IMG/VR virus record: IMGVR_UViG_3300021961_009334 | Coordinates: 1-63,244 of that record | Direction: 5' to 3' (one strand) | DNA length: 63,244 nt | Source of the DNA: a virus | Part shown: positions 1 through 63,244 of the stretch, piece by piece | Numbering within the stretch: position 1 is the stretch's first letter | Layout: each line of letters opens with the position of its first letter | Made by a program: the position numbers and the translations under genes | The notes under the pieces: model-generated | Told to the model about the DNA's origin: nothing | The model's database searches: none | The model's input: only the letters and a program-made list of their open reading frames with translations

Positions 1-574
1 CCGAGTTCCATCCGCTCAGCACATCAGCATCTTCTATAATTGTGATAAATTTATCCAACATGTCTGCTTCGGATTCACACAGCATGGTGTTTTCAAATTC
101 CTGTTCAATGATTTCCGGATTGGGGAAATCCTTGGGTGGTATGGCTAAAGATATTAGTTGATCCAACCATTGCAGATACACTGTGATCGAAATGATCGGC
201 GCCCAAGCATCTGCGGGTTTGGCATACCCTTTGTTTGGGTCAAAGTCCACCTCGATGTCAAAAAATGCTACTTGGAGTTCCGGAGCATCTTTGTTGAGAT
301 AGTTTTCTTCTAGACAACGAAAGATTGGATTAACGTCAGATTCATACAATCGTTTGCCCGATTGCATGTGGATTTCTCGTTTGAATTCTTTACCTTGTTT
401 GGTAGCAATTCTAGTTACAGAGTTTCCGTAAATGGATTTAAATTTACCTTTAGGATCATCATAATAAAAAACATATCTAGCCGGATATTCAATGTATTTT
501 CTTTCTCCATTGACACGTTCAACTACTGAAATCTTATCAGTATCTCTATCAAAAAATGCATCTACATAACTCAT
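1..574 (-). CDS. 43: DNA polymerase (T4 gp43-like, family B), N-terminal part
   Basis: The reverse-strand frame starts at ATG 572-574 and runs off the left edge, giving about 191 residues. The N-terminus resembles T4 gp43, with a KFKSIYG segment followed by FFDIEVDF, which matches the exonuclease I motif with its catalytic Asp and Glu. A later DVLSGWN segment matches the Exo II region. This is the replicative polymerase with 3'-5' proofreading; the palm and thumb lie outside the window. Its ATG overlaps the TGA of the preceding membrane-protein gene (ATGA), so it is probably translationally coupled in an operon with the DsbA-like gene. Confidence 0.85.
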   Translation of the reverse strand, partial: MSYVDAFFDRDTDKISVVERVNGERKYIEYPARYVFYYDDPKGKFKSIYGNSVTRIATKQGKEFKREIHMQSGKRLYESDVNPIFRCLEENYLNKDAPELQVAFFDIEVDFDPNKGYAKPADAWAPIISITVYLQWLDQLISLAIPPKDFPNPEIIEQEFENTMLCESEADMLDKFITIIEDADVLSGWNS

Positions 575-795
575 ATTAAATGTGCTATAAAAAGTCCGCC
601 TATTCCTACTAATGATAGCACACTGTTGGTTACTATCAAAGCAGGTTCTTTCCACATAATACTAACAATTAACCAAATGATTCCACCAACTACTAACACA
701 ATTGGTCCTGCAGGATAAAAACCTAAGGAATTAATTGCTGTGCCTACGATAAGTGTTAGAGTGGCGGTCCATTTTAGTAATGTATCTAATTTCAT
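571..795 (-). CDS. small membrane protein next to the DNA polymerase
   Basis: A 74-residue protein made almost entirely of hydrophobic stretches, with about three predicted membrane segments and a short basic N-terminus (MKLDTLLKW). No enzymatic motif is visible and I do not recognise a named family. It lies between the DsbA-like gene and the polymerase with overlapping ends on both sides, so it should be expressed with replication genes. It could anchor replication at the membrane or act in superinfection control, but nothing in the sequence decides this. Confidence 0.65.
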   Translation of the reverse strand: MKLDTLLKWTATLTLIVGTAINSLGFYPAGPIVLVVGGIIWLIVSIMWKEPALIVTNSVLSLVGIGGLFIAHLI

Positions 796-1046
796 TATGC
801 CTTTTTAGCTATGGCTAAAATTTCTTCTAGTTCTTCTATGTCGTGTTTTTCTGATGCTAGTGATTCTTTAAATGCAACAGCAATTGCTTTCGATAACAGT
901 GCTGGTTTAATTTCTAATTCATCTGCCACTGCTTTTACTGTGTCTCTTAAGCCATCTGATAGGTCTTTAACTTCTTGTTTTACTTTGATGCCACTTTCAA
1001 TGACATGTCGTACTTTTGCTTGTTCGTCTGCGTTAAGTGTTTTCAT
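795..1046 (-). CDS. dsbA: DsbA-like double-stranded DNA-binding protein
   Basis: This is an 83-residue, highly charged, mostly alpha-helical protein. Its size, helical pattern and position upstream of gp43 resemble the T4/cyanophage DsbA family, dsDNA-binding proteins linked to late transcription. The start is supported by a strong AGGAG ribosome-binding site just upstream and a -10/-35 pair further upstream. It overlaps the next gene by one base. The family assignment rests on general resemblance rather than a diagnostic motif; an alternative is a generic phage helical DNA-binding protein. Confidence 0.5.
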   Translation of the reverse strand: MKTLNADEQAKVRHVIESGIKVKQEVKDLSDGLRDTVKAVADELEIKPALLSKAIAVAFKESLASEKHDIEELEEILAIAKKA

Positions 1047-1065
1047 AAGGATCTCCTTGATGTTT

Positions 1066-1094
1066 ATTATAAAACAAAATACTACTTTTGTCTA
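1066..1094 (-). promoter_or_regulatory. sigma70-like promoter for dsbA-membrane protein-gp43
   Basis: On the minus strand TAGACA (1089-1094) and TATAAT (1066-1071) are separated by 17 bases. Transcription should begin near 1059, leaving a short leader that carries the AGGAG site before the ATG at 1046. This is the conventional leadered arrangement, unlike the ATG-abutting promoters elsewhere in the window. Confidence 0.6.
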
Positions 1095-1234
1095 TTAGTT
1101 TTTTTTGAAGATTTTAAAGGAGTGAAATATCTTTTAGTTGGGTGATTTTTGTTTAATGCAAGTCCTCTAGAACCAGGAGATTGAGGACTATTGGTTTGTT
1201 TTGTTGTTGGTATAACTATTTCGGCAAGTTTCAT
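1082..1234 (-). CDS. small basic protein with capsid-targeting-like N-terminus
   Basis: A 50-residue basic protein starting MKLAEIV, rich in Lys, Arg, Pro and Ser. A longer reading frame exists upstream but overlaps the next gene; I chose the ATG at 1232-1234 because an AGTAAATA late-promoter-like box ends exactly five bases before it. The N-terminus resembles the M-K-L-x-E-I pattern shared by neighbouring head-type proteins, though no clear L/I-x-E cleavage site follows. Probable small internal virion protein. Confidence 0.55.
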   Translation of the reverse strand: MKLAEIVIPTTKQTNSPQSPGSRGLALNKNHPTKRYFTPLKSSKKTNRQK

Positions 1235-1239
1235 AACAG

Positions 1240-1247
1240 TATTTACT
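1240..1247 (-). promoter_or_regulatory. late-promoter-like box AGTAAATA
   Basis: Reads AGTAAATA on the minus strand, five bases before the ATG at 1234. The TAA stop codon of the preceding gene (1243-1245) lies inside it. Confidence 0.5.
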
Positions 1248-1851
1248 TTATCCAAGCACCCACTCTGCCGTGTGCTTCTGGACATTCGACATACTGATAA
1301 CCGGCTGGCGGTGTGGTGTCTTGCCCCTGCCACACAGGAATAAATTCTTCATTGTCGTAATCAAAATCTGGATTGCGTCTTAGATGAACTTCTATTAGTT
1401 TACCGCCTATATATTCACAGTTCATCCAACGATATTTCAATGTCAAAGGCCATAAAAGTTTTGGTATTTTAATCTGTTGTTTGACTTTAAGCCAACGATC
1501 CCAACGAGTAAAAGTGTTGTCAGGTTTAAATCCTTGAACGCTGAGTATCTGCCGGCCCCATTCATAGTCAACAGAGATGTGATCACCTTCGAATATTTCA
1601 CACCAAAACGATCCGGGTGGCAAATGATCAGTCCAGCCTTTCACAGTGAGTTGTTCAAACGAAGCACCCAATCCAAGTCCCACACCATTCACACACGGTC
1701 GCACAATGTATTTGCCGTCTTGTGGTACATCAACCCCAGCTGGTCCACAAATATATCCTAAACGTCTAGCTAGAATAAGTTTGTCAAATATCCAAATGTC
1801 TTGGGGGTCAGTGTTTAACCAAGCAATGTCTTCTTGAGAATCTAATTTCAC
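1243..1851 (-). CDS. conserved phage protein, possibly ATP-grasp-like
   Basis: A 202-residue protein starting from GTG (1849-1851), directly after the stop of the nitroreductase gene. Segments such as KYIVRPCVNGVGLG and KLIEVHLRRNPDF resemble the glycine-rich nucleotide-binding loop and the C-terminal metal-binding part of ATP-grasp enzymes, but the protein is short for that fold. I cannot name a substrate. It is Trp/Tyr-rich and cytosolic, with no signal peptide. The ATP-grasp suggestion is tentative; 'conserved hypothetical' is the safe call. Confidence 0.55.
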   Translation of the reverse strand: MKLDSQEDIAWLNTDPQDIWIFDKLILARRLGYICGPAGVDVPQDGKYIVRPCVNGVGLGLGASFEQLTVKGWTDHLPPGSFWCEIFEGDHISVDYEWGRQILSVQGFKPDNTFTRWDRWLKVKQQIKIPKLLWPLTLKYRWMNCEYIGGKLIEVHLRRNPDFDYDNEEFIPVWQGQDTTPPAGYQYVECPEAHGRVGAWIK

Positions 1852-2484
1852 TTATGAAATATAGTTTACAGTAATTTCTTCCTTTTTTCTAGTAGAAAAA
1901 ACAAGATCTTTATTAACAGCGTGTACTCTTCGATTTTGATTACGATCTTTGTAACCAACCCCCATAATTAATGAAGGTTTGTTTTCAAGTTTTAAGTATT
2001 GTTGAATAGCATCTGTATCAAAACATTGACAACAACCAGTCGAATAGTAAAGCATACTAGCTGTTAAATTTAAGTATCCGGCAGCTATACCAATAGATGT
2101 GTTGAGATCTCTGACATAACAGTCATAATCTTCATGATTAGTAACTTTTTGATGATACTGACTAGACATTTTAGAATAGTCAATTGCCTCAAACACAAAT
2201 ATAGCATTGGCTAAAACTTGACTGTTTGTAGTCATTTCAAATTTATTAGTTTTTATATTTTTTGCACTTGTTCCAGGAGATAATTCGTGAACTTTAGCAA
2301 TTACATCTTTATTAGTAATGACATGTAAATTATAAAATTTGTGATTTTGTTTGCTGGGGCAGTTTGTAGCTGCATAAACTAACAGTTCTAAATCTTCGCT
2401 GGGAATTTCTTTAGATAAGTCAAAGTTTCTTTGACAGTGTTGACTTCTTATCACTGCTTTTTTAATGTCTAATAGTTGTTCCAT
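1852..2484 (-). CDS. nitroreductase-family FMN flavoprotein
   Basis: A 210-residue protein of the NAD(P)H-dependent nitroreductase fold. Visible family signatures are the N-terminal RSQHCQRNFD segment (FMN phosphate-binding Arg/Ser region), NCPSKQNHKFYNLHVI (matching the usual SSxNxQPW segment), the helix GIAAGYLNLTASM with a following glycine, and LENKPSLIMGVGY near the end. Length fits the family. A strong SD (GGAGGT) precedes the ATG. The substrate is unknown; such enzymes reduce quinones or nitro compounds, or belong to cofactor pathways. It sits among head-type genes, so its role in infection is unclear. Confidence 0.75.
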   Translation of the reverse strand: MEQLLDIKKAVIRSQHCQRNFDLSKEIPSEDLELLVYAATNCPSKQNHKFYNLHVITNKDVIAKVHELSPGTSAKNIKTNKFEMTTNSQVLANAIFVFEAIDYSKMSSQYHQKVTNHEDYDCYVRDLNTSIGIAAGYLNLTASMLYYSTGCCQCFDTDAIQQYLKLENKPSLIMGVGYKDRNQNRRVHAVNKDLVFSTRKKEEITVNYIS

Positions 2485-2510
2485 TTGTCTACCTCCTATA
2501 ATTTTTTATA

Positions 2511-2921
2511 TTACCATTTTCTACAAGACCAATATCTTGCTTTAGTTCTTGGTCCTGGATTTGCACAATTATGTCTAGCTCTAAACGATCTACGTCTTGC
2601 AGGAATGTATTTTTTAATTTTCATATTAGGATCCCCAAAATTTACTTTTTTGATGTTGCCGGTTTTGGGGTCTTTTACATACACTTTAAATTTTTTAACA
2701 TCTCCACGCATAGGTTTTCCTAATGGAACTTTTCTTCCTCTGTATTCTGCTTCCAGTGTGGAAATTAGTTTACCTGCTACTTCATCTGTATACAATAATA
2801 TGTTATTATTGTGAACTTCAACTATAGGAGCATCTATAGCCAATGCATCACCAAATTCAAATGTAAAAATATCTCCTGATTTAGGCGTTTCTAACAGTTC
2901 ATTTAACTCGTACAGTTTCAT
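2511..2921 (-). CDS. virion/head protein with conserved Arg/Cys-rich C-terminal module
   Basis: A 136-residue protein. Its N-terminus MKLYELNELLE matches the T4 capsid-targeting pattern with an L-L-E site at residues 9-11. The C-terminal 45 residues (KKVNFGDPNMKIKK, then an RRSFRARHNC and ARYWSC segment) form a module I recognise from several T4-like marine phage proteins. The middle is beta-rich. An SD-like GAGAAG precedes the ATG. Probable internal or decorating head protein; biochemical role unknown. Confidence 0.7.
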   Translation of the reverse strand: MKLYELNELLETPKSGDIFTFEFGDALAIDAPIVEVHNNNILLYTDEVAGKLISTLEAEYRGRKVPLGKPMRGDVKKFKVYVKDPKTGNIKKVNFGDPNMKIKKYIPARRRSFRARHNCANPGPRTKARYWSCRKW

Positions 2922-3142
2922 AATTTCTTCTCAATGATATTTATAATGTCTTGAATCGTAACTATTTTTTCAACATCACTGTCTTCTATAGTAATATTCA
3001 ATTTATCTTCTAAATCCATAACAATTTCATAAGCAGATAGGCTATCGGCGCCTAGATCATCAATTAATTTTGCAGTAGGAACTAACTTTGACTCATCGTC
3101 TGTGAGCGTTTTTTTAAGGGTTTCTAATAGTGTAGATTGCAT
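2918..3142 (-). CDS. acpP: acyl carrier protein
   Basis: A 74-residue acidic four-helix protein. LGADSLSAYEIVMDLED contains the DSL motif whose Ser receives phosphopantetheine in all acyl carrier proteins, and the length is typical. I used the ATG at 3140-3142; a longer frame upstream is the shadow of the overlapping basic protein. The host phosphopantetheinyl transferase would have to activate it. A phage ACP could support lipid or lipoyl-type chemistry or modify host fatty-acid flux. It overlaps the downstream virion gene by four bases and sits oddly inside a head-protein cluster. Confidence 0.85.
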   Translation of the reverse strand: MQSTLLETLKKTLTDDESKLVPTAKLIDDLGADSLSAYEIVMDLEDKLNITIEDSDVEKIVTIQDIINIIEKKL

Positions 3143-3146
3143 CAGT

Positions 3147-3398
3147 TTATTTTGTTTTGACGTTTTTGGCAGGGCCTCGTCTGTTCTTGTTGGGATCTTC
3201 CCTGCGTTTGCGTGACGCCGCTGTGGCTCTGCCTTTTTTGCCCAGTGCATGTGCTTTGGATTGTGGTAGACATTTGGGTTTGCCTTCTTCAGATGATCCT
3301 CTGGCACAATCGCCACGGATCTTGCCGTCGGGGCCAAACCTAACCCATTTTTCCTTGAACCATTTTTTGAGATTTTCGTCTATTTCGTATAACTTCAT
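3147..3398 (-). CDS. DUF5872-like basic phage protein
   Basis: An 83-residue strongly basic protein. It begins MKLYEIDENL, matching the capsid-targeting pattern with an I-D-E site at residues 6-8. It then carries the conserved KWVRFGPDGKIRGDC and KPKCLPQSKAHALGKKGR segments typical of the DUF5872-type module found in phage virion proteins. Two Cys may bind metal. Overlaps the 400-residue gene by one base. Likely a DNA-associated internal head protein; function not established. Confidence 0.75.
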   Translation of the reverse strand: MKLYEIDENLKKWFKEKWVRFGPDGKIRGDCARGSSEEGKPKCLPQSKAHALGKKGRATAASRKRREDPNKNRRGPAKNVKTK

Positions 3399-4600
3399 TA
3401 CTTGCTGTTGCCCCAGTTAGAAGCGCCTACTTTGCGGCACTTAACAAGAGCACCAGAGGCATAAGCTGATGGCCATACTTTGTATCGTGATTTTACTTTG
3501 TGATAGCAGGCATCCTTTTCGCCTGCCGCTTCGTCGAATTCTTCTTCTGTTATTGCTACAGATTCTTTGACCTTTTCTTTTTTTTCATCTGATGAGTGTC
3601 CAAAATATTTGTGCACCAACCGGTCTAATTCTGTGTGAAATGAGTCGATAGTTTCATCAGACACATCTTCTTGTGTTTTGATTCTTTTTAGCATGGTCAT
3701 AGTTTTTTGAGTTTCTTGTGGGTCCATGCCTATCATTTGTTTGAAAGCTTGTGCAAGAGATCTAATTTGAGGTAGTGCAGTTACTGGTTGACCTAGTTTT
3801 AGTTTCATTACTGCCTGCATGAATTGAGTTTTGTCATCTACACCTGGAAATAAATTTACAATTTGTTGAACGCCTAAAGATCCTTTTATTTTTTGTGATT
3901 GCTCCACTCCATCTTCATACACAGAATTTAAAGTTCTGGTTTTGCCTTTGCCAAGGAAACCTGTGGCACCCATATTGGCTTTGAATTTGTCTTCTGGACT
4001 AGATCCACCAAAAGTAAAATTTCCATATTGTCTAAGCACTGCTTTGATTTCTTCCACGTTCATATTAAGCATACTTGACATGATAGGCAATACTTCTTCG
4101 TCATCTCTGTCATGCAACACTGCTGAAGTGTAGAAGGTGACCAGCATGTCATAAAATCCAGGTGATTTTTTTATTTTAGCCATTGCCACAGAATCTGAAC
4201 CCATAGGATTTACACTCTTAGAAAAATCGTCTTTACCGTCTTCTTCCACAGCATCCTTGTCCATTCTTCTGCGTTCTTTGTTGGCATCTTTTTTAATCTG
4301 TTTCTTAACCACATTCATTGCTCGCTTGGTCAAAACTTCTGGTTTGGCATCTCTTCCTTTTTGAGTAGGCACATCCTGTTCACCTATTAATTTTTGTATG
4401 ATTCGATTTTGAGCAATTTTTGGATTTTGTTCTGCTATTTTTATTAAAAAGTTTCGTGGTTGAACACCATTTGCTTTAGCCATTTCTCTGACCATTTTTT
4501 CGAAATCTAGTAATTTTTCTTTAGGACTAAGCGGTTTTGTTTCTTTAGTTTTTGTTTTTTCTTCTATAATTGAATTCAAAATATCTTGTAAAAGGGACAT
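3398..4600 (-). CDS. internal virion protein candidate with conserved Cys-rich tail
   Basis: A 400-residue charged, helical protein. The N-terminal MSLLQDILNSIIEE carries an I-I-E site and a helix like the other targeted proteins. The last 45 residues (KDACYHKVKSRY, then ASGALVKCRKVG) form a short Cys-containing module I recognise from other T4-like phage proteins and related to the modules in the neighbouring small genes. The middle shows no enzyme motif. An AATAAATA late promoter ends five bases before the ATG. Probable packaged or scaffold-associated protein. Confidence 0.65.
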   Translation of the reverse strand: MSLLQDILNSIIEEKTKTKETKPLSPKEKLLDFEKMVREMAKANGVQPRNFLIKIAEQNPKIAQNRIIQKLIGEQDVPTQKGRDAKPEVLTKRAMNVVKKQIKKDANKERRRMDKDAVEEDGKDDFSKSVNPMGSDSVAMAKIKKSPGFYDMLVTFYTSAVLHDRDDEEVLPIMSSMLNMNVEEIKAVLRQYGNFTFGGSSPEDKFKANMGATGFLGKGKTRTLNSVYEDGVEQSQKIKGSLGVQQIVNLFPGVDDKTQFMQAVMKLKLGQPVTALPQIRSLAQAFKQMIGMDPQETQKTMTMLKRIKTQEDVSDETIDSFHTELDRLVHKYFGHSSDEKKEKVKESVAITEEEFDEAAGEKDACYHKVKSRYKVWPSAYASGALVKCRKVGASNWGNSK

Positions 4601-4605
4601 GAATG

Positions 4606-4613
4606 TATTTATT
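4606..4613 (-). promoter_or_regulatory. late promoter AATAAATA
   Basis: AATAAATA on the minus strand, five bases before the ATG at 4600. The TAA stop of the upstream gene (4609-4611) is embedded in it. Confidence 0.6.
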
Positions 4614-4857
4614 TTCTTTTAATGACGTTGGCTCCAAACAAACTGGTATCCATATCTAAAGCATTGTCTGAGGGTTTTTGCTTTTTTGGTTTGGGTTGTG
4701 GCGGTGATTTTGTACCAGATCTGCCTGGTGAACCAATATAATATTTTTTACCCCTAGCAGATCCTGGTGAAAGATGTGGATTTACAACAGATGCAATATT
4801 ACCGGATGATGTAGCGCCTGCTGTTGCTTGTTCTTTAATGATATCACTGATCTTCAT
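4609..4857 (-). CDS. small virion-associated protein, capsid-targeting-like N-terminus
   Basis: An 82-residue protein starting MKISDIIKEQ, with an I-K-E site at residues 7-9, followed by an ATAGATSSGNIASVV stretch and a Pro/Lys-rich low-complexity region. The ATAG-T/S-GNIA segment is familiar from small T4-like phage proteins, but no function is known to me. An AATAAGTA box ends five bases before the ATG. Confidence 0.6.
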   Translation of the reverse strand: MKISDIIKEQATAGATSSGNIASVVNPHLSPGSARGKKYYIGSPGRSGTKSPPQPKPKKQKPSDNALDMDTSLFGANVIKRK

Positions 4858-4861
4858 ACAA

Positions 4862-5059
4862 CTACTTATTCCTGCCTGATTTCATGTTGGCACACCAGTG
4901 ATACATTTTAGATTTCTCACCTGATGACTTTTTTGCTTTTGTCCTTAAACTTGTAACAGAACCTTTGCAACTAGCGCCAGATCGTTTGACTCTACCTGGG
5001 CGTGATTTGCCTTTTACTTTGCCGTCAGCAAAATTCTCTAATATTTCTCTAATCAGCAT
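4862..5059 (-). CDS. small basic Cys-containing virion protein
   Basis: A 65-residue, very basic protein starting MLIREILEN (I-L-E site at 6-8). It contains KVKGKSRPGRVKRSGASC, a Lys/Ser-rich linker, and a MYHWCANMK segment, a module conserved in several T4-like phages. Two Cys and many Lys suggest nucleic-acid contact. AGTAAATA ends five bases before the ATG. Likely an internal head protein. Confidence 0.65.
   Translation of the reverse strand: MLIREILENFADGKVKGKSRPGRVKRSGASCKGSVTSLRTKAKKSSGEKSKMYHWCANMKSGRNK
4863..4870 (-). promoter_or_regulatory. late-promoter-like box AATAAGTA
   Basis: Variant of the ATAAATA core on the minus strand, five bases before the ATG at 4857. It overlaps the stop codon of the next upstream gene (4862-4864). 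Confidence 0.4.
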
Positions 5060-5064
5060 AAAAT

Positions 5065-5072
5065 TATTTACT
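5065..5072 (-). promoter_or_regulatory. late-promoter-like box AGTAAATA
   Basis: AGTAAATA on the minus strand, exactly five bases before the ATG at 5059. Confidence 0.5.
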
Positions 5073-5085
5073 TGAAATTATATTT

Positions 5086-5865
5086 CTACGGTATTGGTCT
5101 GCCTTCTTGGTGTAGTTGCCAAAGATCATCTGGTTGTTTTGCTGAGTACCATGCTTCTGACTTAGTGAATAAATGATATTCATTTTTGTCAAGCCATTGT
5201 TGTATTACTTGAGCAAATCTCCAATTGTTTTCTACATTCATATGACAAGGTCGATTGTCTTTATTTTTTCCATAACGATTATTCAAATAATTATTTGTTG
5301 GGGGGTAAAAGGTATCTAATTGACTAATTTTTCCTAACCACATATCATCCGAATCTAACTCTTTGTACAAACTATTAATATTCGTAGGGATGAATAATGC
5401 ATCTGTTCTAGATTGATTTATTGATGACAATAATAATCTATGAAATGTTAAATCTACATAATCGCATTGTAAGTTGGTAAAATATTTCATTAATGTTTCT
5501 TGCATTTCTAAATCATATTCTCCAGGAGTAATATTTTGAATACCAGTGCAAAAATCACTACCATCTTTTATACTAGGTTGTACAAAAGTTTTTTTTAAAC
5601 TAGCAGTATGTACACTTGGTTTATAATCTTTGTTCATAATGTTGCCAAACCACAATCTTCCTGGAGTGGTGACTATAAAAATCACACGATCATAATTTTC
5701 ATGTGTCAAATCGAATTGTGTTTTACTCCAGTGTAGATTACTACCGGGCGCACCATGTACAGTTACATCATACCCCCATTGTTTTAATCGTGCAGGCCAT
5801 CTAGTATGTCCTAGTTCTGGTTCACTACAACAAGTAAAACTATCTCCGTAAATTCCGATCTTCAT
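5086..5865 (-). CDS. SGNH/GDSL-type hydrolase-like protein 1
   Basis: A 259-residue protein whose N-terminus KIGIYGDSFTCC is the block I GDS signature (nucleophile Ser at residue 9). VHGAPGSN fits block II, and a strand ending IVTTPGRLW resembles the block III region. A canonical C-terminal DxxH is not obvious, so activity is uncertain. SGNH proteins deacylate or acylate lipids and carbohydrates. It lies directly downstream of radical SAM gene 1 with a second SGNH gene on the other side, suggesting that the three act together. Confidence 0.65.
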   Translation of the reverse strand: MKIGIYGDSFTCCSEPELGHTRWPARLKQWGYDVTVHGAPGSNLHWSKTQFDLTHENYDRVIFIVTTPGRLWFGNIMNKDYKPSVHTASLKKTFVQPSIKDGSDFCTGIQNITPGEYDLEMQETLMKYFTNLQCDYVDLTFHRLLLSSINQSRTDALFIPTNINSLYKELDSDDMWLGKISQLDTFYPPTNNYLNNRYGKNKDNRPCHMNVENNWRFAQVIQQWLDKNEYHLFTKSEAWYSAKQPDDLWQLHQEGRPIP

Positions 5866-5876
5866 TTTAAAAATAC

Positions 5877-6881
5877 TTATTGAAAATTATAATCACTGTT
5901 ATTACATTCTAAACAAGTTTTACTAGAAGTCCACATTGATGGAACATACTGCCGATAAAAATCATTTTCAAGGATTTTATCCAATGTAATTTTATTGATA
6001 TTATTAAAGTTTTTTCCAAATTTTGTTTGTAGGTAATAGTAATTCCATTCTTTGTTGTATAATTTTTCCTCAGATGTAAAACAACAAGGCCACACAAGAC
6101 CATTACTGTCTAGTTGCAACCATCTTTCTTCCATCCATGGACAACTTACTTTTATGTTTTGATCATAATCAGGAGTGGTGATTTGTTTAAAAGTTTCGTT
6201 GTATTTAATTTGATATTCGACAGCATCGATCTTGTCGGGTGCAGTGATTATTCGTTGTGGAAAATTTTTATACTGAACTGCTTCGATTGTTGGTTGATAA
6301 CTGTTATGCAGATAAAATCTAGCAAAACCTAATTTTCGAGATATTTCTTTTGCTGATTGAATTTGATGTTTATTGTGATCAAAAATTATCATTCTCCATT
6401 CAGCAATACCTCCTTCATCTATAAAACATTTTGCATGTTCTATCACAGTGTCATAGTTAATGTTTCTTCTATAAATTGAAAGAGTATCGTCAAGTCCATC
6501 TAAAGCGAATGCTATCATATGATGAGAGAATTTTTGTAAAAGTTGGCTTAATTGTCTCCAAAAATTATTTGATTGCATACCTCCGTTGGTCATTACTTTT
6601 ACATCTAATGTAGGTTTTATTTTCAACAAATGTTCAATCATGTTTAAAAATTCAGGATGCATACAACAGTCTCCAAAATTACCATTAAAATAAATGCTTT
6701 TGATGTGTTTAAGGTTATGATTAGACATAATGTTACACCAATCTTCATAAACAATATGATTGAGTTTCAAAGAAGGGTTTAATTTGCCACCGCGTAAATT
6801 TCTAGCACAACTAGGACAAAATGAATTACAATATGTGGTTGGTTCTATTTGAAGCTGATGAATGTTTTCAAAAGAATACAA
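5877..6881 (-). CDS. radical SAM protein with SPASM-like C-terminus (1)
   Basis: A 334-residue protein starting from TTG (6879-6881). C18, C22 and C25 form the CxxxCxxC cluster that binds the [4Fe-4S] used to cleave S-adenosylmethionine. The core continues as a partial TIM barrel (FALDGLDD, MIIFDHNKHQ). A C-terminal cysteine set (SCPW, WPCCF and KTCLEC) fits a SPASM/twitch auxiliary cluster domain. The substrate is unknown; related enzymes modify peptides or sugars. It sits between two SGNH genes, eleven bases from one and one base from the other. Confidence 0.85.
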   Translation of the reverse strand: MYSFENIHQLQIEPTTYCNSFCPSCARNLRGGKLNPSLKLNHIVYEDWCNIMSNHNLKHIKSIYFNGNFGDCCMHPEFLNMIEHLLKIKPTLDVKVMTNGGMQSNNFWRQLSQLLQKFSHHMIAFALDGLDDTLSIYRRNINYDTVIEHAKCFIDEGGIAEWRMIIFDHNKHQIQSAKEISRKLGFARFYLHNSYQPTIEAVQYKNFPQRIITAPDKIDAVEYQIKYNETFKQITTPDYDQNIKVSCPWMEERWLQLDSNGLVWPCCFTSEEKLYNKEWNYYYLQTKFGKNFNNINKITLDKILENDFYRQYVPSMWTSSKTCLECNNSDYNFQ

Positions 6882-6882
6882 A

Positions 6883-7572
6883 TTAACTTTCTATTTTGTG
6901 TTGTAAAGCAGGATAAAGATTGGTGATGAAATCTATCAATTGATTAGACCACGTAATATGGCCTTGCGAGTTAGGATGTCTGTCCTCTGTACTAACTCTA
7001 TACCCATTTTCGTTGACATAATCCAATTGACTGTAGGCAGGACTGTAAACATGAGTCCAGTCTATGGCATCATATAAAACTTTGTGATCTTGGTAACTAG
7101 GATTTATTTCAGAAGGTAATCCATGATACATCACATATCTAATATTATTGTGTTTGAAATAAGTTTGGAGATTTAACATGGTGTTCAGCATAAACAGTGA
7201 ATGGTCTTGATCCAAATCATAACCAGGAAGTTTTTTGATCCAGTCTGATTCCACTAATGTCTGCCATGTACGCCATGTAGTGGATTGTTTTGGATGTGGT
7301 TTCCAATTATCATTGGTGGGATAATCTCTTCGGAATGGAGAAGTCCATTCTATTAAAGCAAAAGTATTTTCTTTAAATTGAGGATAAGTTTCATAGAATA
7401 TTTTAGTGACCACATCGATTCTGTAATTGCCTCTGCCACCTCTACCAAAATGATGTAGTTTTAAACCAAAATAATCGCTGATCAATTGTCCGGGATATTC
7501 CTTGACATGTGCTTTGGAATTGGGAGAATTGAATGAACATCCATTTGAATATATCCCTGTAATCACTGCCAT
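6883..7572 (-). CDS. SGNH-type hydrolase-like protein 2
   Basis: A 229-residue protein from the ATG at 7570-7572; an in-frame longer start exists but crosses into the divergent gene. YSNGCSFNSP is a block I variant (G-C/D-S), FGRGGRGNYR fits block II with a conserved Gly-Asn, and DRHPNSQGH near the end fits the block V DxxH-type catalytic pair. This supports a real SGNH fold. Cytosolic, no signal peptide. It is adjacent to radical SAM gene 1 and divergent from the oxygenase-like gene with only 10 bases between starts. Confidence 0.65.
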   Translation of the reverse strand: MAVITGIYSNGCSFNSPNSKAHVKEYPGQLISDYFGLKLHHFGRGGRGNYRIDVVTKIFYETYPQFKENTFALIEWTSPFRRDYPTNDNWKPHPKQSTTWRTWQTLVESDWIKKLPGYDLDQDHSLFMLNTMLNLQTYFKHNNIRYVMYHGLPSEINPSYQDHKVLYDAIDWTHVYSPAYSQLDYVNENGYRVSTEDRHPNSQGHITWSNQLIDFITNLYPALQHKIES

Positions 7573-7582
7573 AATTATATGT

Positions 7583-8191
7583 ATGACGGGCAAACACTTT
7601 GTAGATGCTGTTTTGAACACTCCTATCAACAGTGATCCGTGGGATCATCAAATAGTTCAAAATAGTTTGCCTGATGATTTTTTCAAAAACTTACAACAAC
7701 AATGCGATTCTTTATTGACATTTGACACCAAAGGAGAATTGTATTTTGTCATGCCGGATCAAATGCAAAAACATGGAATTAATTTATATGATGAAATATA
7801 TGAAATTGCTGAAAAAATCTACACCAATGCTAAAAAATTAACCAAAGGATTGTATTATAAACCACGCTGGTATCAAAACCACACAGTGTATGCTTATATT
7901 TCCGTGACACCTCCTCTGCCATACAAGTTTGAAATTCATGAAGAAAAACAGTCTAAATTCTGGAGCAGTGTGACTTATATCACTCCTCAGAAAAATGTTG
8001 GAACAAAAATGTATGAAACAAAAGATCCAAAAACCTTTGTGAAAGAGTCTCCTTGGCAACCTAACAGTACATTTGTGTTTTGTGGCAAAAAAGGCAACAC
8101 CTGGCATTCCTATGAAAGCAGTGAAACTTCAAATAGGATCACTCTCAATTTTTTCTTGATGGATGCTCAGGGTGGAAGATATCTGATCTAA
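7583..8191 (+). CDS. 2OG-Fe(II) oxygenase-like protein
   Basis: A 202-residue protein from ATG 7583. A beta-helix fold segment YKFEIHEEKQSKFWSSVTYI carries a candidate metal-binding H-x-E, and GNTWHSYESS with a later R-I-T-L-N-F strand fits the distal His and the 2-oxoglutarate-binding Arg. This pattern is common in phage 2OG oxygenases that hydroxylate proteins or other substrates. Its stop overlaps the stop of the convergent minus-strand gene by four bases. Assignment rests on motif order only. Confidence 0.55.
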   Translation: MTGKHFVDAVLNTPINSDPWDHQIVQNSLPDDFFKNLQQQCDSLLTFDTKGELYFVMPDQMQKHGINLYDEIYEIAEKIYTNAKKLTKGLYYKPRWYQNHTVYAYISVTPPLPYKFEIHEEKQSKFWSSVTYITPQKNVGTKMYETKDPKTFVKESPWQPNSTFVFCGKKGNTWHSYESSETSNRITLNFFLMDAQGGRYLI

Positions 8192-8355
8192 CTTACAGAT
8201 TTTGATTTGGTTGAGCCACCCGCTTGGCGTTTGCGTCTGCCAGCACAGTGAGCTCGTTGTGAAAACCCTTTAGGGTTAGAACAGTTGATTGCTTTTTTGT
8301 ATTTCTTGCTCCACTGCTCTAACAGTTCAACTGTATAGAGTTCAGAGAGTTTCAT
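8188..8355 (-). CDS. small Cys-containing virion-type protein
   Basis: A 55-residue gene read directly from the sequence: ATG at 8353-8355, TAG at 8188-8190. It begins MKLSELYTVELLE, the targeting pattern with an L-L-E site, then carries the conserved KKAINCSNPKGFSQRAHC segment and a basic, Gly/Ser-rich tail. I recognise this module from other T4-like marine phages. Likely a small internal head protein. It overlaps the end of the convergent oxygenase-like gene. Confidence 0.7.
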   Translation of the reverse strand: MKLSELYTVELLEQWSKKYKKAINCSNPKGFSQRAHCAGRRKRQAGGSTKSKSVS

Positions 8356-8358
8356 CGA

Positions 8359-9528
8359 TTACTGTTTTTTGAATAACTGGTACTCTTTGTTGAGTTGTTC
8401 AGCAATAGCATCGATTTCTTCTTTGACTTTTTCTTTGTCTTTCAATGCTTTTTTCATTGGCTCTTTTTTGTCACCGTCTTTATCAAAATCTAAGTAGTCT
8501 GGCTTTGAATTTTTGGCTTCTTCAACTTCTTCTTCTTCTTCGCCCAACGGATTGTCGCCGTGTGTGGCTGAAGCAGGTCCCATGTCTTTGTTGGATACTT
8601 TGTTTCTTTTTAATTCATAGTCATCTTTGTCAAGATACTTTTCATCTGGTTGATTGTCAAATGCTTCTGCTTCTGGCTCTTCTCCTGGAACTTCTGCAGG
8701 TAAGTTAGCATCCATGTCTGGTGCTGGCATTTCCGGTGCAGGAGCATTCATTGAGGGTGATTGTTGAATGTTCATCTGTTGTGGATCAAGTCCAGCATTT
8801 TTTAAGATTGTCATAAGAGCAATAGAATCTTCCAATGAATCGGTTTGAATTCTGATACCCTCGTTCAGCGTTTTTTTATTGTTGTCAGTCATTGTTGATT
8901 CTCCCATAATTGACTTGGCAATGTCATGCCCTTTTTTGATTGTCTTTTTTGACAATGGTGGTTTGTCTTTGTACATCTTCATGGCTTTTGCCATTCCAAT
9001 TGCGTATGGTGATTGAGCCTTTTCTTCTACCTCTTCACCTTGGTCGTCACTCCTACGCTCACCTTCCATGTAAGCGTGTAACATTTTGATGATTTCATGA
9101 ACACCACTCAGTTTGTTCTGGAACCATTCTGGAAACTCTCCGCCTGCTTTGACGTTGTCTTCAATTTCGTCCACAGCGTATTTGATGAAAGCGATCTGAT
9201 TGTCCACCATTTCTGCTTCTGGTCGAGAAGCTGGTTGATCATATTCATCATCGTCTTCTTCAACACTTTCGTCTGTGCCATATTTTAATTCTTTTTGAAC
9301 TCTGTCCCAAATGTCTGCATGTTTTTCACCGTGTGCTTTGATAAATTCTTCTTTGCTCATTTCAGCTGCGTCTGCTTCCATGTCTAACAACCAATCTTTT
9401 ACACGACCTTCTTCAACATCATGTGCTTTTTTGTTGACGTAATCTTGGTATGATACTGGCTCTTCGATCAAGTTGACAGCAGAGAGAGCTTGCCTCATAA
9501 AATCAACGGTGCTTTTAGGTTCTGACAT
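8359..9528 (-). CDS. acidic internal head/scaffold-like protein
   Basis: A 389-residue, Glu/Asp-rich protein with a Pro/Met/Ala-rich middle. The N-terminal helix leads to NLIEE (L-I-E site near residue 23), and KPDYLDFDKDGDKKEPMKKA near the C-terminus is a segment shared by phage virion proteins. Several internal L/I-x-E sites could be prohead protease targets, as in T4 core proteins. A perfect TATAAATA late promoter ends five bases before its ATG. The role as a core or internal protein is inferred. Confidence 0.6.
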   Translation of the reverse strand: MSEPKSTVDFMRQALSAVNLIEEPVSYQDYVNKKAHDVEEGRVKDWLLDMEADAAEMSKEEFIKAHGEKHADIWDRVQKELKYGTDESVEEDDDEYDQPASRPEAEMVDNQIAFIKYAVDEIEDNVKAGGEFPEWFQNKLSGVHEIIKMLHAYMEGERRSDDQGEEVEEKAQSPYAIGMAKAMKMYKDKPPLSKKTIKKGHDIAKSIMGESTMTDNNKKTLNEGIRIQTDSLEDSIALMTILKNAGLDPQQMNIQQSPSMNAPAPEMPAPDMDANLPAEVPGEEPEAEAFDNQPDEKYLDKDDYELKRNKVSNKDMGPASATHGDNPLGEEEEEVEEAKNSKPDYLDFDKDGDKKEPMKKALKDKEKVKEEIDAIAEQLNKEYQLFKKQ

Positions 9529-9533
9529 ATAGG

Positions 9534-9541
9534 TATTTATA
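9534..9541 (-). promoter_or_regulatory. late promoter TATAAATA
   Basis: A perfect T4 late-promoter core on the minus strand, five bases before the ATG at 9528, so the transcript would start at or next to the start codon. Confidence 0.75.
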
Positions 9542-9556
9542 ACAGAGTTTTACTCT

Positions 9557-10996
9557 TTATGCAATGCCGATTTGTGGTGATTTTGTAACTTGTTTGCCGT
9601 CAAAATCTATACCGCCAGTGATGGTAATGATTTTATCTTTTTCTTGTTTTTCTAAATCTTCTGCACTTTTAATTACAGTGTAGTTGAGCGTGTCTGGATT
9701 AAAAACCAAAATTGCACTGAATTTTTCTGTATCGCTGTCTCCTTTATATCTAGAAAACAACAGTTTAGAAAAATATGTAAGAAATTTAGTAAAATCAATA
9801 CGATTATTTGAGTCTATTATTGGATTTATATATTGTTTAACTTCGTCGTCTGTGATTGGATTATCCAATGTCACTTGGATAGCACTTTTTACAAAACTTT
9901 TTGTGTTGAATCGTTTTTTTGTGATAGATTCGTGTTTTTGTATCAGTCCGTTTATATAAGGTATGCTTCGATCATAAAAGTTTAATCTTTGTGGTTTGCG
10001 TTTGACATCATTGTATTGATAATCTTGTTTGGGCAATTCTTTAAAAAAATCATTTAATACAGATTGCCATTTGTTAGTCAATTTGCCTGTGTTGGCATCT
10101 GGCGGACTTAGTCTTCCACCTTTGTTTTTATCTCTAGAAGCTTTGAGTTCAAATTTGACACCACCCACAGTTTCTAAGTCTCCGGATCCGTCTGGTTTTT
10201 TTAATGGATTTCCTAACACAATTAAACCTATTTCGCCTGGCCCCCAATTACCTGCTTGTGCTTCAGGTTGCGCTCTAAATAATTTTTCTTTGAACTCATC
10301 AAAAATAGCCTTGTAATTAGGATGCACCATTTTTTCTATATTGCCAGTTCCTTGTTGAATCATTTTGCTGAATGGCACAATTCCTTGTTTAGCTTGTTTC
10401 AAAAACAACAACAATTGTTTTTTCTTTTTTTCATCCAACAGCAGTGGGTTATCAGGGTTCATAATGCTTCCTGTAAACATTGCACTAATGGTGTTTATCA
10501 AAGCTTGTTTGGCATTTTCTTTACTAATCAAATTTCTTTTTTCTCTAGAATTGAGTCTGCCTTTCTGAATTTCTAAGTCGTAATATCTTTTTATGGCGCT
10601 GGCGTTGTCTTGAATTTTATCAGACAAGTCTTCCACTGCTCCTGCGTAATTTTTTAAAAATTTTTGAATTTGTAATTTTATTTCATTTGCGGCTGCAGAC
10701 TTTTGATTTTTTTTAAATTGTTGTAAGACATTTTTTACTGCGCCTACTATGTTAGGATTTTCTAATTTTAAATCAGGTATACCTGCTAGTTGAGCCATTA
10801 CAGCATCTATTTCAGCATCTGTGGTCTCATACACTGCTTCTTGAGTGCGTCCAGTCACACTGGCAATAATTTTTTTAATAAAATTTAAAATTTTAGATTT
10901 GTTTGGGTCTGTGTCAGGTAGATTTTTTGCTGTTTGAGCCAAGTCCCCAATATCTTGTTTGGTAGATTCAACTATTCTAAATTCATACAATCTCAT
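9557..10996 (-). CDS. PD-(D/E)XK nuclease-like internal virion protein candidate
   Basis: A 479-residue protein. The N-terminus MRLYEFRIVE fits the T4 capsid-targeting signal with an I-V-E cleavage site at residues 8-10. In the middle, a GDLE segment followed by GVKFELKAS matches the D...ExK core of PD-(D/E)XK nucleases, with basic residues after it. Long helical regions flank this core. An injected nuclease acting on host DNA, or a DNA-end-handling head protein, is possible. Its ATG overlaps the next gene's stop (ATGA). Confidence 0.5.
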   Translation of the reverse strand: MRLYEFRIVESTKQDIGDLAQTAKNLPDTDPNKSKILNFIKKIIASVTGRTQEAVYETTDAEIDAVMAQLAGIPDLKLENPNIVGAVKNVLQQFKKNQKSAAANEIKLQIQKFLKNYAGAVEDLSDKIQDNASAIKRYYDLEIQKGRLNSREKRNLISKENAKQALINTISAMFTGSIMNPDNPLLLDEKKKKQLLLFLKQAKQGIVPFSKMIQQGTGNIEKMVHPNYKAIFDEFKEKLFRAQPEAQAGNWGPGEIGLIVLGNPLKKPDGSGDLETVGGVKFELKASRDKNKGGRLSPPDANTGKLTNKWQSVLNDFFKELPKQDYQYNDVKRKPQRLNFYDRSIPYINGLIQKHESITKKRFNTKSFVKSAIQVTLDNPITDDEVKQYINPIIDSNNRIDFTKFLTYFSKLLFSRYKGDSDTEKFSAILVFNPDTLNYTVIKSAEDLEKQEKDKIITITGGIDFDGKQVTKSPQIGIA

Positions 10997-11130
10997 TTCT
11001 TCAATCCCTTACTGATGTCTTTTTTCAGTTGCACTTTGCCTTTTTTTACCTTAACTCGATACGGATAATTCAATACACTAGGGTGATAGCCTATCATTTT
11101 TGTATTCTTGTTTATCTCTCCCCATTTCAT
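10993..11130 (-). CDS. small basic protein of unknown function
   Basis: A 45-residue Lys-rich protein (MKWGEINKNTK start). A five-residue-longer start at 11145 is equally possible in frame. ATTAAATA lies four bases before the chosen ATG, in line with the late-promoter spacing of the neighbours. No family recognised; it overlaps the nuclease-like gene by four bases and is probably co-expressed with it. Confidence 0.45.
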   Translation of the reverse strand: MKWGEINKNTKMIGYHPSVLNYPYRVKVKKGKVQLKKDISKGLKK

Positions 11131-11185
11131 AGTGTATTTAATCATACTTATTTTATTAACTAAGAGCATTGATTTTGTCTTTGAA

Positions 11186-11193
11186 TATAAATA
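11186..11193 (+). promoter_or_regulatory. late promoter TATAAATA for the plus-strand fibre operon
   Basis: Perfect TATAAATA on the plus strand, 33 bases before the ATG at 11227. An AGGGAG ribosome-binding site lies between, so this transcript has a conventional leader. Confidence 0.7.
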
Positions 11194-11226
11194 TTCGTGA
11201 CATAGGTCATAGGGAGATATGAGAAC

Positions 11227-11463
11227 ATGACTGCTAAAAACTTTAGAGTTCATAACGGCATTGATGTTATGGGCACCACAATCAAAATCAACGACAATGT
11301 TATTGTCAAAGACTCTAGCGGAACTTTATTAGTAAGAAACGCATCAGATTCAGCGGCAGCCAATCTCACCGCAGCCACTGTGGCAGCAGACACTGTGACT
11401 ATTAACGGCATTACAGCTGCTACAACAGATGATGCCACAGCTTTGAGCATAGCATTAGGATAA
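11227..11463 (+). CDS. small fibre-associated virion protein
   Basis: A 78-residue Thr/Ala/Val-rich protein with NGIDVMGTTIKINDNVIVKD, a beta-repeat style typical of phage fibre and baseplate decorations. It is the first gene of the plus-strand virion operon, six bases before the next one, and carries an SD site. No catalytic motif. Confidence 0.6.
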   Translation: MTAKNFRVHNGIDVMGTTIKINDNVIVKDSSGTLLVRNASDSAAANLTAATVAADTVTINGITAATTDDATALSIALG

Positions 11464-11469
11464 TAAAAC

Positions 11470-11808
11470 ATGGCAAATACATTTTATAACAAATTTTCTT
11501 CACAAGTTGGTACAGCAGCTACAGATGTAGGTGGCTACTCAGTGCCTTCAGATTCATCAACCACAGTAGTGGTAGTTGGATGTTCAGTGGCAAACGTAAC
11601 AGCAACAGCTGTGAATGCCTCTGTTTCAGTTTATGACGGTGCAACAGAATACTTTTTAGTAAAAAATGCTCCTGTTAGTGCAGGTGCTTCACTGGTAGTT
11701 GTTGGTGGAGATCAAAAAATTGTGTTAGAATCAGGACATTCTATCAGAGTAACTTCATCAGCAAGTTCGTCATTAGACTGTGTAATGAGTATAATGGAGA
11801 TCACATAA
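11470..11808 (+). CDS. virion structural protein (beta-rich)
   Basis: A 112-residue Ser/Val/Ala-rich protein, predicted to be an all-beta sandwich, with no signal peptide. It resembles the short structural proteins found between fibre genes in T4-like marine phages. Its stop overlaps the ATG of the next gene by one base (TAATG), so translation is coupled. Confidence 0.6.
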   Translation: MANTFYNKFSSQVGTAATDVGGYSVPSDSSTTVVVVGCSVANVTATAVNASVSVYDGATEYFLVKNAPVSAGASLVVVGGDQKIVLESGHSIRVTSSASSSLDCVMSIMEIT

Positions 11809-13205
11809 TGTCTTACTTAGGATTGCTTCCTACTACTTCTTTAGATCTGCTGAGTACTTCGCAACAGACATTTACAGGAGATGGATCTACTAGATCTTTT
11901 ACTCTTGATCGTGCTGTTGGTACAGAAAACGATTTGCAGATACAAGTGGGTAACACTCTGCAGGCACCTACCACAGACTACACAGCAGTGGGCACAGCAT
12001 TGACTTTTGGTGCGGGAAAAGCTCCGTCAGCAGATGCATTAGTCACAGTGGTGTACAGAGCAGGCGCATTAGCCACGGTGACACTGGATACAACATCATT
12101 CAATCCTGGTTCTAGTGCAGCTCCTTCCATTAACCATGTGAATCAGTCTGCAACAGGAATCTACTTTCCATCTACATCAAGAATAGGGTTTTCAACTAAC
12201 GGAAATCTAAGAGTAGAAGTCAACAATGACTCAGTTTCTACTAACACTACTACTGGTGCACTAAGAGTTACTGGTGGTTTAGGTGTGTCAGGTGCTATCA
12301 ATAGTGCAACATTCAAAGCAGCTTCAAACACAGTATCTTCATCAACATCTACAGGCGCTATTGTTTCGGCTGGAGGTATAGGGTGTGCTGGAAATTTAAA
12401 CGTGGGCGGAGACATGTTAGTCACTGGTGACTTTGTTGTCAACGGAACTTTTACAACCACTTCAACAGATTCATTAGCAGTATCTGATCCATTTGTGTTT
12501 GTTGGTGATGGCAATGCTGGTGATTCGTTAGATTTAGGATTTGTTGTTGAATACACCGACGGCCAAAGTAGATATGGCGGAATATTTAGAGATGTTACTG
12601 ATCAAAAATTCAAACTGTTTGATAATCTCACAGTTGCACCCACAACCACTGTGGATACAACTGATTCGACATTTGCATATTCAGATATGGTATTAGCAAA
12701 TCTAGAAGTGACAGCTTCCACTGCTTCCACAAATACATCCACTGGTGCACTTATTGTAACAGGCGGTATTGCATGTGGCGGAAATTTAAACGTGGGTGGA
12801 TCAGGTTCACTCACAGCTACCACAGCTTACTATGCAGACTTGGCAGAAAAGTACACAGCAGATGCTGACTACGAGCCAGGCACAGTGGTTATGTTTGGTG
12901 GTGACGCAGAAGTCACACTGTGCAACACAGATTCATGCAAAAAGGTAGCAGGAGTTGTTTCCACAAGACCAGCACACTTGATGAATGCAGGACTTGAAGG
13001 AGACCATGTGATCGATCTGGCCTTATCAGGCAGAGTACCATGTAAAGTTAAAGGTCCAGTTGCTAAAGGTGATATGATGGTATCAGCAGGCGGCGGATAT
13101 GCCAGAGCAGAATCTAATCCTTCGATAGGAACTGTAATAGGTAAAGCATTAGAGGACAATGATTTAGAAGAAGCCACAATCGAAGTTGTGGTAGGGAGAT
13201 TATAA
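11808..13205 (+). CDS. tail fibre with C-terminal chaperone/G2-peptidase-like domain
   Basis: A 465-residue fibre protein. The N-terminus (about 1-100) resembles a virion-attachment module (FTGDGSTRSFTLDRAV). The middle carries three copies of an ST-x-TSTGA...GG repeat. The C-terminal 125 residues start with YADLAEKYTAD and contain KVAGVVSTRPAHLMN, SGRVPCKVKG and GTVIGKALED, a domain common at fibre ends and related to intramolecular-chaperone/peptidase G2 domains. Likely trimeric; part of host recognition. Confidence 0.75.
   Translation: MSYLGLLPTTSLDLLSTSQQTFTGDGSTRSFTLDRAVGTENDLQIQVGNTLQAPTTDYTAVGTALTFGAGKAPSADALVTVVYRAGALATVTLDTTSFNPGSSAAPSINHVNQSATGIYFPSTSRIGFSTNGNLRVEVNNDSVSTNTTTGALRVTGGLGVSGAINSATFKAASNTVSSSTSTGAIVSAGGIGCAGNLNVGGDMLVTGDFVVNGTFTTTSTDSLAVSDPFVFVGDGNAGDSLDLGFVVEYTDGQSRYGGIFRDVTDQKFKLFDNLTVAPTTTVDTTDSTFAYSDMVLANLEVTASTASTNTSTGALIVTGGIACGGNLNVGGSGSLTATTAYYADLAEKYTADADYEPGTVVMFGGDAEVTLCNTDSCKKVAGVVSTRPAHLMNAGLEGDHVIDLALSGRVPCKVKGPVAKGDMMVSAGGGYARAESNPSIGTVIGKALEDNDLEEATIEVVVGRL
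12238..12804 (+). repeat. internal repeats in fibre gene
   Basis: Three copies of a unit encoding S-T-x-T-S-T-G-A followed by a glycine pair lie near 12240, 12344 and 12732. The last two share an almost identical stretch encoding GNLNVGG near 12391 and 12780. They are fibre-shaft repeats and could recombine. Confidence 0.65.
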
Positions 13206-13206
13206 C

Positions 13207-13605
13207 ATGGCATATTTAGGAAATACACCAGCTAAAGGCGCATTTAGAAAGATGGATTCTATCCAAGCAACATTTGATGGATCCACTACACAATTTAATA
13301 TTTTAGTTGGCGGTAGTGCATATTCACCAAAGAATCAAAATGCAATTATAGCTGTATTGGATGGAAATTTGCAAGAACCAGGAGTTGACTTTTCTACAAC
13401 TGATGCAATATTTTCATTTACAACAGCACCTACCAACGGACAAACATTTTTCGCTCTCTTCTTAGGAGATGTATTAGACACTGGTGAACCTTCAGACAAC
13501 ACAGTGACCAATGCGAAAATTGCCGATAACACCATACAGCGTGGTAAGTTTTCGGCTTCATTAAACGGTAAATTACTGGGAGACAGTATAGTATTCGGAG
13601 TATAA
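13207..13605 (+). CDS. virion structural/fibre adaptor protein
   Basis: A 132-residue beta-rich protein starting MAYLGNTPAKG. Its FDGSTTQFNILVGG and LQEPGVDFSTTDAIFSFTTAP segments parallel the N-terminal module of the preceding fibre gene, so the two share an attachment domain. It begins one base after that gene's stop. Confidence 0.65.
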   Translation: MAYLGNTPAKGAFRKMDSIQATFDGSTTQFNILVGGSAYSPKNQNAIIAVLDGNLQEPGVDFSTTDAIFSFTTAPTNGQTFFALFLGDVLDTGEPSDNTVTNAKIADNTIQRGKFSASLNGKLLGDSIVFGV

Positions 13606-13611
13606 AAAACA

Positions 13612-16600
13612 ATGGCAAGAAAACAAATAAGATATTATGTGTTTACACCAGGCGGAGTTGGACAAGGTACTGTCAAATTCTCTGGCACATATGAAAAGAA
13701 AGACGTGTTGGTTATATACAACACTACAGACAATATTAACATTTACAATTTTTCAGATGCAGGGTTAGGCGGAACTGTTTCAACTTCTCAGGAAGTTGAT
13801 TCTGATTTTCCACAATCACAGGATGGTATCACTACTATAACACTGGATTATAACACTTCATCTATGAGTGCAGGCGATGAACTGCTGATTTATGTAGAAA
13901 CAGCAGAATTTATCATTAAACCATACGACTTCGGTGTTGATGCTGTTGAGCGTATGAGGGTTTCAAATCCGGAAGCACTACTTGACGCTGACTTCGAATA
14001 CGGTCTCCAAAACACAAAATGGCAGTCAGTAGTTACAGTTTCTGATAGACCCGGACTGTATGAATTTGCTGGATCAGATCTCACACTAGCCGAAGCAGGT
14101 TATGTCACTCATCTTGCCGCTGACAATACCATTGGTTCTACTGGTGATACATCTATCGCTCTTTCCAACCAAGAAACAGGTGACACTCCATGGGCTAATA
14201 ATGATTATGCATTGATCAACACTGTCTCTGGCACAACCAACTATACTACAGCAGCTGTCTCTGGTGCAACCAACAGAACATTCTCTGTGGCATCCTCTAC
14301 AGGATTCACAGCAGGCGACTTTGTGATCATGTACGGAGATCCAGACTCAGGAGATTCTGCTTATGTTGGATCAACCATTGCTACAAACATCACATCCACA
14401 GGTACTACATCTGTGGTATTAGCAAATGGCACAGGTTTTTCAGATGGTGACTACATCATGGTGCAGACAGACACAGCGAATGTGTATGAGATCATGGCTG
14501 TATCTGCCAAGTCAGTAAACACATTGACTGTGACCAGACAGGTGAACGGTTCTAATGCCGCTGGAGCAAACATCACATCAGGTAACACAGCAAAAAGACT
14601 CAACAAGTTGGAGATCGGTAAGATCTTCTCAGTTGATTCTGCCACACAATTAACTATCAACAGAGGTCAGTATAACACCGAACCGCTAGCATCTTATTCA
14701 GCTGGTACTGTGATTGCAGAATTGTCTACCAGCAGAGAACTCATCAAACTAACTTCTACATCTAGAGCAGTAAACGGTGCCCAAACGATTTCAAGAGGTC
14801 AACTAGGAACTTCTGCTCTGTCTTCAGCAGGCGTTGGTTCATTAGTGATTTATATGACTGGTGTGTTTGATAACGGAAATGCTAACGTTCCTCAGATAGG
14901 TGTGCATGTGCCAGCTCATGGTATTGCAGCTGAAACATATATTAGTATCAACGAATTAGCAGACACAGATGCTAATGGTAGATATTTTATACACACATCA
15001 GAAACCAACTATTTCTTTTACTATCCAAAAAGATCCACTGGTCAAACAGCAGGCACGGTTTTGAATACCAATGCAACTTCTATTAGAAAAGCAGGTGTAT
15101 ACACCGGCGCGGCACTGGAACTGGCAGCATCAACTCCTATTGCGTCAGATGGTTCAACACCATCCACAATTACTATTACAACAAAGACAGCACATGGTAT
15201 GCAACCAGGTAACATTATATTAGTTCAGTTAAGTTCAGGAACCAATGCTCAATATGCAGAAGGTTCGTTTACCATCGAGACTATTCCAACTGTTACAACA
15301 TTCACTTACACAGCCAAATCAGGCGCCGCAGTGAGTGGCTCTTTGGCAGGCACAGTGATTGTTAAAGACAACACTTTCTTTGTACACAGACCATTCGATG
15401 GTGGTGTATTGATCGGAACAGGAACTCCATCACATGGATCATTGGCTTCTAGACAGTCAAGAAAATACTTTAGATATCAGTCAGGTAAAGGGTTAGTGTT
15501 CAGCACAGGTTCGATTTTGTGTCCAACTTTTGACATACAATCACTGTCATCTGACTCTACTGGTGCTAACCAAGCCAACATCACAGTGACTGTGGACAGA
15601 TATCATGGTTTGAATGCTGGTGCAACTGTTAACATTTCAGGTATAACCACAGCAGGATGGAACGGCGACTATGTGGTTGAATCTATTGTTTCAGACACAT
15701 CATTTATCATAGAAGCAACAACTCCATTGGATTCAACACAGCCAGAAATGGGTTCAGAGCCGAGAGCAACTGTGAAAAATTGGTATGGATCTTCTGTTCA
15801 ATTAGGTATATTTGATGATCAAAACGGTACATTTTTTGAATATGATGGCGTCAGTGTAAACGTGGTCAAAAGAAGATCTACTCTACAACTTGCAGGTGAA
15901 GTCAGTGTTGAAGCAGATTCAACTCTAGTAACAGGCGATGGTAACTGTAGATTTAGCGAACAGTGTAAAGTATCTGACCAAGTGATTATCAGAGGAATGA
16001 CACACACTGTTCAGCAGATCACAGATAACAACACTATGATTGTTTCTCCTAAATTCAGAGGAAGAAGAAATCAACAGAATGTTAAAATGACACTGATTGA
16101 AGAACAACGTATTCCACAACAACAATGGAACGTGGATAAATGTGACGGCACAGGTCCTTCCGGTTTTGTGTTAGATGTCACAAAGATGCAGATGTTTTTC
16201 ATCGAGTACACATGGTACGGTGCTGGTTACATCCAATATGGCATGAGAGGCCAGGGCGGTAAGTACCTACACTGTCACAGAATCAAGAACAACAACGTGA
16301 ACTACGAAGCATATATGCGTTCAGGTAACACACCTGTAAAATATACTGTGACCAACACAGCAGGAAGGACAAGACTAGTAGGTGATATAGCTTCTGGTGC
16401 TACATCGCTGACTGTTGCGGATGCTACACATTTTCCAACAGCCTCAGTGGCGAATCCCGTGTACATCGGTATCAACAACGAATTGATAAGATACACTGCT
16501 AAGTCAGGCAACAACTTAACTGGTCTAACACGTGGAACTTCTTTAACACAATGGTCAGATGGTCAATTGAGAACATTCAGCAAAGGAACATCAGCTGCTC

Positions 16601-17259
16601 ACGCAGATGGTGATGGTGTGTATCTAATAGGTAACACTTGTACACCGACTGTGTCACACTGGGGTTCGGCGTTGATCATGGACGGTGGTTTCCAAACAGA
16701 CAGAGGTTACAACTTCACAATCAACGTGCAAAACTTCTCAACTTCAGGTTCAGCAGATAGAACAATCATCGTGATGAGATTGGCTCCATCAGTTTCTAAC
16801 TCGATTGTGGGAGATATTGGTGATAGAGACTTAATTAACAAAGCACAGTTGCTTCTAAACTTCTTAAGAATCAACGTGTCAGGTCGAAGATATCTAATCA
16901 CAGGCGAATTGAACTCCACTAACATCGACGCAGAAGCCACACAATGGCAGGGATTAGACAACGAGGCGAACGGTTTCCAACCATCCTTCGTGCAGTATGC
17001 TGATCCAAACCAAGTAGCATGGACTGATGGTGGCATCGCAGCCACAGGTGGTGAGCGTGTGTTTGCGATACCGGTCAACACTACAAACTCTGGTACACTG
17101 GATCTGTCACAGATTAAAGAATTGGCAGCATCAGCTATTCCTGGAAGAAACGTATACCCAGACGGTCCTGAAACATTGGCGATTAATATCCGACCAACAA
17201 CAAGATCGGGTTCAGGTCAGTGTGACGTGCAGATATCATTCCAAGAAACACAAGCATAA
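13612..17259 (+). CDS. large virion structural protein (tail/baseplate fibre)
   Basis: A 1215-residue protein, the largest in the window. The start MARKQIRYYVFTPGG followed by a KFSGTYEKKDVLVIYN segment is typical of a large structural protein conserved in T4-like marine myoviruses. It has many beta-rich Ser/Thr/Gly repeats (TGTTSVVLANGTGFSDGDY type) and a C-terminal domain with ANGFQPSFVQYADPN. No signal peptide or enzyme motif. It ends the plus-strand operon just before a strong terminator. Confidence 0.75.
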   Translation: MARKQIRYYVFTPGGVGQGTVKFSGTYEKKDVLVIYNTTDNINIYNFSDAGLGGTVSTSQEVDSDFPQSQDGITTITLDYNTSSMSAGDELLIYVETAEFIIKPYDFGVDAVERMRVSNPEALLDADFEYGLQNTKWQSVVTVSDRPGLYEFAGSDLTLAEAGYVTHLAADNTIGSTGDTSIALSNQETGDTPWANNDYALINTVSGTTNYTTAAVSGATNRTFSVASSTGFTAGDFVIMYGDPDSGDSAYVGSTIATNITSTGTTSVVLANGTGFSDGDYIMVQTDTANVYEIMAVSAKSVNTLTVTRQVNGSNAAGANITSGNTAKRLNKLEIGKIFSVDSATQLTINRGQYNTEPLASYSAGTVIAELSTSRELIKLTSTSRAVNGAQTISRGQLGTSALSSAGVGSLVIYMTGVFDNGNANVPQIGVHVPAHGIAAETYISINELADTDANGRYFIHTSETNYFFYYPKRSTGQTAGTVLNTNATSIRKAGVYTGAALELAASTPIASDGSTPSTITITTKTAHGMQPGNIILVQLSSGTNAQYAEGSFTIETIPTVTTFTYTAKSGAAVSGSLAGTVIVKDNTFFVHRPFDGGVLIGTGTPSHGSLASRQSRKYFRYQSGKGLVFSTGSILCPTFDIQSLSSDSTGANQANITVTVDRYHGLNAGATVNISGITTAGWNGDYVVESIVSDTSFIIEATTPLDSTQPEMGSEPRATVKNWYGSSVQLGIFDDQNGTFFEYDGVSVNVVKRRSTLQLAGEVSVEADSTLVTGDGNCRFSEQCKVSDQVIIRGMTHTVQQITDNNTMIVSPKFRGRRNQQNVKMTLIEEQRIPQQQWNVDKCDGTGPSGFVLDVTKMQMFFIEYTWYGAGYIQYGMRGQGGKYLHCHRIKNNNVNYEAYMRSGNTPVKYTVTNTAGRTRLVGDIASGATSLTVADATHFPTASVANPVYIGINNELIRYTAKSGNNLTGLTRGTSLTQWSDGQLRTFSKGTSAAHADGDGVYLIGNTCTPTVSHWGSALIMDGGFQTDRGYNFTINVQNFSTSGSADRTIIVMRLAPSVSNSIVGDIGDRDLINKAQLLLNFLRINVSGRRYLITGELNSTNIDAEATQWQGLDNEANGFQPSFVQYADPNQVAWTDGGIAATGGERVFAIPVNTTNSGTLDLSQIKELAASAIPGRNVYPDGPETLAINIRPTTRSGSGQCDVQISFQETQA

Positions 17260-17272
17260 TAAAAAATTTAAG

Positions 17273-17302
17273 AAGGGGCACAGGAAACTGTGCCCTTTTT
17301 TT
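17273..17302 (+). terminator. intrinsic terminator of the fibre operon
   Basis: GGGCACAG, a GAAA tetraloop and CTGTGCCC form a perfect 8-bp stem, extended by A-T pairs and followed by seven T. It lies between the convergent fibre operon and the minus-strand gene at 17308. Confidence 0.9.
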
Positions 17303-17307
17303 ATGAC

Positions 17308-17583
17308 TTAATAAAATTCTTTAGGTAGATCATCAAAAGGTTGGTCACCACGGTAATCCATGTCCCAACCTCCACAGCCGACTTGTTCTAACAGATAATC
17401 AGGATATGCCATTGAAACAGATTCTGCCATCATCCGAGCAAAAGGTTCGTAGGCCAATGCTTGTTGACATTCTGCAAGTGTGTCAAAAATCATTGCTTCA
17501 TATCTAGGAGTTAATTTTTCCCCTTGTGGGCCAATCATTACAGCAGTGACCATATAAACAATGGTAGCGATTTTTTCTATCAA
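17308..17583 (-). CDS. small protein with hydrophobic N-terminus
   Basis: A 91-residue protein. Residues 1-18 (EKIATIVYMVTAVMIG) are hydrophobic and could be a signal peptide or anchor. The remainder is acidic with two Cys (AECQQAL and EQVGCGGW). It overlaps the next gene by four bases. Unrecognised; possibly an exported protein. Confidence 0.5.
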   Translation of the reverse strand: MIEKIATIVYMVTAVMIGPQGEKLTPRYEAMIFDTLAECQQALAYEPFARMMAESVSMAYPDYLLEQVGCGGWDMDYRGDQPFDDLPKEFY

Positions 17584-18068
17584 CGGATTCCCACGTGTGT
17601 GGCCCCCATAGCCTTGCCATCACGTGCGATTTTATTCATCTGCTTGATTATGTCGTTGAAATATCCTTCACGTTTGCCACCCTGAACAAATGTTGCTCCG
17701 CCTGGAGTTTGGTCCACTTCAGGTTCTTGTTTGGCAGATAGTTTGCCGATATGCTTTTGTAACCATTGAGTAGTGCGAGCAATAAATTCATCTATTGGAA
17801 CTGTGTCCTCTGCATCATATCCGATCACATCAAACACTTCATAAGCATTTGAGTTTGATAAGTTCAAATCATGTTCTGGATCATATTTTGGATTTTTAAA
17901 ATCATATGGGTTTTTGCCTGAACGATCAAAGTCTGTTCTATAAACTTCATCTTGAAACATGGGTTCGTCTCCAGTCACCATCATCCAGTATCCTCGTTTA
18001 GGGTCTTTTTTGTAGGCATGAAAACTCATGCTTTCGTCTAATTTATTAAAAAATTCCGTTAACTTCAT
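17580..18068 (-). CDS. capsid-targeted protein candidate
   Basis: A 162-residue soluble protein. MKLTEFFNKLDE-S is one of the clearest matches to the T4 capsid-targeting signal with an L-D-E site at residues 10-12. The body contains NSNAYEVFDVIGYD and a Gly/Gln/Lys-rich C-terminus; I do not recognise a family. Four-base overlaps tie it to both neighbours, including the HAD enzyme. Confidence 0.6.
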   Translation of the reverse strand: MKLTEFFNKLDESMSFHAYKKDPKRGYWMMVTGDEPMFQDEVYRTDFDRSGKNPYDFKNPKYDPEHDLNLSNSNAYEVFDVIGYDAEDTVPIDEFIARTTQWLQKHIGKLSAKQEPEVDQTPGGATFVQGGKREGYFNDIIKQMNKIARDGKAMGATHVGIR

Positions 18069-18601
18069 GTTGCAAATGCTTTCTTTAATTGTGTAATCGT
18101 ATTATTTACATCGCCTGATTTATGATGAATACCTATGCCTCCTGCATTACGCCAAGATTTTATATTGTATCCAAAATCGTCGATCAATACATTAGGAGTG
18201 CCATCTGACTGCTGAGCATATCGACCTTTGTCTGCTGTGGCAGGCATGATTATAACTTGTGTAGGTTGAATAGGCAATTTGCTGATCCATTGTTTTTTTT
18301 GTTGAACTACTCTTTTGTCTCCCGCTAGTGCTTTACTAAGGATGATATATTTTCCACCAGTAATTGTTTTTATAGCAGACATTAGTTGAGGTACATCTGG
18401 TAGTACATCAAGGCTGGTCCAAAAATCCTTCTGTTTGGTAATTTGTTTTAACACAGCACTCACAGTGTCTTTGGAAGCGTCTTTCCAAGATGAAACACCT
18501 GCCATACTGTTAAAAGGACCATAAAAATCCGCTAGAACACCATCCATATCCACATACAAAATGGGTGTTTTAACCGTGGTTTCTAGTTCATACAAGTTCA
18601 T
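18065..18601 (-). CDS. HAD-type phosphatase (5'-nucleotidase-like), targeted N-terminus
   Basis: A 178-residue HAD hydrolase. YVDMDGVLADF gives the catalytic DxD (D18, D20), KYIILSKA fits motif II, a following Lys fits motif III, and LIDDFGYN fits motif IV. The family includes 5'(3')-deoxyribonucleotidases, which would fit phage nucleotide metabolism. The first residues MNLYELE resemble the targeting motif with an L-Y-E site, which is unusual for a metabolic enzyme and suggests that it may be packaged. Overlaps both neighbours by four bases. Confidence 0.75.
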   Translation of the reverse strand: MNLYELETTVKTPILYVDMDGVLADFYGPFNSMAGVSSWKDASKDTVSAVLKQITKQKDFWTSLDVLPDVPQLMSAIKTITGGKYIILSKALAGDKRVVQQKKQWISKLPIQPTQVIIMPATADKGRYAQQSDGTPNVLIDDFGYNIKSWRNAGGIGIHHKSGDVNNTITQLKKAFAT

Positions 18602-19794
18602 TTTAGACGTAGTGCTTTCATTATCTTACCTAGAGTCGTTTTATTAACATCTGGTGTTGTATTCTGTTTGGTAACAATACCAACACCTGCCGCATCTTCT
18701 TGATTGGTAGGAGTAAGAACCTTCACTCTGATAGGTTTGTTTAAAGCCAAAGCGGCATAAAATCTTGTCCTGCCACCTACCACAATTAATTCACTGCCGT
18801 TTTTCAGCACTACAGGAGGCTCATATCTGTTTTGATTGATTTGATCAATCAGATTACCAAGAGGGTATCCTCTTTTTCTTGCTTCACCTTGGTCTCGTTT
18901 ATCCATGATCTGAACAAATTTGTTTTTTATATCTGGTGATCCTTGAGCACTCAATATGCTTTTTAATGCTTGTGGGTCATTTGGTTTGTTGGCTAAATTT
19001 TTTAATTTAGGAATCTGGGTTGGATTAACCATTTGAGTGGGTGCTTTTTGAATGATTGGTGAAACTTTTTTTACTGACTCTAGATCATTTTTTAACCCCA
19101 AACTTTGAACATATTTTTGTATTGTTGGCTCGTCTTGTCCTAACAATTCCCATGCTTCATCTTCCACACTTTCATTAGTTTCAATTTGTTCGATATAACT
19201 TTTTAAACCTTCACGGATGCCCATACCAGTTCTTACTGCCTTGTAGATATTTTTCTTTAAACCTTCATTGCCTTGAAACATAGTTTTAAATGTTTCATAG
19301 TCACCAGCTGCCGCTGCCTCACGAGCTTTTGATGCTGACACACCTTCAACTCCTTCAGAGTCAGGATCTCTATCTCCTGCTGATATCACATCAATTGAAT
19401 CAAAAGAATATTCTTGTCCATTGTATTTTGCCAACAAGTCATTGAATTGTTTGGTTCTGTCTGAACCCACTACCATTGCCACTCGCTTATGTCCTGCCGT
19501 CTCTAAAAATTTCATCACATCTATGATTGTTCTTATGCTGGGATCAGTGATGATATGATCACCTGCTTCTGGAAACTGTCTATCTATCAGTGCAATTTTT
19601 TGATCTCTGTTGAGAGGATTTTTTTTAGGATCTTGTGTGGGTGAAACAAACACAAAATACACAGGACTCACTGTTTTTACTTTGTCAAATAGTTTCTTGT
19701 GTCCTATTGTGGGTGGATTAAATCTACCAAACACAAAAGCCGCTGTTACAGATTTATCGTCTTCATATAAATTGCTAATATCATTAATTTTCAT
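18598..19794 (-). CDS. nucleotidyltransferase fused to ParB-like domain, targeted N-terminus
   Basis: A 398-residue protein. The N-terminus MKINDISNLYE-D fits the capsid-targeting signal (L-Y-E at 9-11). Residues 17-200 form a cytidylyltransferase-type Rossmann domain with GRFNPPTIGH (T-x-G-H nucleotide motif at 29-32) and GVSASKARE, an ISST-R/K-like motif. The last 110 residues (LGNLIDQINQNRYEPP and VVGGRTRFYAAL) resemble a ParB/sulfiredoxin-type domain. The combination suggests nucleotide transfer onto DNA or NAD-type chemistry. Substrate unknown. Confidence 0.65.
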   Translation of the reverse strand: MKINDISNLYEDDKSVTAAFVFGRFNPPTIGHKKLFDKVKTVSPVYFVFVSPTQDPKKNPLNRDQKIALIDRQFPEAGDHIITDPSIRTIIDVMKFLETAGHKRVAMVVGSDRTKQFNDLLAKYNGQEYSFDSIDVISAGDRDPDSEGVEGVSASKAREAAAAGDYETFKTMFQGNEGLKKNIYKAVRTGMGIREGLKSYIEQIETNESVEDEAWELLGQDEPTIQKYVQSLGLKNDLESVKKVSPIIQKAPTQMVNPTQIPKLKNLANKPNDPQALKSILSAQGSPDIKNKFVQIMDKRDQGEARKRGYPLGNLIDQINQNRYEPPVVLKNGSELIVVGGRTRFYAALALNKPIRVKVLTPTNQEDAAGVGIVTKQNTTPDVNKTTLGKIMKALRLK

Positions 19795-20062
19795 TTTTTG
19801 ACTTAGAAATATCGTTGTTAACTATTTCACTATATATTTCGTTTACAAGTTCTTCTTTTGTTTCACCAGGAATCATTGCGTAATCTAAATTGTTATTTTT
19901 ACAATATCTCATTGTGGCATTGTCTACAATTTCTTTTACTCTTGCTTGATCTTCAGGATTGCGTCTTAAATGCATCACAGTAGGAACATAGTGACGTCTG
20001 TATATTTCTTCATCATCAAATATTGATGTGAATATGGCTGTTTTTAAATCTTCATCATGCAT
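19784..20062 (-). CDS. small conserved phage protein, function unknown
   Basis: A 92-residue, acidic, helical protein with no recognised motif. AATAAATA lies seven bases before its ATG. It overlaps the nucleotidyltransferase gene by eleven bases, so the two are probably translated in sequence. Confidence 0.5.
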   Translation of the reverse strand: MHDEDLKTAIFTSIFDDEEIYRRHYVPTVMHLRRNPEDQARVKEIVDNATMRYCKNNNLDYAMIPGETKEELVNEIYSEIVNNDISKSKNEN

Positions 20063-20068
20063 GATGTA

Positions 20069-20275
20069 TTATTTATTTGTTTCTTTGTAGACAAATTCAT
20101 AACTACTCATGCTACCCACATACATGCCAGGTTTGGTTTTTTTCATACTTACTTTGATATCGCCGGGTTGAAGTAAAACAGTCATCCACCCATCTGTGTG
20201 GTTGATAACCTTTGCGTCCACCCATTTGTCGTTGTCTGTGCAGTGAATTTTGATAGTATTGTCTGCGTTTACCAT
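20069..20275 (-). CDS. small beta-rich phage protein
   Basis: A 68-residue protein with NDKWVDAKVINHTDGWMTVLLQPGDIKV, resembling small beta-barrel proteins of T4-like marine phages. A good AGGAGT ribosome-binding site precedes the ATG. It overlaps the subtilase stop by seven bases. Function unknown. Confidence 0.55.
   Translation of the reverse strand: MVNADNTIKIHCTDNDKWVDAKVINHTDGWMTVLLQPGDIKVSMKKTKPGMYVGSMSSYEFVYKETNK
20070..20077 (-). promoter_or_regulatory. late promoter AATAAATA
   Basis: AATAAATA on the minus strand, seven bases before the ATG at 20062. It overlaps the stop of the upstream gene. Confidence 0.5.
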
Positions 20276-23271
20276 GTGTATGATACTCCTAGATTTGCTG
20301 TTAGTATATTATCATTCTCCACAAATGTATATCTTGAACCAGTGTTAATGCTCCAGTCTTCATTCAACTGTTTGGCATAAGACATTTCTAAAACCATGGG
20401 AGTCTGTGTGGACACAGCAGATGAGGACCCGGAAGCAAAATTAGTGCTGTCGCTGATCCAATCATATGACACTGGCACAGTATAATCAATTGATCCATGG
20501 ATCACACTGATCTGTTCACCCACTTTGAATGAAAATGAATCTTTTGATTGTGAATAGTTGACACCAGCATACCAAGACTGTGATTGAATGTTGTTGGAAC
20601 CTTTTATGAAAGAATTACCAGCAGAATCAATTTCAGAATAACCTCTAGTGTAGGAACCTATCCAACTCCAAGTGTCATTTATGGCATAGGACAGGTCTGC
20701 TCCTATATAATTGGTAGTGCTGGAATCAATAGCAAACAAGCCATCAAAAGCAGAACCCAACAATGCTTGGCGCTGAGTCATGTGACCGAAGTTGTAGGTC
20801 ACTTGTAGATTGTCTGTGTGTTCAACTGATTGACCATACTGCCAGTCATCACCATCCTGGCTCATAGCAAACTTGATGTCGCCATCTGAAAGAGTGTGTA
20901 ATGGTTCGTAGTTGGCAAACTGATTAGCAAGAGATCTTTCACTCAATTCAAACTGTGTGAAAGCATCGTCATTCACGTAGTAATCTCTGTTATAAGAATC
21001 CATGACCACAATAGAAGAAATTTGAGCGATGTCATCCAACCCACTAAGGCTGAGGTCACCCACAATGCCACCCGACACAGCACTGATCGATCCGGAAGGT
21101 TGGACAGCAACTATATCACCTTGTGGTTTGGTGGCTTCATTTAAATCCACTAGTCCGTGTCCATACACCGCATCAACTCCTGGTTCTCCCAAGTCTAGAG
21201 CAGTGGATGTGATCAATCCAACCAACTGTTCTGGTTCCAGTTGTGGCCATGCCTGTTTCAACACAGCGATAGATCCTGTCACATAAGGTGCCGCCATGGA
21301 AGTTCCACTCTTAGTGGTTGTGCCACCACCGTTGGCTGTAGAAAGAATGTTCACACCTGGTGCCACCACGAAGAAATCTTTTGTGTTGAATGTGTCATTA
21401 CAACCTGTGGCAACACCGTCCGTGTACACCACATTGGAACAGATGTGTCCTGCTTTGTTGGACCATGAAGCAATTTGATTGTTGGAGTCGACAGCACCCA
21501 CGATCAACCATTGTCCATTAAGATATAGGTCACCATTCGAATCCACTCTGGTGGCATAGTGTGAAGGCATCATGGGGTAATCCAATCCATAGTTGCCTGC
21601 GGAGTTCACAATGATCATGCCATTGTCGATCGCTGTCTGATAATTCGACAGTGTGGCATCTGCTACACCATCCACAGAAGATTGTCCAGGCAAGTAGTAA
21701 GCATCAGTGCTACCAATTTGTGTCAAGATTGTTGTTGATGTGTTGGCAGACAGGTTGGCCACAGCGGCACCTTGATTGCTCAACACTATCATGGCTTCGT
21801 CAAAATAAGAAGCAGAACAAGATCCACTTGAATAACACAATTTTATTGAAATGAGATCAGCATCATAGGCCACACCGTGAGTGCCTATGTCATTCTTTGC
21901 ACCGGCGATGATGCCAGCCACGTGAGTGCCGTGACCATTGTCATCTTCTGTGCCAGCAAATCTGTAATTGATGGTTGAAAATCTATCTGTATCAAAATCT
22001 TCATGATCAGTATCTATGCCCGAATCGATCATGCCGACTATCACACCGTCTCCGGTCCATCCTCTGTCGTAGGCATATGATGCATTAATCTGACTGAGAG
22101 CAGTTCTGTTGTATTCGTCAGTCAAAAACTGTGTGCCGATTGGTGTTGAATTTGTGGCGATCAATGTTTCTGCAGATGTGCTGGATTCTGCCCAAGTAGT
22201 CACAGTTTCTGTGACAGGAGTTCCCAACACATAAGTTTCTGTTCCGTCCGACCATTCTGTCACAGTCTTGGGAGTAAGTGTTGTGGTTGTGTGAGTTGGA
22301 GTTCTTGTTGTGGTGGTTACCACTTGATAGGTTCTGGTTATTGTGGCATCAACTGTGCTTTCCGATTCTGTTCTTGTGGTTGTGGCAGTTGTTATCACAT
22401 CATCTCCCTGTGTGATGCTTTGTTCTTCTACATTGACCACATAAGTGTCTGTCACATGAGCAGTGGTAGATGTGGATGCTAAAACTTCTGCGACAGATTG
22501 TGTGCTTGAATCACTTGATTGAGCAGTCACAGTTGCTTCGCCTTGTTGTTCTGTTGTGGTGCCATCTGACCAAGTGAATGTTGCTATGGGAGTCACAGTG
22601 GTATAAATTGTTGTTGTCACCACCGAAGTGGTTGTGGTGACTGTGTACACATTGGTTGTGGTTGACCCATTGTCATTTTCCACAGTTTCTGTTCTTGTGG
22701 TCACAACATCTGTGTTTACAGGATCACTTGTGCTGGTAGAAGTAGTTGTGCTAGAAGAAATTGTTTTAGACACAATCACTTTCTGACCTTGACCTTGATT
22801 TTTATAGAGGTTTAATTTTTCTTGAGCAGTTAGAGTTTGGTCATATTCGACTATCGCTGTCATGTCAAGATACTCACTTGAAGTATCGTCAAACTGACCT
22901 TGGTTTGCCGCCATTGACCATAGTGATTCCTTGCCATCATAGTATCTTGATTTGAATCCTTTAAGAGCATAATATCCTTCTTCAAGAGTCATGGTCTGAC
23001 CATCAATTATAATATTGACATTTGCTAGACTGCTTGGATCAAAGTTTGGATGATTGTCTACCCACTGAAATGCTTCATAAGCCTCTTGAATATCTACCTG
23101 TTTATCATCGGCGATATCTATCAGTCTGCTAATGAAGGAATTTGAAACTACATCTGTTGAAACAGATATATTGGTTGGATTAGGAACCGATATAGAAACT
23201 GGTCCTCCTCCACCGCCACCACAGTTTGCTAGAAACAGTGATAATGCTAAAATGCTCACTAATCTTATCAT
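20269..23271 (-). CDS. subtilisin-like (S8) lipoprotein with autotransporter-like C-terminus
   Basis: A 1000-residue protein. A lipoprotein signal peptide ends at LANC (Cys17), followed by a Gly-rich spacer. Residues 160-380 are Thr/Ser-rich with two related WSDGT repeats. The S8 catalytic domain spans about 390-715: D416 (GMIDSGID), H447 (NGHGTHVAG), oxyanion N560 and S658 (SGTSMAAPY), all intact. The last 240 residues are beta-rich and end in a Tyr-Thr-Trp pattern like an outer-membrane barrel. A secreted, surface-attached protease is very unusual on a phage. It has its own sigma70-type promoter. Confidence 0.85.
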   Translation of the reverse strand: MIRLVSILALSLFLANCGGGGGGPVSISVPNPTNISVSTDVVSNSFISRLIDIADDKQVDIQEAYEAFQWVDNHPNFDPSSLANVNIIIDGQTMTLEEGYYALKGFKSRYYDGKESLWSMAANQGQFDDTSSEYLDMTAIVEYDQTLTAQEKLNLYKNQGQGQKVIVSKTISSSTTTSTSTSDPVNTDVVTTRTETVENDNGSTTTNVYTVTTTTSVVTTTIYTTVTPIATFTWSDGTTTEQQGEATVTAQSSDSSTQSVAEVLASTSTTAHVTDTYVVNVEEQSITQGDDVITTATTTRTESESTVDATITRTYQVVTTTTRTPTHTTTTLTPKTVTEWSDGTETYVLGTPVTETVTTWAESSTSAETLIATNSTPIGTQFLTDEYNRTALSQINASYAYDRGWTGDGVIVGMIDSGIDTDHEDFDTDRFSTINYRFAGTEDDNGHGTHVAGIIAGAKNDIGTHGVAYDADLISIKLCYSSGSCSASYFDEAMIVLSNQGAAVANLSANTSTTILTQIGSTDAYYLPGQSSVDGVADATLSNYQTAIDNGMIIVNSAGNYGLDYPMMPSHYATRVDSNGDLYLNGQWLIVGAVDSNNQIASWSNKAGHICSNVVYTDGVATGCNDTFNTKDFFVVAPGVNILSTANGGGTTTKSGTSMAAPYVTGSIAVLKQAWPQLEPEQLVGLITSTALDLGEPGVDAVYGHGLVDLNEATKPQGDIVAVQPSGSISAVSGGIVGDLSLSGLDDIAQISSIVVMDSYNRDYYVNDDAFTQFELSERSLANQFANYEPLHTLSDGDIKFAMSQDGDDWQYGQSVEHTDNLQVTYNFGHMTQRQALLGSAFDGLFAIDSSTTNYIGADLSYAINDTWSWIGSYTRGYSEIDSAGNSFIKGSNNIQSQSWYAGVNYSQSKDSFSFKVGEQISVIHGSIDYTVPVSYDWISDSTNFASGSSSAVSTQTPMVLEMSYAKQLNEDWSINTGSRYTFVENDNILTANLGVSYTW

Positions 23272-23277
23272 ACTAAT

Positions 23278-23305
23278 ATTGTACTACAGATTAGTGATCT
23301 GTCAA
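23278..23305 (-). promoter_or_regulatory. leaderless sigma70-type promoter of the subtilase
   Basis: TTGACA (23300-23305), 16 bases, TACAAT (23278-23283), then 6 bases to the ATG at 23271. The start codon would be at or next to +1, so the transcript lacks a ribosome-binding site. Confidence 0.75.
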
Positions 23306-23319
23306 TGTGGTAAAAACCG

Positions 23320-23670
23320 CTATCTTTGGAAGCCTACAGTGTCTCTAATAATATCTTTTTCTGGAAATTCTGCCCAATACAGTTCATAAGCAACAGAGTC
23401 TTCTAAACACTCAAATTGGTGTAAGAGACCTGGCTTTACTTTGGTATAATCTCCTGCTTTTAGGACAGTTTCATCACAGAGATCGTAGTCTTTTTGCCAC
23501 ACTCTGATTAAAAGCGATCCTGATTCAACAAAAAAACCATTCCATTTATATTCATGAATATGTTTAGAACATACACCGCCTGCTTTGGTAACAATTCTGT
23601 GAAACTCTAAAACACCATTGCGTTCTACAAGTTCAGTGGTTCCCCACACTTTGCCTGATACAAAACTCAT
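23320..23670 (-). CDS. cupin-fold protein
   Basis: A 116-residue single-domain cupin. CSKHIHEYKWNGFFVESG fits cupin motif 1 with metal-binding His/Glu, and GDYTKVKPGLLHQFE fits motif 2. Such small cupins are sugar-phosphate isomerases/epimerases or metal-dependent dioxygenases; the motif 2 wording resembles phosphomannose isomerase-like proteins. No SD is evident. It lies between the subtilase and a virion gene; substrate unknown. Confidence 0.7.
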   Translation of the reverse strand: MSFVSGKVWGTTELVERNGVLEFHRIVTKAGGVCSKHIHEYKWNGFFVESGSLLIRVWQKDYDLCDETVLKAGDYTKVKPGLLHQFECLEDSVAYELYWAEFPEKDIIRDTVGFQR

Positions 23671-23690
23671 GCAAATAATTATGTGGTAAT

Positions 23691-24041
23691 TTAAAAGTTA
23701 AGTTGAATTTTGGTTATTGAACCAGCATCTACACTAACATAAGATCTTACCCAAACAAAATTTCCGGTAAAGTTTATGTATTTGTTGCCAGTTACTGTAG
23801 AGCCATCATATGAAAATGATGTGCCATCTATATCAAACCAATCATTTGAATTAGGGTCTGTTGCTAGGCTAGCCTGCATTTTAATGGTGCCTACATAATC
23901 AGATGACACAATATAAGCCACTGTGTGTAATCCATCAGCACTGCCATAATAACCATCTGCTTTGACTTTGTCAGATATAGTAAATGATGTAGAGTCTCCT
24001 GAACTAACTTGTGTTTGTACAGTTATTGATTGTTGTGGCAT
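23691..24041 (-). CDS. beta-rich virion decoration protein
   Basis: A 116-residue Ser/Thr/Gly-rich beta protein (DYVGTIKMQASLATDP, FTGNFVWVRSYV), the kind of small structural protein often on T4-like marine phage heads or fibres. A late promoter lies five bases before its ATG. No catalytic residues. Confidence 0.6.
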   Translation of the reverse strand: MPQQSITVQTQVSSGDSTSFTISDKVKADGYYGSADGLHTVAYIVSSDYVGTIKMQASLATDPNSNDWFDIDGTSFSYDGSTVTGNKYINFTGNFVWVRSYVSVDAGSITKIQLNF

Positions 24042-24046
24042 GTGTG

Positions 24047-24054
24047 TATTTATT
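24047..24054 (-). promoter_or_regulatory. late promoter AATAAATA
   Basis: AATAAATA on the minus strand, five bases before the ATG at 24041. The TAA stop of the upstream gene (24050-24052) is inside it. Confidence 0.6.
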
Positions 24055-24334
24055 GTTGCATTTCTGGATATAACCGTTCGATAGTTTGCTGATCCATTCC
24101 ATTAATTTCGTGTATTTTACTAGCACCAACAAGATATTGATTCAAACTCCACGGGTCACAGCCTTTAATATACATTGCTCCTTTATCAGTACAAGCATAA
24201 TCCTCGAATAGTATATCTTTAGGTACTTCTACAGGAGTCCCTCCTAACCCATATGATTTAACAGTTGCTTTCATGATTGAGTGTTTGTTAACAATATTAT
24301 TGTTGATCAAATATTTTATAATTTTAGATTTCAT
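24050..24334 (-). CDS. small conserved protein, function unknown
   Basis: A 94-residue protein. A good AGGAG site upstream of ATG 24334 supports the long start; a second in-frame ATG follows after 20 residues (KATVKSYGLGG). Contains a CTDKGAMYIKGC segment with two Cys. It follows the ClpA gene by eight bases. No family recognised. Confidence 0.5.
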   Translation of the reverse strand: MKSKIIKYLINNNIVNKHSIMKATVKSYGLGGTPVEVPKDILFEDYACTDKGAMYIKGCDPWSLNQYLVGASKIHEINGMDQQTIERLYPEMQQ

Positions 24335-24342
24335 TTTTTCTC

Positions 24343-26562
24343 CTATTTTAATATTTCAAATTCTTTAGTTTCCTTGTTGTAAGATACAGTGAGTATTTGG
24401 TCGATTATACCTTCGAACAATAATTTTTTACTTAACGGTAATTTAATTCTGGTATTAATTACTCTCTGCAATGGTCTTGCACCCATCTTAGAATCAAATC
24501 CTTCTTCGATTAATTGTTCTTTTGCTGTGTCGTCTAGTTTCACAACAATCCGTTTGTTTTCCATCTGTTTGTTTAATTCATTAACAAACTTGCCAACTAT
24601 ATCAATCATTACACCTTTTTCTAATGCTTTAAATCTCAACACAGCATCCAGTCTGTTTCTAAATTCTGGAGAAAAAAAGTTATTGATATCAATTTCTCCG
24701 TCATGATTGTTGTTTTCCATAAAACCTAATGTGTTTGATTGCATATCTTCTGCTCCTAGATTAGATGTTAACAGTATAATAGAGTTAGATAGATTAACTT
24801 TTTTACCGTTAGACGCTGTGATACTTGCATCGTCCATGGCTTGTAATAATATGGTCATTACATCTCGGTGTGCTTTTTCAACTTCGTCGAACAGTAACAC
24901 ACAATTAGGATGTTTTTCTAGTTCATTAATTAATTGTCCTGAACCTGTTTGACCGTCATCATAGCCAACGTAACCTGGAGGAGCACCAATCAGTTTGGCA
25001 ACAGAATGTTTCTCTTGGTATTCTGACATGTCAAATTTTAATAATGGTAGATTCAATCCGTCTGCTAGTTTTCTTGCTGTTTCAGTTTTACCACAACCAG
25101 TTGGTCCCACGCAAAGAAATGATCCTATGGGTTTGTTTTCTTGCTTCAATCCCGCTTGAGCAACCAAAACTGTATCCACTAACTTGTCTATTACTTCGTC
25201 TTGGCCAAACACTTGTGATTTTATCAATTTACCAAGGTGTTCGAGTGATTCAGTTTTTGTTTGTACTATTGATTCAAATTTAATGCCAGATATTTTCGAA
25301 ATTTGTTCTTGTATATCTTTTAAATCTACATCTCTAAATGCATCAAAAATTTTAGATTTAGCACATGCACGATCTAATACATCTATTGACTTATCAGGCA
25401 ATTGTCTATCAGTAATATACTTTACACTTAAATCAACACTAGATTCAATAGCAGTTTGAGTAATCTGTACTTTATGATAATTCTCGAACTGTTCTTTGAG
25501 CCCATACATAATTTGTTTGGCATGTTCTATAGATGGTTCCTCTATATTGACTTTGGCAAATCTTCTCATCAAAGCACGATCCTTTTCAAAGTGTTTACGA
25601 TATTCTTCCCAAGTAGTTGATGCAATTACTTTTAAGTCACCTCTAGCTAAGTGTGGTTTTAATAAATTTGCTAAATCAACTCCACCCTGGCCACCAGATC
25701 CTGCTCCATGCATCATGTGTGCTTCATCTATAAACATAATTGCTTTGTTATTTTTTTCTAATACACCTAACAAAACTTTTAATCTTTCTTCAAAATCGCC
25801 TCTGTATTTTGATCCAGCAATCAAACTACCAACATCTACAGAATAAATTATATGATCTTTGATCACATCTGGTACTTGATTTTTTACAATCATATGAGCT
25901 AATCCTTCAGCCACAGCAGTTTTACCTACACCCGGATCACCTATCATTATTACATTGTTTTTAATCTTTCTACCGAGCACAAGAGTAATTTCGTCTACTA
26001 CATCTTGTCTGCCTATACAAGTGAACGTTTTATTTTGTTTGGCTTGCTCGTTTAGATTAACTGTGTATTGTTGCAATATTTTTGATGCTTGTTTAGAACT
26101 CACATGTGTATTTTCTTCTGTTGTTCCTAATTCGGTTTCTGTCATAAAATCAACGATATGTTTTTTTGTTAGTCCGTGCTTTGCCATATAGAAAACAGCA
26201 TGGGAATTTTTTTCTGCATACATAGAACTTAAAAGATTAAGTGTCCCGACAGTTTCTTGTCCTGCAAATATAGCTTGTGTAAATGCACGATTTACCATCC
26301 TATCAATGGACTGTGTTCTTTTAGGAAAAATATCATCTTTTGTTTTAATTTCGTTCATGTTGTTTTCTATATGATTTTTTAATTCTGTTACTAAATCTCC
26401 GTATTTTATAGAAGAATTATTTTTACATAAATCACTTAATTCAGAAGATCCCAATAACACTAAAAGTAAATGTTCTAAAGTAATATATTCGTGTTTATTC
26501 TCTCTTGCTAGTTTTACAGCATCGTCAAAGATGTTTTTTAATTGTCCATCAGGTTCTATCAT
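24343..26562 (-). CDS. clpA: ClpA-type AAA+ unfoldase
   Basis: A 739-residue protein with the complete ClpA layout. An N-terminal Clp domain has EHLLLVLLG near residue 30. AAA1 carries Walker A GDPGVGKT (208-215) and MFIDEAH; AAA2 carries GPTGCGKT and LLFDEVEKAH, plus an arginine-finger PEFRNRLD. A TLGFM loop before PEFRNRLD matches the L/I-G-F/L tripeptide that docks on ClpP. It could redirect host ClpP to new substrates. No ClpP is in the window. It overlaps peptide deformylase by 14 bases. Confidence 0.93.
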   Translation of the reverse strand: MIEPDGQLKNIFDDAVKLARENKHEYITLEHLLLVLLGSSELSDLCKNNSSIKYGDLVTELKNHIENNMNEIKTKDDIFPKRTQSIDRMVNRAFTQAIFAGQETVGTLNLLSSMYAEKNSHAVFYMAKHGLTKKHIVDFMTETELGTTEENTHVSSKQASKILQQYTVNLNEQAKQNKTFTCIGRQDVVDEITLVLGRKIKNNVIMIGDPGVGKTAVAEGLAHMIVKNQVPDVIKDHIIYSVDVGSLIAGSKYRGDFEERLKVLLGVLEKNNKAIMFIDEAHMMHGAGSGGQGGVDLANLLKPHLARGDLKVIASTTWEEYRKHFEKDRALMRRFAKVNIEEPSIEHAKQIMYGLKEQFENYHKVQITQTAIESSVDLSVKYITDRQLPDKSIDVLDRACAKSKIFDAFRDVDLKDIQEQISKISGIKFESIVQTKTESLEHLGKLIKSQVFGQDEVIDKLVDTVLVAQAGLKQENKPIGSFLCVGPTGCGKTETARKLADGLNLPLLKFDMSEYQEKHSVAKLIGAPPGYVGYDDGQTGSGQLINELEKHPNCVLLFDEVEKAHRDVMTILLQAMDDASITASNGKKVNLSNSIILLTSNLGAEDMQSNTLGFMENNNHDGEIDINNFFSPEFRNRLDAVLRFKALEKGVMIDIVGKFVNELNKQMENKRIVVKLDDTAKEQLIEEGFDSKMGARPLQRVINTRIKLPLSKKLLFEGIIDQILTVSYNKETKEFEILK

Positions 26563-27058
26563 TATATTTTCCTTGTTTCTTTTTTGCTCTTTCGTATTTT
26601 ATTTTTGTTACATTATCAATAAACAGTTTTCCGTCCAAGTGATCAATTTCATGCTGTATACATTTTGCCCATATATTCGCAAATCTGTCAACTGATTTTT
26701 TTAAGTTTTCGTCATACCATTCTACAATTACCCATTCTGGACGTTCAATAGTCATAAAAAGATTTGGAAACGACAAACATCCTTCTTCTGTAAGTGTTTT
26801 GGTTTTAGAGGTTTCTACTATTATAGGATTAATGAAAGTCTTTCTTTCTCTCATAACAAACATCCTTATGCCTATAGAAACTTGATTGGCGGCCAACCCA
26901 AGGCCGTCAGCAGATTCCATAGTATCATGCATGAGGTTAGAAATTTTACCCCATTCTAGATCTTGTGCTAAATTTGTTTCTTCGATTTTCTGACGCAGTG
27001 CATCATGAGGATGTAGATTAATTTTAAGAATATGTTTTTGCAAATTGTTTGATTGCAT
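26549..27058 (-). CDS. def: peptide deformylase
   Basis: A 169-residue metalloenzyme that removes the N-formyl group from nascent proteins. All three motifs are present: GLGLAANQ (52-59), EEGCLS with the metal-binding Cys, and QHEIDHLDG with two His ligands and the catalytic Glu. Length fits phage and bacterial enzymes. A very strong SD (GAGGAGG) precedes the ATG. Peptide deformylase is a known marine phage gene. Here it sits between DnaJ and ClpA, overlapping both. Confidence 0.95.
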   Translation of the reverse strand: MQSNNLQKHILKINLHPHDALRQKIEETNLAQDLEWGKISNLMHDTMESADGLGLAANQVSIGIRMFVMRERKTFINPIIVETSKTKTLTEEGCLSFPNLFMTIERPEWVIVEWYDENLKKSVDRFANIWAKCIQHEIDHLDGKLFIDNVTKIKYERAKKKQGKYNDRT

Positions 27059-27851
27059 TTTTATCCTCCTCTGTTAAATTTTTTGGTATACTAACATTTA
27101 CATGTACATAAAAATCTCCTACGTAGACTCCGTTTCTCATACCGTGCTGTGGGATCCGCATAGTAGTATTAGGCTGTGTGCCTGCAGGTATTTTAAGTTT
27201 TATAGATATCCCATCTACTGTTTTAATTTCTTTAGTTGTACCTATAATAGCCTCAAAAGCACTCACTGATGTTTCAGTGTGAAGATCTAATTTGTTGCGT
27301 TTAAAATCTGGGTGAGGAATAATTTGTATTTTTACAAGTAAATCTCCAGGAGGTTGGTTTTTAATATCTTTAGTTCCTAATCCTTTGTATCTTATTGTTT
27401 GACCACTATCTACACCGGGAGGAATATCAATGGTAACTTTATTAGGAAGTTGATCAAGATTAAAAAACTTTTTTGCTCCATGGAATGCTTCTAATAATGT
27501 TATTTCTAAATTAACTTGTATATTTTTATTTGTTGGTTGTCTGTTATAAGATCTTCTTCCTCGTGAAAAAGGATCACCACCAAAAAACTGAGAAAACATA
27601 TCTTGCATGTCAAAAGGATCACCTTGTGAAAAGTTAAAATTAAACCCATCTCCGCCAAATCGTTTAGATGCTTCGAATTGTTGACGTTTTTCTTCAGTTT
27701 TAATTTTGTCGTATGCTTCGTTGATTTCTTTAAACTTGTTTTCGTCACCGCCACGATCCGGATGATATTTGACTGCTAGTTTTCTAAATGCCTGTTTGAT
27801 GTCTTGATCAGATGCTGATTGATCAACACCTAATACTGTGTACGGATCCAT
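27024..27851 (-). CDS. dnaJ: DnaJ/CbpA-type co-chaperone
   Basis: A 275-residue J-protein. The J domain (1-70) has HPD at residues 30-32 (KYHPDRGG), then a Gly/Phe-rich linker (FGGDGFNFNFSQGDPFD), then the two beta substrate-binding domains. There is no CxxCxGxG zinc finger, so it is type II (CbpA-like). It would recruit host DnaK. Its promoter is directly upstream of the ATG, so it is likely early. It heads the dnaJ-def-clpA operon. Confidence 0.92.
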   Translation of the reverse strand: MDPYTVLGVDQSASDQDIKQAFRKLAVKYHPDRGGDENKFKEINEAYDKIKTEEKRQQFEASKRFGGDGFNFNFSQGDPFDMQDMFSQFFGGDPFSRGRRSYNRQPTNKNIQVNLEITLLEAFHGAKKFFNLDQLPNKVTIDIPPGVDSGQTIRYKGLGTKDIKNQPPGDLLVKIQIIPHPDFKRNKLDLHTETSVSAFEAIIGTTKEIKTVDGISIKLKIPAGTQPNTTMRIPQHGMRNGVYVGDFYVHVNVSIPKNLTEEDKNAIKQFAKTYS

Positions 27852-27857
27852 AACATT

Positions 27858-27885
27858 AATATAATATAAATTTTAAAAACGTCAA
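27858..27885 (-). promoter_or_regulatory. leaderless sigma70-type promoter of dnaJ-def-clpA
   Basis: TTGACG (27880-27885), 16 bases, TATATT (27858-27863), 6 bases, ATG at 27851. Geometry is identical to four other promoters in the window. Confidence 0.65.
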
Positions 27886-27892
27886 GTGATGG

Positions 27893-28228
27893 TTACTTGC
27901 GTGGAGAACTGCCTAGGTATAAACCAAACCAAGCCGCACCAGCACCAACCACAATTGATACCAACCCACTCTGTTCTAGATTAGGCACAGGCAAACTCAT
28001 AAACCAAGTTGTGACCTTGTAAACCAATATGATGTACACAGTCAAAAACACACGAGGCCATATTCTCCATGAGTCTACTGCTTGAGCAAGGTAAATCCAT
28101 TTTTTATAGGGATTTTGACTAAAGTCACGCATTGTAGCAGGAGGCGGAGTTATATCTACAGCAGGTGTTTCTTTTGCTTTAGATTCTTCTTGAATATTAT
28201 CGTCTTCTTCAACGTATGCCATCAACAT
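27893..28228 (-). CDS. membrane protein, holin-like candidate
   Basis: About 111 residues (or two fewer from the ATG at 28222). A charged N-terminal half is followed by two hydrophobic segments, VFLTVYIILVY and SIVVGAGAAWFGLYLG. The second matches a VVGAGAAWFGLY motif common in small phage membrane proteins. A late promoter adjoins the start. It could be the holin, but it is about 3 kb from the endolysin, so this is a guess. Confidence 0.5.
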   Translation of the reverse strand: MLMAYVEEDDNIQEESKAKETPAVDITPPPATMRDFSQNPYKKWIYLAQAVDSWRIWPRVFLTVYIILVYKVTTWFMSLPVPNLEQSGLVSIVVGAGAAWFGLYLGSSPRK

Positions 28229-29210
28229 TATTTATGGTTTTTTCAACATTTCCATAGTGCTTGTTGCGTAGTCCACACGATGTAATACATCTGCGTAAAG
28301 GTTTATTTTTCCAAGAACTCTCTAAATCACGCATAAAAAATGGGTGATTGAGAATAGTTTTTAAATCATTTGTGGCTAGATCATTCCAATCATGATTATA
28401 CCGATCAAACCAGTCTTTTAATTCCCCACCTAAGAAAGATTTTAAACTTTGTTGTTCTTCGTACAAATAAGCACACGGAAATATATGCCCAAAAACACTT
28501 ACATATAATTTTTTTTGATGTAGCCATTCGCAGTTAATTTCTTTAAAATTAGGTTTTTCATTGTCTTTTCTTTTTTGATAAACAACTAATTCTGCTTGTT
28601 GTTGTTTGGTGTTTATTTCTTCTATTTTAAAATTTCCACCCCAATTTGGTGCAGTAAGAAATTGCTCAAACCCCATATGGTTTGCTAACTGTTTAGCTTG
28701 TTCTATTTGATGTTGGTTATGATCAAATACAATAAATTTCCATCTAGCTCTGCCACCTGCTTTAATGAATGATTCAGCGTTAGTCATAATTTTTGACCAT
28801 ATGCTTCCTCTTCTATACAAGTGATTAGTATCTTGTAGTCCATCTATAGAAAAAACTAAAATACTTTCTTTGTTCATTGTTTTAGCAAGTAATTTAAAAT
28901 ATTCAGGATCACGCATAGAACCGTTGGTGTGTATTTGTTGTGTGATATGATTGGCATAAGAAATCATTTGCAAAAAATCAGGATGTAACAATGGATCGCC
29001 ATACATTGGTATAAATTGCAAAAGGCTAAGATTAGATTGGTCTATAAATTTTTTGTAAAGATTAATATTTAAATCTTGGTTATAAGGAAGATCCGGAGAA
29101 AGTTTTGATTTGTCATCTACGTCCACTCTAGGACATAAAGGACACATACAGTTACATTTAGTAGTAACTTCTATTTGTGCTTCATACGGATGACTTGTAT
29201 CAAGATACAT
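28209..29210 (-). CDS. radical SAM protein with SPASM-like C-terminus (2)
   Basis: A 333-residue protein. C19, C23 and C26 (TTKCNCMCPLC) make the radical SAM cluster. FSIDGLQDT and KFIVFDHNQHQ parallel the same regions in radical SAM protein 1. Later cysteines (INCEWLH, FPCAYL and CITSC) fit auxiliary Fe-S sites. A TAAAAT box lies six bases before the ATG. Substrate unknown. The closest relatives in the window are proteins 1, 4 and 5. Confidence 0.85.
   Translation of the reverse strand: MYLDTSHPYEAQIEVTTKCNCMCPLCPRVDVDDKSKLSPDLPYNQDLNINLYKKFIDQSNLSLLQFIPMYGDPLLHPDFLQMISYANHITQQIHTNGSMRDPEYFKLLAKTMNKESILVFSIDGLQDTNHLYRRGSIWSKIMTNAESFIKAGGRARWKFIVFDHNQHQIEQAKQLANHMGFEQFLTAPNWGGNFKIEEINTKQQQAELVVYQKRKDNEKPNFKEINCEWLHQKKLYVSVFGHIFPCAYLYEEQQSLKSFLGGELKDWFDRYNHDWNDLATNDLKTILNHPFFMRDLESSWKNKPLRRCITSCGLRNKHYGNVEKTINNVDGIR
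28229..28236 (-). promoter_or_regulatory. late promoter CATAAATA
   Basis: CATAAATA on the minus strand, directly before ATG 28228 and six bases before the in-frame ATG at 28222. The spacing elsewhere favours 28222 as the real start. Confidence 0.5.
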
Positions 29211-29216
29211 CCGTAT

Positions 29217-29245
29217 ATTTTATATGATTTTGATTAATAAGTTAA
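29217..29245 (-). promoter_or_regulatory. possible leaderless promoter of radical SAM gene 2
   Basis: TTAACT (29240-29245), 17 bases, TAAAAT (29217-29222), 6 bases, ATG at 29210. The -10 and spacing are good; the -35 is weak (4 of 6). Confidence 0.45.
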
Positions 29246-29403
29246 CCTTTTTTACAGATTCGCCAAATCGAGTATGCTACTCCGCAGTAGGCTAATAGTT
29301 TGGCTAATCCGCCAAATGCAATTATTAACAAGCAACCAATCAGTAATCCTATACCGTGTTTGGTTGATGATTCTTTAATTCTGTCTTTTACCCATTGTAT
29401 CAT
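29242..29403 (-). CDS. small membrane protein
   Basis: A 53-residue gene read directly: ATG at 29401-29403, TAA at 29242. It begins MIQWVKDRIKE and contains one or two hydrophobic stretches (GIGLLIGCLLIIAFGG). The wording is familiar from small T4-like marine phage membrane proteins, but no function is known. It lies four bases from the next gene. Confidence 0.55.
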   Translation of the reverse strand: MIQWVKDRIKESSTKHGIGLLIGCLLIIAFGGLAKLLAYCGVAYSIWRICKKG

Positions 29404-29407
29404 TTTT

Positions 29408-29605
29408 TTACTCCTTGATAATTTTGTACATTTTTTCTATATTTTTGCTGGCATAGTGTTGAAAAAATCTTGGTGCTAGTCCATGTACAAATAGTGCACC
29501 TGCTGTTTTCTTACACTGCCAAGCTAACTTCCATGCAAATTTTAAATGCTCTAGTGCAGTCATTTCATTTTCTATCAAATGTTGTTTACACTTTTTTGAA
29601 AGCAT
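29408..29605 (-). CDS. DUF6356-like small membrane protein
   Basis: A 65-residue protein: a helical N-terminus with HLKFAWKLA, then a hydrophobic GALFVHGLAPRFF segment. This His-rich amphipathic plus membrane pattern fits the DUF6356-type small proteins. Coupled with its neighbours (it starts at the stop of the upstream gene). Function unknown. Confidence 0.5.
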   Translation of the reverse strand: MLSKKCKQHLIENEMTALEHLKFAWKLAWQCKKTAGALFVHGLAPRFFQHYASKNIEKMYKIIKE

Positions 29606-29883
29606 TACTTGTTTTCTAGTTTGTTGATTCGTGCTTCTAGTTCGTCTATTTTTTTGGTCACATAAGGATATTTTTTACGCCATCCATCTTCAGGCTGTTC
29701 AAGCCAAGTCCAACCATAGCGTTCAACTAGAAAATCAACAATGGCATCAAATTTGCCATATAGCCAAAGTCCTATGCGAGTTGATTTGAAGTAGGTAGAA
29801 AATGCAAGGCCAAACAAAGACCCAACTAATGCTGTGTATATCCACAAACGATCAGATGTCATACGTTCTATCATGTCCCACAT
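29605..29883 (-). CDS. membrane-anchored coiled-coil protein
   Basis: A 92-residue protein with one membrane segment near residues 13-32 (LWIYTALVGSLFGLAFS) and a C-terminal coiled coil (KKIDELEARINKLE). It is a possible lysis or membrane-remodelling factor near the endolysin and spanins; a late promoter lies upstream. No firm family. Confidence 0.5.
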   Translation of the reverse strand: MWDMIERMTSDRLWIYTALVGSLFGLAFSTYFKSTRIGLWLYGKFDAIVDFLVERYGWTWLEQPEDGWRKKYPYVTKKIDELEARINKLENK

Positions 29884-29890
29884 TGTAATA

Positions 29891-30571
29891 TTATTTATGA
29901 GAACTTATTTCTAATTTCTTTTGCCAAGGCACTAAATGCTGAATTTTATTATAATTTTTTTCTATCCAATTGTTAAAAAATAACTTTAATTCATCTAGAT
30001 TTTTGATAATATTTGATTTAGGAAAATTTTTTTTGGAGTAGGTAGAATCAAACACAATATCTTCATAATAAATTTTATAATCAAAAACCTTACGAAATTG
30101 ATTTAATATTTTTTTGTCTTCGATACACTCATCTATTCTATCTAAAAAATCATTCACATGAATGTTCATTTTAGTTTTAGGTTGTTTTTGACCCCATACT
30201 CCGGTTTCTTCTGCAATGGCTCTACTGCATGCTTGTTCAAATAAATTTTTTCTAGAAAGTGCTACCTTTTTTCCGGGTAATGAAAAAATTAAACTTTGGT
30301 TTTCTTTATCAAGTTTAGCAATATTGACTGCATGATTTTTCATAACTTTAACTTTTTTAGGATTGTTTTTTATATAAGTGCAGAGTACTTGAACTTCATT
30401 AGTCAATGTTTTGTATTTTAATTTCGACAATGGCTCATTTAAATTTAAATGATTGAATCCTTGTTCGTTGAGATTGTAATTGATCGAATTATACACAGCA
30501 GTACTGCCGGTTCTAGGTTCAGATATTAAATGAACAAAGTTCTCTCTCAGCAAAACTTTAATCCAGTCCAA
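29891..30571 (-). CDS. sulfotransferase-like protein
   Basis: A 226-residue protein from TTG (30569-30571); no closer ATG is available. SEPRTGSTAVY (residues 17-27) fits the 5'-phosphosulfate-binding loop of PAPS-dependent sulfotransferases, and a KVALSRKNLFEQACSRAI segment fits the 3'-phosphate-binding motif. YYEDIV follows. It would sulfate a carbohydrate or lipid. An SD-like CGAGG and an AATAAATA box lie upstream. Confidence 0.65.
   Translation of the reverse strand: MDWIKVLLRENFVHLISEPRTGSTAVYNSINYNLNEQGFNHLNLNEPLSKLKYKTLTNEVQVLCTYIKNNPKKVKVMKNHAVNIAKLDKENQSLIFSLPGKKVALSRKNLFEQACSRAIAEETGVWGQKQPKTKMNIHVNDFLDRIDECIEDKKILNQFRKVFDYKIYYEDIVFDSTYSKKNFPKSNIIKNLDELKLFFNNWIEKNYNKIQHLVPWQKKLEISSHK
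29892..29899 (-). promoter_or_regulatory. late promoter CATAAATA
   Basis: CATAAATA on the minus strand, eight bases before the ATG at 29883. Confidence 0.55.
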
Positions 30572-30591
30572 TTTATTTTATAAACCTCGTA

Positions 30592-30969
30592 CTATTTATT
30601 TTCTTTAGGTTCGTAGTATTCGCGATACTGTTCTAGTGTGAGTTTTTGTTTGATCATGTATGCACGGATCTGTGCGAAGTTTGTGGACAGCGTTTCGTAG
30701 TCATCATCTGTGAGGCCAAACAGCACAGGATCCACGTTCTTTTCCTTGAGCTTGGCAAACACTTCCTCCGCGTTTTCTGACGTGATGATGATGAAGTTTA
30801 GATCATCTATCCTTGGAGTTTCTGGATCAGGTAAATCGAGTGGTGCTCTGGGCACTTCTGTTTTGAACACTTCTAATTTTTTAACTGATGAGCAACTACT
30901 CAGCAGGAACATAATTAGGATTGACCAAACTAGGGCATTCAGCGTTGATCTCACTTGGTTTAACCGCAT
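30592..30969 (-). CDS. outer-membrane spanin lipoprotein (Rz1-like)
   Basis: A 125-residue lipoprotein with lipobox LLSSC (Cys26) and a Pro-rich segment (PRAPLDLPDPETP) typical of o-spanins. Its first 74 bases overlap the end of the inner-spanin-like gene in another frame, the classic Rz/Rz1 arrangement. It has its own SD (GGAGG). With its partner it would fuse inner and outer membranes at lysis. Confidence 0.75.
   Translation of the reverse strand: MRLNQVRSTLNALVWSILIMFLLSSCSSVKKLEVFKTEVPRAPLDLPDPETPRIDDLNFIIITSENAEEVFAKLKEKNVDPVLFGLTDDDYETLSTNFAQIRAYMIKQKLTLEQYREYYEPKENK
30593..30600 (-). promoter_or_regulatory. late promoter AATAAATA
   Basis: AATAAATA on the minus strand, 21 bases before the TTG start at 30571, with CGAGG in between: a leadered late gene. 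Confidence 0.5.
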
Positions 30970-31384
30970 TTATTTCCTCCTCTGTTAGTGGTGCTCCCAT
31001 GGCAACTTCTACACAGCGTAGAGCATTGTTAGAAGCTTTGTTGATGATTTTTTCTACCATGCCGGGTTTGGCAATGGCAAGATCACCTATGTCTCGCTTT
31101 TTGCCAGAAGCATTTGTTTTGTTGAATTTGTCATCCAAATTGGCTAGTTCTTTTTGTAACACTTCTGTTTGAGCGTTGAGTGTTTTGTTGGCAGCCATGA
31201 TGTCTTCAAAGTCTTGTTTCTGCTGTGCTATCAGATCCTGTTGATCTTGAACTGCTTCTTCCAGTTTGATTTGATTGGCTTTGAGAATAGCATTGTCTGA
31301 ACGCAACTTCATTACATACAGTCCAGCACCTGCCAGCGAACTGATCAAGATGCCTACCATCACCAGTTTGAAAGTTCCAAACAT
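30896..31384 (-). CDS. inner-membrane spanin (Rz-like)
   Basis: A 162-residue protein from ATG 31382-31384, which overlaps the TAA of the endolysin gene. A longer upstream frame only reads through that gene. One N-terminal membrane segment (LVMVGILISSLAGAGLY) is followed by a long coiled coil rich in Gln/Glu/Leu and a Cys-containing C-terminus. This is the inner-spanin layout, between endolysin and o-spanin. Confidence 0.75.
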   Translation of the reverse strand: MFGTFKLVMVGILISSLAGAGLYVMKLRSDNAILKANQIKLEEAVQDQQDLIAQQKQDFEDIMAANKTLNAQTEVLQKELANLDDKFNKTNASGKKRDIGDLAIAKPGMVEKIINKASNNALRCVEVAMGAPLTEEEINAVKPSEINAECPSLVNPNYVPAE

Positions 31385-31896
31385 TAAATCATTTTTACAG
31401 CAAGAGCAGTGGTTTCTTCTACTCTTCGAGTCCAACCTTTACCAAATGTATCAAATGTTGATAATGACTCGTAGTATTTTTGTCTTGCAGACTGATATGA
31501 TTCTATAGTATCTTGCAAACCATGATCTTCCACATATCCTCTCAGAGCTGCAAGTGTATTAGGTCCAATACCGCCATCTGCTGTAACTCCTATCAAAGAC
31601 TGTAGATATTTGGCAGCTCTGCCTGGACCAGCATTAACACCAAAATCAAATACACATAAATCTAACCCTGAAGGCAAATCATCGCCTTTTAATTTGCTCC
31701 AATAGTTTTTCTTATATATTGGCTCGACATCTTCTCTAGTTAAATCTTTCATATTTTTAGTTCCACCGAAATCTTCATAAACTCTTTTAGTAACTCCTAA
31801 GTTAGTTTCGCCACCGGGATCTTTGGGATGATTGACATACCCGCCTTCATGATGAAGTATTATTTCTAAACATTTTATCCAGTTTTCTTTTGCCAT
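31384..31896 (-). CDS. endolysin, glycoside hydrolase family 108
   Basis: A 170-residue lysozyme of the GH108 family. HHEGGYVNHPKDPGG gives the catalytic Glu (E17) within the family motif, followed by TNLGVTK and VFDFGVNAGPGRAAKYLQ, which belong to the same fold. A putative peptidoglycan-binding-like part (GVTADGGIGPNTLAAL) follows. No signal peptide, so a holin is needed. It heads the lysis cassette. Confidence 0.88.
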   Translation of the reverse strand: MAKENWIKCLEIILHHEGGYVNHPKDPGGETNLGVTKRVYEDFGGTKNMKDLTREDVEPIYKKNYWSKLKGDDLPSGLDLCVFDFGVNAGPGRAAKYLQSLIGVTADGGIGPNTLAALRGYVEDHGLQDTIESYQSARQKYYESLSTFDTFGKGWTRRVEETTALAVKMI

Positions 31897-31897
31897 T

Positions 31898-32608
31898 TTA
31901 TAGTTCCTTTGATTTTAATATTATACTTTTATCACCTTTAGCAATTTTAAAACAATCATCCATTTTAATAATTCTATAACCAGTTCCTATCCATGAATTT
32001 AAATAAGAACTTTGAGAGCTAGATGATTCGTCGATTTTGAATACAACATTTTTAACTTTTTTATTAATTGATTGTATTTCAAAAACATGGTTGCTAAAAG
32101 TTTTATTCATCTTTAAGTTTTTACCATCTCTTTGATATTTTATTTGAGATTCACTTAAGAATTCGCTTATAAATTCATCCAGTTTGTCGTCAGTTAAAAA
32201 AGCATATTCATCTGGATTAGTAGGAACTATATTTTTTAAATTATCTTCGTTCATTTTATGCAATGTAGGATCTTTATAAAATGAAAATTTCCATGGTTGA
32301 ATTCCTGTTAAATTTTCTACATCTCTTATCAATTTAAAAATGTTATTAGGTAAATTGTCGTCTCGTTTGATCTCAACAAATATATCATAATTACCATTGG
32401 TATTTTTACTTGGAGAGTGATCAGCGTCTAGGACAAACTTATGACCGGATTCGATAAATTGTACCAAGTCTTCAGCCACATTTTTGTTATTAGTTTCTAA
32501 TTTGATTACAGAAACATCTTCGTCATTGCCTAATTTCGCTTGATAATTGTCAATAGAAATCACTTCATTAACGTAACTCATCATTTCATTTTGAAGTATA
32601 CTTCTCAT
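31898..32608 (-). CDS. hypothetical protein next to radical SAM gene 3
   Basis: A 236-residue acidic, Asn/Lys-rich protein with no signal peptide or recognised motif. Its middle (NGNYDIFVEIKRDD) may form a beta sheet. It overlaps radical SAM gene 3 by four bases and is therefore probably its translational partner; a substrate or accessory role is possible but unproven. Confidence 0.55.
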   Translation of the reverse strand: MRSILQNEMMSYVNEVISIDNYQAKLGNDEDVSVIKLETNNKNVAEDLVQFIESGHKFVLDADHSPSKNTNGNYDIFVEIKRDDNLPNNIFKLIRDVENLTGIQPWKFSFYKDPTLHKMNEDNLKNIVPTNPDEYAFLTDDKLDEFISEFLSESQIKYQRDGKNLKMNKTFSNHVFEIQSINKKVKNVVFKIDESSSSQSSYLNSWIGTGYRIIKMDDCFKIAKGDKSIILKSKEL

Positions 32609-33762
32609 ATCTTAATATAATCTTTCCAATCTAACTTCCTTATTTTAGACAGAAGTTCTAAATATTTATCTATTGTATGTCTGTGCATCTGGGTTTCTTG
32701 TGGTGTAAACTGGTTTTCTAGAGCATTTAAACCATATTTTACATTTTCGCACTTGTGATGTTTGTGCTCTTTTGCATAATGAACATATAATTCTTTACTT
32801 TCATCGCTAGCCAAACTAGGTTTTAAATATATTGGATCCCAAACTAAATTTATATCCCAATCATTGATATAGTCATTGTTTTCAACCCAATTGCATATAT
32901 TAGGTATATCATGTACATTCATAGCATGCAGTGTTGTTTTAACACTAATTTTAGTATTGGACATTTTAGAACATCGTTCTATATTATCACTTATATTTTT
33001 AAAACTACTTGGCCATCTAATAAATTCATTTACTTTACCATAACCATCTATACTGAAGTCAAAATGCACATGATCGAATTCTTCTAATTTGGATAAAAGT
33101 TTTTGAGAAATTTTATGACCATTGGTTGTGATTTTTAAAGTAAGTTTTGTATTAATCTCGGATAGATATTCTAAGAATTTTTGCAGATAAGAATTAATAG
33201 TGGGTTCACCGCCAGTAAATCTAATATGTTTACACTGTGAAGCATATTCAGCTAATTCTTTTAATTTGTCAGACCTTTCGTACCACTGTAATCCTGGATT
33301 TAAAATTTTTTTAGAGTGAAAAGGAATCCCATGCGACTCAAATAAATCTTGATTGTTAATATTCTCGTGTTCAATCAAACTGCTAGCTACTGCACTACAC
33401 ATCACACATCCAAGATTACATAAATTTCCAAATTTAATCTCCATATCAAAAAGTTTAATTTGATTATTGTTAGGATATCGCAAAAAACCATCATTTAGAA
33501 TACTCAGTTCTTGATTGCCAATTGCAATATCATTTTGACAATCCATACACCCGCCTGCAGGAAATTGATCTTTTTTCATACTTTCTATGATATTTTTTAG
33601 ATAATCTGAATTAAAGTAGTCTTGGACTGAAGAATTGTTAAAGTTAATGACAGGAGAATCTTTGTAATGTTCGGCGTAGTCGATGTGGCGCCATGAACAA
33701 CATGGTCGAAAATTACCACGAGGGTCGATAGAAAGATGTTTTAAAGGCCAAAGGCAAAGCAT
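32605..33762 (-). CDS. radical SAM protein with N-terminal Cys-rich (twitch-like) arm (3)
   Basis: A 385-residue protein. The N-terminal 30 residues (LSIDPRGNFRPCCSW) and GGCMDCQ near 71-75 form a SPASM/twitch-like cysteine arm placed before the core. The core cluster is C115, C119 and C122 (CNLGCVMC), and RFTGGEPTI carries the GGE SAM-binding motif. Its architecture matches protein 6 but not 1, 2, 4 and 5. Substrate unknown. Confidence 0.85.
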   Translation of the reverse strand: MLCLWPLKHLSIDPRGNFRPCCSWRHIDYAEHYKDSPVINFNNSSVQDYFNSDYLKNIIESMKKDQFPAGGCMDCQNDIAIGNQELSILNDGFLRYPNNNQIKLFDMEIKFGNLCNLGCVMCSAVASSLIEHENINNQDLFESHGIPFHSKKILNPGLQWYERSDKLKELAEYASQCKHIRFTGGEPTINSYLQKFLEYLSEINTKLTLKITTNGHKISQKLLSKLEEFDHVHFDFSIDGYGKVNEFIRWPSSFKNISDNIERCSKMSNTKISVKTTLHAMNVHDIPNICNWVENNDYINDWDINLVWDPIYLKPSLASDESKELYVHYAKEHKHHKCENVKYGLNALENQFTPQETQMHRHTIDKYLELLSKIRKLDWKDYIKI

Positions 33763-34235
33763 TATAATTCAGCGGCGTCTTGCGGTGAATCAGTGGCTAT
33801 TCCTGTAACAGTGGTTTCTTTTTTTGTTTCGTTGTTGAAGTCTTCTATGATGGTATTTGGCACAGTTACTTTAACTAACCATATAGGAAGTTCATCTAAC
33901 TTTGCTTTCCTTGTACCAGGTCTATAATCATCGTATGATTTGATACGTCTCGGCACTAATTTAATATCTTTTTTATATTCGACTTTACCGCCTAGATTAA
34001 TGATTCTAATACCCCCTTCAGGATCAGGCATTTCTGCATTTTCCCACATAAAAGTTGCAGTAGTATCGTATTTTGTTACATGAGGACCGTCTACTAATTC
34101 TCCTAGTTTCCAGTTTTTGTAAGAATAAACATTGACATCATCCATAACTTTTTCCATGTTGATCAACGTATTCAAAACTTGATCAGAGGCATAGATTTTC
34201 TTTATATTACGGATTATATCCAAGGTATCAATCAT
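33762..34235 (-). CDS. conserved T4-like phage protein
   Basis: A 157-residue protein from ATG 34233-34235; the longer frame begins with GTG and lacks a good ribosome-binding site. Segments such as KNWKLGELVDGPHVTKY, TFMWENAEMPDPEGG and YRPGTRKAKLDE match a protein conserved in T4-like marine phages. No enzymatic motif. It may be a replication or structural accessory. Confidence 0.6.
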   Translation of the reverse strand: MIDTLDIIRNIKKIYASDQVLNTLINMEKVMDDVNVYSYKNWKLGELVDGPHVTKYDTTATFMWENAEMPDPEGGIRIINLGGKVEYKKDIKLVPRRIKSYDDYRPGTRKAKLDELPIWLVKVTVPNTIIEDFNNETKKETTVTGIATDSPQDAAEL

Positions 34236-34362
34236 AGTATTATATTTATCAAACTTACAAATACTCACAAATTTTTAATAATACTAACATATTAATAACC
34301 TTTTTGCACTCATTAAATAAAACTGTATGCAATCGCATATCTTAAACAGATCGGAGAACTTA

Positions 34363-35049
34363 ATGAAACATAAAACTGTCTTATCCTTTGACGACCTTCG
34401 TGACGATTTTTCACGATACGAAGTAAGACCTAGATCAGCAAACCAGCACAAATACTGGAACTTACTAAAAGACGATAAAAAGTCAATAGTTATTGCTCAT
34501 GGCCCTGCAGGGTGCGGAAAAACGCTTTTAGCTACCCAAAATGGCATAGATCTAATGAAACTACAAAAGATAGAGAAGATAGTGATTACCAGACCTGTAG
34601 TAGGTGCAGATGAAGAAATTGGTTTTTTGCCAGGCACACTGCAACGCAAAATGGAACCATGGACAAGACCTTTGATTGATATATTTCATAAAAACTACAC
34701 AGTGAATAGGGTACAAAAAATGTTGCGTGAAGAACAGATTGAAATCGCTCCACTGGCTTTTATGCGAGGCAGAACATTTGAAAACTGTTATATCATTGCT
34801 GATGAAATGCAAAATACCACAGTCAATCAGTTTAAGATGCTGTTGACCAGAATAGGCGAAGGTTCCAAACTTGTCATTACTGGCGACTTAGACCAAACCG
34901 ACAGAGGAAAAAACAATGGTATGGCAGACTTCCTACACAAGTTGTGGAGAAGCCAAGCACATCACATCTGTAATGTGCAATTAATGGGTGAAGACATTGT
35001 GAGGCATCGAGCAGTTACAGAAGCATTAAAAATTTATGATACTGTTTGA
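34363..35049 (+). CDS. phoH: PhoH-like ATPase
   Basis: A 228-residue P-loop ATPase. Walker A is GPAGCGKTLLA and Walker B CYIIADEMQN, with GDLDQTD and a C-terminal Arg/His region typical of PhoH. An SD (GGAG) seven bases upstream supports ATG 34363 rather than the earlier in-frame ATG. PhoH is common in marine phages; its role is unsettled (RNA metabolism or phosphate stress). It is the only plus-strand gene in this region and overlaps the convergent gene by 16 bases. Confidence 0.9.
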   Translation: MKHKTVLSFDDLRDDFSRYEVRPRSANQHKYWNLLKDDKKSIVIAHGPAGCGKTLLATQNGIDLMKLQKIEKIVITRPVVGADEEIGFLPGTLQRKMEPWTRPLIDIFHKNYTVNRVQKMLREEQIEIAPLAFMRGRTFENCYIIADEMQNTTVNQFKMLLTRIGEGSKLVITGDLDQTDRGKNNGMADFLHKLWRSQAHHICNVQLMGEDIVRHRAVTEALKIYDTV

Positions 35050-35339
35050 TCTAAATTTTTAGTTACTGCATCTATGTGTGATTTGTAGGCTTTGTAAAAG
35101 TAATCAAAAGATTGATCATATGTCAATTTTGGATCAAGTTTATTTTGAATTATAACTTTTTCTTGCAGATCTAGAATGATAGATGCCGATTGATCTTTGT
35201 TTCTAACCTTGGAATCAAATGCAATTTGTTCGTCGTATTGAACATTTGCAGGATCTTTCTGCCATCCAGGTACTGAGGTTAATCCAGGTTTAACTGGAAC
35301 CATATAGTAATGACAAATAAGATATCTAGTTTTTGCCAT
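35034..35339 (-). CDS. conserved protein beside the clamp loader
   Basis: A 101-residue protein (TRYLICHYYMVPVKPGLTSVPGW). It sits where T4 has gp62, overlapping the clamp-loader gene by 14 bases, but it is too short and shows no clear gp62 similarity. I recognise the pattern from T4-like marine phages without a known function. Confidence 0.5.
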   Translation of the reverse strand: MAKTRYLICHYYMVPVKPGLTSVPGWQKDPANVQYDEQIAFDSKVRNKDQSASIILDLQEKVIIQNKLDPKLTYDQSFDYFYKAYKSHIDAVTKNLDQTVS

Positions 35340-36258
35340 GATATATCCTTGCTAACTTTATCAGTGTTGCTGATAGATTAATTTCTGCTTCTGCTACAAA
35401 TGAATGATCAACCAGTGCCTGTTTAATGACTAAAACTGCCGAATCCTGTTGGTCTTCAGTGTCACCAAATATTTCAATGTTGTCATACATCCAACGATAT
35501 ATTTCTTCCATCTCTTCTGGGCGTGCCTGTGAACACAGCAGTTTCCTTGCTTCTGTGATCTTGCCCTGTTTGAACAGTTCGACCATTTCTATGCGATAGT
35601 CTTGCTCACCTACATCTGCCACATTGGGTGCTTGTAGTTTGGCATCTGCAGAATTCATTTGCAGTGTGTTGATGCATTTTCTTAGATCAGGATATGTGGC
35701 CTTGACGTATGTGTCCAACGTGTCCAAATCAAACTCCACGCCTTCTTCCACCAGTATCTCTGCCGCACGAGCAGTGAACTCTGTCTTGTCTATCTTTTCA
35801 ATATGGAAACCTTGACACCTTGAATGCAGTGCAGGAATCACTCTGTTGGGATAGTTGCAAGTGAGTATGAAACGAGCAGATTGATGATACATCTCCATCA
35901 CACCTCTCAGTGCCGCTTGTCCGTTGGGTGATATGTAATCTGCCTCGTCTAACAGCACAACTTTAAATTCACCGAATGGCATGGTTTGCACAAAGTTTGT
36001 GATCTTATCTCTAATCACGTCCACAGAGTTTTCTCTTGAAGCATTTATCTCAAGTATGTCTGTGCCAATCACTTCCAACAAGTTCAGCAGTATCTTTGCC
36101 AGTGTGGTCTTGCCCACACCTGGAGCACCTGAAAATAATAAGTGCGGAATTGATTTTGATTTGACCCACTGCTCTACCTGTTTCTTTTGTGCTTCATCAC
36201 GAAACACATATCCCTGCAGTGTGTTAGGACGATGTTTTTCTACCCAAAGTGTGTTCAT
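35326..36258 (-). CDS. 44: sliding-clamp loader large subunit (gp44/RFC-like)
   Basis: A 310-residue AAA+ ATPase. Walker A is SGAPGVGKTT (44-51), Walker B LLDEADYI, and LHSRCQGF carries the SRC arginine-finger motif. A C-terminal helical collar follows. It loads the gp45 clamp for gp43. A TATAAT box lies six bases before the ATG. Confidence 0.93.
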   Translation of the reverse strand: MNTLWVEKHRPNTLQGYVFRDEAQKKQVEQWVKSKSIPHLLFSGAPGVGKTTLAKILLNLLEVIGTDILEINASRENSVDVIRDKITNFVQTMPFGEFKVVLLDEADYISPNGQAALRGVMEMYHQSARFILTCNYPNRVIPALHSRCQGFHIEKIDKTEFTARAAEILVEEGVEFDLDTLDTYVKATYPDLRKCINTLQMNSADAKLQAPNVADVGEQDYRIEMVELFKQGKITEARKLLCSQARPEEMEEIYRWMYDNIEIFGDTEDQQDSAVLVIKQALVDHSFVAEAEINLSATLIKLARIYHGKN

Positions 36259-36264
36259 GCTGTT

Positions 36265-36293
36265 ATTATACTATAAAATTTTGGATAACACAA
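36265..36293 (-). promoter_or_regulatory. possible leaderless promoter of the clamp loader
   Basis: TATAAT (36265-36270) lies six bases before the ATG at 36258, as at the leaderless promoters. The -35 (TTGTGT at 36288-36293, 17 bases upstream) matches only three positions, so the call is tentative. Confidence 0.45.
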
Positions 36294-36981
36294 ATGGTTT
36301 AATGTAATCTTGATAAGCAAGTAAACTGCCTGCATAGTTTAAATGTAAATCATCAGTCATTAAATCATTAATTAATTTTTTCTCACCATATTTGTTTATT
36401 AAAAAAGACAATACAGAAATAGGATGATCGATATTGTTTTTTTGACTTTGTGTTTCCCAAGAAAAGTAAAAAAGTTTTTTATAAATCTGACTGTAAAGTT
36501 TATCTAAAGATTTTATTAATAATCCTGTGAATGTATTAGGTATCATTGAATTGTAAAATGTATTTTGAATACTAGTTAACACACCCTTTGTTTGTAAATT
36601 TAAACTTTCGTCTATACCTATTGCATTGGTGAATAACTTAATGTGATTACAAACTAATTTCACATCTGTAAGATTTTTGGTAATTATTTGTTCCTTCCAA
36701 ATGTCAGTCAAATTAAAATCAGAAGTTGGAATTAAAAAACGATCATAGCCGGTCAATTGAACTAAGCAAGCATCAAAACCTTTGTCCATGCAGTGTTTTA
36801 ATACCAAGTCAAAATAAAAGTGACTAGTTCCTTGCAGTGCGTATGACACAAAATTAATATCAGGATTATCTTTAGCGGCATGATATAACCAACTGTAAGA
36901 CAAATGGCTTATATCTTCATGCCCACGATTTTGTTTTGGATCGATGTCTGTGTGACTATCACCGATCACTAATATATTCAT
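36271..36981 (-). CDS. SGNH-type hydrolase-like protein 3
   Basis: A 236-residue protein. ILVIGDSHTD is a clear block I, YALQGTSHFYF fits block II, a VQLTGYDRF strand follows, and DDLHLNYAG near the end supplies the DxxH catalytic pair. This is one of the best-preserved SGNH proteins here. Its TAA-ATG start overlaps the GroES-like gene. Substrate unknown. Confidence 0.7.
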   Translation of the reverse strand: MNILVIGDSHTDIDPKQNRGHEDISHLSYSWLYHAAKDNPDINFVSYALQGTSHFYFDLVLKHCMDKGFDACLVQLTGYDRFLIPTSDFNLTDIWKEQIITKNLTDVKLVCNHIKLFTNAIGIDESLNLQTKGVLTSIQNTFYNSMIPNTFTGLLIKSLDKLYSQIYKKLFYFSWETQSQKNNIDHPISVLSFLINKYGEKKLINDLMTDDLHLNYAGSLLAYQDYIKPFVLSKIL

Positions 36982-37331
36982 TAAGATTTGTAAGGCGCTG
37001 TAATTGTATTGGCTTCTGGTTCTTGATTGCTGGTTAATAAAATATCATTTTCATCGACCATTCTGACATCAATTTCTTGATTGTCTTGTTCTAAAATAAT
37101 CTGTCTAGTCCATCTACCGTGTGCAATTAAAACCCATTCACCTATTTTAACATCTTGTTGATCAGGACCAACTGCATAAACTTTAGCCCATCTAGGATGC
37201 GTTCCTTCAGCTTTACCATCGTCATCTAAAATTATAACTCCTCCTTTGGTTTTAATATCGCCAAAGTGCATGTTACAAACTAATACTCTTTTTTTTAAAG
37301 GTCTAATTGATCCTTTTACTCTACTGGGCAT
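36981..37331 (-). CDS. groES: GroES-type co-chaperonin (functional gp31 analogue)
   Basis: A 116-residue co-chaperonin. IRPLKKRVLV and the loop KTKGGVIILDDDGK form the GroES beta barrel and mobile loop, then VYAVGPDQQDVKIGEWVL. A C-terminal extension of about 15 residues is unusual. T4 gp31 serves capsid-protein folding with host GroEL; the same role is likely. A good SD (GGAGAA) precedes the ATG. Confidence 0.85.
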   Translation of the reverse strand: MPSRVKGSIRPLKKRVLVCNMHFGDIKTKGGVIILDDDGKAEGTHPRWAKVYAVGPDQQDVKIGEWVLIAHGRWTRQIILEQDNQEIDVRMVDENDILLTSNQEPEANTITAPYKS

Positions 37332-37476
37332 TGATTCTCCTTATTGCTTGTGCTATATTAGGATACAAAAATTTTGACATGTTGTCAAGATTCTTGTAGT
37401 CAGTGTTATCGTAAATTATCTTGTAAACAGTTTTAATTTTGTAAGGTAGAGGTTTCTTGTCGGAATCTTCTGTCAT
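37321..37476 (-). CDS. small hypothetical protein
   Basis: A 51-residue gene read directly: ATG at 37474-37476, TAG at 37321. Basic, helical (KIKTVYKIIYDN), with no known family. It overlaps the GroES gene by eleven bases and meets the upstream gene by one base. Confidence 0.45.
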   Translation of the reverse strand: MTEDSDKKPLPYKIKTVYKIIYDNTDYKNLDNMSKFLYPNIAQAIRRINAQ

Positions 37477-37655
37477 TATTTTTCGTCACGTTTTTTGACA
37501 ATTTTTCCACCCTTACCTAATACATCTCCACGTGCATTGGTTTTAGTATTTCCTACTGCGATTGTTTTTTCATGCTTTGTTCGTAATGAATCAAAATCGA
37601 TGGGTTTCCCTTGCATTGAATAATGTATTTTTTTTCCTGGTGTTTTTGCTGGCAT
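37476..37655 (-). CDS. small conserved T4-like phage protein
   Basis: A 59-residue basic protein read directly: ATG at 37653-37655. KHEKTIAVGNTKTNARGDVLG matches a short protein conserved in T4-like marine phages with AVGN-x-x-x-NARGD-type wording. Function unknown. An SD (GGAG) lies just upstream. Confidence 0.6.
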   Translation of the reverse strand: MPAKTPGKKIHYSMQGKPIDFDSLRTKHEKTIAVGNTKTNARGDVLGKGGKIVKKRDEK

Positions 37656-37664
37656 TGTAGTCTC

Positions 37665-38198
37665 CTATCTTAAAAATTCTTTATAGTCTAAATTGTATTT
37701 AATAGGGTCTATGTGGTGTACTTCTAGTAAAAATAATACTAAACTAGCCACGCTAGATCCTCTTCCTACTCCTGTAACAATATCTTGTGCTTTACATGTA
37801 TCTATCAGATATTTTAAAAATTTCCACAAATTTGAAGGATCGGGCATAAGTTTACTCCACGCCTGAAGTTCATTATCTAAGTATGTAATATAAACATCTT
37901 TGTAAATGCCCATTTCTTTCATTTTTTTTATCAAATAATCTTCGATATCTAAGTTAGAATATTCTATCGGAGTATTCCAGTTTTGCGATAACAATTTATG
38001 ATAATCAATTGGATCGATATCTGGTTTATTATGACTGCTAATTTGTTCAAGTTCAAATCTATTGGCATTTTCATTGTATTTGTTTATTTCATCATTATCT
38101 GATAAAAAAGCCTGTGTAATATTAATATTTTGACTATATAAACTTTCCACAGCTTCATCGGTTGTATAATACACTTGTCCAAATTCATCGATAATCAT
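37665..38198 (-). CDS. DNA polymerase III alpha-like fragment protein
   Basis: A 177-residue protein. The last 40 residues carry VTGVGRGSSVASLVLFLLEV and HIDPIKYNL, unmistakably related to the DnaE GPGRGSAAGSLV-type palm motif and its following DPLKYNL. The PHP domain, the rest of the palm and the fingers are absent, and the protein ends at FLR. It appears as a stand-alone module in T4-like marine phages. Its role is unknown. Confidence 0.65.
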   Translation of the reverse strand: MIIDEFGQVYYTTDEAVESLYSQNINITQAFLSDNDEINKYNENANRFELEQISSHNKPDIDPIDYHKLLSQNWNTPIEYSNLDIEDYLIKKMKEMGIYKDVYITYLDNELQAWSKLMPDPSNLWKFLKYLIDTCKAQDIVTGVGRGSSVASLVLFLLEVHHIDPIKYNLDYKEFLR

Positions 38199-38740
38199 TT
38201 TCTGCCGCCTTTAATAACAGTAAACGAGTTTTCATAATCGTTTATTATAAAACCTATTTCTTCCCAAGTCAACTTAGTTTTTTTAAAATTTGACCAATGT
38301 GGATTTTTATCCCATAACCAATTGTATTCTTTGTCAGGGGTTTTAATTATATCCCATTCGGGAGATTCTTCGTTTATTACAAATTTAATATTTTCACCTT
38401 GCCAAGATTCTATTTGAAGAAGATTGATTTTAAGAAAATCTCCTCCTATCGAATTTAATTTAGCAAACAGACTTACACCTACGATTTGGTCAACAGGTCT
38501 TTGACAAAAATCAATTACATATTCATTGTAATTTTTAAAAACTTCATACTGTTTTTGGTTTTCTACAAAAACCGAATTTTGAAGAATTTTATTGAAAACA
38601 TATTTGTATTTTTCGAATGTTATGTGCTGTTGTTTAGGATCGTCAGTACATGGAGAAAAATGAATGGTAACTTCTGTATCATTTGGCCAAATTTTATTTC
38701 CAATTAATACACTATTTGTGTACCTAGTCCGCCAGGACAT
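38195..38740 (-). CDS. hypothetical protein paired with the DnaE-like gene
   Basis: About 181 residues (ATG 38740; a six-residue-longer start exists at 38758). Trp/Tyr-rich, with DFCQRPVDQIVGVSLFAKLNSI resembling no named domain. Overlaps the DnaE-like gene by four bases, so it is probably translated with it. Soluble. Confidence 0.5.
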   Translation of the reverse strand: MSWRTRYTNSVLIGNKIWPNDTEVTIHFSPCTDDPKQQHITFEKYKYVFNKILQNSVFVENQKQYEVFKNYNEYVIDFCQRPVDQIVGVSLFAKLNSIGGDFLKINLLQIESWQGENIKFVINEESPEWDIIKTPDKEYNWLWDKNPHWSNFKKTKLTWEEIGFIINDYENSFTVIKGGRK

Positions 38741-38747
38741 TCCGTCT

Positions 38748-38984
38748 TCAACTAACATTGATTAAACTGTCTAGGTCCGAATCGTCTTGTGATTGCTCTT
38801 TTGCCTTTTTTAATTTTCTTTGTTCTTGTTCTAACATCAAAGTATTGTATATTGCCAAAGATTGATTATAAAAATTTTCATGATTCATTCTTCTTGCTTG
38901 ATTAATTTTAAGTATAGCATCTTTGATTTTAGATTCCAACTCCTGATCAGACATCCCTTTAGGGTCGTAAGTTGGGTGAAACAT
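38748..38984 (-). CDS. small helical T4-like phage protein
   Basis: A 78-residue charged helical protein with MSDQELESKIKDAI and an LDSLINVS end, familiar from T4-like marine phages. Its frame overlaps the start of the next gene. Function unknown. Confidence 0.55.
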   Translation of the reverse strand: MFHPTYDPKGMSDQELESKIKDAILKINQARRMNHENFYNQSLAIYNTLMLEQEQRKLKKAKEQSQDDSDLDSLINVS

Positions 38985-38987
38985 ATA

Positions 38988-39563
38988 TTAAGAAGCGTCG
39001 TACTCTTGTGGATTATTCATGTAAATGGTAGAACCACCATCTACTGAAAAACAATCAAAAACAAATGTTGACTTTCTAGAAGGAAAAGCAAAAGTAGTGC
39101 TGTCGTCGCCTGATATGTCCATAGGTAGTGTTACACCTGTTAGAGTGATTGTGTGAGAACCCGAACCTTTTGTTAAAATTACACGCATTGAAGCATATGT
39201 ATTAGTTGTGCCGTCATCCTCTGTCGGAAAATTAGAAAAGGTCAAAGTCACATTACCTGCTGTTGTAAGAGTTACTACATTAGCATCTTCAAAATCACAA
39301 CTAACAGACCCAGAAACTGATCCTTTTGCAGAAACTTTTTGCCCCCAATCCATGAGAGTTGCTCTTTTTACATCGTGACCATTGAAATCAGTAGTAGCAT
39401 TAGTGGTTGCTCTGTTAGCTTGCAGAGCAGTTATTTCAGTACTTGCAGTTGTAAGTTGTGTTTTAATTTGAGAAAAGTTATCTCTAAATCCTTGTGAATC
39501 GTTATCTTGCCCTGCAACTGGGAAAGTTGCGTCAATTGATGCTACAGATATTGAACTTGCCAT
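38988..39563 (-). CDS. fibre/virion structural protein
   Basis: A 191-residue beta-rich protein. IDATFPVAGQDNDSQGFRDNFSQIK is an N-terminal adaptor typical of phage fibre proteins, followed by Thr/Ser/Gly-rich strands. A TATAAATA late promoter and AGGAGT site precede the ATG, giving a normal leader. Confidence 0.65.
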   Translation of the reverse strand: MASSISVASIDATFPVAGQDNDSQGFRDNFSQIKTQLTTASTEITALQANRATTNATTDFNGHDVKRATLMDWGQKVSAKGSVSGSVSCDFEDANVVTLTTAGNVTLTFSNFPTEDDGTTNTYASMRVILTKGSGSHTITLTGVTLPMDISGDDSTTFAFPSRKSTFVFDCFSVDGGSTIYMNNPQEYDAS

Positions 39564-39581
39564 ATTTTTTTAACTCCTATA

Positions 39582-39589
39582 TATTTATA
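39582..39589 (-). promoter_or_regulatory. late promoter TATAAATA
   Basis: Perfect T4 late core on the minus strand, 18 bases before the ATG at 39563, with an AGGAG site between. The TAA stop of the upstream gene (39585-39587) lies within it. Confidence 0.7.
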
Positions 39590-41177
39590 ACGCAGTGCGT
39601 ATTAATTCTCTCTGTTTTGATATATTAGTGATTTGGTCTAATATGCTTGATCTCGCCATAATGACCTGCGAATCCGATGGTTCTTTTTGATCAAAAGTCA
39701 CCGGTTGTGTATTAAAAACGGTTCCATTTTGATCAAAAGTTGTTTCAACAGTTGAAATATTATCTGCTGTGTGGGTGGTGTTATCTGCTAGAATTTCCCC
39801 GTTGTCTGATGTAATTTGTGGTCGATAACTACCTTTATCAAAAGTGGTTGTTTCGGATAGTCCTAAAGTAGTCTTTTTCCTTTGGAATTTGATTATACTA
39901 CCATTTGCTGGAACACCGTAGTTAGCAGTGAAAGTAAGGGTGGTAACATTTGTAATTGCATCTGTAGACACAGTGTACAATTCAACGTCTGCAGAAGTGC
40001 TGTCTCCTACATTTCCGTGTGTGTTAATTCTTATTCCATTTACCGTCACAATGACATTTTTTGGTTGGCTAACTGGCTTGCTTAATTTAAAAGCACTGGT
40101 AGAACCGTCTGCAGTGTATGTATCTATAGGTCTTGATTGATCTATTGTGGTTCCTGTTTGTCCTGTAATGTATAATCTGTCTATTTGGAAAAAGACTCTA
40201 GATAAGTCGAAGGTTTGTTCTTTTTTTATCTTATAAATTATTTTTTCTGCTTCTCCTGGTTTGACATACTTTATAGGCAGAGCCAATTGGAATCCGGGTG
40301 TCACGTTATTGTCCTGTGGAGATTTCATCCACAAAGGAAGGTATTCGAATGTGTTAACAGTTAAACTATCTTTTAAAGCATTCCTCATGTTTTTAATGCT
40401 GTTTATATGTAAACTGTCTACACTGGTTCCTCCACTAGGCAAATTGAAACTGGCTAAAATTGTTGATGAACTAGCAGAATAATTTACAGTGATAGCAGGT
40501 AAATTGTTTGAAGTGAAAGTGATTGTATTAGGAGATTTGCTGTATGCATCGATCAATTCTATATAGATAATTTCATATATCACTCTTCCATTAGGATCTT
40601 TAGCTTTTGCAACTTTATAATTTCCCATCAATAATTTTGTATTATAAAAGTTTTGTCCCATGGCATTGAAAAGATTAGTAAGATCAGTTTTGTGAACACC
40701 ACTCAGTATTAAAACTTTGTACAAGTCTGTTTTAAAGTTTTTATCTCCCATTCTGTATAATGAAGACTCAGGAAAAGTTTTAGGATCTGTTATAAAATTG
40801 TCTAAGGCAATTCTCGAAACTTTGTCTGGTTGTAATTTTGCATATACATCGGTTATAGGACTGTCCACAATCTTTCTGTGATCTATATAAAATTCATGAG
40901 TATTTGTAACATTGCCATTTTTATTTCTAGCTTTAACATTAAAATTATATCTTCTATCAATAGTTGTGCTAGAGTTGTCTAATGTTGTTTGACCGCTGTC
41001 TAAGTCAGCAATTACACTTGTGGTTTTACCAACTATTTCGCCAGAAGGGTCTATACTCAACCCTGGAACTAATTTGCCACCAGCATACAAATATTCTAGA
41101 GGCTCGGCCGATGTTGCTTGTACTTTAAATAAACTTATTTTATCAGGAGTGATGCTTCCTAACTTAATATGAGCCAT
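39585..41177 (-). CDS. large tail/fibre structural protein
   Basis: A 530-residue protein from ATG 41175-41177, which overlaps the upstream TAA. It has beta-rich repeats (TYTADGSTSAFKLSKPVSQPKNVIVTVNG) and a C-terminal helical segment. The DGSTxxFxL...P pattern is shared with the fibre gene at 11808, so the two have related modules. No enzyme motif. Confidence 0.65.
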   Translation of the reverse strand: MAHIKLGSITPDKISLFKVQATSAEPLEYLYAGGKLVPGLSIDPSGEIVGKTTSVIADLDSGQTTLDNSSTTIDRRYNFNVKARNKNGNVTNTHEFYIDHRKIVDSPITDVYAKLQPDKVSRIALDNFITDPKTFPESSLYRMGDKNFKTDLYKVLILSGVHKTDLTNLFNAMGQNFYNTKLLMGNYKVAKAKDPNGRVIYEIIYIELIDAYSKSPNTITFTSNNLPAITVNYSASSSTILASFNLPSGGTSVDSLHINSIKNMRNALKDSLTVNTFEYLPLWMKSPQDNNVTPGFQLALPIKYVKPGEAEKIIYKIKKEQTFDLSRVFFQIDRLYITGQTGTTIDQSRPIDTYTADGSTSAFKLSKPVSQPKNVIVTVNGIRINTHGNVGDSTSADVELYTVSTDAITNVTTLTFTANYGVPANGSIIKFQRKKTTLGLSETTTFDKGSYRPQITSDNGEILADNTTHTADNISTVETTFDQNGTVFNTQPVTFDQKEPSDSQVIMARSSILDQITNISKQRELIRTAL

Positions 41178-42274
41178 TATAAAATTAACTCCTTTTGTGA
41201 ATTCCACTCGATGGCATTATAAGATTCTCCACGTACTAAAATGCTGTAAGATCTCAAATACACATTGTCAGGATAAAAACTAGAACTTTTTGTTGCTTGT
41301 ACAGTGAACGTATAAGTTTTTTCAGAATCGGGTTGATAAGAAACATTTCCATATAGTTCTCCTGTAGTTGATGAGATTGCTAATCCCGGAGGCAATGTTC
41401 CACTGCTGATGGAATAAGATATTGAAGTAGCACCAGAATAACTTAATGAATCTCCTGGATCAATAACATCAATGTGAATAATATAATAATTTTTATGAGT
41501 TATGGTAGCCAGTAATCCTGCCTGCTGAACAAAATAGAGTGCTCGCACATCTCCTTGATCTGCTAAAATAGAATTAGAATCTGCAGTGACTGATGTAGTG
41601 TCGGCTCTATTAATTTTATTTGCAAGTCCTTGAACGTAAAGGTTAAAAGTTCTATCGCTATAAGATATCCCGTCTGAAACTCTAATTTTAAATTCGTAGT
41701 ATTTGTCAACAGATCCGCTGATTCTTATTATATCAAAATCTGAATAATCAAATTCTCCGACATCAAAACCTATCTGTGTTGAATCATAATCTAAGTTAGT
41801 AGCTGGCTGAATCACTCCGCTGAGTAAACCATTTTTAGTATTCAATGTTACACTTGCAGGTAAATTGCCTGAAACTAATTTATAAAACTTTATATCCGAA
41901 TCCGAATCAGATGCTTGTAATTGATAATATAGATAGTCTCCATCTGTAAAACTTCCAAGATTTCCTGATGCTGTGATCCAAGAAGGTGCATCAGATCCTT
42001 CGACAATGAGTTTAAAAGTTCTATCAATTTTGTAAGTACCATCTGTTACTCTTACAACAAAATCATTTTCTGTGCGTTTTGATACCTCTAGAGGTCTTCC
42101 GGAAATAACACCTGATGTTGAAAGGTATAAACCTCTAGGCAATGCTCCTGCCACTATGGAATATGTTAAACTATCTCCGTCAGAATCTGTGGCTACTAGA
42201 CTAGTAGTATAATCTACTGTTTCGTCTATAGTAGCAATCGTACCGGATGCTGTGCTCCATTTAGGTTTAGCCAT
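41177..42274 (-). CDS. Ig-like/cadherin-like tail adhesin
   Basis: A 365-residue protein with three or four putative Ig/cadherin-like repeats, each with a DSDGDSLTYSIVAGALP-LPRGLYLS-type core and a FxVxVTDG strand (He_PIG-like domains). Surface-exposed adhesion to host glycans is likely. A late promoter lies six bases before the ATG. Confidence 0.7.
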   Translation of the reverse strand: MAKPKWSTASGTIATIDETVDYTTSLVATDSDGDSLTYSIVAGALPRGLYLSTSGVISGRPLEVSKRTENDFVVRVTDGTYKIDRTFKLIVEGSDAPSWITASGNLGSFTDGDYLYYQLQASDSDSDIKFYKLVSGNLPASVTLNTKNGLLSGVIQPATNLDYDSTQIGFDVGEFDYSDFDIIRISGSVDKYYEFKIRVSDGISYSDRTFNLYVQGLANKINRADTTSVTADSNSILADQGDVRALYFVQQAGLLATITHKNYYIIHIDVIDPGDSLSYSGATSISYSISSGTLPPGLAISSTTGELYGNVSYQPDSEKTYTFTVQATKSSSFYPDNVYLRSYSILVRGESYNAIEWNSQKELIL

Positions 42275-42280
42275 TTACAG

Positions 42281-42288
42281 TATTTATG
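42281..42288 (-). promoter_or_regulatory. late promoter CATAAATA
   Basis: CATAAATA on the minus strand, six bases before the ATG at 42274. Confidence 0.55.
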
Positions 42289-42293
42289 GAAAA

Positions 42294-42318
42294 TAGTGGG
42301 TGCGTAAAACACCCACTA
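42294..42318 (-). terminator. hairpin after structural gene, weak terminator
   Basis: A perfect 8-bp stem (AGTGGGTG / CACCCACT, 7-base loop) follows the gene ending at 42331. The following run is only ATTTTCC, so termination may be partial. It lies directly upstream of the next late promoter. Confidence 0.5.
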
Positions 42319-42330
42319 CAGTGTAGTATA

Positions 42331-42807
42331 TTATACAGAATCGATAGTGACGTGACCAGATAGTTTGGTTTCGTCTGTGCCTTCTGTTGTATTAAGTTCG
42401 TAGCCAGTTCCAGCTGTGATTACATTATTAATCGGTGCTGAACCTGTGTTACCAGCAACATCCACATAGTGTACAGTTCTTTTGTAGAATCTTGTGATGA
42501 ATACTACAGTTGAATCGTCTAGCACACCTCTTACACAAAAAGTGCCGTTTACGTCAAGATCAGAGGCAGCTGTAAGAGCAGTTCCTGATGAATCATAGCC
42601 TTTTAATGTGTAAACTGCTTCTGTTGAATCTTCTAGATGAATCTTGAATCTGTTTGATCCTCTTTGATTAACAATATAAGCAGTTGTTGATGAAGTTGTT
42701 GAACCACCTGTTCTATAACCAGTTACAGCGATTTTTTTCTGTGTACCTATTCCGCCAGCTGGATAATTTGAGCCAACGAAGTAAGATTTTGATATAGGTC
42801 TTCCCAT
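42331..42807 (-). CDS. virion structural protein
   Basis: A 158-residue beta-rich protein from ATG 42805-42807 (an SD GGAG is just upstream; a longer start is less likely). MGRPISKSYFVGSNYPAGGIG is a structural N-terminus common in T4-like marine phages. It follows a structured untranslated leader and precedes a hairpin. Confidence 0.6.
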   Translation of the reverse strand: MGRPISKSYFVGSNYPAGGIGTQKKIAVTGYRTGGSTTSSTTAYIVNQRGSNRFKIHLEDSTEAVYTLKGYDSSGTALTAASDLDVNGTFCVRGVLDDSTVVFITRFYKRTVHYVDVAGNTGSAPINNVITAGTGYELNTTEGTDETKLSGHVTIDSV

Positions 42808-42834
42808 TATGTTCTCCTTTTGTTTTATGTCCAA

Positions 42835-42929
42835 CGTGGGTTCTAGCCACTACGCGGAGGATATTACCGCATAAGTCTTGCTTCAAGGCAAGCTCTATTA
42901 GACTGTGTATTTAATTAAAAAATGCTAGT
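42835..42929 (-). other. structured untranslated leader
   Basis: About 95 non-coding bases that fold locally on the minus strand: CTTGC/GCAAG with a six-base loop, GCGG/CCGC, and GTGG/CCAC stems in a row. An ATTAAATA-like box precedes it. I see no tRNA cloverleaf. It could be a 5' regulatory leader or a small RNA. Confidence 0.4.
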
Positions 42930-43976
42930 TTATTCTAGTGTGCTATAAAGATAATTTTGCCTTTTTGCAAAGTCGCCACATTGTTTAAAACATTCATTTG
43001 CATGATAAGGTTGACCATAAATCCAACTTTTTTGTAGCAAGAAATTGTAATAATCGTGTTGTAAAATTTGTTCAATTGAATTCACATGTACATTGTTCCA
43101 ATTAACTCCATAGTCTTTTTCTAATTCTTTGATCCATGGAAGTTCATCAAAGTGATAATCTGTACTAAACCAACAACAAGGCCAGAGTTTTCCACTCCAA
43201 TCTATGAAAATTTCTTTTTTGTGTAACATCAAACAATTAATGGTGTTAGCCATTTCTGTATCAACATCTTTGTGTTTCCAATTTTTCACTTTATCATGTT
43301 CTGGATGTTTAAAATCTTCATCTGTCGAAATAGTTTGATTGACAACAACTGTTTGATCTTTTAATTTTGTTTTTACTGAAGATTGCCAATCTTTAATATT
43401 ACGAGTATTTTGTCTAAAGTACAAAGGGATTTTAAGTTTTTTTGAAATAAGTTTTGCATTTTCTATGTCAGATTTATTGTGCTGAAAAATCAAATAGTGC
43501 CATTCGCAGACTCCTCCTTGTTCAACATATGCGGTCATGTTTTCTAAAACCTTATTCCATTGCACATTTACTCTATACAAATGATTAGTGTTTTCACAAC
43601 CATCGACACTGAATATCATTTTTATTGCGTTAGACTGTTCTGAAAGTTTTCCTATTTGAGCAAATATTTCTGCCTTATTAGAACCTGTATTTGTATTAAT
43701 TTCAATCTCTCCGTGGTTTGCAACAATATACTCGCAAATGGAAACTATGTCCTTTACCATCATTGGTTCGTCTACTACACCACCCAGAGTAAAAGATTTA
43801 TTTTTGACTATGTTCTTTGGGAAAATTTTTTTAAAATCATCTATACTCCACTCCATTAATTGTTTTTTAAGATATGGATGAGTATCTCCATTTTGCGTCC
43901 TAGAACAGCCAGGACATCGTGCATTACATTTGTTTGTTAACTCTGTATGTATAATTTGAATATCGTCTATAATCAT
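42930..43976 (-). CDS. radical SAM/SPASM protein (4)
   Basis: A 348-residue protein; C17, C21 and C24 (NKCNARCPGC) form the radical SAM cluster. FSVDGCENTNHLYRVNVQW, the HYLIFQHNK segment and LWPCCWF parallel radical SAM protein 5 almost word for word, so the two are tandem duplicates. A C-terminal SPASM-like cysteine set (ECFKQCG) follows. It overlaps gene 5 by four bases. Substrate unknown. Confidence 0.88.
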   Translation of the reverse strand: MIIDDIQIIHTELTNKCNARCPGCSRTQNGDTHPYLKKQLMEWSIDDFKKIFPKNIVKNKSFTLGGVVDEPMMVKDIVSICEYIVANHGEIEINTNTGSNKAEIFAQIGKLSEQSNAIKMIFSVDGCENTNHLYRVNVQWNKVLENMTAYVEQGGVCEWHYLIFQHNKSDIENAKLISKKLKIPLYFRQNTRNIKDWQSSVKTKLKDQTVVVNQTISTDEDFKHPEHDKVKNWKHKDVDTEMANTINCLMLHKKEIFIDWSGKLWPCCWFSTDYHFDELPWIKELEKDYGVNWNNVHVNSIEQILQHDYYNFLLQKSWIYGQPYHANECFKQCGDFAKRQNYLYSTLE

Positions 43977-45034
43977 GTAAATTTATATCTCTGTCTAGAT
44001 CCTTGATTACCACAAGTTCTAAAACATGTTTTAGCATGGTATTTTGCTCCTGGCATCCAAGACTGTTCAAGAAGTTTATTATAATATGAATGATTTAAAA
44101 TATCAATTATAGAATGATGATGTAAACTATTCCATGTTATTCCAAAATCGTTATCCATTTGAGTCAAATACTGGTTTTCTAAAATTGTTTTGCCAAAATT
44201 ATAATCATTAGCAAACCAACAACAAGGCCATAGTCTTTGTTGCCAATCAATAAAAATTTCTTTTTGATGTAAACACACACAATGAATTGTTTTAAAATCT
44301 TCTAAGGATTGAGGTTCTAATTTATTGTCTCTTTTAAGTTGTATTTGTTTGTGTTCAAATCTAGCATCATATGTTGGTTCGACTAGATGTGTTGAAAGTT
44401 TTAATTCTCCATTTTGTTTGCTATAAACATGTGCTGTGTAAGGTTCTGTATTTCTCATATTTTGTCTAACCTTAAATGTTATTCCAAGACTGTTAGCTAA
44501 AATTTTTGCATCGTCTATGTCATCAATATTATGCTTAAATGCAAGATAATGCCATTCACAGTGGCCTCCTTGTTTAGCGTATGCTGTCATGTTTTCTAAA
44601 ACCTTATTCCATTTAACATTAATTCTGTATAAATGGTTTGTGTGTTCAAGGCCATCTACACTAAAAAACATTTTTAATCTATTGGTTTGTTTTGAAAGTT
44701 CTCCAAGTTTTTTAAATGTTTCTGCTGTATTACATCCTGTATTAGAAAAAATTTCTAAACTTCCGTTATTTGAAATAATATAATCTGCAATTTCATATAT
44801 TTGTGAATGCATCATTGGTTCATCGACAGTGCCTCCCAGTGTAAACATTTTTCCATCTATAAAAGTCTCAACAGGAAAAACTTGTTTGAATCTTTCCAAA
44901 CTCCATTCTGTGAGATTATTTTCTAAACTAGGATGAGTTTTTCCTTGGTAGGTACGAGCGCAGCCAGGACATCTAGCATTACATTTGTTTGTAATTTCTA
45001 CATGAATAGCAACAATTTCTTCAGCAGTTATCAT
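43973..45034 (-). CDS. radical SAM/SPASM protein (5)
   Basis: A 353-residue paralogue of protein 4; core cysteines C18, C22 and C25 (NKCNARCPGC). FSVDGLEHTNHLYRINVKW, HYLAFKHN and WPCCWF repeat the same landmarks. Overlaps both gene 4 and gene 6 by four bases (ATGA), so the three form one translationally coupled unit. The paired paralogues may act on similar or consecutive substrates. Confidence 0.88.
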   Translation of the reverse strand: MITAEEIVAIHVEITNKCNARCPGCARTYQGKTHPSLENNLTEWSLERFKQVFPVETFIDGKMFTLGGTVDEPMMHSQIYEIADYIISNNGSLEIFSNTGCNTAETFKKLGELSKQTNRLKMFFSVDGLEHTNHLYRINVKWNKVLENMTAYAKQGGHCEWHYLAFKHNIDDIDDAKILANSLGITFKVRQNMRNTEPYTAHVYSKQNGELKLSTHLVEPTYDARFEHKQIQLKRDNKLEPQSLEDFKTIHCVCLHQKEIFIDWQQRLWPCCWFANDYNFGKTILENQYLTQMDNDFGITWNSLHHHSIIDILNHSYYNKLLEQSWMPGAKYHAKTCFRTCGNQGSRQRYKFT

Positions 45035-46266
45035 TGTAGTAAATGATCATATTCAGGATAAATGTCTAGGAATTTTTTTGGTCTAGTAGCATCAAAATAT
45101 TGTACCATGTGTTGAAAATACTTTTTAGTTCGTGAATCCATAATCTTTGTAGGTTCGTTGATCAACCAATTGTGCCATTCTACATTTTCGCTCAATTCTT
45201 TGTCTTGAAGTTGTTTGATTGAATCTGTAATTTCATTGTAAATTTTCTGTCTTTCTTCTATAGGACAGTAAGAAAATCTCAAAGGTTCTGGTGTGTCTAA
45301 AACAGTTAAATCAAAAGCAATAGAATAAGTGTTGGCAAAATCTAAAAGTTTAGGTAAACCTTTAATATTGAGGAGTTGCATGGTTGGTTCTAAATTTAAT
45401 GAAAACTGTGGAAACTGACGAGCAATTTTATTAATTCTAATTATTTTGTCTTGTAACACTGACCAAACACTAGGATATCTCACATATTCTAATATGTCTT
45501 CTGTAGCATCTAAACTAATACCTAAAATAACTTTTTTGAATTTAGTTAGGTACTGTTCTATAAATGATTCTTTGATCACTGTACCGTTTGAAATTATGTG
45601 TAAGGTTATATGGCTGCTTTTATCTGCATCAACTAATTTTTTGATTAATTTGTCAAAACCTTTCATCACAAAAGGCTCTCCGCCAACTGCCCATATTTCT
45701 TCAGTGTGTTCGGCATGATCTACAATATGTTGTACAAATTTTTCATTGTAATTAAAATCCGAAGATGAATATTCTTCTACGGGCCATTCTGTAGAATAAA
45801 GGTTATCGGTATTTGTTTGATTGAATTGTAACATATTTTTTGCTATTTGATTGCTTAGTTGTGGTCTACACATTACACATTGTAAATTACATTCGTTGCT
45901 CATTCTTAAACTTAAACTAAGAGGAGATGGAACAATGGTGGTTGGATTATTGTAATAGTATTCGGTAAGTTTGTTAAATTTTTTATTCTCGTATATTCTT
46001 GATGAAATCATCCCTTGTTTTTCCCGTTCGATACAAATTCTGCAAATATCACTAGGCATTTTCCGTTCATTAAATGATTGTCTTAATTTTTGAAATGTTT
46101 CGCCATTCCAAATGTTTTCTACACTATTTTTAAGAACACTCAGTTCAGGTGAAATGGTTTGTTGTGAATCACAACACGCTCTCATTTGGGATTGTGTAGA
46201 CACAAACATTTTTACAAATGGATGTACACAAAAATTATCGTAACTATCTTCAGGTCTCGATGACAT
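45031..46266 (-). CDS. radical SAM protein with N-terminal Cys-rich arm (6)
   Basis: A 411-residue protein. N-terminal DNFCVHPFVKM, MRACCDSQ and SDICRICIE form an auxiliary-cluster-like arm; the core cluster is C126, C130 and C133 (ECNLQCVMC), with the SAM-binding AVGGEPFV following. Layout matches protein 3. It leads the three-gene radical SAM unit between fibre genes. Confidence 0.86.
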   Translation of the reverse strand: MSSRPEDSYDNFCVHPFVKMFVSTQSQMRACCDSQQTISPELSVLKNSVENIWNGETFQKLRQSFNERKMPSDICRICIEREKQGMISSRIYENKKFNKLTEYYYNNPTTIVPSPLSLSLRMSNECNLQCVMCRPQLSNQIAKNMLQFNQTNTDNLYSTEWPVEEYSSSDFNYNEKFVQHIVDHAEHTEEIWAVGGEPFVMKGFDKLIKKLVDADKSSHITLHIISNGTVIKESFIEQYLTKFKKVILGISLDATEDILEYVRYPSVWSVLQDKIIRINKIARQFPQFSLNLEPTMQLLNIKGLPKLLDFANTYSIAFDLTVLDTPEPLRFSYCPIEERQKIYNEITDSIKQLQDKELSENVEWHNWLINEPTKIMDSRTKKYFQHMVQYFDATRPKKFLDIYPEYDHLLQ

Positions 46267-46311
46267 TTAAAATAGTTATTGTATGTTAGATACTGCGATA
46301 TCTATACTGAA

Positions 46312-47592
46312 TTATCCAGTGTATCTATCTAGATGCCAACCACCGTTAGAAAATAATATTGTTGCTAGGGTTCTTTTAGCCACAGTGGAATCTCCATCTT
46401 GACCGATAAATGGGTACCATTCATAACTAGACATCAATGTTCCATCATTTGGATTTCTAACATTGGCTATAGTAATTTTTGTTGTAGCTAAATTTGTAAA
46501 ATCCGATCCTGCAGGAATAAAATACATGACTTGTCCATCGTTACCATTGGCTAAAGTGTAACCACCTTCTCCGGCTGCAATCGAATGCACTGTGGTCGAT
46601 GTACTGAGAGCAGTTGTGCTTGTGCCCATATTATCTACTACTGCAAAAACTGTATCAGCAGTCACAGACAAATTACCTCCAACTTGTAGGTTACTTGCAA
46701 CAGCTACAACTCCTTGCAGTTGTATTTGAGTTGAATCTAATGCTTCTATAGAACTGGTTTTCAAAACGCCTTGTACATCGATTCCACTCACACATACTAT
46801 CGATGTTGAATCATTAGATTGCATCATTTCTGTGTATAGTTCTTTAGCGGTTAAATTGCCCTGTACACTTAAATCTGTATTGATAGTTAATTGAGCAGAA
46901 TCGCCACATGTGATTACACTAGTGTCTATATTGGCAGAATAAATTCCACCTGTCACAGATAATGCATCGCTGATAGTAACAGCAGATGAATCTTCTGAAC
47001 TGATTGTGTTAACCAATATAGTGCCAGTCACTTGTAGTGTATCTGATACTAAAACTCTTGAAGAATCTGAACTGCTGATTGTGTTCACAGATACTGTGTC
47101 ACTTTCGATGTTTGCCACAATGGTTGCTGTGCTAGAGTCGGTTACTGATGTTGCTGTAGCAGCTGAAGTTGATAGCACTGCTTTAAACTTATCGTCGCCT
47201 TCGTTCCAATAAAACACAGCATTGTTGCCAGCTCCGCCACGTTGAATATACATACCAGCATCAATATCCCCACCAGAGGAGTTTCTATTGAATTCTACTA
47301 GATTGTCTTCTACTTGCATCACAGTTGCGTTAACCTGAGTGCTTGAGCCTTTTACTTCCAAATCTGCATTGATGATAACTTTCCCAGTTCCATTCGGATC
47401 CAGCTCTATATCGCCGTTGGTGTTATCGCTTATAATTGAATTGCCTGAAAAGCCTAAATTAGAAGGAGTTGATCCTCCCAGTTCATTGTATATTTCATCA
47501 AAATTATCGTTAATTTTATCAAATGCCGTTCTTAGCGGATCACCTGTGCCGTCATTGGCCGATGTTCCTAGATTAATTGTTTGTTTTGCCAT
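46312..47592 (-). CDS. fibre protein sharing the NDGTGDPLR N-terminal adaptor
   Basis: A 426-residue beta-rich fibre protein. The first 40 residues (TINLGTSANDGTGDPLR, then AFDKINDNFDEIYN) are an adaptor shared with the genes at 47928 and 49859. The shaft has repeated ISSxDSS...V/I-SDxLxVTGxI motifs. An SD (GAGGAG) precedes the ATG. Attachment to the virion is inferred. Confidence 0.7.
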   Translation of the reverse strand: MAKQTINLGTSANDGTGDPLRTAFDKINDNFDEIYNELGGSTPSNLGFSGNSIISDNTNGDIELDPNGTGKVIINADLEVKGSSTQVNATVMQVEDNLVEFNRNSSGGDIDAGMYIQRGGAGNNAVFYWNEGDDKFKAVLSTSAATATSVTDSSTATIVANIESDTVSVNTISSSDSSRVLVSDTLQVTGTILVNTISSEDSSAVTISDALSVTGGIYSANIDTSVITCGDSAQLTINTDLSVQGNLTAKELYTEMMQSNDSTSIVCVSGIDVQGVLKTSSIEALDSTQIQLQGVVAVASNLQVGGNLSVTADTVFAVVDNMGTSTTALSTSTTVHSIAAGEGGYTLANGNDGQVMYFIPAGSDFTNLATTKITIANVRNPNDGTLMSSYEWYPFIGQDGDSTVAKRTLATILFSNGGWHLDRYTG

Positions 47593-47649
47593 GTGTTAAA
47601 CTCCTCTGGTATGTGTATTTACTAAATATTTTTATAAACCTAACGTAAA

Positions 47650-47931
47650 ATGTATATCAAAGAAACCACCGAAATACACCTACATCAGCGTGAAAGCAAG
47701 TTAGGAAATGTTCACAATTTCAAAAGACGCAGGACTGTGTATCATTTCCGTTGTGATGCTTGTCATAAAGAGTTTCTTAGAGACAAAGCCAAAGTATCCC
47801 CCAAACGAGCTACAAATGATTTTCATCATGTGTGCACCAAGTGTGATGTGCATAGATATGCCCAAAAGGTAGGAGTTGAAATGCGAAAGATTTGGTCGAT
47901 TGATGCTAGTAGTACAGAAGTGAAACTTTAG
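47650..47931 (+). CDS. small zinc-ribbon protein
   Basis: A 93-residue protein. CDACHKEF and CTKC give two CxxC pairs about 35 residues apart, a zinc-ribbon, in a basic context (VHNFKRRRTVYHFRC). It could bind nucleic acid. It overlaps the convergent fibre gene by four bases. It is the only plus-strand gene in this fibre region. Confidence 0.6.
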   Translation: MYIKETTEIHLHQRESKLGNVHNFKRRRTVYHFRCDACHKEFLRDKAKVSPKRATNDFHHVCTKCDVHRYAQKVGVEMRKIWSIDASSTEVKL

Positions 47932-49859
47932 TTTAAATCAGTCCATACGCCATTCACATACCCGCGGAACTTGTGAGTGGATGAATTGTAGTACATCATG
48001 CCATTTACTCCTGCAGGATCGGAAGTATCTGTGTATAACACTGTGGCAGTACCAAAAAGAATGTTGCCTGTGCCTTGAGCAGAAATGTTTAAATCTTCGT
48101 TGGATGTTCCCGAAGTGATTGTGTCTGCAATCACAGAACCTTGAACTGTGTGATCGCCGAATGTGGTTGCTCCTGTTGAACTGGTGCCAAACTTTTTGGC
48201 ATTATCATAATACAGATCCACAGAACCATCTCTGTTACAATACACAGATGCTTCTGAGTTGAATGTTTGAATAAAAATATTATTAGTAGATTTCAGATAC
48301 AAATCGCCTGTGTTTGAATGTTGAACAAAACTGTTGTTTCCATCATTACTAATAGATAGATCACTGTTAGCACCAAACTTAGCAGATGTAGAACTGGTAT
48401 GCTGTGTGTTACTGTTAAACTGTATGACACCAGTACCATTGGCAGATACATCAAGATTTTGATTGGATGCATAAGAACTGATGGTGTCAGTAAACACAGA
48501 TCCTTGAGTTACAAAATCAGAAGTCATTGAAATATTGCCATTGACCTGTAGACTTTGACCTACTAGAATTTGTGCAGAATCATCAGACGTAATTTTGCTA
48601 GTAAAAATTTGATCAGACACATACAAGTTACCGCCGATGTTCATGTCGTCTATAATTTGAATAGCTGCAGAATCTTCTGATCGAATTACATTAGTATCTA
48701 TGGTATCTACCGCCAGTGTGCCTGAAATATTAACACTGTCGTTTATTTGTACCGCAGTCGAATCCGAAGATGAAATATTATTTGTAACAACATCTGCACC
48801 TGATTGATGATAGGTAGAAAGATTAGGACCTGTGATAGTAAGAGTATCACCAGTAATTGCAGCTGTTACGTTTTGTGTGCCCACAATGTTTAGTGTACCA
48901 CCGTTGTTAACAGTAGTTGTACTAGAACCAGAATCTCCAAAAATAATAGATGTTGAAGTAAGATATGATGATAGATCAGGACCTGTTATTGTTAATACAT
49001 CGCCGCTCACTGCGGTTGTAACATTCTGAGTGCCGGCAATTTTAAATATTTCGCCTATGTTTACACTTGTGCCAGTTGAATCATCGCCTACTAGAGTTAT
49101 AGCACTATCGGTGTTCTGTACATAATTTGTTAAATTCGGCCCTGTAATAGTAAGAGTATCTCCTGTGATGGCAGCTGTGAGATTTTGCGTACCTACAATG
49201 TTTAATGTACCACCATTGTTTATGGTAGTTGTGTTAGATCCAGAATCTCCAAAAATTATAGATGTAGAAGTAAGATATGACGATAGATCAGGTCCTGTGA
49301 TAGTAAGAGTGTCTCCAGCCACACTAGCTGTTACGTTTTGAGTACCTAATACATTTAAAGTGTCATCTAAACTTAAACTGATTTCGTTAGATGCATTATC
49401 GCCAATGGTTAATGTGTTGGCGCCACCAATCTGTGAATCCACATAAGCTTTGATTGATTGCTGTGTGGCCAGTGCTGTGTCTGAGTCTGAAGACATGGTG
49501 TCCTCATCAAGAATAGTATTAACAGATGATCCACCATCAAAAGTAAAACTGCCTGTTACAAGTAATCCATCGTCCACTGTGACAAAAGCAGAGTCATTTG
49601 ATTTAATTTTGTTTACATTAAAATCTGCATTGGCGTAGATAACACCGGTGCCATTGGGAGTAAAATTAATGTCTCCATTTGTCGTATCTGATATTAGAGC
49701 AGAACCAGAAAATGCCAGTGAAGATAATGTAGATCCATCATCGGTGAGTTCATTATAGAGTTCAGTAAAGTTATCATTTACTTTGTCAAATGCCTGTCTG
49801 ACTGTGTCAGCATTAGAATCGTTGACACTAGCTCCGATGTTAATAAATTTTTTTCCCAT
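47928..49859 (-). CDS. large fibre protein with tandem repeats
   Basis: A 643-residue fibre protein. The N-terminal adaptor (FINIGASVNDSNADTVR, then AFDKVNDNFTELYN) matches the other two genes. The middle carries repeats of about 104 residues containing SSYLTSTSIIFGDSGS, GGTLNIVGTQN and GDTLTITGP. The end has a DPAGVNGMMYYNSSTHKFRG-type knob segment. One-base overlap (TAATG) with the next gene. Confidence 0.72.
   Translation of the reverse strand: MGKKFINIGASVNDSNADTVRQAFDKVNDNFTELYNELTDDGSTLSSLAFSGSALISDTTNGDINFTPNGTGVIYANADFNVNKIKSNDSAFVTVDDGLLVTGSFTFDGGSSVNTILDEDTMSSDSDTALATQQSIKAYVDSQIGGANTLTIGDNASNEISLSLDDTLNVLGTQNVTASVAGDTLTITGPDLSSYLTSTSIIFGDSGSNTTTINNGGTLNIVGTQNLTAAITGDTLTITGPNLTNYVQNTDSAITLVGDDSTGTSVNIGEIFKIAGTQNVTTAVSGDVLTITGPDLSSYLTSTSIIFGDSGSSTTTVNNGGTLNIVGTQNVTAAITGDTLTITGPNLSTYHQSGADVVTNNISSSDSTAVQINDSVNISGTLAVDTIDTNVIRSEDSAAIQIIDDMNIGGNLYVSDQIFTSKITSDDSAQILVGQSLQVNGNISMTSDFVTQGSVFTDTISSYASNQNLDVSANGTGVIQFNSNTQHTSSTSAKFGANSDLSISNDGNNSFVQHSNTGDLYLKSTNNIFIQTFNSEASVYCNRDGSVDLYYDNAKKFGTSSTGATTFGDHTVQGSVIADTITSGTSNEDLNISAQGTGNILFGTATVLYTDTSDPAGVNGMMYYNSSTHKFRGYVNGVWTDLN
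48826..49348 (-). repeat. near-identical repeats in fibre gene
   Basis: Two copies of about 210 bases (48826-49036 and 49138-49348), offset by 312 bases (104 codons), differ at scattered, mostly third, positions. They encode the same SSYLTSTSIIFGDSG shaft unit. They are a likely site of length change by recombination. Confidence 0.75.
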
Positions 49860-50260
49860 TAACCAGCACTCACTTTCAGCGTACCGCTATCATTCCATAA
49901 TTGGCCGGCATTATTAGGATTAGATGTTGGTAAATTTGAAAGCATTACCACAGCACCTTTTACAGTCAAACCATCTTCCACAGTAACCTGTGCAGAATCG
50001 TCCGACTTGATTGTATTCACCACAAGATCAGAACTGATCACCACATCGCCTGTGCCGTTGGGAGAAATGTTGATATCTGTATTGGTATAAGTGGATGATA
50101 TAGTATTGCCTGAAATATCAATTGATCTACCGGTAGAATCTTGACCAATCAAATCATAAAGTTCGTCAAAATTATTGTTAACCTTTTCCATGGCCGAGCG
50201 AAGTGTATCGCCCGTTCCTGTGTTCACACCGGTACCTACGTTGATTCTTTGTTTAGACAT
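49859..50260 (-). CDS. short fibre/attachment protein with the shared adaptor
   Basis: A 133-residue protein with RINVGTGVNTGTGDTLR, then AMEKVNNNFDELYD, the same adaptor as the two long fibre proteins, then a short beta shaft ending WNDSGTLKVSAG. It could be an adapter or a minimal fibre. An AATAAATA late promoter lies nine bases before the ATG. Confidence 0.65.
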   Translation of the reverse strand: MSKQRINVGTGVNTGTGDTLRSAMEKVNNNFDELYDLIGQDSTGRSIDISGNTISSTYTNTDINISPNGTGDVVISSDLVVNTIKSDDSAQVTVEDGLTVKGAVVMLSNLPTSNPNNAGQLWNDSGTLKVSAG

Positions 50261-50269
50261 CTTGTAAAC

Positions 50270-50277
50270 TATTTATT
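50270..50277 (-). promoter_or_regulatory. late promoter AATAAATA
   Basis: AATAAATA on the minus strand, nine bases before the ATG at 50260. The TAA stop of the IscA-like gene (50273-50275) lies inside it. Confidence 0.55.
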
Positions 50278-50593
50278 TGACTGAGAACGAAGTGCCACAC
50301 CCACAAGAGGAATGGGCATTAGGGTTATTGTAGGTAAAGTATGAACCAAAGACTTCTTCCTTGTAGTCGATTTCTGTGCCCAAAACAAACAGTTCGCAGT
50401 TGGAATCCACCAACACAGTGATGTCACCAAACTGTAAAATTTGGTCTTTTTCTGTTTTATTTTCAGTTACATCGATTTTATAATTAAATCCAGCACAGCC
50501 ACCCCCTTTAACACCAAATCTAACATAAGGTTTGTTTTGTGCTTTTAATACTTCAAGCATCTTTTTTTGAGCTGATTCTGTTACTTTAATCAT
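50273..50593 (-). CDS. A-type Fe-S carrier protein (IscA/ErpA/SufA-like)
   Basis: A 106-residue A-type carrier. GVKGGGCAGF supplies C33, and SSCGCG supplies C97 and C99, the three conserved cluster-binding cysteines; the length is standard. These proteins deliver [4Fe-4S] or [2Fe-2S] clusters to apo-enzymes, including radical SAM enzymes. It is the last gene of the Nfu-SufT-SGNH-IscA operon. IscA versus ErpA cannot be decided by eye. Confidence 0.93.
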   Translation of the reverse strand: MIKVTESAQKKMLEVLKAQNKPYVRFGVKGGGCAGFNYKIDVTENKTEKDQILQFGDITVLVDSNCELFVLGTEIDYKEEVFGSYFTYNNPNAHSSCGCGTSFSVK

Positions 50594-50606
50594 ACTAATA
50601 TTTAAA

Positions 50607-51587
50607 TCAAATCTGTATCCATTTAGAGTGATTTAGAATTTTTTTAGTCCAAAGCCAGTGGGCAGTAATTTGTGGATGCCATTCACACAAAGGTACGTGA
50701 TCTAAAAAATTACAAAATTTTTCAATACAGTCTAACTGTTGATTTATTTCATTTTTAGTTGTATTTAGATTGATAATTTTGCTTGTCCATTTGTCCCACC
50801 ATTCAACTTCATTGCACAAAGGAAATGTTATGTTTTGATCAAACAATTTAGCAAGATATTCTACCCAACTTTGGGGAATTATGCTACGATTATTAGTGTT
50901 CATAATAGGATTAAAGTTCCTCCATATTAAAAAGTCTGCACTATATTGATTACAAAATCCTGAAATTAAATCTATCAACTGTTGTTCATATGTTGCAAAC
51001 CATTGTGTTAGAGATAATTTTTTTGTTTTATCGCCAAACATCCCCATGGTTGTACCCATGTAATTTTTATAGTATTCTGTGATGTTGTTCCATTTGGGGG
51101 AACTAAAACATCTGCCAGGAGATGTTATTTGAAACACAACTTTTATATTTTTATATTTTTTATGTAAAAAATGTAATACATCAGGCAAATGAAAAACTAA
51201 TTCAGTGTTATTGCATCCTGGTACTGCACATAGATATAGATCAGAACGTGTCAGTCTTGCACAGTGTCCTGCAAAAATATTATTCAATCTAAATGATAAA
51301 TTATCTTCCTTATCGATAGAATATACTTGAATGCCGCCATCGGCGTCATATAATCTGTCACCATAGGTCCAACTTTCTCCGATGACTACTATACATTGTT
51401 GCTGTTGTTTTGTAATCCATAGTTCAGTATTTTTTGCTGTTACACCAATTTCCAAATTGTGTTTGACACTGTGCATTTGATGTTTATCAATCCAATCAAA
51501 TGGCTGATTACTACGATAATCTATTTGGGTAAGTTCTAGTGGAGATGTCTTAAAATTTTCAACTAGATATCTAGTGTCTTGGATCAT
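50607..51587 (-). CDS. SGNH-like protein 4 inside the Fe-S operon
   Basis: A 326-residue protein. VVIGESWTYGDRL is a block I variant with the nucleophile Ser in G-E-S-W, CAVPGCNNTELVF fits block II, and VFQITSPGRCF resembles the ITSPGR/TTPGR block in SGNH protein 1. The C-terminal EWHPQITAHWLW may give the block V His. It is inserted between Fe-S genes and overlaps SufT by four bases, so it is likely co-expressed. Substrate unknown. Confidence 0.6.
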   Translation of the reverse strand: MIQDTRYLVENFKTSPLELTQIDYRSNQPFDWIDKHQMHSVKHNLEIGVTAKNTELWITKQQQQCIVVIGESWTYGDRLYDADGGIQVYSIDKEDNLSFRLNNIFAGHCARLTRSDLYLCAVPGCNNTELVFHLPDVLHFLHKKYKNIKVVFQITSPGRCFSSPKWNNITEYYKNYMGTTMGMFGDKTKKLSLTQWFATYEQQLIDLISGFCNQYSADFLIWRNFNPIMNTNNRSIIPQSWVEYLAKLFDQNITFPLCNEVEWWDKWTSKIINLNTTKNEINQQLDCIEKFCNFLDHVPLCEWHPQITAHWLWTKKILNHSKWIQI

Positions 51588-51883
51588 ATGCCTAGAGCAA
51601 GTCTAGTATCTTCAGGCATCATGTCAGGCCCAAATGGCGGATCGAAGGTTGTGATAATTTCAGCAACATCTATTCCATCTACTGATTCTGTAGCAAATTT
51701 GATATCTTCTACTATTTGATCAGCCACTGGACAAAAGGCCGAAGTTAAAGTATGAGTAATTTTTACTTTAGGAAGTTCTGTAATATCTATATTATAAATT
51801 AGTCCAAGATCATATACATTAATGTGTATTTCTGGGTCATAAACTTGTCTTAAGTTTTTGATAATTTCTTCTTCGATAGACAT
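51584..51883 (-). CDS. SufT/DUF59 (MIP18-family) Fe-S assembly protein
   Basis: A 99-residue single-domain protein of the DUF59/MIP18 family: VYDPEIHINVYDLGLIY is the diagnostic DPE...DLGLIY motif, followed by SAFCPVADQI with the conserved Cys and FDPPFGPDMM. SufT-type proteins help mature [4Fe-4S] proteins. It sits between the Nfu-like and SGNH genes with overlaps at both ends. Confidence 0.9.
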   Translation of the reverse strand: MSIEEEIIKNLRQVYDPEIHINVYDLGLIYNIDITELPKVKITHTLTSAFCPVADQIVEDIKFATESVDGIDVAEIITTFDPPFGPDMMPEDTRLALGI

Positions 51884-52401
51884 TATTGTAATCTCACTTG
51901 TTTTACTTCAGGTACTTTGACATGAACTTTATTAAACACAGCACCTAAAGTAGATTCGTGATTTGGACATCCCCAACAAGATCCTTGCATTTTAATTTCT
52001 ACTATGCCGTCTTTATATCTAATAAATCTAATATCGCCACCATCTAATTGTACTGATGGTCTGATTTCTTTTTCAATTATTTCCCTAACTGCACAACATA
52101 TTTCATCTGTACAATATGCATCTGTGTCACCTGATTCTATGTAAAAAAGTTCAGTTTCTAGAATTTTTTTGATCTTTGGTTTAATTTCTTCCCAGTCCCA
52201 TTGGGGGAACTTAGTAATAGTAATAAAATTTTCTTGCAATAATGCAAATCTTACTCCTGCTGTTCTGAATATTTTTTTGATAAAATCTCCACCATTAATA
52301 GCAAGGTCAATATCATACCAGATAGATCCAGAACCAACCAATGGCCTTAAAGCATAGAATTTTATTGCTTGTGGATTAGGAGTTGGTTCTGTTAAAATCA
52401 T
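51883..52401 (-). CDS. Nfu-type Fe-S carrier/scaffold
   Basis: A 172-residue protein with two parts. An Nfu N-terminal domain (TPNPQAIKFYALRPL) is followed by a NifU C-terminal domain with LDGGDIRFIRY and GSCWGCPN, whose CxxC is C142 and C145. Nfu hands [4Fe-4S] clusters to targets such as lipoyl synthase, a radical SAM enzyme. One-base overlaps with SOD and SufT place it in the operon core. Confidence 0.93.
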   Translation of the reverse strand: MILTEPTPNPQAIKFYALRPLVGSGSIWYDIDLAINGGDFIKKIFRTAGVRFALLQENFITITKFPQWDWEEIKPKIKKILETELFYIESGDTDAYCTDEICCAVREIIEKEIRPSVQLDGGDIRFIRYKDGIVEIKMQGSCWGCPNHESTLGAVFNKVHVKVPEVKQVRLQ

Positions 52402-53033
52402 TATGATTCTAAAAGTCTAGATTCAATAAACTTATAGTTTACCAGTTTGTTGATCCAATTTGTTAAGAATGCTTTTCTGTCATTTTTAAAATCTAAGTAA
52501 TAAGAATGTTCCCAAACATCACACGAAGCTAAGACTTCAACATCTTCGCCTACAGGATTGTTAGCATTAGAGTAAGATTTCCAAGTAACTTTTCCTTCTT
52601 CTAGTACAAGAAATACCCATCCAGATCCAAATTGGTCAACACCTTTTGCGATAAATGTTTCTTTAAATGAATCCAAAGACCCAAATGAATCTTCTATCTT
52701 AGATTGTAGTTCTGTAGATGGTTCTTCATATTTTGAAGTCATTGATTGCCAAAATATAATATGATTATAATTTTGTCCAGCATTATTAAAAATGCCATCG
52801 TTTGCATCACGAGAATCTACAATAATTTGTTTAAGACTTTTATTTTCGTACTCTGTTCCTTTAATATAATCATTCAATTTGTCGATATAAGTTTGATGAT
52901 GTTTACCATGATGCAGATCCAATGTGTCCCTGCTCATGTATGGTTCAAGGCTTGTTCTTGAATAGGGCAGTTCCATTAGGGTGAACTTGTCACCTTTTAC
53001 ATTGATATCATCTGCTACTTGATCTAATTTCAT
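52401..53033 (-). CDS. sodB: iron-type superoxide dismutase
   Basis: A 210-residue Fe/Mn SOD. Metal ligands are H41 (LHHGKHHQTY), H91 (NHIIFW), D172 and H176 (CDVWEHSYYLDF). NNAGQNYNH has Gln (Q87) in the position typical of FeSOD rather than MnSOD. The first 19 residues (MKLDQVADDINVKG) are an extra extension; an alternative start is the ATG at residue 20. It starts at the stop of the upstream gene. It would protect Fe-S enzymes from superoxide. Confidence 0.92.
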   Translation of the reverse strand: MKLDQVADDINVKGDKFTLMELPYSRTSLEPYMSRDTLDLHHGKHHQTYIDKLNDYIKGTEYENKSLKQIIVDSRDANDGIFNNAGQNYNHIIFWQSMTSKYEEPSTELQSKIEDSFGSLDSFKETFIAKGVDQFGSGWVFLVLEEGKVTWKSYSNANNPVGEDVEVLASCDVWEHSYYLDFKNDRKAFLTNWINKLVNYKFIESRLLES

Positions 53034-53203
53034 TATTTTTTCTTGGGTCGTCCTCGACCTTTTGTAGTTTTCTTTGTTGTGATTTTTTTAGTTGTTGTTT
53101 TCTTTTTTGTTTTTGGTGCTTCTACTGTTGTAGATTGAGCGGTAGCAGCTGTTGATGCTGTAGGCTCTTTATGTCCACCAAATAACCATGTTAGTATTCC
53201 CAT
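53033..53203 (-). CDS. small AT-hook-like basic protein
   Basis: A 56-residue protein from ATG 53201-53203, preceded by AGGAG. The N-terminus (GILTWLFGG) is hydrophobic, a Thr/Ala-rich linker follows, and the C-terminal half is Lys/Thr-rich, ending in KGRGRPKKK, an AT-hook core. The mixed membrane-like and DNA-binding design is odd. It is the first gene of the SOD/Nfu/SufT/IscA operon. Confidence 0.6.
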   Translation of the reverse strand: MGILTWLFGGHKEPTASTAATAQSTTVEAPKTKKKTTTKKITTKKTTKGRGRPKKK

Positions 53204-53228
53204 AATTAGGTCTCCTCTTTTTAACATT

Positions 53229-53257
53229 ATTATACTTATTTTATGTGGTTTTGTCAA
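53229..53257 (-). promoter_or_regulatory. sigma70-type promoter of the Fe-S/SOD operon
   Basis: TTGACA (53252-53257), 17 bases, TATAAT (53229-53234). The transcript would start near 53222, leaving a short leader with AGGAG before the ATG at 53203. Both hexamers are perfect. Confidence 0.8.
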
Positions 53258-54289
53258 TCACCAAACAGGTGATCCCACAGACACCAATTGGTATTCTGTC
53301 GCCAGCAGTGTTGATGCAAGGTTTTTTGCCTTGGATTCGCATTGAATATCAAAGAATTCTCCAAATGGACGCACCCACTCATTGGTTTTATGATGCCAAT
53401 AAAAATCAGAGTGTGCTCGGATAGTTGCTTTGTTTTCACCATTGTCAAACAACCAATCTCTGTCCAGCAGTTTGTTTGCATCAACTTTGTCTTTTAGTAT
53501 TTCTCTTGGTTGTGAGTAATGCATTGCAGGACGTATGCCACGCCATGAATCTATGATGCGTTTGATTCTATCATCGGTATGAGTAATCCATTCGCCTGTG
53601 TTCACCCAATGATGATGGATGTCAAAAACCAGTGCCACGTGTTTTTCAAGTTCCAGTATATCAGACAGTCCCCATTTCATTTCTTCATTCTCTATGGTGA
53701 TACAATTTCTTGCTTCCGGTGAAAGACGTGGTAACACATCGATAATACCTTGTGGACCTCGTCTACCTGCAATATGCACATTAATTTTAAAGTCTTGAAA
53801 TGTTCGACCATATCCCATCCAACGAGCCATGTTTACATGATACTCAAACTCGTCAATTGAACGTTCAATCACATCATCTGACTCTGATGCTAACACTGTG
53901 AACTGTCCGGGATGAAAGGATAACCTAACTCCCAATTGCCTTGCTGTGTCGCCAACTTCAGCAAAATGTTTTTCAAGATAGGCAATTACATCTGTTTTCT
54001 GCCAAAAGTAACGCCACGTGGCTTCGGTTGCTACCGGAAGAATTGGTGAACTCAAACGACACATTCTTAATGGTTCAGGCAGTGCGCCTGTGTATTTGAT
54101 TAATTCATGTATTGACGAAATGTTGTGTTGCATGAGCATCCAAAGTTTTTCTTCTGCTTCATCTCGATGTTCGTTTAACCATCTCACAGTCGTTGCTTTA
54201 CAGTTTAAAGGAGACTCTGCTTCTTTCAACAATTTAGGTTTTAAACTACGATCTGAATGAAGGTATTTGCAACAGAAGCCTAGACGCAT
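53258..54289 (-). CDS. uvsE: UV damage endonuclease (UvsE/UVDE family)
   Basis: A 343-residue TIM-barrel enzyme. RLGFCCKYLHSD starts the family, with RLSFHPGQFTVL, INVHIAGRRG, CITIENEE and VFDIHHHWVNTG as metal-binding and active-site segments. The enzyme nicks DNA next to UV photoproducts. It has a perfect sigma70-type promoter right before the ATG, so it is expressed early and alone. Confidence 0.92.
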   Translation of the reverse strand: MRLGFCCKYLHSDRSLKPKLLKEAESPLNCKATTVRWLNEHRDEAEEKLWMLMQHNISSIHELIKYTGALPEPLRMCRLSSPILPVATEATWRYFWQKTDVIAYLEKHFAEVGDTARQLGVRLSFHPGQFTVLASESDDVIERSIDEFEYHVNMARWMGYGRTFQDFKINVHIAGRRGPQGIIDVLPRLSPEARNCITIENEEMKWGLSDILELEKHVALVFDIHHHWVNTGEWITHTDDRIKRIIDSWRGIRPAMHYSQPREILKDKVDANKLLDRDWLFDNGENKATIRAHSDFYWHHKTNEWVRPFGEFFDIQCESKAKNLASTLLATEYQLVSVGSPVW

Positions 54290-54295
54290 ACATCT

Positions 54296-54323
54296 ATTAT
54301 AGTTGAAGTTAAGATTTTGTCAA
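54296..54323 (-). promoter_or_regulatory. leaderless sigma70-type promoter of uvsE
   Basis: TTGACA (54318-54323), 16 bases, TATAAT (54296-54301), 6 bases, ATG at 54289. Both hexamers are perfect consensus. Confidence 0.85.
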
Positions 54324-55793
54324 CACATGAACACCATACTTGTTTGTCCAATCTTTGGCGTCTTGTTCGTTGTTGACCATGGGTTTGCCTTTGATGTTCA
54401 AAGAAGTATTCAATAACATAGGACATCCGGTCTTGGCGTACCATGCTTCTAACAGTGCTCTGAAACCCGGAGAATCGTTTTTACCCACAGTTTGTATGCG
54501 TGATGTATTGTCCACATGCACTATGGCAGGAAACTCTTCTGGACGTTTACACACCGCTGTATACTGCATATAAGGACTCTGTGTGCCTATTGTAGATGTG
54601 TCGAAGTAATCTGACACATATTCCTCCAATATGGCCGGAGCGAAAGGTCTGAACTCTTGTCTATGTTTGATTGCATTTACTGTGTCCTTGATGTCGGGTC
54701 CTCTTGGATCTGCCAGCAATGATCTATGACCTAATGCTCTAGGTCCAAATTCTGCCCGACCATTTGCAACTCCAACTATTTTTTGTGTTTCTAATTTATT
54801 AATTAATCCATTAACAGGATATTCACCTTGTATATCATAACCAAGATAAGGACCTGGCCATTCAATTCTACCTATTTCATCCAACACACAACCTATGGAA
54901 GATCCTGCATCTCCAGGATTAGGCACAATCCATACATTATTATAATATTTTTTTGCAATCGGATTGGCCACACAGTTTAGAGCACAGCCTCCAACCAAAA
55001 CAAGGTTGGCGGAAGGTTGTGTCATTTTGGCATGTTTGATGATGCGTTCAAAATTTTCTTCATACAGTGCTTGGGTAGTCGCCGCCAGATCACACAAATC
55101 TTGAATGGTGTTTGCTTCAGGCAACCATGTTTGACAACCTCTATGTAAATTGATATTATATTTGGTATCAAATCCTTCGTTATCATAAGCAAAGAAATTT
55201 CGTTTCATCTCGCCATAGTATTTGATTGGTGACCCCAATGCACTCATCCCCATAAGAATATATTCTTCTTCATTGGGTTTGAAATGTACTCGTTGTGTCA
55301 TAGCAGAATACCATAGTCCTATAGAGTGAGGATAATTTTGACTGTAGACTTTTTTTAATTTATTGTCATAACCTTGCCAAACTGTAAGACATTCCCATTC
55401 TCCTATAGAATCTATTACAACTACAGTTGCATCTTTGTAAACACTTGTAAAGTAACCAGCCGCCGCATGACTGCGGTGGTGTGAATGCATCTTAATAGGT
55501 ATGCCTTTGATATTGAAATCTGTTAGGTGAGATTTAATAGATGGTTTGTTGAACACCAAATCCCATTGTCCCGCCCATGCTTGTCTAGTTTTTTTAATCC
55601 AGTTATTTTCGTAAAAATGAATTTGTTTAGGATAACCAAATTTTAATGCATCATCAATTATTAATTGATTAAGCCATTTATCGTTTTTTATACCCGAATA
55701 TCTTTCCGCATGGCTGGCAAATACTAATTTTTGATCATCGAATACGGCAAGCGCCGCATCATGAGCCATTGCTGATATGCCCCACCTAATCAT
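54309..55793 (-). CDS. carbamoyltransferase (NodU/TobZ/CmcH family)
   Basis: A 494-residue carbamoyltransferase. MHSHHRSHAAAGYF, GGCALNCVANPIAK, and GVANGRAEFGPRALGHRSLLADPR are the family's carbamoyl-phosphate and ATP-binding segments; the C-terminal YrdC-like region follows (LNTSLNIKGKP). It could carbamoylate a sugar or nucleoside. The family is seen in T4-like cyanophages. Its ATG overlaps the small gene's stop. Confidence 0.9.
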   Translation of the reverse strand: MIRWGISAMAHDAALAVFDDQKLVFASHAERYSGIKNDKWLNQLIIDDALKFGYPKQIHFYENNWIKKTRQAWAGQWDLVFNKPSIKSHLTDFNIKGIPIKMHSHHRSHAAAGYFTSVYKDATVVVIDSIGEWECLTVWQGYDNKLKKVYSQNYPHSIGLWYSAMTQRVHFKPNEEEYILMGMSALGSPIKYYGEMKRNFFAYDNEGFDTKYNINLHRGCQTWLPEANTIQDLCDLAATTQALYEENFERIIKHAKMTQPSANLVLVGGCALNCVANPIAKKYYNNVWIVPNPGDAGSSIGCVLDEIGRIEWPGPYLGYDIQGEYPVNGLINKLETQKIVGVANGRAEFGPRALGHRSLLADPRGPDIKDTVNAIKHRQEFRPFAPAILEEYVSDYFDTSTIGTQSPYMQYTAVCKRPEEFPAIVHVDNTSRIQTVGKNDSPGFRALLEAWYAKTGCPMLLNTSLNIKGKPMVNNEQDAKDWTNKYGVHVLTKS

Positions 55794-55909
55794 TATTCGT
55801 ATATGAAAGGATCTCTTTTTCTAAGTTCTTTAATTTTTTTCCTAAAAGCAATTTCTTGTTTTATTTTGCGAATGGGCCAAAAAATAAAATTAATAATTTT
55901 TTTAATCAT
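55793..55909 (-). CDS. 38-residue membrane-associated protein
   Basis: Read directly: ATG at 55907-55909, TAA at 55793. MIKKIINFIFWPIRKIKQE begins with an amphipathic/hydrophobic helix, then a Lys/Arg-rich tail ending LRKRDPFIYE, a wording I recall from small T4-like phage genes beside carbamoyltransferase. It overlaps both neighbours by one and eight bases. Function unknown. Confidence 0.55.
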   Translation of the reverse strand: MIKKIINFIFWPIRKIKQEIAFRKKIKELRKRDPFIYE

Positions 55910-56354
55910 TACACTCGTATATAGCAGAATTATTTTCATGTTCCCAAATTTCTACCTTTTGTACTTTAACTCTACCATTAGTTTTTTTAAAAGTCCAGTC
56001 ATTGGCAAAATCGTACACAAATTTACAAGATGCCTCGATACCAGGCCCATATCCTTTTGTAACATCCATAATATTGATATTAATTACTCCAAGGTTGTGT
56101 AATTTTTTAATATCTTCTAGATTAGGATCATCAGATGCGATCAGTGTTCTGTGGTCCCATTGTTCTTCCAACCAATCTCTTACTTCGCCTAGAAATCCAA
56201 AATCCATTACCCATTGTCTGTGATCTAGATCTCCTGCAAATGTTATTTGCACATGTCTGCCATAACCATGAATAAATTTGCAATGACTGTCATCGCGCCA
56301 TTGTCTGTGTCCTGTACAGATAGGACCAAATCGTTTTGTTGAATAATATGCCAT
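55902..56354 (-). CDS. queD: QueD-like 6-carboxytetrahydropterin synthase
   Basis: A 150-residue T-fold protein of the QueD/PTPS family. SHCKFIHGYGRH supplies the catalytic Cys25 and His29, DFGFLGEVRDWLEE and QWDHRTLI fit the conserved DF and DH motifs, and VEIWEHENNSAIY has the substrate-binding Glu. The usual HGH zinc motif reads HGY (residue 31), although H34 follows; this variant looks phage-specific. It belongs to 7-deazaguanine (queuosine) synthesis. Confidence 0.75.
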   Translation of the reverse strand: MAYYSTKRFGPICTGHRQWRDDSHCKFIHGYGRHVQITFAGDLDHRQWVMDFGFLGEVRDWLEEQWDHRTLIASDDPNLEDIKKLHNLGVININIMDVTKGYGPGIEASCKFVYDFANDWTFKKTNGRVKVQKVEIWEHENNSAIYECND

Positions 56355-56357
56355 GAG

Positions 56358-57119
56358 TTATTGTACTACAAAATCATACATTCGTATACGAAAATCTTTG
56401 GATTTCATTAATAAAATTTTTTCACCGAAGTCTTTTATTGCATAATGATCATTCATTTCAAAAGGTTTTTTTGAAGAAATAACAACTAAAATTTCATTAG
56501 GATTATCTTCTTTGAACATTTTTAAAGTATAGTTGGAATTTGGTATAATTAAATTTTCTAACTTTTGTTGTGGATCATATACATTAGGATAGATTTTAGT
56601 TGCAGTTGAATTTACTGCAAAAATACTAAAATATTGTTTGCTTTCAGCCGAGATCTTTAATTCCATATTGTCATTAGAATGGAACATGCCTTGTTTGTTC
56701 ATTATGACACTGAAATCATGATCATGGTCATATATTTTATCTAAAGGCATAACAAAGCCATCTACTTTTGCCAAACAAAATCTCTTTTCGTTCTCATAAA
56801 TTATCTCTGTGCTGTAAACTGATTTTTTGATAATGCCAGGAAAAGTAATCCATTTAAAACTATTGAGTTCGCAGTTGTCGTTAACACAAGATTTTAGGTC
56901 ATTTACTTGAATCACTACTCCTATTTCATCTTCTATCAATTGTTTGGTTGCTTTAAGTTTTGCAATTTCACAAGATTGATTTTCTGTGATGTCTGCACCG
57001 AAGTCGTGTATGCCAATGGCAGAGCCAGACCATGCTGACAGTGACCAAAGGCACACTACGATTGTGGTGGTAAATTTACTCAATAATTGTACTTTGAGTA
57101 AATGCTTGTTCGATATCAT
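56358..57119 (-). CDS. periplasmic protein, DUF4384-like C-terminal domain
   Basis: A 253-residue protein with an N-terminal hydrophobic segment (TTTIVVCLWSLSAWSGSA) compatible with a signal peptide. Cys pairs (LKSCVNDNCEL and others) could form disulfides. The C-terminal half (YFSIFAVNSTATKIYPNVYDP) resembles DUF4384-type domains. It overlaps the LPP20-like lipoprotein gene by 44 bases. Likely a secreted partner of that lipoprotein. Confidence 0.55.
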   Translation of the reverse strand: MISNKHLLKVQLLSKFTTTIVVCLWSLSAWSGSAIGIHDFGADITENQSCEIAKLKATKQLIEDEIGVVIQVNDLKSCVNDNCELNSFKWITFPGIIKKSVYSTEIIYENEKRFCLAKVDGFVMPLDKIYDHDHDFSVIMNKQGMFHSNDNMELKISAESKQYFSIFAVNSTATKIYPNVYDPQQKLENLIIPNSNYTLKMFKEDNPNEILVVISSKKPFEMNDHYAIKDFGEKILLMKSKDFRIRMYDFVVQ

Positions 57120-57630
57120 CTTTGTTAATTGATACTGCTCTTGCCGGAGGATACCAATCAGATCGATCGAATTTCATCAAAATGAAAGATCTGTAATGAG
57201 GTCCTTCGTTTACAACCACTTTATTAACAATAATATACCCACCCATATCTAACTCGTCAATCACTGCTTGTGACATTTTAGTTGTCAATTGAGTTGTATT
57301 ACCGTTTACTACAGACCCTGAATCTTCTATGTATCTTTTGAAGTCTCCATTAATATAGTTCTGTAGTTTATCTGCAATCATGACCTTGGCGTCATGGATG
57401 CCTTTGTCTATCGAGAACTGCATGTCCTGACTTTGTCCTGTGGCAACTCCATAAACCCATTCATCATCATCCATAGGATAATCAAAGAACCATTCTGGAA
57501 CTTCACTGCCACCACGCAGTTTTACTGTATCGATATCTACCTTCTTGTTGATATTATTGTTAAACGGATTGACCGAAGAACAAGCACCAAGCATCAATGC
57601 AAGAAAGGTTGTTGCGATTATTTGTTTCAT
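57076..57630 (-). CDS. LPP20-family-like lipoprotein
   Basis: A 184-residue lipoprotein with lipobox LGAC (Cys17). PEWFFDYPMDDDEWVYGVATG, GIHDAKVMIADKLQNYI and a VVVNEGPHYRSFILMKF strand match the LPP20 family layout of bacterial outer-membrane lipoproteins. The -10 box lies six bases before the ATG, so expression is early and leaderless. Possible superinfection exclusion or envelope change. Confidence 0.65.
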   Translation of the reverse strand: MKQIIATTFLALMLGACSSVNPFNNNINKKVDIDTVKLRGGSEVPEWFFDYPMDDDEWVYGVATGQSQDMQFSIDKGIHDAKVMIADKLQNYINGDFKRYIEDSGSVVNGNTTQLTTKMSQAVIDELDMGGYIIVNKVVVNEGPHYRSFILMKFDRSDWYPPARAVSINKDDIEQAFTQSTIIE

Positions 57631-57636
57631 GTAATA

Positions 57637-57664
57637 ATTTTATAATAGATTAAAAAAGTGTCAA
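57637..57664 (-). promoter_or_regulatory. leaderless sigma70-type promoter of the lipoprotein pair
   Basis: TTGACA (57659-57664), 16 bases, TAAAAT (57637-57642), 6 bases, ATG at 57630. Confidence 0.75.
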
Positions 57665-57667
57665 CCG

Positions 57668-57934
57668 TTAAAAAGGAACAAGTTGCCAACTTTGATCTGG
57701 CATTCTACAACGTCTAGATGGAATATAAAGACCGTTAAGATTCACTTGGTAAATTTGGTTAGCACAGTACAATCCGTCTTGTGCTACATAGAATTCGCCA
57801 ATTTCTTGATTTTCTTTCACCCAAGATGGTTCACTTTGGTATTTAGGCTCTAACATAATACCAGCATCTAAAACATAAGGAATTGAAAGGATTATAAGGA
57901 AAAACAGAATAGACAGAATGGTATTACGAATCAT
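57668..57934 (-). CDS. small secreted or membrane protein
   Basis: An 88-residue protein with a strong N-terminal hydrophobic segment (ILSILFFLIILSIPYV) and a Cys-containing exported-type domain (YCANQIY, RRCRMPDQSW). Signal peptide or anchor. It overlaps the upstream gene by four bases. Family not recognised. Confidence 0.5.
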   Translation of the reverse strand: MIRNTILSILFFLIILSIPYVLDAGIMLEPKYQSEPSWVKENQEIGEFYVAQDGLYCANQIYQVNLNGLYIPSRRCRMPDQSWQLVPF

Positions 57935-58314
57935 ACTTTTTTACCTGCTGTTTTTAAGTCTGCCTTGGCAATCACCATGTATGGACCTTTGTTATAGGCA
58001 GGCGCTATGGTGTAGCCTGCAGATACTTCTAGTCTTTCTCTGTCATTTCTTTTTAACCCAGCCACTCCAGGCAAAGAAGAAGGCATAGAATAGTAGGGAT
58101 TTTTTACAATCTGTTTAGGATTGTTGAATGAATTAGAGTCAGTAAACGCAGTCCAACCTTGTTTATGGTTGCGAGTTTTTGGTGTTACTCCAAGTGATTC
58201 TAGATATTTGGCATAATCTGCCTGTGCTTGTCTATCTCGGGCAGTTAGTCCTTTGACCTTACGTTTTTTTGTTGAATTCATACTCAACGCAGGTCCCACA
58301 AGATGCATAGTCAT
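57931..58314 (-). CDS. conserved phage protein of unknown function
   Basis: A 127-residue basic protein; HLVGPALSMNSTKKRKVKG and an ARDRQAQADYAKYL segment recall a protein found in other T4-like phages. It has a perfect sigma70-type promoter immediately before its ATG, so it is likely among the first genes expressed. Possibly a host-takeover protein; no motif settles it. Confidence 0.6.
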   Translation of the reverse strand: MTMHLVGPALSMNSTKKRKVKGLTARDRQAQADYAKYLESLGVTPKTRNHKQGWTAFTDSNSFNNPKQIVKNPYYSMPSSLPGVAGLKRNDRERLEVSAGYTIAPAYNKGPYMVIAKADLKTAGKKV

Positions 58315-58320
58315 ATTTTT

Positions 58321-58348
58321 ATTATATACTCAAACATTAAATTGTCAA
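58321..58348 (-). promoter_or_regulatory. leaderless sigma70-type promoter
   Basis: TTGACA (58343-58348), 16 bases, TATAAT (58321-58326), 6 bases, ATG at 58314. Both hexamers are perfect. The region also lies before the divergent plus-strand operon. Confidence 0.85.
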
Positions 58349-58373
58349 CACTGCTATTTGTTAAGTATAGCAC

Positions 58374-59339
58374 ATGAAAAAAGACATTTTTATATGGTCT
58401 GAAATACATAAAAATTTAGAAAAATTTTGTTTAAATCCAACAGCAGAAGTATTAAACATATTTGCTTGTGAAGAATGGGAAGTGCATCCGTACTGGCAAA
58501 ATTATTCATATTTTGAAACACTTGATCAATATAGTCAAAACAATCAATTAAACATGATATTTGGCTGTTTCGATACAGATGAGCATCGTAAAAAAATTGT
58601 CAAACCTACAGGATCTAATTTATATTATTGGGAAACTCACTGGATTACACATACCTATCAGTCTTTACTAAAAGTAGATTATCCTCAGCCAAATAATATT
58701 ACTAAAACATTTTTATCGTTAAATCATCAACCTCATGTTCACAGATGCTTATTATTAGATTATATTAGTAAAAATGATTTATTTGACGATGGAGATATCA
58801 GTTGGCATTTTCCTAATGTTGATTATAAATGGTTGTACTGGAAACCAAAAAAGTTAATCCTTGACGAGCAGTACAGCAAACAACTTAATTCATACAATAC
58901 ATTACCCGAAGGATTTAGCACAACTTTTATGAGCATTGTTGCAGAATCGAATATAGGAGTGCATTTTGTGACAGAAAAAACTTGGATGAATATATTTTTC
59001 AAAAGGCCTTTTTTAATTTTTGGACCTGCAGGCATCAATAATATTATCACAAAGTTAGGATTTGTTTTGTATGATGAAATTTTTGATTATGCATTTGATC
59101 AGGTTACAGATGATCAGACAAGATGTGATATGATGTTAGAAAACATACACAGGATAAAAAATGATAATTTTGAAAACTTAAGAAATAAAATAAAAAATAA
59201 ATTAGAACATAATTTTTCTCTAGCAAATAAACTAGCATTGGATCAATCCATGTGGCCAAAACCGGTTACAGATTTATATCAAAGGTACCAAAATGATAAT
59301 AGCATTGATCAAGCCTATAGGAGATGGTTAGAATTATAA
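58374..59339 (+). CDS. glycosyltransferase-like protein
   Basis: A 321-residue protein. The conserved segment FMSIVAESNIGVHFVTEKTW, followed by FFKRPFLIFGPAGI, matches the C-terminal nucleotide-sugar-binding motif of a phage glycosyltransferase type related to exostosin/GT10 folds (E-K-T-x(n)-K-P-F-x-x-F-G). It leads the plus-strand operon with the methyltransferase-like and SGNH genes. Substrate unknown. Confidence 0.6.
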   Translation: MKKDIFIWSEIHKNLEKFCLNPTAEVLNIFACEEWEVHPYWQNYSYFETLDQYSQNNQLNMIFGCFDTDEHRKKIVKPTGSNLYYWETHWITHTYQSLLKVDYPQPNNITKTFLSLNHQPHVHRCLLLDYISKNDLFDDGDISWHFPNVDYKWLYWKPKKLILDEQYSKQLNSYNTLPEGFSTTFMSIVAESNIGVHFVTEKTWMNIFFKRPFLIFGPAGINNIITKLGFVLYDEIFDYAFDQVTDDQTRCDMMLENIHRIKNDNFENLRNKIKNKLEHNFSLANKLALDQSMWPKPVTDLYQRYQNDNSIDQAYRRWLEL

Positions 59340-59938
59340 TGGGTGCTTGTGCATTTGATATAATTGTAGATTATGTAGATGTAATATCTTCAGGATCTGT
59401 GATTGAAATTGGTGCAACCAGAGGAGAAGGCAGTACATATTTTTTTATGGGGTTTTTGCATAACAGTAAAAAACATAACTTTATTACTATAGATATCAAT
59501 CCTGAAACCACCAGGCACTTAGAAAAATATAAAAGGATGGGCAATATCGATGTGTTAACAGGCGATGGATGTGCGATGTTAGATAAGATATCTCAACCTA
59601 TTGCTTTTGCTTACTTGGATAATTTTGATTTAATTCGTCCGGGTACTGAAAATTCAATACCTATTATAGAACAAATTGAAAAATACAAAAAAGATTTTAA
59701 TTTAGAAATGCACAATGATAATTGTTATAAAGCTCATTTAGAACAAACTAAAAAAATTGTGGAAAAATGTGCAGAAAAATGCATTATACAATTTGATGAT
59801 ACTCATTTTGATCAAAAATGGATTGGAAAAGGAGCAACAGCAGTGCCATGGTTACTTGGACAAGGATGGCATGTTTTACCTCAACATTTTGATCCGTGGA
59901 CCAGCGACGATTATGTGGCGTTGAGTAATTTTACATGA
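59339..59938 (+). CDS. class I SAM-dependent methyltransferase-like protein
   Basis: A 199-residue protein from ATG 59339, overlapping the previous TAA. SVIEIGATRGEGSTYFFM is a motif I glycine loop, followed by FITIDINPET as the acidic ribose-binding end. The remainder resembles MTase_24/cephalosporin-hydroxylase-like sugar methyltransferases. It is coupled to the glycosyltransferase-like gene. Confidence 0.6.
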   Translation: MGACAFDIIVDYVDVISSGSVIEIGATRGEGSTYFFMGFLHNSKKHNFITIDINPETTRHLEKYKRMGNIDVLTGDGCAMLDKISQPIAFAYLDNFDLIRPGTENSIPIIEQIEKYKKDFNLEMHNDNCYKAHLEQTKKIVEKCAEKCIIQFDDTHFDQKWIGKGATAVPWLLGQGWHVLPQHFDPWTSDDYVALSNFT

Positions 59939-60450
59939 GAATAACAATATTCGGTGACTCGTTTGCAGTGGATAAAAAGGGGTGGATAAGTTTTTTAAAA
60001 TACCCTAGTGATGTTTATTCTAATAGAGGATCGTCACAGTATAGGATTTATAAAAATTTTATAAAACACTATGATGAATCTATGATTAATATTATTGTTT
60101 GTACCCATTACAGTAGAGTATATGTAAAAGATTCTGTTATAACAAAACTACGACAATTGATTACACACAAAAAAAGCGATTGGGTTTGGACCCATGGGAT
60201 AGCATCTAAAGATCCAATAATAAAAAATATAAAATCAATTTATGATGATGAATACCAAAAAGATATTTTTAAACTCATGTATAATCATATTAAATCTTTT
60301 AAAAACACATATACACTCAGTGCTTGGAATGACTGTGTACAACCTGATTTTTGTTTTGCAGATATATGGAAAAAACATCAAGGAACGATTAATCATTTGA
60401 CTATGGATGGAAATAAAATACTTGCGGAAAAAATAAATGAACTTTTCTAA
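59935..60450 (+). CDS. SGNH-like protein 5
   Basis: A 171-residue protein: ITIFGDSFAV is block I (Ser8), SNRGSSQYRIYKNF fits block II, and INHLTMDGNKILAEKI has a C-terminal His in the block V position. The loop TIIVCTHYSR-like region fits block III. It overlaps both neighbours in the plus-strand operon. Short for an SGNH enzyme, but the motifs are in order. Confidence 0.6.
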   Translation: MRITIFGDSFAVDKKGWISFLKYPSDVYSNRGSSQYRIYKNFIKHYDESMINIIVCTHYSRVYVKDSVITKLRQLITHKKSDWVWTHGIASKDPIIKNIKSIYDDEYQKDIFKLMYNHIKSFKNTYTLSAWNDCVQPDFCFADIWKKHQGTINHLTMDGNKILAEKINELF

Positions 60451-61153
60451 TCTTTACGTTAATGGTGCTTCACACACCAAATTTGGAGATCACAAACTAT
60501 GGCCAGAACATCTTGCGGAACATTACAATATCAATTTAGAAAACCAAGCACATCAAGGAAAAACAGTTGAATCTATTCTCACACAAACAATCAATGACTT
60601 AGATAAACATACTCCTCAAGAAACTTTGGTTGTATTGCATCTTCCTACGACAACAGTGAGACAGTGTTGGTATCGAATTGACGATAAACAAATTTCAGAA
60701 GTTCCAGTAACCATTTGGCAAATGCCTGAACCACAAAAAATATGGAAGATTTATTACACACAAATCACAAACGATTTTGACATGTATGCGAAGTGGTTAT
60801 TACAGATTTTGAACATTCAAAACTTTTTAAAAGTAAACAATTTTTTTTACCATATCATTTTTGATAACACAGAGTTTTATCATGATGGTAAAACTAGAAC
60901 ATATCTAGAAGAAGTTGATTTAGATATACAAAAGGTCGAATACAGAGATGATCCTGTTTTTAATAAATTTAAAAATATAAGGCACAAACACATAGAAAAT
61001 GCAAATATTACTAGCGGAATAACCAAGTGGTTTGAAAAAAATTGTGAAAAAGATTGGTGTTTAGATGGAGTGCATTGGAACAGTCAAGCACACCAAAAAT
61101 TTGTACAAGAACTATTAGTTAAAAATATTAATCGTTGTCTTTGTTTAGATTAG
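60437..61153 (+). CDS. SGNH-like protein 6
   Basis: A 238-residue protein. VNGASHTKF is a block I variant (G-A-S), NQAHQGKTVESIL fits block II, and WCLDGVHWNSQAH is the block V DxxH-type end, closely parallel to SGNH protein 2. It overlaps the previous gene by 14 bases and the convergent gene by 26. Probably acts on the same type of substrate as the neighbouring glycosyltransferase-like gene. Confidence 0.65.
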   Translation: MNFSNLYVNGASHTKFGDHKLWPEHLAEHYNINLENQAHQGKTVESILTQTINDLDKHTPQETLVVLHLPTTTVRQCWYRIDDKQISEVPVTIWQMPEPQKIWKIYYTQITNDFDMYAKWLLQILNIQNFLKVNNFFYHIIFDNTEFYHDGKTRTYLEEVDLDIQKVEYRDDPVFNKFKNIRHKHIENANITSGITKWFEKNCEKDWCLDGVHWNSQAHQKFVQELLVKNINRCLCLD

Positions 61154-61436
61154 ATAGATATCCGTTATCGTTGTAAAGATTAGAGATATCTATGCTTTGT
61201 TCCCAATTCAATTGATTCTGATCTACACCGTTCATTTTACCAAAAAATACATGCAGTGATTTTATTACTTCTCCTAGTTCACGTGAATCAATGATAGGCT
61301 CTATATCACACCCTGCCTCATGAGCATATTCCAGCAGTAATTCCACAGCATCAAATACCTGCATGTCAGACGCTGTAAATTCTTGATTGGGTTTTCGGTA
61401 GTGTTCTCTATTGAATGGTATTATTTTTGCTGTCAT
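61128..61436 (-). CDS. hypothetical protein
   Basis: A 102-residue acidic, helical protein from ATG 61434-61436 (TAKIIPFNREHYRK); the longer upstream frame overlaps the membrane gene. No motif recognised. It overlaps the end of SGNH gene 6 on the other strand. Confidence 0.55.
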   Translation of the reverse strand: MTAKIIPFNREHYRKPNQEFTASDMQVFDAVELLLEYAHEAGCDIEPIIDSRELGEVIKSLHVFFGKMNGVDQNQLNWEQSIDISNLYNDNGYLSNLNKDND

Positions 61437-61684
61437 GATGGATTGTTGATTATACCTCTGATAGAATGAATCCAACGCCAAGTGGCCAAGGCCATTATCG
61501 CCCATGCTCCGGTCATAAATCCTATGGAAAAAAAGAAAGGTTGAGCCCAAACAGAAACCCACATGCCGAATCGCCTTTCGCGATTGGTTTTGCCTGAAAC
61601 AAAATATATAGAAGTGACACTTCCTACCAGAGCAATGCCATTTAATATGTGGAACCAGTAATTATTGAAGTCTGCCAAAACCAT
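61433..61684 (-). CDS. small membrane protein
   Basis: An 83-residue protein from ATG 61682-61684 with about three hydrophobic segments (HILNGIALVGSVTSIYFV, WVSVWAQPFFFSIGFMTGAW). No named family. Overlaps the PP-loop gene by 23 bases and the next gene by four. Confidence 0.55.
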   Translation of the reverse strand: MVLADFNNYWFHILNGIALVGSVTSIYFVSGKTNRERRFGMWVSVWAQPFFFSIGFMTGAWAIMALATWRWIHSIRGIINNPS

Positions 61685-62384
61685 ATTCTCTTTCTCCACA
61701 CCACCAACATTTACCACAATGTTTGGAAAAATAGTTAGTTTCTGCTTCACAACTCCTAGTCATGGGAAATAATGTGTCTATTAAGTTATAATGTTCGTAT
61801 AATTCTGCTATAGCTTTTTTATCAACATTTGAAAAAGGTGCAAAACCATTTATCGTAATGTTTGAATTAGGAATTGGTTTATTTAGATTTTGGAAAATCA
61901 CTGCATCTTGTAATGGATATGAGTCAAATTCTGAATATTCATTGTCAGTTAAATCTCTTTCAGTATCTCTGTATTTCCATGTCCTTGTTAAAATTTTATT
62001 TTCTTCATAATTTATAGGATTAGCAGTGACTCCAATAAAATGAGCATCCAGATTAAATTTTTGATATGTTTGATATAAAGTTAACTCTTGTTCATCGACT
62101 AGAGCATCTTCACTTGATGCCATTTTGTTGGTATGAGAGGCAAATTTAATATCAAATGTGTTTTCTAACCAATCAATCACAGACTTTGCAAAATTAACTT
62201 GATAAGGTTTAAGAGGATTATCAAGAGTAATTGCATGAAAATTAACTTTGTTCTTAAGATGTTTACACAGTATAAAAGCTAAGAGAGAACTGTCTGCTCC
62301 TCCACTCATCTTGAGTCCTATGTTTTGAAATGATGAATCTATCGGAATTTTGATTTGCTTTTGTTCGGTAATTAATTCAATCAT
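61662..62384 (-). CDS. PP-loop ATPase, QueC-like
   Basis: A 240-residue protein. MSGGADSSLLA is the PP-loop (SGGxDS), and the C-terminus CEAETN, then CGKCWWCGEREYGF, is a zinc-binding cysteine set like QueC. QueC makes 7-cyano-7-deazaguanine for queuosine or DNA modification. Phage PP-loop proteins with this tail can have other uses, so QueC is likely but not certain. It lies downstream of the IF-1 gene. Confidence 0.65.
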   Translation of the reverse strand: MIELITEQKQIKIPIDSSFQNIGLKMSGGADSSLLAFILCKHLKNKVNFHAITLDNPLKPYQVNFAKSVIDWLENTFDIKFASHTNKMASSEDALVDEQELTLYQTYQKFNLDAHFIGVTANPINYEENKILTRTWKYRDTERDLTDNEYSEFDSYPLQDAVIFQNLNKPIPNSNITINGFAPFSNVDKKAIAELYEHYNLIDTLFPMTRSCEAETNYFSKHCGKCWWCGEREYGFGRLQ

Positions 62385-62385
62385 T

Positions 62386-62613
62386 TTAGAACTTTTTCTT
62401 ACCTCTAAATGTTATTCTGCCTTTGGTTAAATCATATGGAGTCATTTCTACAGTGACTGAATCACCTACCAACATTCTAATTTTATGTTTCTTTAATTTG
62501 CCGGCTGTGTAGCACAGCACCTTGTGTCCATTTTCTAGTTCTACCATACATCTTGATTCAGGCAGTAAATCAGTTACCACACCTTGAAATTCTAATACGT
62601 CCTGTTTGGTCAA
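62386..62613 (-). CDS. infA: translation initiation factor IF-1
   Basis: A 75-residue S1/OB protein: FQGVVTDLLPESRCMVELENG, KHKIRMLVGDSVTVEM and SPYDLTKGRI-type YDLTKGRITFRGK ending match bacterial IF-1 in order and length. IF-1 binds the ribosomal A site and directs initiation. A phage copy could bias initiation toward phage, perhaps leaderless, mRNAs. It is within one base of the PP-loop gene. Confidence 0.93.
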   Translation of the reverse strand: MTKQDVLEFQGVVTDLLPESRCMVELENGHKVLCYTAGKLKKHKIRMLVGDSVTVEMTPYDLTKGRITFRGKKKF

Positions 62614-62759
62614 TTCATCTCCTTGTCATGTTGTTTGATCACTTGTTCGATGTCTCTTTGGTTAAACAAAAAGCCACTGGAACTCAATCTTGGTCTTTCT
62701 CTTTTTATTGTACAGTCTGTTTGGATTTGAATCAATCGCTCAAATATTTTGCCAGCCAT
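62610..62759 (-). CDS. small hypothetical protein upstream of IF-1
   Basis: About 49 residues (AGKIFERLIQIQTDC start from ATG 62757-62759; a longer start at 62792 is possible). Basic, helical, no recognised family. Ends four bases into the IF-1 gene start. Confidence 0.4.
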   Translation of the reverse strand: MAGKIFERLIQIQTDCTIKRERPRLSSSGFLFNQRDIEQVIKQHDKEMN

Positions 62760-62775
62760 TGTTTCTGCGTAGCCA

Positions 62776-63093
62776 TTACCAGATGTCTTCATACTTGCCT
62801 GCGATTTCTTCATACTTTAGTGTTTTTGTGCCACGAGTAAAAAATTCAGGGCGAACTTCTGCCACCTTAAATGTGCCCACTGTGATGAAAACAGCCGCCA
62901 CCACAATTATGTGTGCTATGGCTGTGTAACCAAACACAGTCCAACTGCCCACCCATATTGAAAACACAATGCACCACATCCAACACAACACCTGCGTGAC
63001 AAAATGTCTGGTGTTAAAGTCTTGTATGTGTCTCAGTGGGTTTTTGTTCCAATCCATCACAGATGTATAGGCATCATATATCCATTGTCTCAT
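62776..63093 (-). CDS. conserved membrane protein
   Basis: A 105-residue protein with an N-terminal amphipathic region (DAYTSVMDWNKNPLRHI) and two membrane segments (VLCWMWCIVFSIWVG, AIAHIIVVAAVFITVG). I recognise the pattern from T4-like marine phages. Its ATG overlaps the ligase-like stop (ATGA). Role unknown; possibly DNA or membrane linkage. Confidence 0.6.
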   Translation of the reverse strand: MRQWIYDAYTSVMDWNKNPLRHIQDFNTRHFVTQVLCWMWCIVFSIWVGSWTVFGYTAIAHIIVVAAVFITVGTFKVAEVRPEFFTRGTKTLKYEEIAGKYEDIW

Positions 63094-63244
63094 ATTTTTT
63101 CTCCTATCTCAAATCCTCTGAATGACTTAAATCTTGGAAACCTTAGCGAGTATGTGCCGTCTTGATTTTGGGTGATAGCATCTGCTCTGACTTCTACCAT
63201 TTGCCCAATAACCTTGTCACGATCAGTCCAAAAACTATCACGAT
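63090..63244 (-). CDS. DNA ligase-like protein, C-terminal part
   Basis: The frame enters at the right edge and ends at TGA 63090-63092, giving 50 residues. VIGQMVEVRADAIT and SLRFPRFKSFRG match the C-terminal OB-fold region of ATP-dependent DNA ligases. The catalytic Lys domain is outside the window, so the assignment is tentative. Confidence 0.55.
   Translation of the reverse strand, partial: RDSFWTDRDKVIGQMVEVRADAITQNQDGTYSLRFPRFKSFRGFEIGEKI

Follow-up and report, generated by a model that had tools for sequence, protein, structure and literature searches.

The window analysed here, a stretch of viral DNA of 63,244 nt (IMG/VR record IMGVR_UViG_3300021961_009334), comes from a marine T4-like phage, with T4 gp9/10-type and gp44-like genes present. 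Its minus strand carries a six-gene cassette which, read from its promoter, consists of a 56-aa ORF with an AT-hook core, a predicted Fe-type superoxide dismutase (FeSOD), an Nfu carrier, a DUF59/SufT-like protein, an SGNH-like ORF and an A-type Fe-S carrier (Table 1). Stop and start codons overlap at most of the gene junctions (TAATG/ATGA), and a tail connector gene follows directly after a gap of 12 nt. The sequence-only reading had placed IscA-like, SufT-like, Nfu-like and FeSOD genes in one operon behind a perfect promoter. Pfam matches at the tabulated coordinates bear out all four genes, the second of them as a DUF59 protein, and the promoter is real and kept in relatives; the window holds three such perfect promoters versus 0.21 expected. 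A TTG-start ORF from 53257, previously taken as the first of the operon, has been replaced by the 56-aa ORF, which begins with ATG at 53203 and has a homologue in the same position in the relatives read.

Table 1. Cassette features and candidate client genes in the window
Feature	Position	Strand	Basis and remarks
A-type Fe-S carrier (IscA/SufA/ErpA-like)	50273..50593	-	PF01521, 4e-17; C33/C97/C99
SGNH-like ORF (GESWTYG)	50607..51587	-	motif only; not conserved in cassette
DUF59 protein (FeS_assembly_P), SufT/PaaD-like	51584..51883	-	PF01883, 8e-17
Nfu carrier (Nfu_N + NifU)	51883..52401	-	PF08712 + PF01106; CxxC 142/145; extra C97/C102/C103
Superoxide dismutase, predicted Fe-type	52401..53033	-	PF00081 + PF02777; ligands H41/H91/D172/H176, Q87
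56-aa Lys-rich ORF, AT-hook core KGRGRPKKK	53033..53203	-	direct reading; first gene of operon
Perfect sigma-70-type promoter, TTGACA-17-TATAAT	53229..53257	-	before cassette; transcription start expected near 53222
Radical SAM/SPASM, candidate client	5877..6881	-	CxxxCxxC at 18; SPASM 29.6 bits, over cut-off; PF04055 21.8, under
Radical SAM, candidate client	28209..29210	-	CxxxCxxC at 19; PF04055 match
Radical SAM, N_Twi_rSAM family, candidate client	32605..33762	-	CxxxCxxC at 115; NF033640 236.9 bits, cut-off 170
Radical SAM, SPASM-like end, candidate client	42930..43976	-	CxxxCxxC at 17; PF04055 match
Radical SAM, candidate client	43973..45034	-	CxxxCxxC at 18; PF04055 match
Radical SAM, N_Twi_rSAM family, candidate client	45031..46266	-	CxxxCxxC at 126; NF033640 264.7 bits, cut-off 170

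The cassette proteins

The A-type carrier scores over cut-off for PF01521 (62.9 bits versus 26.3) and TIGR00049 (109 versus 58.8), and its three putative cysteine ligands, a feature in common with IscA, SufA and ErpA, are invariant in six phage homologues, in agreement with the IscA-like protein first recognised here. It differs from these carriers in falling under every equivalog cut-off (TIGR01997, 96.5 versus 136.2; TIGR02011, 72.3 versus 150.6; NF010147, 94.1 versus 117), and is therefore not assignable to IscA, SufA or ErpA; the nearest phage family is phrog_17776. The DUF59 protein likewise exceeds its Pfam cut-off (61.7 bits versus 23.5), shares the DPE..DLGLIY motif and a conserved cysteine region with SufT and SUF_assoc proteins, and has a cysteine, C51, that is invariant in relatives. 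It lies, however, under the curated cut-offs for SUF_assoc (TIGR02945, 105.1 versus 143.4), SufT (79.5 versus 202.6) and PaaD, so that of the original SufT-like assignment the DUF59 domain stands, whereas identity with SufT does not.

Both domains of the Nfu carrier pass their cut-offs (60.2 bits for PF08712 and 69.4 for PF01106, both over 27), its CxxC, also noted at the outset, is invariant among 22 phage and 31 bacterial Nfus, and its predicted fold matches NFU1 structures. The two-domain arrangement, CxxC and fold are thus common to bacterial and mitochondrial Nfu (NFU1), but the phage protein additionally has three extra invariant cysteines, which form a CX4CC motif (C97, C102 and C103) where the first NifU-domain helix begins and are specific to clade-1 phage Nfu. 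No close bacterial source was found in 399 genomes (phylum of one Alphaproteobacteria MAG), the bacterial Nfus compared being at best ~35% identical, and annotated phage records gave distant matches only, many of them on records resembling bacterial DNA. Prochlorococcus phage P-SSM2, a T4-like marine phage, also encodes a NifU domain (Q58MC7), but that protein, at 96 aa, is too small for both Nfu domains.

Membership of the Fe/Mn superoxide dismutases is given by both SOD domains and all four metal ligands, which, together with Q87, are invariant across relatives. The best PDB match is an FeSOD, FeSODs matching down to 2.7e-50, and Q87 points to iron as the predicted metal, in line with the initial proposal, with a score against NF007832 of 177, under the cut-off of 348. 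The SGNH-like ORF is of a different standing. It has no Pfam match and no relative among viral contigs, contains GESW alone among the blocks sought (GDS/GES, G, N and DxxH), and gave an unusable single-sequence fold model (pLDDT 32). Since the gene occurs in no relative, being absent from all 14 related cassettes compared, the idea that it ties the operon to modification genes fails.

Conservation and association with radical SAM genes

The order SOD-Nfu-SufT-IscA recurs in the 14 phage contigs compared, and dN/dS values of ~0.04-0.12, taken only where dS was unsaturated, indicate purifying selection on the cassette. A perfect promoter stands at the same position in L008, L012, L014, L020, L022, L025, L034 and L099, and L101 and L190 have a promoter in the same place with a different spacer. 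In one subclade (L020, L022, L025, L034 and L099) the Nfu slot is filled by an Nfu from a separate clade, only ~31% identical, beside SOD and IscA proteins that are 69-75% and 67-72% identical, respectively; such a replacement at a constant position speaks for the function itself being under selection.

In L025 and L099 a radical SAM gene directly adjoins the carrier gene, and in L014 a radical SAM gene lies immediately behind a perfect promoter of the cassette class. A related 92-kb phage of group 3 (G063) has a perfect promoter immediately ahead of its Nfu-DUF59 pair, and also has six radical SAM genes, a SOD, the cysteine desulfurase SufS and the ferredoxin FdxA. Bacterial contamination was considered as the origin of group 3 in view of another of its contigs, L201, which carries genes for cytochrome b, SbmA/BacA and aldehyde dehydrogenase and may be bacterial. 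It was rejected for G063, many of whose proteins, among them ribonucleotide reductase and UvdE, are shared with a 115-kb relative.

In the window itself, the six radical SAM genes originally counted are present as six ORFs between 5877 and 46266. Each contains CxxxCxxC and matches PF04055 at E<=0.001; the curated PF04055 cut-off is passed by 3/6 in the genome scan and by 2/6 in the protein scan, in which four fall under it. Co-occurrence was assessed in 71 mostly partial records of at least 20 kb, found by chosen markers, the window being one of the 18 that are Nfu-positive. Radical SAM genes were found in 17/18 Nfu-positive versus 16/53 Nfu-negative records (p=2.5e-6), in 12/13 versus 16/51 after removal of near-duplicates (p=9e-5), and in 12/13 versus 14/30 when only records with some carrier or SOD are counted (p=0.006), p-values that overstate the association because the records are fragments, mutually related and marker-selected, and include the window. 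When the comparison is restricted to records of at least 60 kb, significance is lost (4/4 versus 6/11, p=0.23). Radical SAM density is ~3x higher in Nfu-bearing records.

The co-occurrence is therefore real but not obligate. A 108-kb relative with the connector in common (G014) lacks all three carriers but has six radical SAM genes, a 328-kb record (G059) has 22 such genes and no NifU match, and in a 129-kb record (G024) an A-type carrier occurs in the absence of radical SAM genes. Thus the expected association between carriers and radical SAM genes was recovered, whereas G014 and G024 speak against an obligate pairing and against carriers exclusive to radical SAM enzymes.

Probable cluster delivery and its possible clients

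That phages may supply Fe-S clusters to their own proteins is a published concept: Nishimura et al. (2017) put forward the assembly of Fe-S clusters for proteins that viruses encode, with many such proteins taking part in Fe-S metabolism (PMC5332604). Their T4-like marine phage TARA_ERS488813_N000010 (183 kb) has 12 radical SAM genes together with an A-type carrier and the DUF59 protein PaaD in a single genome, and the window, with its T4-like genes, carriers and six radical SAM genes, fits a module of this type. The two differ in that the available part of that paper reports no Nfu-type carrier, SOD or single conserved promoter-driven operon, and lists Grx and Cas4, neither of which was identified in the window. 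What is apparently new is an FeSOD and a two-domain Nfu in one conserved operon, the displacement of one Nfu by another, and the C97/C102/C103 motif.

We consider it fairly probable that this phage operon serves late Fe-S cluster trafficking under oxidative conditions, with the phage radical SAM proteins as its foremost clients. From a dedicated strong host-type promoter, one message would provide FeSOD, Nfu, the DUF59/SufT-like factor and the A-type carrier. The A-type carrier and Nfu would take up clusters built by the host ISC or SUF machinery, the DUF59 protein would help them to pass [4Fe-4S] clusters to apo-enzymes, radical SAM proteins above all, and the SOD would lower the superoxide that destroys exposed [4Fe-4S] clusters. 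As the carrier and SOD set is conserved and usually accompanied by many radical SAM genes, it probably keeps these oxygen-sensitive enzymes charged during infection. Precedents include lipoyl synthase, a radical SAM enzyme whose auxiliary cluster is restored by NFU1/NfuA (PMC9585516), the suggestion that NfuA may act with ErpA in cluster delivery that resists oxidants, and the synergy of sufT and nfu defects, which indicates overlapping functions of SufT and Nfu (PMC8593673). A complete maturation system of the phage's own, as first envisaged, is not supported: a Pfam scan of the main ORFs of this genome fragment found neither a cysteine desulfurase nor a scaffold (IscU or SufBCD), which points to late delivery, and the group 3 SufS had no BLAST match in the window or in G017.

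The carriers and SOD could instead mainly sustain host Fe-S proteins of respiration, biosynthesis and stress response in an oxidatively stressed, iron-poor infected cell, the phage radical SAM genes being incidental. A-type carriers and DUF59 genes are widespread in marine phage contigs, most of the 565 and 158 loci, respectively, having no recognised client adjoining, NifU and IscA have been described as common in phages (PMC8190135), viral Fe-S genes have been interpreted as aiding the host stress response (PMC8940887), and G014 and G024 show carriers and radical SAM genes apart. We nevertheless regard this as rather unlikely in view of the radical SAM density of Nfu-bearing records and the direct adjacency in L025 and L099. 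More doubtful still is a shield against oxidative stress, in which the operon would exist for its SOD, removing superoxide that arises from the infected host or from light, and the carriers would repair damaged host clusters. The SOD, with all its ligands conserved, is indeed the first enzyme of the operon, and other phages have SOD genes without carriers, including 167- and 266-kb records; yet three different carriers are kept together with the SOD here, and the SOD-only records G055 and G056, in which no NifU or radical SAM gene was found, indicate that SOD alone does not bring carriers along.

Proximity to the connector gene might suggest that the carriers load metal or clusters into the products of the adjacent tail genes. 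The connector and tail proteins encoded there, however, have 0-2 cysteines and no HxH motif, and in relatives cargo genes, one of them on the opposite strand, can separate the cassette from the connector. A virion role is accordingly extremely improbable, and the cofactor idea was set aside.

Within the favoured reading, late cluster delivery to phage enzymes, the clade-1 Nfu could speculatively be a modified carrier whose CX4CC motif is a second cluster site or redox switch. It would permit oxygen-tolerant [4Fe-4S] resupply to phage radical SAM enzymes whose auxiliary clusters are consumed in turnover, with the SOD as working partner, an extension that we hold to be unlikely as it stands.

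If cluster delivery is the function of the cassette, it would be an example of a phage-borne unit, under selection and driven by its own promoter, that delivers clusters, protects against superoxide and is matched to a phage radical SAM repertoire that changes. This would raise the testable question of whether the supply of clusters limits how active oxygen-sensitive phage enzymes are in surface seawater. Some relatives additionally have a cysteine desulfurase, ferredoxin or iron permease, which suggests that these phages have repeatedly captured parts of the route linking iron and sulfur with radical chemistry.

A promoter-led cassette of Fe-S carriers and superoxide dismutase

The window record is a viral fragment of 63,244 bases whose gene content includes T4 gp9/10-type connector and tail genes, a gp44-like clamp loader, PhoH, DnaJ, a Clp ATPase and a carbamoyltransferase. 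Much of it recurs in recognisable form, with the order largely kept, in a 114.8-kb relative (G017). The sequence-only reading proposed a phage operon of FeSOD, Nfu, DUF59 and an A-type carrier behind a perfect promoter, and this was borne out with corrections. On the minus strand, where a UV-endonuclease gene just precedes it, the promoter is followed by a 56-aa AT-hook protein, FeSOD, Nfu, DUF59, an SGNH-like ORF, the A-type carrier (IscA) and the tail connector. TAATG overlaps join the first four genes, the DUF59/SGNH-like junction is an ATGA overlap, and the A-type carrier gene is separated by 13 nt from the SGNH-like gene before it and by 12 nt from the connector after it. The AT-hook protein, kept in those cassette relatives whose sequence was read, is possibly a DNA-binding regulator or a histone-like protein.

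The window has three perfect promoters where 0.21 would be expected, and G017 has 14 where the expectation is about 0.2; they therefore represent a genuine promoter class in this phage group. In L008, L012, L020, L022, L025, L034 and L099 the promoter has the ending ATAAGTATAAT; contig L014 has the same ending with a different spacer, and L101 and L190 carry a perfect promoter with another spacer. Several perfect promoters of G017 start with TTGACAGATT, which suggests a distinct phage promoter class.

The SOD-Nfu-DUF59-IscA order was compared in 14 viral contigs, aligned neighbours lying no more than 50 nt apart. IscA C33/C97/C99, Nfu C142/C145, DUF59 C51 and the SOD ligands H41/H91/D172/H176, together with Fe-type Q87, are all present in the window proteins and invariant among relatives. 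The cassette proteins are under purifying selection and are not decaying fragments; pairwise dN/dS, taken only from pairs with unsaturated dS, is 0.04-0.12. Nfu, modelled with AlphaFold at a mean pLDDT of 89, matches the solved N- and C-terminal domains of NFU1.

Features located in the window and in related viral records
Feature	Record	Position	Strand	Details
Perfect sigma-70-type promoter before cassette	Window	53257-53229	-	
AT-hook protein	Window	53033-53203	-	Lys-rich, first gene of operon; AT-hook core RGRP; hydrophobic N-terminus
Nfu	Window	51883-52401	-	
Other perfect TTGACA/TATAAT promoters	Window	54296-54323; 58321-58348	-	Just 5' of genes
PTPS (QueD-like)	Window	55902-56354		
QueC-like	Window	61662-62384		
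CHASE2-adenylate/guanylate cyclase	G017	L177:2446-4485		Pfam scan
TonB-dependent receptor-like outer-membrane protein	G017	L176:7397-9211		
CHASE2-adenylate/guanylate cyclase	G063	L307:5331-7376		66% identical to G017 cyclase
SufS-family cysteine desulfurase	G063	L307:12819-14024		485 bits, cut-off 475
Ferredoxin FdxA	G063	L310:12700-13065		154 (cut-off 135)
SOD	G063	L308:5422-6108		
FTR1-family iron permease	G060	L206:4798-5427		Directly upstream of Nfu-DUF59
Cytochrome b, full-length		L201:4562-5851		Near Nfu and DUF59

Variable cargo and a divergent Nfu

The genes adjoining the cassette differ between relatives: between IscA and the connector lie a sulfotransferase-like gene (weak match) in L012, an FkbM methyltransferase in L013, and an opposite-strand radical SAM gene of 619-646 aa in L025 and L099. 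The SGNH-like ORF had been read as linking the operon to the modification genes, a link that falls away because, among the cassettes compared, only that of the window contains it; it is cargo outside the core.

The Nfu slot of subclade 2 (L020, L022, L025, L034 and L099) holds an Nfu only about 31% identical to that of the window, against 69-75% for SOD and 67-72% for IscA. The Nfu tree has three separate clades: the window type (n=10, 100/100), that of subclade 2 (93/86) and that of group 3, related phages with an Nfu-DUF59 pair (100/100). A very long branch leads to the window type, so the difference may reflect either replacement or extreme divergence. That an Nfu is kept at the same position despite this argues that its function is wanted there. 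Where the first helix of the NifU domain begins, all ten window-type Nfus carry three additional cysteines (C97, C102 and C103; motif C-T/D-DEICC); no cysteine occupies these positions in 12 other aligned phage Nfus or 31 bacterial Nfus. A second cluster site and a redox switch are possibilities.

Association with radical SAM genes

All six radical SAM ORFs of the window contain CxxxCxxC. Radical SAM genes were counted across whole records, with NifU scored by search and the remaining records by seed searches. In this sample of partial, mutually related records, picked by chosen markers and including the window itself, radical SAM genes occur in 17/18 Nfu-positive and 16/53 Nfu-negative records of at least 20 kb (Fisher p=2.5e-6), or 12/13 and 16/51 once near-duplicates are removed (p=9e-5). 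The difference persists among records with some Fe-S carrier or SOD (12/13 against 14/30, p=0.006) and is not significant at 60 kb or more (4/4 against 6/11). Per 100 kb, Nfu-positive records average 9.8 radical SAM genes and Nfu-negative ones 2.8. Absence of co-occurrence would have counted against the proposed link between carriers and radical SAM enzymes; these counts therefore do not refute it.

Carriers accompany radical SAM-rich phages yet are not required by them. G014, at 108 kb, encodes six radical SAM proteins without any carrier; G059 (L203, IMGVR_UViG_3300020477_000990; 328 kb) encodes 22, along with a DUF59 protein, and gave no match to NifU; and in the 129-kb G024 an A-type carrier occurs without radical SAM genes. 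The radical SAM sets also vary by subclade: the trio at 43-46 kb in the window has no recognisable copies beside the subclade-2 cassette, and G017 has several B12-binding radical SAM proteins in its place. Separately, the PTPS (QueD-like) and QueC-like genes of the window suggest a putative deazapurine-type modification pathway; a search for QueE among its six radical SAM proteins gave nothing beyond a weak match under the cut-off.

Delivery of host-built clusters

Besides its Nfu-DUF59 pair, each group-3 phage record contains between 2 and 13 radical SAM genes; G060 (L206, 38 kb) has 13. The 92-kb group-3 phage G063, with six, has a perfect promoter directly before the pair and additionally encodes SufS, FdxA and SOD. 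SufS and FdxA both lack matches in the window and G017, so the window cassette relies on host-made clusters, serving delivery and not assembly. A complete maturation system of the phage's own is not supported, and the sequence-only interpretation is, overall, partly supported.

In the viral record L201, the cytochrome b stretch, which also has genes for SbmA/BacA and aldehyde dehydrogenase close by, may be phage cargo or bacterial DNA. In G063 the CHASE2 cyclase gene lies near one whose product matches the curlin repeat, and G017 encodes both a related cyclase and a TonB-dependent receptor-like protein.

NifU and IscA are described as common phage proteins (PMC8190135), and P-SSM2 encodes a NifU-domain protein. 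Nishimura et al. 2017 (PMC5332604) described a T4-like phage whose 183-kb genome encodes an A-type carrier and the DUF59 protein PaaD alongside 12 radical SAM genes, Cas4 and Grx, and they proposed an Fe-S metabolism that involves both the host and many virally encoded proteins; this phage and the window share an A-type carrier, a DUF59 protein and several radical SAM genes. We found no report of a phage Nfu and FeSOD in one operon, which is weak evidence of absence as subscription literature lay mostly outside the search. The literature supports Fe-S delivery links of this kind in bacteria and mitochondria: in lipoyl synthase, a radical SAM enzyme, the auxiliary cluster is restored by NFU1/NfuA (PMC9585516); NfuA with ErpA may make up a delivery system that resists oxidants, and defects in sufT and nfu act synergistically in S. 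aureus (PMC8593673).

For the window phage, we infer cluster transfer, its client enzymes and its timing as follows. Clusters built by the host ISC or SUF machinery would be taken up by the phage A-type carrier and Nfu, and Nfu, possibly helped by the DUF59 protein, would load apo-enzymes with [4Fe-4S]. Superoxide attacks and destroys such clusters, and the phage SOD would lower it.
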